DNA of 23,256 nucleotides from Ectocarpus siliculosus (lineage: Eukaryota; Sar; Phaeophyceae; Ectocarpales; Ectocarpaceae), in contig FN649746.1 in assembly GCA_000310025.1 (NCBI GenBank), positions 969,235-992,490 of the forward strand. The letters are read 5' to 3'. Position numbers and translations under genes: made by a program. The first letter of the stretch is position 1; every line of letters begins with the position of its first letter. The notes under the pieces are model-generated. The model saw only the letters and a program-made list of their open reading frames with translations, was not told the origin of the DNA and did no database searches. Shown here piece by piece: positions 1 to 23,256 of this stretch.

Positions 1-20
1 CCCCCCCCCCCCCCCCCCCC
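1..20. repeat. poly-C tract at left edge
   Basis: The window opens with 20 consecutive C. This is probably a contig edge where assembly stopped in one of the C/G homopolymers that are frequent here. The zeaxanthin epoxidase gene is cut off just to the right, so its last exons lie beyond this point. Confidence 0.7.
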
Positions 21-61
21 TACCCAAAAACGCGTCTTGTCTCGTATGAAAACCATCTCAC

Positions 62-3000
62 CGAAGGGGGCCTGTCGTACAAGTCTCTCTGCTCGACGTC
101 GTTGTTGCTGGTGCAGTCGAGCGCCTCGTGGATCTCCGGGCTCCACCCAACGAAATGCTGAAATCCCCACGAAACCACAAGGCGAAGGGGGGGCGGGGGG
201 TGTACTCATAGTCATGCATGCCGTAGTCGTTAAGACCATTGGACCTCGCCCACAAGGCGAGGGGGGGGGGGGGGTACTCGTGTAATTGCGGTAGTCTACG
301 CAGGATAAACGACCACAAGGCAGGGGGGAAGGGGTGTACTCATGCAACTGCAGTAGTCTAAGCAGGAATTTTTCAGGTAGGCAAAGATACTGGATAAAGT
401 ACAGAATCGGCTAAGTTGGGGTTGGGGTTGGGTCTGCGTACCACCTGCCTGGTCTATTTTCGTTAAAAAAAAATGTTTTCTTTCCCTAGGCAATCCTGTA
501 ATTGTTGGATTCGGAGAGGACACGTCAGCAGAAGAGCCAAAACACACACAAAAAAAAAAACACGACAGGAAGAAGGCTCCCACCCTAAAAAAGAACACAG
601 CATAGTCTAGACGTATAGCAGTATCCAATATGAAGATAAGCCACCTCACGTCAAGAAACACAAAACCCCCAAAGCGAGAACCAAGAACACTCCCATCCTA
701 AAAAAAGAAAGACTAGTCCACTACTATCATACCACCATGAAAACACATCTACCAGAGGACTTCCATCGCAAAAAAAAAAAAAATCAAACCCGCTACACTA
801 TCGTATGCATATGTGCCATAAACCAGTGCATACATTGTATGTATCAAAAAGACGAAGGCTGACATCCTTGAGGTGTACTTGATGTTGTCCTCAAGGCTCG
901 TACAAACAAATTAAGACGATGCCACTACCATCACATGTACAACAGTACCATAAAAAAAAAGTACATATAACGGTATACAATACATCCAAACAAAGCCTCA
1001 CATCCTTGAGGTACTTGATGTTGTCCTCACGGCTCTTGGAGCCCGGGGGGAGGGCCAAGAAGGCGTACCACTGCATTCGACCGCGTCCGATGTCCGAGGT
1101 CACGAAGTACTGCCCGGGGCCGATGTAAACCTGCCAGCCCGAAGAAAAGAGATAGGCCGCAAAGAAAAGCAGAAATTGGGGGGGTGGGGCGGGGGGGTTA
1201 CAAGCTCGATGAGTGTACCAGTCAGCCTGGTGAAAAACAAAAATTGGAGGCGGGGAGCGGGGTTACGAGCGCGATGAGTGTGGCCTAGCGCATACTACTT
1301 TACAGTCAATGATGCGAACTGAAGTGATTACTCGTTCACCCATTATTGGTGTTCTCTCGTAACGATTTGGTATCCAGGCTGTAATTTACGAACATGGAGC
1401 GTGAAGGCAGTCATATTGCATGGAGCAGCATGACAGTAGCCCTTGTCGCAGGGTGAGTCGTAAATTACAGCCGTGAGGCCGTTCTTCCACGAGGCTACGG
1501 TCATTGAGCTCTCCACGCAGTACGACTGCCTTCACGCTCCAAATACGAAATTGAAAATTACAGGGTGGACACTCAAGTTCGGACGGATGAAGGTCCTGGG
1601 TAAACATGTCGGAACGGTTTCATGATGTGAAGACAACAACAAATAACAGCCCGTTAAATCATTCCAAGAAGCGTTCGATCGTGCACGGCGCGTCTGGAAC
1701 CATCCACAGCAGTCAGCGGCAGGACCCGTTCCGCACCGTCTACCCCACCGCTGCCGTCCCAAAAAACGCAGACGGTAAACCCGCTAAGCGTCCCGTCGGG
1801 CAACGCCCATCGGGCCAGCGCCGGGGAGCGCCAGCTGTGCCGGCGGTAGAATAGTGGGCGAGGCAACATGCGTCCTTCGTTTGACCCTTGCACACATCCC
1901 ATGCGCAAAGGCTGTGTGTAAGGATCGAACCACGATGCCTCGACCACTCTAGGTTCTTCCACGTGCACGGCGGACGCTCCCCGGCGCTGGCCAGATGGTC
2001 GTTGTTGGTGAAAACGCCCGCCCACGTTAAAGGTGCAAGCAACACTTCGTGGTCATCTCGGGCAGGCGGAGCACGCCGTATGCGACACGAGATAAGACAC
2101 CCCCGGGAGCGATTTTCAAAGCTCGGTTGCTCCACGAAGAAGAGGATGCACGACCGGAACGATACGTTTTCGGAGAGCTCTCGACCGGACGGCTTCAACG
2201 CCGCCGTTCTCGGCGCTGTGACTCTTTCTGCTGTTGATAAATCGAGATTTGAAAAAATCAATCCAGGGGGTGTGTTATCTTGCGTCGTGGAGACTCGTCT
2301 TTCGCGAACCAAGCATGGTTGCGTGTCTACTTCGCCATGCGTGATATAGGCACGTCGATCTTCCAGGCAATCTTCAGGCGTGTCCCAAAGCAGTCCCCAT
2401 CTACGACATCTACGATTCTCTTCTTCTTTCTCGGGTGCGTCTCCCACCTTGTACCCGACGTCCCAGTAGTCCTTCGGCGCGTAAATCGTCTCCCCGGCGA
2501 ACACCGTGTATCCCGAGTACGTCGCGCCTCCGTTCTCTCCCCTCACGTCCTCGTTCCACATCTGTGCGCGGACCTGGGACGGAAAAAAAAACAAAAAACG
2601 ATCAATTTGCAAATATCTCCTGGACTTTTTACCAATGGATAGAGACCTGGGACGGAACAAAAAAAAAAACGATCAATTTGCAAAAATCTCCTGGACTTTT
2701 ACCAATGGATATGAGACCTGGGACGGAAAAAAAAAAAAAATCAAAAATCTCCTGGACGTGCGGACCTGGGACAGATAAAAAAAAATGCTGTATGTTCCAT
2801 CTTAGACACTCTTGCTCTTTTTCGTCCAGATGGATTGAAATGGGTTTGTTGTGAAAAAAGGACGGCCGAAGAAGCGACACGGGGGCACGGGAGGTGATGT
2901 TTTTGTTTTTTTTTACGAGCCTGGAAGAAACGCCGTCGTTGACTGAATGCATGACGCACCTCGCCGATGGCAAAACGCATGCACATACAACATACGTGAT

Positions 3001-6000
3001 GGCGGCGTGCTGTAGCGTACAATACGTGGACAGCAAACCGCACGTACATACTTGTACAACTACGACGCTGCGTGCGTCATGAGCTTTGCATTATTTTGTT
3101 GTCTACGCGGGTAGACGCGGGGCCGCGGAAGGCCCACTGTAAAAAAAAACGCTGCGTGACGCTTGACTAGCATGGCATGCAATACGCGGATGCGGATGGC
3201 AAAACGCATGTGCACAGAACAAACGCCTGCTTTGCCTACAGGTATCAATCATCTCCGTGTGTCCACGCGGGGGAGACGAGGAGCCACAGACGGCAGGCCC
3301 CCTTCTCTTGCCTGGGACCAGATGCCGTCCGCTCCCACAAGCACGTCGGCGTGCACCTCCCCCCCGTCCTTCAGCTTCACCGTTACCCCCCTGGATGCAA
3401 ACAACAAATTCATACGGTGACCGTCGGCGTGAGGTTGGTATGCGTACGGCGGGCGGGGGGGGGGGGAAGAAAACCACGTGGGGGAAAAACGAAAAAAACA
3501 CTGCCATGCCGAGGAAAATGCTTCCCTGCAACAACTGACTTTTTTTCCTTTTTCGCTAGAACACTACGTTCGCAAGGGTCTTCCCGTACTGGCCTCAGTG
3601 TCCTTTGTTATGACGGAAGGCGCCTCCTTTTACTCAAACGGGTTACGGTGCGGAATACCCGCGTACGGGGGTCGGAATCAGTCACGTCGCCCCCTTCCTC
3701 AACACGGAACAAAAAAAAAAAAAACACCGCCAACCAACGACTTCCAAGCATACCCGTCAGTGTTACGGTACGGAATACCCGCGTACGGGGGTCGGACCCA
3801 GACACGCCGCCCCCCCCTTTTCTTCTTCACTTCACAACGAACCCATTTTCTCTCCACGCACAGAGGAAGGGTCCAGGATAAATTAGCAACGAATCCAGAG
3901 CACTAGCACACGAACAAAAAAACTGTCAACAAGACTGACCGCTACCGAGCATACCCGTCAGTGATACGGTACGGCAATTCCCACGTACCCGTCAGTGTTT
4001 TCGAAGCCGACGACCGTCTGGCTGTTGAACACAACCCCTTCCCCGATGTCCTCCATCAGGACAGCCTGCAAACAAACAAAACAGAGAGGACAAACACGTG
4101 TCGCGGCGTGGTAAGTGGCGTGTTGGTTAGGCGTTGTTGGTATGCTCATGTTGTTGTTGATATCTTGTCCTTGTAGTATCTGTTGTTGTGCTGTTGTTAT
4201 TGTTGCCGTTGTCGTCAGCATTGTTAAAAAAAAGGAATGAGAAAAAACATTGCGACCTTTACGCGAGTGCCTTCCAGATACTAGTCCAACCGACATGGCC
4301 ACACGAGAAGGAAGTAAAAGAGGACAAGAGGGGCAAGAAAAAGAAGTCACCGCAGTCCCAGGTGAGACGTTATGAGTCACGAGCAACCGTGTATACAACT
4401 CTGATGGGAAAACGCCTCTTCTCATGAACCCTAGCCCTATAAATAGGATTTTTACGACGCCTCCCTCGCCTCCTTCAGGTTGCGTAAGATAGCCCACCCC
4501 CTGGACCGATTTTCAAAGCTCTATTACTCCACGACCAAGAGAGTGGCGCAATCAAACCATGATTCGTTTTCGGGAAGCTCTCGAAAATTGCCGCAATCAA
4601 ACGATTATTCGTTTTCGGAAAGCTCTCGATGACGCCTTTCCAACGCAGCCACGTTACTAGTATCGCTCCAGAGTAATAATCGAGGTCTGAAAATTCGGCC
4701 TAGGGAGGTGCGGTGTCTTAACCAACCCACAACAGCACGCTGTCGGGACAATCCTACATAGTCTATGCGTCGCGACACCCGGTCAACTTATGGCTTTATC
4801 CATCCAGCGCCGCCTCGTCCTACCTGCAGATCCGGCCTGTCGATAACTCCCGTGTACGGCAAGGAGTACATGTCGGCCATCTGAGTGATGGCGTCGAACT
4901 TGCAGTACCTGAACGCGGGGTACGTACGTGCAAGAAAATGTTACCATCATCAAGCCAGAAAAAGGTACGCCATGATTAAGCAGAGGTGGCGTCGAACTTT
5001 CAGTACCTGAACGAGGTACATATGTACGAGAAAACGTTGCCAACATCAAGCCAGAAAAAGGTACATCATGATGAAGCTATCGTGGCGTCGAACTTGCAGT
5101 ACCTGAACGAGGTACATACATACGAGCAACGTTGCCAACATCAGGCCAGAAAAAGGTACATCATGATGAAGCTATCGTGGCGTCGAACTTGCAGTGCCTG
5201 AACGAGGTACACATGAGAAATCGTTACCAACATCAGGCCAGCAAAAAGGTACACCATGATTAAGCAATGGTGGCGTCGAAGTTGCAGTACCTGAACGAGC
5301 TACATACAAGATACGTTATGTAGCAACACCAGGCCAGAACACGGCACTTCCACAATGAAGCAATGCCTTGAGTCACCGCGTCCAACTCGCCGTGTCGGAG
5401 AGAGGTCCACAGGAACGCCAGCAACACCGGCCAGAAAAATTCACCATGATCAAGAAATGTCTCACACGGTACTGATATGGCGCCCAACTCGAACAAAAAT
5501 GCACGCGCAAATTGACAACAGACAAGACACCCAAACGCACCACTCCGTCCGGATGCCGTCCTTGATGCCGTTCGTGCGGATCCCGGTGAAGGTGAAGTAC
5601 TCCATTATTTTGTTGAAGAACGTCGAGTCGATGGCCTTGATCGTGGACAGGGCGTTGGACGCGAGCTGGATGGGGCCTCCGAATCTCCGGAAGGCGTTCG
5701 TCTTTTCGATCACCTTAACCTGCACGACCAAGAGTTTTCGAGGACGGGGGCGCCGCCGTGATTAGTCGGGGGGGGCGGGGGGGGGCAATAGCCTTCGCGA
5801 GAATATTTCGGGCACGGAGGTGCCGCCGTGATTAGTTGGGGGGGGGAGGGGGGGGGGGTGTACTCATAGTCGTCCATGCCGTAGGGAGAGGCGATTTCTT
5901 ACTGTCGGAGCCTCCCGTCGGTAGCGGGACACATGTTTTTTGTACTAGAAATAGACTGGTACTTTGGCTGCCGTCGGTGACGGGACACGTTTGAAAAGGG

Positions 6001-9000
6001 GCACAGGAGGGGCACACATCACCTGCGATCTTGGCAACACACAGCAGACACAGCATACACAGCACACAGCACATAGCACACAGAGAAGGCGGAGGAGTGT
6101 GTGGGACACGGAAGCAACACGCCCTCGCTGCTGCTGCTGCTTCTGCTTTGCCGCAAGCACACAGACAGCTACTGCTCTGCTGCTGCTGCTGTATGTAGCT
6201 GTAGGAAAGAAGCGGCTTGATGATGCATGATGGTCAGACGCAAACAAACAATGTATGCAAACGGTTGGCGCACTGACGCAGTGGCACCATAGTATACTCT
6301 AGCAACTGCTGCTGTTCTTTTGTGTATGGTGGTCTGGCGTGGTGCTGAACAACCGGGTGAGACAGAGATCAGGCAGATCAGAGATGGTATCTGATGCTCG
6401 ATTTTTGCCGTTGAGAATTCATTCATGTGGACAGCAGCAGCAGCAGCAGCAGCAGCAGAATTACAGGCGAGATCTTTCACTGCACACATCATCACAGGCG
6501 CGGATCTATCTCAAGGCGGCACCACCTCTCTCCACATGTTGGTTGCTCGAATCACCGCTGTGGTGCTACCGCTGGCCTCCTGTTGTCAATTGAGAACGAT
6601 GGCGTGCTTTGTGTTGAAACGCTACTACAGCAGTGATAGATAGACAGGCACATGAAGACGTTTTTTTTTTACTAGTGCTGCTTGCGCGCTGCAAAACAGC
6701 ACCCGAGAGTGGACAAAAGGGGACAGTCATTCAGAGCGCAGACACATCCAGGTCAGTTCCTGCTTATTCTGCATCATGTGCGGCAACCCACTTGTGAATC
6801 GACGTCGTGGTCGTCGAGAGACTAGACTTTCTTCCTTTTTTTTTCTTCTTTTTTTTCCAGGCGCCGCCAGTAAAAAATCGCCCGTAGTCGTTAGACCATT
6901 TACCTCGCATCCCTACAAAGCCGGGACGGAGCACGCCGGGTTCTCACCGGACCAGGCTCTCACATCACCAAGCGCGAAGCGCCGTGAGGTATTTGGCGAG
7001 TCGCATGAAGGGTGAGCTGCATCCTGCTAAGGGTGTTCGGCATCTTGTGCTTACTTCCTTGCGTACGGATGACAGCTGCGTATGACTTAATTTATTTTCT
7101 GGTGCTTTCACTTCCGGAGACAGTTGTAAGCACTGTGTAACTGCCTCGAGGATGCTTGATCATTTTAACACAACGTGGTGCGATCATCCCCCTTGCGCGG
7201 AGTGAGGGTTCTCGACCCCGCACAACATGATCTACTCGACCACCATTACGGTTACCGCCAAAAAAAAAAACAGAGGTAAAAAAAAACCAGGTAACCTGGT
7301 TGCCGAGTTCACGAAGTGAACTGGCTTGTTTTACAACGTCGTTGCCAAGCGACGAAAACCCAATCCCGATGGCAAACACCAAGGGGGGGGGGGGGAGTAG
7401 CCTTCGCGACAATATTTCGGGCACGGGGGTGCCGCCGTGACTAGTTGGGGGGGGGAGGGAGCCAGTACCCTTCGCGAGGATACATCTTGGTTTTAGTAAG
7501 GGGTTAAGGGTTAGGGATACCACACACCCCTGTCTATTTCATAGACGAAACATAAAATCCTTCAGGGGGAGGGCGTCCTGTGCGCGGGCGTGAGGGTTCG
7601 CATGGACCCACGTGCGTTTTTGCGCGGACGGCCCGTCTTCCACTGCCTTTTTAAGAAAGCTTAGGTAAATCACGGAGAGACTACCGTTCGATACAATACC
7701 CCAGCAGTAGTCGAAGGAAGAGGTCTGTCAAAGTCTTTGCAGTGGGTGGGAGAATAAAACGCTGGATACTTGGGGCATATCTTGAGTCTACTCAAAGCCT
7801 ACGCACACTGAATGAATATCACAAAAACACTTGCATATGCACTTGTATAAATTTTACATGAGGTACAAAACATTAGCTCGTTCACTGGTACTGGTACCCA
7901 CGCGGGTGTGGGAAGAACTTCGCTTCATTAGTTTGGCTTGCCTCTGAGCGCGTGCGCGCACACGAAGCGGGTATCGTGGGCGTGATTTATAAAAAATGAC
8001 ATTGAAATCGCGCTAACCGGCTGGAGTAATGGGAACGCGGCATTCCCATAGCGGGACAAAAAAAAAAACGCGAACACACGCCTCTTGTAGCATCACTTCG
8101 GACTGTTTCACGCATGTACTTGTAGTTCTGCTGCTGCTCAGCAGAAAAAAACAAACGAACTCCGCTGCTGATGTGTGCACATCCGAGACTAAGCCCCACA
8201 CGTGCGGCAGCGGCAGACGCGTGGCGATTTTGCTGTGTCCGCTACCGCAGGTGGCATACGACATCAACACCCCTGGGCCGATTTCCAAAGCTCGCGTACT
8301 CCACGACGAAGAGGATGCCGCGAATAGAAAGACAAGGTTTCGGAAAAGTAAAAGTTCTCGACGGGACGGTTCTACCTCTTTCTGCTGTGGAGCAATCAAG
8401 ATCGGTCCAGGGGGTGTGATATCTTGAGTCATCTATGGTAGTTCGGACCCAGCGCACTCGGGAAGGGGAGCGCACCACCGCCGCTGCTCTTGTCTGAAAT
8501 GTGCTGCGGCGTTTACTTTTTTGTCGGGAGGATCGGAGACGACACATTTCAGCAAGGAGATGGCAGGTTCTCGGTTTTATGCGAGTTTTTTTTGCTTCGG
8601 TTCTTGTAGCGTAGCCCCACGAGCATGCCAGCGACTGCAACCCCCTCAGAGAACCCGTGTCCTGCAAATAGTCCCCACTCCCACCCCCTGCAAAGGGCAC
8701 AGCACACGAAGAGTACCGTAGGACACGGAGAATACGACACCCCCTTGGGACGTTTTTCAAAGCCCGTGTACTTTGCAGCAAACACAGCAGCGACGACGCC
8801 GAAAAGGGCGGTGTTCGTCGATACCTTTTCGACAAATGCATCAGTTGGCTGCTGTTCCATACTCCTCCGCTTCGTCGTGCATGAGTCCAGCTTAACAACT
8901 CGGTCGTCCAGGGGGTGTCAACCATCTATCTCATGCAACCTACGTCATGTCTTTCGGTGCTGTGGGTCAGAATGCTGCGGCTGAGGCGACTGCTGCTGTT

Positions 9001-11017
9001 GCTGTCGTGATTGCCTTTGGTACGTATTCTGTTGTTGCGTGTAGAAAAAACGTTCGCTAATTGGAAGCCAAGTCAACTTGCTGTTGCGTGTAGACCCACC
9101 CACGCGAAGAACGGCTGTACAAGGCTACTAGGTCTTGGACGGACCAACTTCGCGCGATCCATAAGTTTATGAGGAAACAGAACAGGGAGGGGGGACGCAG
9201 ACCGTATTCCCTGACCCTAACCCTAACCCAACTTCCCCGATTGTATGCTATACTGTACCATACAACAGTACCCAGCCTGTTTGTTCTCCACTCACTGCTG
9301 TAAAGACTCCACCACATCCCGTTCGAGTGTGGGTATATCTCGAACGGGTACAACAGTCTTTCTGTGTGTGTATTTATTTTTGCAAATAATAATGTCCGCT
9401 GAATACAACAAACTTGCAAAGGCTACTGCTGTCTTGGACGCGCCGATGGACACATATGTACGAGCCGAGTTTGTTGTATGCGGGGAAGGGGTGGTCAAGG
9501 AGAAGAAAATTAACACGGACGGGTGCAACACTCATTGAACTTGGCAACCTACAGAGGACGTGTATACCACAGGTGCCCGCTGCTCGTGCACCGTTGTGCG
9601 ATACTACTGCTGTGCACATGCCTCATCGCTTGTTTGTAGCTCGGCTTTTCTATGTGGGGGGGGGGGTTACCGCCGAATGACACAGACGGCCGTGTGTTTT
9701 GGACGGTAACTACTGTACATAGTCCATTACCCCGCCGCACACATTTCAACCTGATTATCTGCAAGGCTACAACCTGCTGCTATGAAGACAGCATGTAGGA
9801 AACCGCTGTCTTGTGCTGTGTTCACTCAAGCTGGGGCCGACCGCGTTTGTTTATCCTCAAGGGCGATTGAAGGGGGAACGAGAGCGAGAGAGAGAGAGAG
9901 AGTCTTGGGGGCCAAATAAACGAATTCCCACGCTATTCAGCGTTGACCACCGCTCCACCAGGAGCGATCGCACCCGGGGAGGCACCTGACTTATCATGTG
10001 ACCTCATCGAGTTAGTTGTGGTTCAGAAAAAGGAAAAAGCTTTCGCGCCTTGTCGAGCTGTGGTATACAGCAGTGTCAAAGCGGTTGCTATGCATATGAC
10101 ATTACCACCAGCGGCCAAGACCGACCTCGTCATCGTGGACGCCATGGGCTGATTAATTCTCCAAAACTTGTCGCCATTGGCTCGAGTGCGAGTTTGGTGG
10201 TGCTCATCACGGCGTGTGGAAATTTGAAAAAGCACGCTAAGTACTGCACTTCGGATGCGATGTGCCGCACAGCAGTAGGTCTCAAAGTATGCAAGTGTTC
10301 CTTTTTATCTGCCGCTCCAAGCTGTCCAACGAACCACGGACGGACGGACGGATGTATGCGTACAATAGCCCTAGTGGACAAAGTACTGTTGTTGTCGGAG
10401 CTTTGGCGTCCCACGCGCTACGGTTCGGAAAATAGACGCGTTGGCATAACCACGGCGCACAAACAACATGTCGTGTGTCTGCTCTCCGGGCGTACCGTAG
10501 TCTTGAAGCAAGGAGGACACATGAAGGAGGACACAAGAGTATGTGTCACGCCTCTCCAACAACAACACCGCGCGCCGAACATGTGTATCATGGTTGTTGA
10601 GCAAGAAAAAACACGATGCAAACTCACATCGTAACCCTGCATCTTCAAGTACTTGGCCGTCAGAAGACCCCCCACTCCCCCCCCCGCGATCACGACTCTC
10701 AAAGGGTTCTCTGCCGATATCTCGTCCGGCAGCTCCCGGGGCATGGTGCTGTCTAGCCACGGCAGCTTCCCTGCTGCGGCCGCCTCCTGCTCTCCAGCAG
10801 CTGCTGCTGACATCAACATCTGCCCCCCCCTGCCAAGAGCACCCACGCTCTTACCCACAGTGGGGCACTCAACCCCACTGCAGAAGGAACCCCGCTGTCT
10901 CCCGGCGGTGGCGCCGCCTCTGGCGCGGGCCTGTGCGCGAAACACGAGGCCTTCACTTCCAGGAGCTAGGCTGCCGCCGATAAGGGCAGCGGCCAGGCAA
11001 GTCGCTGATGCACGCAT
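62..11017 (-). CDS. ZEP: zeaxanthin epoxidase, plastid-targeted, 8 exons, 3' end missing
   Basis: FAD-dependent monooxygenase that epoxidises zeaxanthin through antheraxanthin to violaxanthin in the plastid xanthophyll cycle. Exons on the minus strand: 11017-10628, 5719-5541, 4908-4824, 4065-3989, 3390-3312, 2573-2448, 1130-1002 and 157-62. Each has AG before it and GT after it, except for a GC donor after exon 5. The phases add up exactly to 387 codons. The start is the ATG at 11017, which opens a hydrophobic signal peptide ([15 protein letters not shown]) followed by an Arg/Ala/Gly-rich transit-like stretch. No perfect ASAFAP motif is seen; the nearest is GLVF at residues 23-26. The FAD dinucleotide fold [17 protein letters not shown] lies at residues 108-124, with the ribose-binding Glu in [18 protein letters not shown] lies at 141-154, and the second flavin motif LVGADGIWS at 261-269. 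Family proteins are longer, so perhaps 120-170 residues, including the GD...P motif, lie off the window. Introns are 598-1317 bases, except intron 1 at 4,908. Confidence 0.93.
176..345 (-). repeat. array of short C-terminated units before exon 8 of ZEP
   Basis: Read on the minus strand, three units follow each other. Each ends in GAGTAC(A)C and a C-run (plus-strand G-runs at 323-334, 261-274 and 187-200), and the next unit begins with TGCCTTGTGG or CGCCTTGTGG. The unit at about 260-201 also carries GGTCTTAACGACTACGGC, the tail sequence of the repeats at 13780 and 6882. The last C-run ends about 28 bases before the exon 8 acceptor, so it may serve as part of the pyrimidine tract. Confidence 0.75.
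361..856. other. body of ZEP intron 7, A-rich
   Basis: No coding exon is seen. The stretch has many A-runs of 6-13 bases and a degenerate repeated motif (CTCCCAYCCTAAAAAA near 575 and 690). A short GTTGGGG run lies at 415-432. It probably holds worn tandem copies related to the 857-1039 duplication. Confidence 0.5.
857..1039 (-). repeat. duplicated 3' edge of ZEP exon 7
   Basis: The end of exon 7 plus its donor (996-1039) is repeated about 137 bases further into the intron at 857-900. The shared part covers the codons for EDNIKYLK. The copy has a 2-base insertion, and the donor GATGTGAGG has become GATGTCAGC, so the copied splice site is dead. The filler between the two is also A-rich and similar to the flanking sequence, suggesting a tandem unit of about 137 bases. 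Confidence 0.8.
1379..1563. repeat. fold-back (MITE-like) element in ZEP intron 6
   Basis: The two ends are inverted repeats. CTGTAATTT at 1379 pairs with AAATTACAG at 1555-1563, and TGGAGCGTGAAGGCAGTC at about 1395-1412 has its complement at about 1523-1540. A third, internal copy of the terminus (CGTAAATTACAG) ends near 1470 and is inverted relative to the left end. Arms are about 60-70 bases with small gaps. No target-site duplication is obvious. There is no coding capacity. Confidence 0.7.
1808..1997. repeat. inverted repeat in ZEP intron 6
   Basis: A GC-rich 23-base arm at 1808-1830 (core GGCCAGCGCCGGGGAGCG) matches the reverse complement of 1975-1997 at 22 of 23 positions, with weaker similarity for some tens of bases outward. 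The loop is about 144 bases. It is probably another fold-back element; its ends are not defined. Confidence 0.6.
2090..2281. mobile_element. MITE-like element, family 1, copy 1 (ZEP intron 6)
   Basis: It opens with GATAAGACACCCCCGGGAGC and ATTTTCAAAGCTC, and closes with GATTTGAAAAAATCAATCC, AGGGGGTGTGTTATCTT. The right end is the imperfect reverse complement of the left. The same terminal pattern (CACCCCCTGGaCCGATTTTCAAAGCTC) marks the elements at 4485, 8259 and 8732. The inside carries CTCCACGAAGAAGAGGATGC near the left arm and CTCTTTCTGCTGTTGATAA near the right, which are also shared. It has no transposase. Confidence 0.75.
2565..2780 (-). repeat. duplicated acceptor region of ZEP exon 6
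   Basis: The exon 6 acceptor, a poly-T tract followed by CCGTCCCAG, is repeated in the intron. The plus-strand core GACCTGGGAC occurs at 2571 (the true site), 2644, 2714 and 2763, with AATCTCCTGGACTTTTACCA between the copies. Spacing is 73, 70 and 49 bases. The farthest copy (about 2757) also includes the first exon bases, reading GTCCGCAC on the minus strand. Confidence 0.85.
2781..3301. other. body of ZEP intron 5
   Basis: No exon is seen. It holds two related stretches: GGCAAAACGCATGCACATAC near 2970 and GGCAAAACGCATGTGCACAG near 3197. Other words are also shared (CGTCATGAGC or GTGACGCTTGAC, AATACGTGGA or AATACGCGGA), indicating an old tandem duplication of roughly 230 bases. Confidence 0.5.
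3302..3311 (-). other. non-canonical GC donor of ZEP intron 5
   Basis: Exon 5 ends TCCCAG and the intron begins GCAAGA on the minus strand. Protein alignment fixes the join: GADGIWSQ before it and VRAQMWNED after it, both in phase 0. The site fits the known GC-AG class, which has a strong CAG exon end and AAG after GC. Confidence 0.8.
3637..3996 (-). repeat. duplicated donor region of ZEP exon 4
   Basis: The exon 4 end CACTGACGGGTACG (about 3983-3996) recurs further into the intron as CACTGACGGGTATGC near 3948-3962 and 3748-3761. The adjoining intron bases, GTACGYGGGTATTCCGTACC, are repeated at about 3762-3800 and 3641-3685. Both decoy donors keep GGGTAT, so they could in principle be used. 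Using the one at 3955 would add 34 bases and shift the frame. Confidence 0.8.
4066..4484. other. ZEP intron 3, unclassified part
   Basis: No exon or recognised element is seen. The stretch near 4125-4225 is rich in GTTGTT words on the plus strand, giving an A/C-rich upstream half on the minus strand. Confidence 0.5.
4485..4721. mobile_element. MITE-like element, family 1, copy 2 (ZEP intron 3)
   Basis: Left end TAAGATAGCCCACCCCCTGG with ACCGATTTTCAAAGCTC. The right end reads, as reverse complement, TTAAGACACCGCACCTCCCT with AGGCCGAATTTTCAGACCTC. Arms are about 40 bases or more and continue imperfectly inward (TATTACTCCACG against ATTATTACTCTGG). Inside, GCAATCAAACSATKATTCG with TTTTCGGRAAGCTCTCGA occurs twice in tandem, which makes this the longest copy. 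Confidence 0.75.
4886..5480 (-). repeat. ~95-base tandem repeat carrying the 5' edge of ZEP exon 3
   Basis: About six units of 92-102 bases begin near 4886, 4984, 5081, 5176, 5268 and 5370, fading near 5465. On the minus strand each of the first five contains the acceptor TTCAG and the first exon bases GTACTGCAAGTTCGACGCCA, with 0-2 changes. The unit nearest the exon is the true site. Any upstream copy used as acceptor runs into a stop within about ten codons (for example GCC ACG ATA GCT TCA TCA TGA). Also shared: CCAACATCAGGCCAGAAAAA with GGTACATCATGATGAAGC on the plus strand. Confidence 0.9.
5750..5885 (-). repeat. chain of C-terminated repeat pieces before ZEP exon 2
   Basis: On the minus strand: CGGCATGGACGACTATGAGT with ACACC and a C-run (5858-5838); then AACTAATCACGGCGGCACC, then GCGAAGGCTATTG and a C-run (5785-5768); then GACTAATCACGGCGGCGCCC up to exon 2. 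The first piece is the tail of the repeat family at 13780. The second recurs at 7396-7446. The last C-run lies about 48 bases before the exon 2 acceptor. Confidence 0.8.
5886..6881. other. ZEP intron 1, microsatellite-rich part
   Basis: No exon is seen. It contains an ACACAGCAGACACAG-type repeat at 6033-6083, CTG-rich stretches at 6129-6145 and 6177-6192, and a (CAG)9 run at 6432-6458. Poly-T tracts lie near 6661 and 6836-6857. The translated poly-Ala, poly-Ser and poly-Gln frames over (CAG)n are products of the repeat. Confidence 0.6.
6432..6458. repeat. (CAG)9 microsatellite
   Basis: Nine uninterrupted CAG triplets lie inside ZEP intron 1 (CTG on the transcribed strand). It is likely to vary in length between individuals. 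It lies in no coding exon of the model. Confidence 0.85.
6882..7382 (-). repeat. ~500-base dispersed repeat, copy A
   Basis: Nearly identical over its length to 13800-14301, in the same orientation. On the minus strand it starts with GTGTTTGCCATCGGGATTGG and ends with TAAATGGTCTAACGACTACGG; the final CATGCACGACTATGAGTACA with the C-run found in copy B is missing. One minus frame ([19 protein letters not shown], then SLRELGNQV) is kept in both copies, but it runs into intron-like T-rich sequence and stops. No known protein is recognised. It is probably a non-autonomous retroelement mobilised with the LINE. Confidence 0.8.
7383..7480 (-). repeat. C-run-bounded repeat piece upstream of copy A
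   Basis: Between G-runs at 7383-7395 and 7447-7455 lies a 51-base piece (AACTAGTCACGGCGGCACCC to GCGAAGGCTACT on the minus strand) that matches the piece at 5786-5837. A second partial copy (GCGAAGGGTACTGGCT) follows at about 7460-7478. Confidence 0.75.
7481..8258. other. ZEP intron 1, unclassified part
   Basis: No exon, RNA gene or clear repeat is recognised here. There is a small TTAAGGGTTAGGGA run at about 7503-7519 and a poly-A tract near 8058. Confidence 0.4.
8259..8425. mobile_element. MITE-like element, family 1, copy 3 (ZEP intron 1)
   Basis: Left end CATCAACACCCCTGGGCCG with ATTTCCAAAGCTCG, then TACTCCACGACGAAGAGGAT. Right end AAGATCGGTCCAGGGGGTGT with GATATCTT. The right arm also carries CTCTTTCTGCTGTGGAGCAA, which on the opposite strand resembles the inner left arm. 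At about 167 bases it is the shortest copy. No coding capacity. Confidence 0.75.
8732..8923. mobile_element. MITE-like element, family 1, copy 4 (ZEP intron 1)
   Basis: Left end ATACGACACCCCCTTGGGAC with GTTTTTCAAAGCCCGTGTAC. Right end CTCGGTCGTCCAGGGGGTGT with CAACC. It is the most diverged copy inside, but the termini clearly match the family. It lies 306 bases from copy 3 in the same intron. Confidence 0.7.
9209..9230. repeat. short telomere-like CCCTAA run
   Basis: CCCTGACCCTAACCCTAACC is about three copies of the TTAGGG-type telomere unit. It is too short to be a telomere and can arise by chance or by break repair. Confidence 0.4.
9318..9348. repeat. perfect 10-base hairpin
   Basis: CCCGTTCGAG and CTCGAACGGG are exact complements around an 11-base loop. 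It lies within intron 1 of ZEP. There is no U-tract or known motif, and its role is unknown. Confidence 0.6.
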
Positions 11018-13511
11018 GATGGTGCTCTCGACACCAGATTGTCGCGTCTCTACCTTCACTCGATAGTATAGCAAGCTAGAAGGGCCGGTGTGTGTAAGTG
11101 CGGGAGAGATTTCTGCCTTGTGCCACGCAGCGTCCGGCTATTGTCAGCTGGGACGTGTTGAATGAGTGTTCCGGTCCCTGAGTGGGTTGAAGATTTAGGC
11201 CGCGCGGTGAGTTTTTTGGGGCGTGGCGCCACAGATGAGTCATAAAAAAAAAAAACACGAATATGTTGCAGAGAGAGCTGGAAGGCCTTCTTTTTTTATT
11301 TTGCCTTTCGCAGGCGGCGTAAATCGGCAAAATGAAACGGCGAAAATGGCCAAAAGACACCTCAGAGACGATGGCAAGGGCGGGCGCAAAAAGCCGGCGA
11401 GAAAATCAACTTTGCGACGTTACGACAGCGCACACGCGCCTCTCCATTCGTGCAGAATCTGGATAAATAAGATGAGTTGTTCATGTCTCTTGCGGTGTGA
11501 CGAGGGAGAAAGGCCCGAGGGCTGGCCGGCCGGCGCAGCACCTTACTTTGGGACGAAAGAAAACGAGAAAGAAATGTCGTTTCAAACTTCAAACCATCAA
11601 TGACGACCTGTTCCTTGAGAAATCATCGCCTTTCGTTCCACATACCAAGTGAAACTAATGTTTTTGATCGAGGTGAATCGAGATTCGCCGAGTTTCATTT
11701 TCGAGATTTGCCGAGTTTCGTTTCTTCTGTCGAATTATGTTCCCCGTTCTACCGAAAACCGCTGTGTGCGCGGAATCATCGAAGAGTGAGCGCCAAACAA
11801 AGTGCCAACAAACGTTTCGGCACTAGTTTCGTGGAGATTTTGAGGGACAACAGCGCCAGTTACTCCTCCCATAGATCTACTAGTCTAGACCGTCCGCGTC
11901 AGTTGGACCAGTACGGGTATTAGAAGGTACTGAACGGAGACCGGAACGAACGATTATTTATCTTTGAAGACAAAAACTTACCAGTAGCCTTTCAGCGTTT
12001 CAGGTCGGAAACCAACCGCGTATTCTACCTCGCCGGGTGGAAACAACAATTGGCCACCCCCAACCACACCCCGATGATAGAGTAACGGTGCAGAAACAGC
12101 ACATTGTGTATTGAGTACCCGGGACACAACAAGAGGGAACGGAACCCAATTTTCTACTCGAGGTCTCCCTCTACTATTAGACATGTAATATTACCATTGC
12201 CCCCCCCCTCCCCCCTGTTGCTACACGCATTTTCCTGTCATCACGGGAGTTAGGAAGTATGTAAACGTCACCACGATTGAATACACTCCATCCAGTGGAA
12301 CGGCCCAGCAAGTGGCCAAACATGTTCGAGTAAAAAGTGTTTTCCGCTCTTATTGGCCGTGCCCACCAGCTCATAACTCACCGTAATGACCTCTCCTACT
12401 TTGCGGATATACCTACAATAAAGAATTCTTCATCATCAACAACCAGCACAGAGGCCAGCAGCAGCAAGGCACTCCATATGAAGTAATGAAGTACCAGTTG
12501 AGTTTTTTTTCACGCAGTTTCGACTGCAGAGGGACAGAGAGAGAGAATGAGATGATATGAGATGAGAGAGGCGTAAAACGCGGGAATTGTACTCACACAG
12601 CAGATCCATCTGTCGATTTTCCTCCCAGCTGGTTTGAAACACACCCAGCCACGAAATACATTGAAACTGCGAAGAAAGTAAACTTTGATTGAAGAAAGCA
12701 AAACAAGAGTAGGGAGACAAACCCATCGGTTTGAGTCCAAGAACGTGTTGACTCATGCTTGGTTGATGTGTATCCGAACAAGCCCATAATGTGTGTGGCT
12801 GGCTTCGACCACCGCCGTCCTCTCAGTAGGTCAGGCAGATGCGGAGTGCAAATACAAACAAATGTGTATTATCGATATAAAAATAAAAGCCTGGTGCAAA
12901 GCATGTAGACGAGAGATGAAAATTGATGAGTTGTTGCTTGCATATCGTCGGGCGTTACGGTAGCTCTGTGTACCAAGCGTACACCTATCTCGCACGTTGC
13001 ATGACGAGAGAGTACTGTAACGGTCGGGAGCGATCCGTCACACCCCACCTCAGACAAAACGGAAAAAGCCTTCTTGACTCAACCACTGCCACTCTCAAAA
13101 GTATTTACCATAACATATCCTACCATCCCGTGCGAAGCTTCTACATGGATTAATTGTTCTTGCTGCTGTTGACGGTAATTCGGATCATTCCTGGATATAC
13201 ATATCTCAACGGAGATTCTTGGTCTTCTACCCACGGTAGGCGGCAGCACTCAGGGGGCACCGCTGTGTCCAGCGCCACCGCGAACGCACTCCTCAACGTG
13301 AGATGCAAGTCAAGCGAAACCGATCTGACGCATACCATACAAACGCCGTAACTCCTACGCGTGTCCCCCTGTAGAGTCAAGAGGTCTCACTAAATCATTC
13401 CACGCATTTTGAGAACATCTATCATTGCCCCAGCGGTCTCAAAAACGCCCACGGGCTCAAACCGCCAGGAGGAGCTAAGCCAAGGCAACCTAGGCAATAT
13501 GGCGACAAGGC
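11018..13511. other. intergenic region between ZEP start and the upstream gene's stop
   Basis: It should contain the ZEP promoter and 5' UTR (near 11018) and the 3' UTR of the gene ending at 13512. No further gene is recognised on either strand: the longest open frames are about 100-125 codons, without family resemblance or signal peptide. There is a GA-rich tract at 12533-12570 and an AT-rich patch (CGATATAAAAATAAAAG) at about 12872-12889. Confidence 0.55.
11678..11723. repeat. 23-base direct tandem duplication
   Basis: TCGAGATTCGCCGAGTTTC with ATTT is followed immediately by TCGAGATTTGCCGAGTTTC with GTTT, 21 of 23 identical. It is intergenic and no function can be assigned. Confidence 0.75.
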
Positions 13512-16500
13512 CTAGCCTTCCATCACCAGCTTTCCGTCGACGTCTGAGCTGACAACCCCGTAGATCAGCCACTTCCCTGTGTCCGGCGGGCGTCGTTGAC
13601 GCTCGAGGGTCCACAGAAACCTCTTCTGCCTTCCGTCGGAGGCAACCACGCTCACCACCTGAGGGGGGCACCGCATTCACACATAACCGGGGGGGGGGTT
13701 GCATGCCTTAGCGGTTAGACCATTAACCACGAGAAGACGGAGCGTTGTTCCCACAGGACCGATAACGGGGGGGGGGGGGTGTACTCATAGTCGTGCATGC
13801 CGTAGTCGTTAGACCATTTACCTCGCATCCCTACAAAGCCGGGACGGAGCACGCCGGGTTCTCACCGGACCAGGCTCTCACATCACCAAGCGCGAAGCGC
13901 CGTGAGGTATTTGGCGAGTCGCATGAAGGGTGAGCTGCATCCTGCTAAGGGTGTTCGGCATCTTGTGCTTACTTCCTTGCGTACGGATGACAGCTGCGTA
14001 TGACTTAATTTATTTTCTGGTGCTTTCACTTCCAGAGACAGTTGTAAGCACGGTGTAACTGCCTCGAGGACGCTTGACCATTTTAACACAACGTGGTGCG
14101 ATCATCCCCCGTTGCGCGGAGTAAGGGTTCTCGACCCCGCACAACATGATCTACTCGACCACCATTATGGTTACCGCAAAAAAAAGAAAAGAGGTAAAAC
14201 AAACACACGGTAACCTGGTTGCCGAGTTCACGAAGTGAATTGGCTTGTTTTACAACGTCGATGCCAAGCGACGAACACCCAATCCCGATGGCAAACACCG
14301 AGGGGGGGGCTTGTTTTACAACGTCGTTGCCAAGCGACGAAAACCCAACCCCGATGACCAACACCGGGGGGGGGGGCGTACTCTTATGTTTTGCTTGCCT
14401 TAGCGGTTAGACTATTGACCACGCGTCCTCGAGAGGACGGAGCATTGTTCCCACAGGTCCGATCACCGATGGTCAATCGTCCCTTCCTAGTTTGCCAAAG
14501 GTGGCTCAAAAATGTCTTCCCTAGTCTGTCTATCCTAACGATATCCCTTCCCGCCTTTTCAAACCACTGCCTACTCCCCAGTACAGCTACCGTCCCCTCC
14601 TCTCTATTCCATGCCTCAAACATCTCCCTGTACGTCCCTTGTATTTTTCCCAGCTCAGTCATGTACACTTCCCTCTCCTCTTCGTACCACGGACATTCCG
14701 CGACTACATGAACACGGTCTTCGCATTCGAAACCGCAATCACATTTGAACTTGTCGTCTTCGTCGTCTGCCGTCCTATGTCTTCGTCGACGTTCTCTAAG
14801 GCCTATGCCCCCGGTCCTGAATTTGACCTTAAGCTTTGTCCCTGCATCCATTGGTCCAAGTAGGTAATCCTTGAACCCTATTCCTTCTTTCAACATTCCG
14901 TACACTTCTAGACCCTCCTTATCCTTGGTTTCTTTCCTTAGATTCTGTTCTTCTCTCTCGGCACAAGCTACAGATATCTTCTCCTTGAACCCCTGTAGAC
15001 CCTCCGCTTCCAGCGTTTCATCTTCGTCGATGTGTAACCCCTTCCATACGTCCTCTACAACCTTGACCCATTCCGTGGGTTGTCTACCCCTATTTTTGGT
15101 TGCCCACTTCGCCTCCCATACTATTCTCGGCAACCTCTCCTCTCCCATCCCGCACATGCGATACTGCTATGTCAGCTTCCTTGCGTCTCTTCCCGACCGT
15201 AGGGATTGGATCCCCAATTCTGCCCTTATGGCCGCATTACTTGTGCGCTTGGAGCATCCTAGGATGATTTTCGCTGCTTTCATCTGCGCCGCCTCGAGTT
15301 CTTTCACTACCTTCTTATTTCCTTCCCATACTTCTCCGGCGTACTCTAGCGGCGGTACGATTACGCTCTTCAAAACCGCCAATTTGATGCGTGTATCGAG
15401 GTGCCGGTTTGCGAGTATTGGGTGCATCTTCCCTGCTCGTGCTTTGCCCTTTTCCGCTACCTTGGACATGTGTGCATTCCACGAGCAGTCGTTTGCGATC
15501 TCTACTCCGAGGTATTTGTACTGGTCCACTACTGCAATCTCCTCGATCCCCCACTTCCATCTATGTTCTACTGGTTCCTCCCTGTCCTCGTTGCATACCA
15601 TGACGGCACTCTTCTTAACGTTGGCAGACAATCTCCATTTATCAGTAAACTTCTTCGCCGCGTCAATTTGTAGTTGCAGTCCCTCAGGGGTGTCCGACAT
15701 ACCAACAAAATCATCCGCAAACAGAATTCCTGACACCGAAGTTTCCGTGTCCCCTACTTTTACTCCCTTCCGGACTGCCTCTACGACTTCCAACAGATCG
15801 TTGATGAACACCTGGAACAATGTTGGGGACAGCGTGCAACCTTGTGGGACCCCCTGCTCAATGTCGAAGAACTTAGACAATTCTCCGTCTAGCATGACCG
15901 GGGGAGGGGGGGGGGTCTTGATGGTGCACGTGCGCTATTCGCTGAAAACGTCTGCTGAACGACACGCTTGCTGCCAGCTGCGCTGAAAACGTCTCCACAG
16001 CAGCCCGGCTCCGGCTCGGCTCGAAGTCCTCCGCACCGGCTTCGAATATAAGCGAAAATCTCACAAACCGTGGCGAAAAATGTTTGACTCTCTCTGCCTC
16101 GGTTACGGCGCAACTCGCGCACAAACACAGCAGTTCGAGGCCGGAAGTAAAGTTTTCCCAAGGGCTTGATGGGAGTAAACATGCACACGACGTGCCGGCT
16201 AGCGCCAGAATCCTGTGCCGGTGACACATACTCTCCACCCATTTTTCCCGCGGCGTCAACGCCGATGTAGTTCCCTCGATTTCGATGAGAACGGGAGTCC
16301 TTGAGAGAGCTACAATAAACAAGGCGTCGTGGTTCTCATGGGGGGCAACTGTAGGTAGTCCGCACCTGCGTTGCAAGGCGGTCGCCCACCATGCTCATCG
16401 GCTCCAACGTGAAGGACTGACAGCCTACGGTTGCCCCAAAGACCTGTGCCAATTGAGCCGGGTGGCAACGTGGGTGAAAAGGAACACAGAGGATACAAGC

Positions 16501-16566
16501 GCGACGGGAGAAAAGGTGGAGACACGAGAAAATACTCAGAGATGGGAGGGAGAACAAGAGACAGAC

Positions 16567-16604
<38 letters not shown>

Positions 16605-19600
16605 ACACACATGCCCACACAGATAGACAGAGACAGAGAGGGGTGGGGAGAGAGAGAGCGAGAGAAAGAGAGACAGAGAGTAACACCGAGAAATAACCTC
16701 CGAACCCGCGTGGAAAAAGGGAAAGAAGAATAGTCCGGGCAGAGTGTGGCGTTCGAATAGTCACGGAGCGACGCATGCGTCTGCAACACGACAACCGTAT
16801 CACGAGGTACATTGCGGATGACAAACTATTTTGGTTGGACACGCGGTGACAACCGGACGCCTACCCGTTGCGCTAAATCGCGAGTTCCGGGAAAAACAGC
16901 CTACTCAGCTCGACCATTGGAAAAGTTCACCGCCAGACACGGGGTGCTTTCCCGCGCAGAATTCGTTGCAGGTACAGAACTTCCTTTTCTTAAACAAAGG
17001 TTTCAACTCGGGTAGCACCCCACCCTCCTACGACGCCCCGCGAATCGGGACTAGACCAGATCACCCCACCTACGCCGTCCGACAAAACTTACCGAGTACC
17101 GTGCTTCTTTGATGAAGCTCTCCGCGGTGCCCCCGACAGCCCTGCGGCACATCCCCGACGAAAATTCGAACACCTTGGTCGACGCACGGGGCCGAGATCA
17201 ACGGACGAAGTTAAGCGCAAGGGGAGGCACCACTGATTGGTGAAAAATCCAGGCAGTCACAACGGCGGTGTGCTTCGTATTAGGTGCAGCCACCAAGCCG
17301 CTAAAACCCATACGCGGGGGGAAACGTTGCGCTGTCCGCCTGCACGCCAGCTATTGCTGTTGAGACACTACTGCGCTTGTAGCTGTTTCCAACATCGTGT
17401 GGCAACCAGAAAGGGCATTCTCAATGACCTCGTCCGAAAAATCCGGGGCCCACTCCGCTACCAACCCCCGTCTGCCTGCTCTAAAACGCCACTCACTGTC
17501 CTCAGCCCTTCGTTCTCCGCGGGATCGTCGTTCCTCTGGAGAGCGGCCATGAGCAGGCCGATTACTTGGGTCGGCGGCAACGCCGGGCTAGGCGTTCTGT
17601 TCTTCCAGAACTCCAACGCCTAAGCGGTACAGAAACAGCGGGAGACCCACGAACGACGGGGTCGGTCGACGGAGTGCACGGCGGGTCCGGTTTCCGTGTT
17701 AGCGGGGTGCCACCATCATCATTTCGAACGTTATCATCCCGGGCTCGAGAGTGTAGTAGCATTTCCTCTGACTCTGCAAGCGTGCACGACAGTCGACCAC
17801 GGTATGTAGTATGCGAAGGTTCACAGTGAAATTATGTGTTCATGGGGTTTTGGTTGGTCCAAAGCGGGCAGCAGTGTTGTCGTTGTGGGAAACGATACGA
17901 CTTGGGGTTTGAGCAAACGCAGACACAGTGTGGCAGTTCGCTGCTGCGCCATGCGATCTGGCCATTCAATTTTGAGAGTCCCGAGCCAAGTGAATACATA
18001 ATGAGTACGTGTGGGCACGAAGGGGAACTCAACACAAATCTGCCAATGAAAAGGGGCGGGGGGGTGACGCGATGGGTAGTACCTCTTCCAGCGTAGAGTA
18101 TCATCCACGATTGATCTTCCACGTGATGAACCACAGAGGCCATGGAACAAAATAACGCGGGCTGCTCACCTGTAGGGCTTGCCCCCCCAGCAAGTTATCC
18201 GGGTCTTCGGCTGCCCCCGAATCCGTCGAATCGGCGCCGTCTTCTTCTCCCCCTGGCCCATTGCTCGACCGAAGCACGGAACAGCTCCAAGTCGTTGATC
18301 GTGGTCTCCTTCGAAAAGTGTAGCATGAAGAGAAAACCCAAGAATTGGCGAACGCAACGAACTCGTGTCGACGGTGTGGTCGAGATGTCTACCCCTGGGA
18401 CCCTGGTTCCCTGGTCTGCACTTTGTGTCCATTCACGCGGCCACGGACAAGAAGCTGCAGTACAGACAACGAGTGTTTCTTGCCGCTTAAGAAACGGAGG
18501 ACCGGCTTGTTGTTGTGGTCAGGGGCGCTATGCATCTTGGCTGCTCTCGTGATCTCCGAGGACGGCATTTAACCCTAGCGGCAGTAGCTGCAATACCTCC
18601 GACCTCCGGAGTAGGCAGCAACAATGAGGTTGACCATTGATTCAGACCTTCAAGCAAAGCCACTTTTGTGCGAGTTGGTTTGTTATCGCTGGACAGCAGT
18701 CACGTTTTATCTTTACGAGGAAACCAGGGGTGGGGTGAAGCGTACTCGGTACGCGGCGAAAATGTTGGTCTTTCTAGGAACAGTTTCTGAGAAACTTCGT
18801 TGACCGGGCGGGCGCTCCGTGTGATACCCCATGGGCTTCATGAGGAGGATGCTTTACGACACAAGAAACCTTGTGTGCGCCAGAGGGAACCCCAACACGT
18901 CGCAGAACACAAGAGCGGCAGGTGGGGGGTACGAAGAGGTCTGTTTGCACACACTCATGTTGCTCGTTGGACATCACCTCATAACACGCACGCTCTGGCG
19001 ATGGCGGTTGGACTTTTTCAAACACGATGACGGACGGCACACACCGCTCGGAAAATACTGGTAGCTTTCTCTGACGCTATGAATTCATTGCTAATCTATC
19101 TTAAGATTCTTTTCTTAGATAGAGATGGAAACGTTGGGTCATATTCAGCATAAAAAAAAGTAAAAAAGCTCACGCGTTGCGCAGCATGCTACGCATACAT
19201 CTGTCAGGGCCAGCCTACCACCGGAAAAACAGATATCGAAGCAAAAAGCGTAGAGGAGGTGCGTTCACAAAGGGTTCCGCGGCGGTCGGCGCGCGTGACC
19301 TGAGTGAGAGGGTAATGTGACGTGTGTGCCCATAATATTAAATTGTCACAGAAGCCAGCAAAAAAGCGTTGTATGTAACAGCAGAGCAAAGGGCGAGGCA
19401 TACAGCAGTGCGGTGCTTTTTTCGAAATTATTTGGGCGAGATAGATGAGCCAACCGTAGCAAGCGTGCAATCAATAGAGATCTTCAGTTCCATGGCTCAC
19501 GGTAGAAGGAGGCTTGTTTGACAGCCAATGTTGCCATTGGTAGTAGTGCTGCACGGGCGACACGTGAGCAGTGAGCAGAACGTACAGGGCAAACGGCCAC

Positions 19601-19931
19601 GTACGTGACGTCACATGGTGTGACTTGTTGGAAAACGTCCAAAATAAGACCAGGGAGAGAGAGGCAGTTCGGTCTTCGCACTCAGTTGTGAAACCAAATT
19701 CAGGCCTTGATTCCGAACTTGCTCCCGACTTCCAAGACCAAAATCAAAGACCCGTCCGCAAACTCCCTCTGCTGGTGTGCTGGCTACACGGAGAGACAGA
19801 ACTCACAGTCTCGTCCAGGGTGCAAACGAGGAGCAGAAAGCTCCCGCCTGATGAAGCTTCCGAGGCGCTAGTGCCGAAACGGCAGCCACCACGAACACTA
19901 CTACACGGGTCGAGGTCCCACAGACTAGCAT
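13512..19931 (-). CDS. plastid-targeted conserved protein, DUF4864-like, 6 exons, complete
   Basis: Exons on the minus strand: 19931-19807, 18308-18170, 17619-17497, 17173-17093, 16443-16366 and 13658-13512 (stop TAG). All have AG/GT borders. Phases fit: intron 1 splits a codon 2+1 and the rest are phase 0, giving 230 residues. Exon 1 encodes a signal peptide (TRVVVFVVAAVSALAP) followed by QAGAFCSSFAP, an AGA-F junction that fits the stramenopile plastid AxF motif. An acidic linker follows (EEDGADSTDSGAAEDPDN). The conserved part runs from LPPTQVIGLLMAALQRNDDP through GLRTVFEFSS and VGGTAESFIKEARYS, and ends RFLWTLERQR, GKWLIYGVVSSD. I match this layout to the DUF4864-like plant and algal proteins from memory. 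The biochemical role is unknown. An in-frame ATG at 20042 would bury the signal peptide and is disfavoured. In exon 2 another frame (INDLELFRASVEQWARG) is open but meets a stop before the donor; a base error in its G-run could alter the N-terminal half of that exon. Confidence 0.8.
13689..13766 (-). repeat. LINE 3'-end fragment with C-run
   Basis: On the minus strand TCGGTCCTGTGGGAACAACG with CTCCGTCTTCTCG and GGTCTAACCGCTAAGGCATG matches the last ~70 bases of the LINE reading frame (14396-14465), and it ends in a C-run at 13698-13689. It sits 30 bases before the acceptor of the last exon of the DUF4864-like gene. Confidence 0.75.
13780..14301 (-). repeat. ~500-base dispersed repeat, copy B, full 3' tail
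   Basis: It matches copy A (6882-7382) almost base for base, and keeps the complete tail GGCATGCACGACTATGAGTA with CACC and a C-run (13779-13767). The tail resembles the LINE end (GTCTAACCGCTAAGGCAAGC ... AAGAGTACGCC). Near 14177-14116 a minus-strand segment, GCGGTAACC ... GGGGTCGAGAACCC ... CCGC, has a weak tRNA-like layout. It is likely a SINE-like partner of the LINE. Confidence 0.8.
14310..14366 (-). repeat. partial copy of the repeat's 5' end between C-runs
   Basis: The 57 bases between G-runs 14302-14309 and 14367-14376 repeat the first part of copy B (GTCATCGGGGTTGGGTTTTC with GTCGCTTGGCAACGACGTTG) and stop at AAACAAG, where the C-run begins. This is one bead in the chain 13689-15915. 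Confidence 0.75.
14377..15899 (-). mobile_element. 5'-truncated LINE (non-LTR retrotransposon) with poly-C 3' tail
   Basis: It contains the C-terminal half of a reverse transcriptase and a downstream zinc-finger region. It ends ACATAAGAGTACGC and a C-run (14376-14367) just 7 bases after the stop codon. There is no poly-A tail. The 5' end is cut inside the reverse transcriptase and abuts another C-run (15915-15900). It lies in intron 5 of the DUF4864-like gene, same strand, enlarging that intron to 2,707 bases. 5' truncation is typical of target-primed reverse transcription. Confidence 0.9.
14384..15895 (-). pseudogene. LINE reverse transcriptase, truncated and with one nonsense codon
   Basis: The frame starts inside the reverse transcriptase just before motif B (GVPQGCTLSPTLF), followed by the catalytic-loop motif GILFADDFVG. 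The thumb region has KYLGVEIANDCSWN and PPLEYAGEVWEG. At 15167-15169 a TAG interrupts otherwise continuous coding (RDARKLT, stop, QYRMCGMGEERLPR). It probably arose from a TGG or similar codon, because the frame is intact on both sides. The C-terminal CDCGFECEDRVHVVAECP (C-x-C-x3-C-x4-H-x4-C) is the zinc-finger type found at the end of many LINE proteins. The endonuclease and the front of the reverse transcriptase are missing, so it cannot be autonomous. Confidence 0.9.
15900..16365. other. intron 5 sequence between LINE and exon 5 of the DUF4864-like gene
   Basis: Begins with the G-run 15900-15915 (one A inside). CTGAAAACGTCTGCTGAACG and CTGAAAACGTCTCCACAGCA form a short direct repeat at about 15941 and 15982. 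Open frames cross this stretch on the minus strand but do not fit the protein family and are not needed by the phases. Confidence 0.45.
16571..16690. repeat. (GA)n and (AC)n purine-rich tract
   Basis: A pure GA run of about 30 bases is followed by ACACACACAC and then imperfect GAGACAGAGA sequence. It lies in intron 4 of the DUF4864-like gene, so the transcript has a long CU-rich stretch 120-250 bases before the exon 5 acceptor. Confidence 0.8.
18309..19806. other. intron 1 of the DUF4864-like gene
   Basis: No minus-strand exon is needed by phase. One plus-strand open frame at 18324-18572 has two CxxC pairs (SCRRCG, VCTLCP) followed by a hydrophobic end (LLLWSGALCILAALVI), but it lacks an ATG and is probably fortuitous. 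Confidence 0.5.
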
Positions 19932-20080
19932 GGTGGTGGGAGGCAGGAGGTAGCGGGTCCTTGGACGGATGTTGACGGATGTGGCGGCGATGTGACCCAC
20001 AAAATGACCCATAAAAAACTCAAGGAGGCGTGTTGTACCCATCTCCTTTTTCGGCGCAAGAGGGAGCCGGCGAGCCGGCG
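19932..20080. promoter_or_regulatory. shared divergent promoter region (149 bases)
   Basis: Only 149 bases separate the ATG at 19931 (minus strand) from the ATG at 20081 (plus strand), so both 5' UTRs and the core promoter must lie here or overlap the genes. Two pairs of direct repeats stand out: GACGGATGT at 19964 and 19974, and TGACCCAcAAAA or TGACCCAtAAAA at 19992 and 20005. There is no good TATA box. The role as a bidirectional promoter is an inference from spacing. Confidence 0.6.
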
Positions 20081-22220
20081 ATGCACCGCTGCTTGCGCAA
20101 ATCGTTCTTCCGTCGGTGGGGGATGGATAATTTGGCCCGCCCGGACGTACAGCAGGGAGACCAGGCCAATATGATGGAGTCAGCCGGGGCGGGGGTCGTC
20201 GTCGACAGGGATATAGACAAGGCGCGGTCGAGATATCCCTACTGCATCGTCTGGACGCCCCTCCCCCTCATCACTTGGTTTATCCCGCTAATAGGTGAGG
20301 TTCGGTGCAGCACACGTGCGCGTTTCACCGCTGTATGCATAGCACATAGCGCGAATGCCCACCACAAGGCAATGTGATCCCCACCCGTGGAAAAGAGCGG
20401 CCCGTACCTTCAGATTATGCACGTGAAACTATGACAGCAGTGGTGCTGCAACCGCTGAGTTTATTTACCTTTCTGCAGAGAACAAGCAGCAACTTTTACG
20501 TCGAAGTGTCCGTCAAGTGATGCCGCAACTGCAGATAACAGCGGTTGCACTGCTGTTGCTGCGTGAATGGTCTACCGGCGGGTTATAGCTCCTATCGGCC
20601 TACCCTGCCTGCTCCCATAATCCTATCTGTAGTCTCTGCCGTCTCGCTCCTGGATACATACGCAAGAGGCCGCAAACAGCTGTGCCGAATGCTACATGTA
20701 CATAACTGGAGCACTTAAGGTACAACCACACAGTTCCCAAGGGCATGGCGTTGGCCGGATCTACAACCGCAAGATGGCGGAGCTAGCTGGCCGCACAACT
20801 ATGCATAAACACGCTGCCTAACCGGTTGACTAATGCGCAAGGTCGGCAGACGATGACGTGACCAATGAGCTTGATGGCATGCCTCCGCTTCCAGGACACA
20901 TGGGCATCGCGGACTCCCGCGGAGTGATTTACGACTTCGCCGGGCCGTACACCATCGGGGAGGACCACATGGCGTTCGGGCGGCCCACCCGCTACCTCCC
21001 GCTCGATCCGGGTCGCTGCAAGGGGGAGCAATGGGACGAATCAGTCGCTCATTCTTGCGAGACCTACAGGTACGCCAGAGTTGTGGTCGAGGGAAATCTC
21101 TCTACAGTAGGTTTAATGTACAGCAAGTAGGGGGCCCGATATAAGGCCGTTTTGTGCTAAATACGAGATTAGAAAGCCGCATAGTGCCACGACATTAGAC
21201 CGGCCTTATATCGGGGCAGGTGGCCTTGTTCATGCGGCCTTATATCGGCCCCCCTACTGTATGTGAGATAATGCAGGAGGGGTGGGTAGGGGGGGCCTCA
21301 GGGAGAGGGACCCTTCCGTGTGACCACGGGTTGGAGTATGCGGCACGAATGCTGTAAGCTCTGATGATCCGAAGTGATGACAAAAAGAAATATATATATA
21401 TGCGCAAAGGCTCGTGCGCTGTATCTTGTGCGCGCGCGAGCTGGCTTCAACACGGAAGCGGGTGAGGTGAACGTGGCTAAGGTGGGGCTCACGCCGAAGC
21501 ACCGGTGGTGCCTGAAACTCGGGGGAAGGAACTGCCTCCTTTTTGTTGCTGGACTCAGCAATAACGCCGGGGTGTATCACTGAGAGTCACAGCGCGCTCT
21601 AACCCACGGTGGTACAGACCGAGTCGAAGATGCAGCAGCGTCGTAGTTGCAGTTACGGAAGCGGTTGTGGGAAAGTCAGTGGGTCTGGTGTAAGAGCTAG
21701 GCCGTTGATGGGTCACCCGGTCAGGATTTTTTTTAGCTTTTCACCCAAAGGCAGATGCGGGAACCCCTCCGCAGATGCTGTCGCCGACGAACTGGCAACG
21801 CTCGGCGTATAGCTTGAACATGGGAAGGATTGCACGTGGAGGCGTCCCGCAGCTCCGCCGCCAGGCGCACACCGAAGAACCAAACCAGATGTGGCAGCGA
21901 TAGTGGTAGAAAGACAGGTATTCAGCTGGCCCCCACATCGCATTTGCCCCGCCTCCCCCCGCTCGCGTGTCCCGCCGTGCTCCAACACGCCCGCTTGTGC
22001 ACCGTGCAGCAAGCGCATGCACAACCTATGCTGCGACAACTGCCACTCCCACGTCGCGCTGGCGCTCAAGAGGATGCGGTACGCGGGCGTAGAGTCGTGG
22101 AACATGGTGTCGCTTTGCTTGTGGATATTCTTCGCCGGCCGCTACGTGTCAGTCTCCGGCTTTCTGGCCCAGTGGCTCCCCTTCGGGTTGGCGCTCACGT
22201 TGTACTTGGTTCTACGATGA
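20081..22220 (+). CDS. TMEM222: TMEM222/RTE1-family (DUF778) membrane protein, 3 exons, complete
   Basis: Exons 20081-20294, 20895-21069 and 22010-22220 (stop TGA) join in phases 1 and 2 to 199 residues, close to the roughly 200 of animal TMEM222. Family signatures: [20 protein letters not shown] with GHMGIADS at 52-79; [20 protein letters not shown] at 81-100; [20 protein letters not shown] at 129-148; [19 protein letters not shown] at 160-178. Hydrophobic segments lie near 54-72, 160-173 and 181-198. Plant RTE1 works in the Golgi/ER with the ethylene receptor ETR1; the animal protein's role is poorly known. An alga need not share the ethylene role. The start at 20081 is the first ATG in this frame, since upstream codons contain none. 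Cys137, Cys138, Cys141 and His142 form the conserved CC-x2-CH cluster. Confidence 0.93.
20435..20562. repeat. inverted repeat in TMEM222 intron 1
   Basis: TGCAACCGCTG at 20446-20456 pairs exactly with CAGCGGTTGCA at 20539-20549, and CAGCAGTG/CACTGCTGTTGCTG words extend the arms with gaps. It could be a small fold-back element; no defined ends or target duplication. Confidence 0.5.
21121..21259. mobile_element. 139-base MITE-like element with TA flanks (TMEM222 intron 2)
   Basis: The left end CAGCAAGTAGGGGGCCCGAT with ATAAGGCCG and the reverse complement of the right end, CAGTAGGGGGGCCGATATAA with GGCCG, match over about 25 bases. TA dinucleotides flank both sides (21119-21120 and 21260-21261). 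A CAGT-type terminus with TA duplication is the Tc1/mariner pattern. A third copy of the core lies inside at 21200-21216. A stray TACAGTAGG at about 21103-21111, just outside the left end, suggests an earlier end or a local duplication. Confidence 0.75.
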
Positions 22221-22917
22221 TTCTTGTAGATTCAGAAACCACGCATGCGAATAATGTTTGGGACATACACGCACGCAAATGTTGGAGATATGCATGCAGA
22301 AATCAACGCATGGCGGTGAAGCTGGGGCCGTGCGCGAAAGGGGCGGGGTGTTCCAAGACAGCAGTCTCTTTTGGTTGACGCACCTCCCTGGTGCCTTCAA
22401 GTGCTGCCCCCCTTACCGCTGTCTACGGTGGTCGTGTGGCTTGACTCTTCTTTTGTATGCACTTCCTTACGGCGTGTGGTACCCTTGTTTGTGTATCTCT
22501 TTTATTTATTTTTTTGTTTGTAGAAACTACACGTCTGTTGTTTTGCCGCTACCGCTGCTCCGCGTGGCCCGGCCCTCTCTGCCTGTGTTGGTCTGCTCAG
22601 CCAACCTCAGACTCAGATGCAAGAGGCCTTACATACGAGGATGGATAAAAAAACGTCGGCCAGCGAACACATCGCTCGTTGTTTGTTTTCGGCAGGAGAA
22701 CTTGGCTTGGCAAAAGCTCTCATCGGAAAATTCGTTGGCTTGTATTGTTCTCAAGGTAATAGTAGAGCAAATGATCGCTTCGCGCTGAATACCGAACACA
22801 ATCAACCAGGTTCGTCCTTTTGTAGCCCTTCCCTGCCTATCGGCGGAACTTCGACGTGCTCGCCGCTTTTCTAGGTAGTGCACCAAGGTCTATTGCGGCC
22901 AAGCGCGATACTTCATA
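22221..22917. other. 3' flank of the TMEM222 gene
   Basis: It must contain the 3' UTR and polyadenylation site of the TMEM222 gene. The open frames here (up to 176 codons) show no family resemblance. No clear RNA gene or repeat is seen. Confidence 0.5.
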
Positions 22918-23256
22918 CCTCCTCCCCCCCCCCCCCCCCCCCCCTATTTCCCTATACAAAAAAACCATATAACCCCCCCCCCCCCCCTGGCAAAAAGGGG
23001 GGTATAAAACCAAATTCCCAAGCCGAAGGCTAAACACTTACGGCCCAAAAGCGGTGGATTTAGGGAAAGCAAAACCCCCGGCACCCCCCGTAAAAAAAAT
23101 AAACCGGCCTTTTCCGCGGGGGTCCACCCCCAATCAAACCCCCAACTTCAAATCGGGACAATCCCCGCCGGGGGGAAGGCAAATCCCCCTTCAACCCCGG
23201 ACCCGGGCCGGGCCCCCCCCCCCCAAAACCCACAAAGGGATGGTAATAAACCCCAT
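22918..23256. other. probable low-quality contig end
   Basis: The composition changes abruptly: a C-run of about 22 bases, a second C-run, then text dominated by doubled and over-long homopolymers (CCCCC, GGGGG, AAAAAAAA) with no open frames. This looks like over-called homopolymers at the end of a read rather than genomic sequence. Confidence 0.6.

Follow-up and report, generated by a model that had tools for sequence, protein, structure and literature searches.

In a 23,256-nucleotide stretch of the Ectocarpus siliculosus genome (hereafter the window), retroelement pieces follow one another on the minus strand with a run of C at each junction, which raises the question of how such a string is built and what part the C-runs play in it. 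A first-pass annotation had described the string as five head-to-tail pieces ending in poly-C, and reading the sequence confirmed its junctions and C-runs (Table 1). The order and the C-run junctions stand, but the number of pieces does not. What had been taken for a 5′ fragment of a dispersed repeat (14366-14310) followed by a full copy (copy B) is one element, a SINE with its own ~57-base 5′ monomer and, after a C-run, a ~520-base body; the chain is therefore the result of three insertions rather than five, namely a 5′-truncated LINE, a SINE and a LINE-like 3′ fragment. The window holds 29 runs of at least seven C or G, compared with a mean of 3.1 in mononucleotide shuffles. In the 189.5 Mb of the genome, the two strands together have 27,920 C-runs of at least 10 bases. 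At this density of roughly one in 13.6 kb of strand, C-runs at all junctions of the chain are far from what chance would give.

Table 1. Features of the chain (15915-13689) and of a second string in the window, in window coordinates
Feature	Position	Strand	Basis
C10-T-C5 run, target C-run ahead of the LINE	15900-15915	minus	sequence read
5′-truncated LINE, reverse transcriptase to 3′ end	14377-15899	minus	RVT_1 E 1.1e-16 on 15898-15167; genomic copies
C11, LINE tail and SINE landing site	14366-14376	minus	sequence read
Extra 5′ monomer of the SINE	14310-14365	minus	monomer, C-run, body order in 14 of 20 sampled copies
C8 joining SINE 5′ monomer to body	14302-14309	minus	same as the family's internal junction
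SINE body, 3′ end homologous to LINE 3′ end	13780-14301	minus	40 best of 2332 candidates, ~97% identity
C13, SINE tail and landing site of the fragment	13767-13779	minus	sequence read
GTTAT, left copy of a likely target-site duplication (with the preceding C-run)	13762-13766	minus	sequence read
LINE-like 3′ fragment	13699-13761	minus	~84% to LINE 3′ end
C10, tail of the fragment	13689-13698	minus	sequence read
GGTTAT, right copy of the likely duplication	13683-13688	minus	sequence read; one G off the left copy
Second string: three element 3′ tails, each with a C-rich end and then the same duplication	175-340	minus	sequence read

The LINE piece in the window encodes the later portion of a reverse transcriptase. 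A longer genomic copy matches RVT_1 at E 5e-34, with L1 ORF2 (E 6e-27) and R2 (E 1.1e-15) among the best of the solved relatives. The element shows the traits of a non-LTR retrotransposon: a LINE-type reverse transcriptase, 5′-truncated copies and duplicated target sites. Ahead of the reverse transcriptase, one copy (L001) has a weak match to the PF14529 endonuclease (E 0.0016; 18.8 bits, under the curated cut-off of 27.4). Copies at 95-97% identity occur across the genome (40 scored of 4448 candidates), and their truncation points and neighbours vary from locus to locus. We also observed related LINE 3′ ends, ~76-81% like the LINE and likewise carrying C-run tails, at L002:8556-8702, L006:2905-3084, L009:2133-2209 and L025:1667-1754 (in the element's direction), which may be older or separate subfamilies.

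The second element is ~600 bases long and has its 3′ end in common with the LINE. We call it a SINE loosely, for a short, LINE-dependent element; under the strict definition, by a Pol III promoter or a tRNA-, 5S- or 7SL-derived head, the ~600-base repeat falls outside the class. ARAGORN found no tRNA in it, and Rfam returned no tRNA-, 5S- or 7SL-type head over 13700-14420 at E up to 5, nor any family at the gathering cut-off. The single Rfam match at E up to 5, to mir-1913, was rejected as chance (18.1 bits vs a cut-off of 105). A family described from Ectocarpus, RTEX-N1_Ec32, has ~600 bases, more than 6000 copies and a 3′ end like that of the RTE-X LINEs RTEX-1_Ec32 and RTEX-2_Ec32, as given in a passage of PMC12477816. 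Two primers published for E. siliculosus ubiquitin (PMC2546422) each have a single exact match in the genome analysed; they face one another and span 101 bases, the size of the published product. The size of ~600 bases, the 3′ end shared with a LINE and the occurrence in Ectocarpus all recur in our SINE, and the LINE and the SINE are probably this RTEX-1/2 and RTEX-N1_Ec32 pair, a match made by description from that passage (PMC12477816).

Among 20 SINE copies, drawn from the 40 matches (of 2332 candidates) that scored best against the window copy and thus biased to full-length copies, 14 have one or more complete additional ~57-base monomers ahead of the body, with a C-run at the joint. Counting the body's own, three complete monomers were present in 11 copies, two in 2 and one only in 4, while 1 copy has three monomers with the first cut by N and 2 have one and a part of another. 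The element starts at a monomer boundary in 17 of 19 readable copies, 11 of which may simply be full length. Such starts, the rule in L030-L049 for instance, look as if G-runs of the cDNA had joined C-runs of the target.

The first-pass annotation had claimed poly-C tails for these elements and had named poly-A or other tails on most copies as the result that would count against it. Both LINE and SINE end in poly-C genome-wide. The LINE 3′ word GGTCTAACCGCTAAGGCATGCA occurs exactly 418 times in the genome, and we sampled the first 20 occurrences (100 listed) in list order, regardless of downstream text; they lie on contigs C1 and C2 and, as exact matches, represent young copies. A run of at least six C lies within the 20 bp after 18 of these 20 ends, the two without a tail being L010 and L014. 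Ten more LINE ends in L001-L009 all have at least nine C within 20 bases; these loci were picked from the 40 scored LINE candidates, several of them for being chains, and are left out of the 5′ junction counts below. Genome-wide there are 1833 occurrences of the SINE tail word GCACGACTATGAGTAC, of which 1086 continue exactly as ACCCCCC. All 41 occurrences on C1 were read: 23 continue as ACCCCCC and, among the 18 that do not, 14 have at least six C within 20 bp, which gives 37 poly-C ends out of 41 (exceptions L096, L099, L100 and L102). Seen from the side of the C-runs, at least 2101 of the 27,920 runs of at least 10 bases (7.5%) are such tails, with the exact word GAGTACN before the run. A 3′ end in a simple repeat rather than poly-A, as at the 18 LINE ends, is a trait of RTE-X elements, and the LINE is a probable member of this type, a label taken by resemblance from PMC12477816.

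The same letter stands in front of the elements. The first-pass annotation had proposed comparing the bases ahead of each element with random sites, and of 36 readable 5′ junctions, 29 had a run of at least six C in the 20 bp ahead of the element, vs 8 of 337 background windows, which come from the flanks of the same loci and may hold other repeats (Fisher p 2e-29). The junctions were drawn from 39 sampled elements (16 LINE, 20 SINE and 3 further elements in the same loci), with 3 lost to N; LINE starts are BLAST starts, and SINE starts were refined by motif. By class, the C-run was found at 9 of 14 LINE, 17 of 19 SINE and 3 of 3 other junctions, the LINE figure being the cleaner one as SINE 5′ ends hold C's of their own. 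Runs of A, G or T in the same 20-bp windows were found at none of the 36 junctions. Because 5 of the 14 readable LINE junctions have no run of six C (C5 at L012 and L017, no C-run at L014, L019 and L022), landing in C-runs is a strong preference and no absolute rule.

Target-site duplications place the C-run at the site of entry. With C-runs collapsed and flanks re-paired 1000 times, the text shared by the two flanks from the C-run onwards amounted to 59 non-C letters over 30 insertions (mean 24.7 and maximum 47 after re-pairing); 30 of 42 rows entered this test, 12 being dropped for N or for lack of a C5 on either side. At least two non-C letters are shared at 16 of the 30 insertions (re-pairing mean 3.7, maximum 10) and at least four at 2 of 30 (mean 0.34, maximum 3), and most individual duplications are therefore weak; the LINE-like fragment of the window scores only 1. 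Clear duplications are C5-GTGCCATAA-C4 at L046 and C7-GCACT-C4 at L031, and the best cases give a duplication length of some 14-18 bases.

These duplications bear on the possibility that the C-runs arise during or after insertion, by slippage or untemplated bases, with no preference for a target. C-runs do slip readily, and the SINE 5′ monomers bring C-runs of their own. However, in the clear duplications (L046, L031, L024, L025 and L027) the C-run lies ahead of other target bases, which means that it was there before the element, and we regard an origin of the runs at or after insertion as very unlikely.

The family thus combines a poly-C tail, a C-run target, a duplication from the C-run onwards and a single orientation, and we consider it very likely that a poly-C-tailed LINE and its dependent SINE insert mainly into C-runs of the same strand by target-primed reverse transcription. 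The endonuclease of the element would nick the G-rich strand of a C-run, and the freed G-run end would pair with the C-tail of the RNA and prime cDNA synthesis. A cut of the second strand some 14-18 bases downstream would then leave duplications starting in the C-run, such as those seen. The new copy, again C-ended, would be a landing site itself, an arrangement that the chains display, and repeated landing would give head-to-tail strings, as the tail C-run sits on the sense strand only. The RNA tail may originate as a copy of the genomic C-run, with slippage adding to its length. A broader reading, in which a LINE with an AP-endonuclease and its SINE find their sites mainly through the pairing of C-tail and G-run, and each insertion adds a C-run so that targets seed themselves and strings grow head to tail, is tentative, and we rate its chances a little below even.

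Chains like that of the window recur. An element tail, followed by C7, up to 30 bases and a SINE start, was found 66 times genome-wide (21 with a LINE-type and 45 with a SINE-type tail), compared with none for a reversed-pattern control; tail-to-tail order was not found anywhere in the genome, and elements falling anywhere would give, as a rough estimate, ~0.3 head-to-tail joints. The first-pass annotation had proposed the tail of one element as the landing site of the next. Serial landing in C-runs agrees with our data, but tails seem to be nothing special. As a census we read 40 C-runs in list order, of which 5 proved to be element tails and 2 stood immediately upstream of an element. Chains were present at 10 of 40 sampled element loci (LINE loci L013, L017, L018, L022, L025 and L029; SINE loci L033, L035, L039 and L049), about as frequent as the 7 of 40 in the census predicts (Fisher p 0.59); both sets of classes were read by eye, and census matches labelled fam3 were ignored as homopolymer matches. 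As no special liking for tails is needed to explain this frequency, any same-strand C-run seems to serve as a landing site.

Serial insertion into C-runs is supported by duplications that start in the C-run and lie between neighbouring elements, as it predicts. At two chain junctions, L025 (C7-AAGTGTC) and L035 (C-run-GCTGC), the text that separates the elements is found again downstream of the second element. In the window, the LINE-like fragment has C13-GTTAT before it and C10-GGTTAT after it, one letter apart. The best case is the second string of the window, in which a ~10-base duplication, (T/TC/TTC)GCCTTGTGG, stands after three successive tails, at 322-313, 259-250 and 184-175, and these tails are separate insertions at one C-run. 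Either neighbour may be the older one, as entry into the tail of an old copy and entry into the C-run in front of that copy leave the same text.

A reverse transcriptase that leaves one RNA and restarts on the C-tail of the next would join several elements in one event and yield the same order, a tail and then the next 5′ end. Such template jumping could account for the 17 of 66 junctions that have only a C-run between the elements (an optional T or TC aside). However, the duplications at L025, at L035 and in the second string have no place in a jump, and the frequency of chains does not exceed what the C-run census predicts, which makes template jumping an improbable source of the strings. 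Still more improbable is a spread of the strings as ready-made composite units or tandem arrays, copied either at the DNA level or through a single read-through RNA, and it explains at most some loci. It would fit contig C85, where three junctions of near-same text follow at a spacing of 545 bases, contig C112, with two identical ones, and a junction text of one kind that occurs on C77, C112 and C2. Against it, the texts of 62 of the 66 junctions differ, and 49 distinct texts remain once C-runs are collapsed, and LINE truncation points and neighbours vary between loci. Composite units or arrays are thus limited to a minority of loci. The evenly spaced junctions at C85:18975-20111 (545 bases) and C112:81255-81898 (602 bases) are likely SINE tandem arrays made at the DNA level.

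The first-pass annotation had also raised the possibility that the C-runs are collapse points of the assembly. As judged from the assembly sequence, run lengths are unsafe, but such faults do not explain why the runs are present at hundreds of separate copies. In 5 of 39 sampled elements, the tail is followed by N within 80 bases. Assembly gaps lie directly behind C-run tails at L003, L006, L009, L011, L036, L037, L040 and L042, and the text after C-runs looks degraded at L022, L033 and L090.

In this model alga, tail and target agree at most insertions of a family of thousands of copies. Human L1 has a poly-A tail and uses a complementary T-rich homopolymer at the target as primer; a homopolymer serves as tail and target in both systems, but the tail is poly-C and the target strand G-rich in Ectocarpus. 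Non-LTR elements that target microsatellites, reportedly described by Kojima and Fujiwara in 2004, are said to form Tx1/R1-like and R2-like groups and to use longer repeat units. They too enter simple repeats, and the Ectocarpus family differs from them by its homopolymer and by a probable RTE-X element. The closest known system comes from the same genus, as RTEX-N1_Ec32, with RTEX-1_Ec32 and RTEX-2_Ec32, is a ~600-base non-autonomous family with an RTE-X-like 3′ end according to the passage mentioned above (PMC12477816). The body text of that paper, as far as it was available, mentions no poly-C tail and no C-run target, and its Figure 1C, which shows terminal motifs, or its supplements may note the tail (PMC12477816).

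LINEs of the RTE and RTEX clades with dependent SINEs are well known to share a 3′ end in a simple repeat, as stated in a section of PMC3747384. The Ectocarpus LINE and SINE likewise share such an end in place of poly-A (compare the parts of PMC3747384 and PMC13295347 on these pairs). Green-algal RTEX tails are listed there as (CA)n, (CAA)n, (CCAT)n, (ACAATG)n and (CTTGTAA)n, compared with (C)n in the Ectocarpus family (excerpts of PMC3747384 and PMC13295347). Copies of Bov-B are rarely flanked by tail-like targets according to a passage of PMC13295347, whereas most insertions of the Ectocarpus family are. The same passage reports no consensus on the function of the 3′ simple repeats of LINEs and SINEs, pairing with the target being one idea (PMC13295347). 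Among the titles from our literature search there was no poly-C-tailed LINE or SINE with a C-run target, a search in which 'Poly(C)' with brackets could not be entered, so that absence is not shown. In the literature covered, much of it as excerpts, LINE-SINE pairs with shared simple-repeat 3′ ends and microsatellite targeting are both known, and none of it describes a poly-C tail with a matching C-run target. A tail of one letter makes the pairing idea directly testable by altering the tail. The poly-C family also accounts for some of the C-runs, nested repeats and gaps in the assembly of this genome, and if our reading is true, each new copy can offer a further landing site, so that copies line up head to tail.

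Other repeats in the window adjoin C-runs as well. A further SINE copy (copy A, 6882-7391, minus strand) starts behind a C13, has no 3′ tail and ends in ...GACTACGGG at ~6880. A third repeat, with the core ACTAGTCACGGCGGCACCCCCGTGCCCGAAATATTGTCGCGAAGGCTACT, occupies 5740-5858 and 7396-7464 on the minus strand in units parted by C-runs, one stretch following a SINE tail fragment (5890-5859) and another standing directly before SINE copy A.
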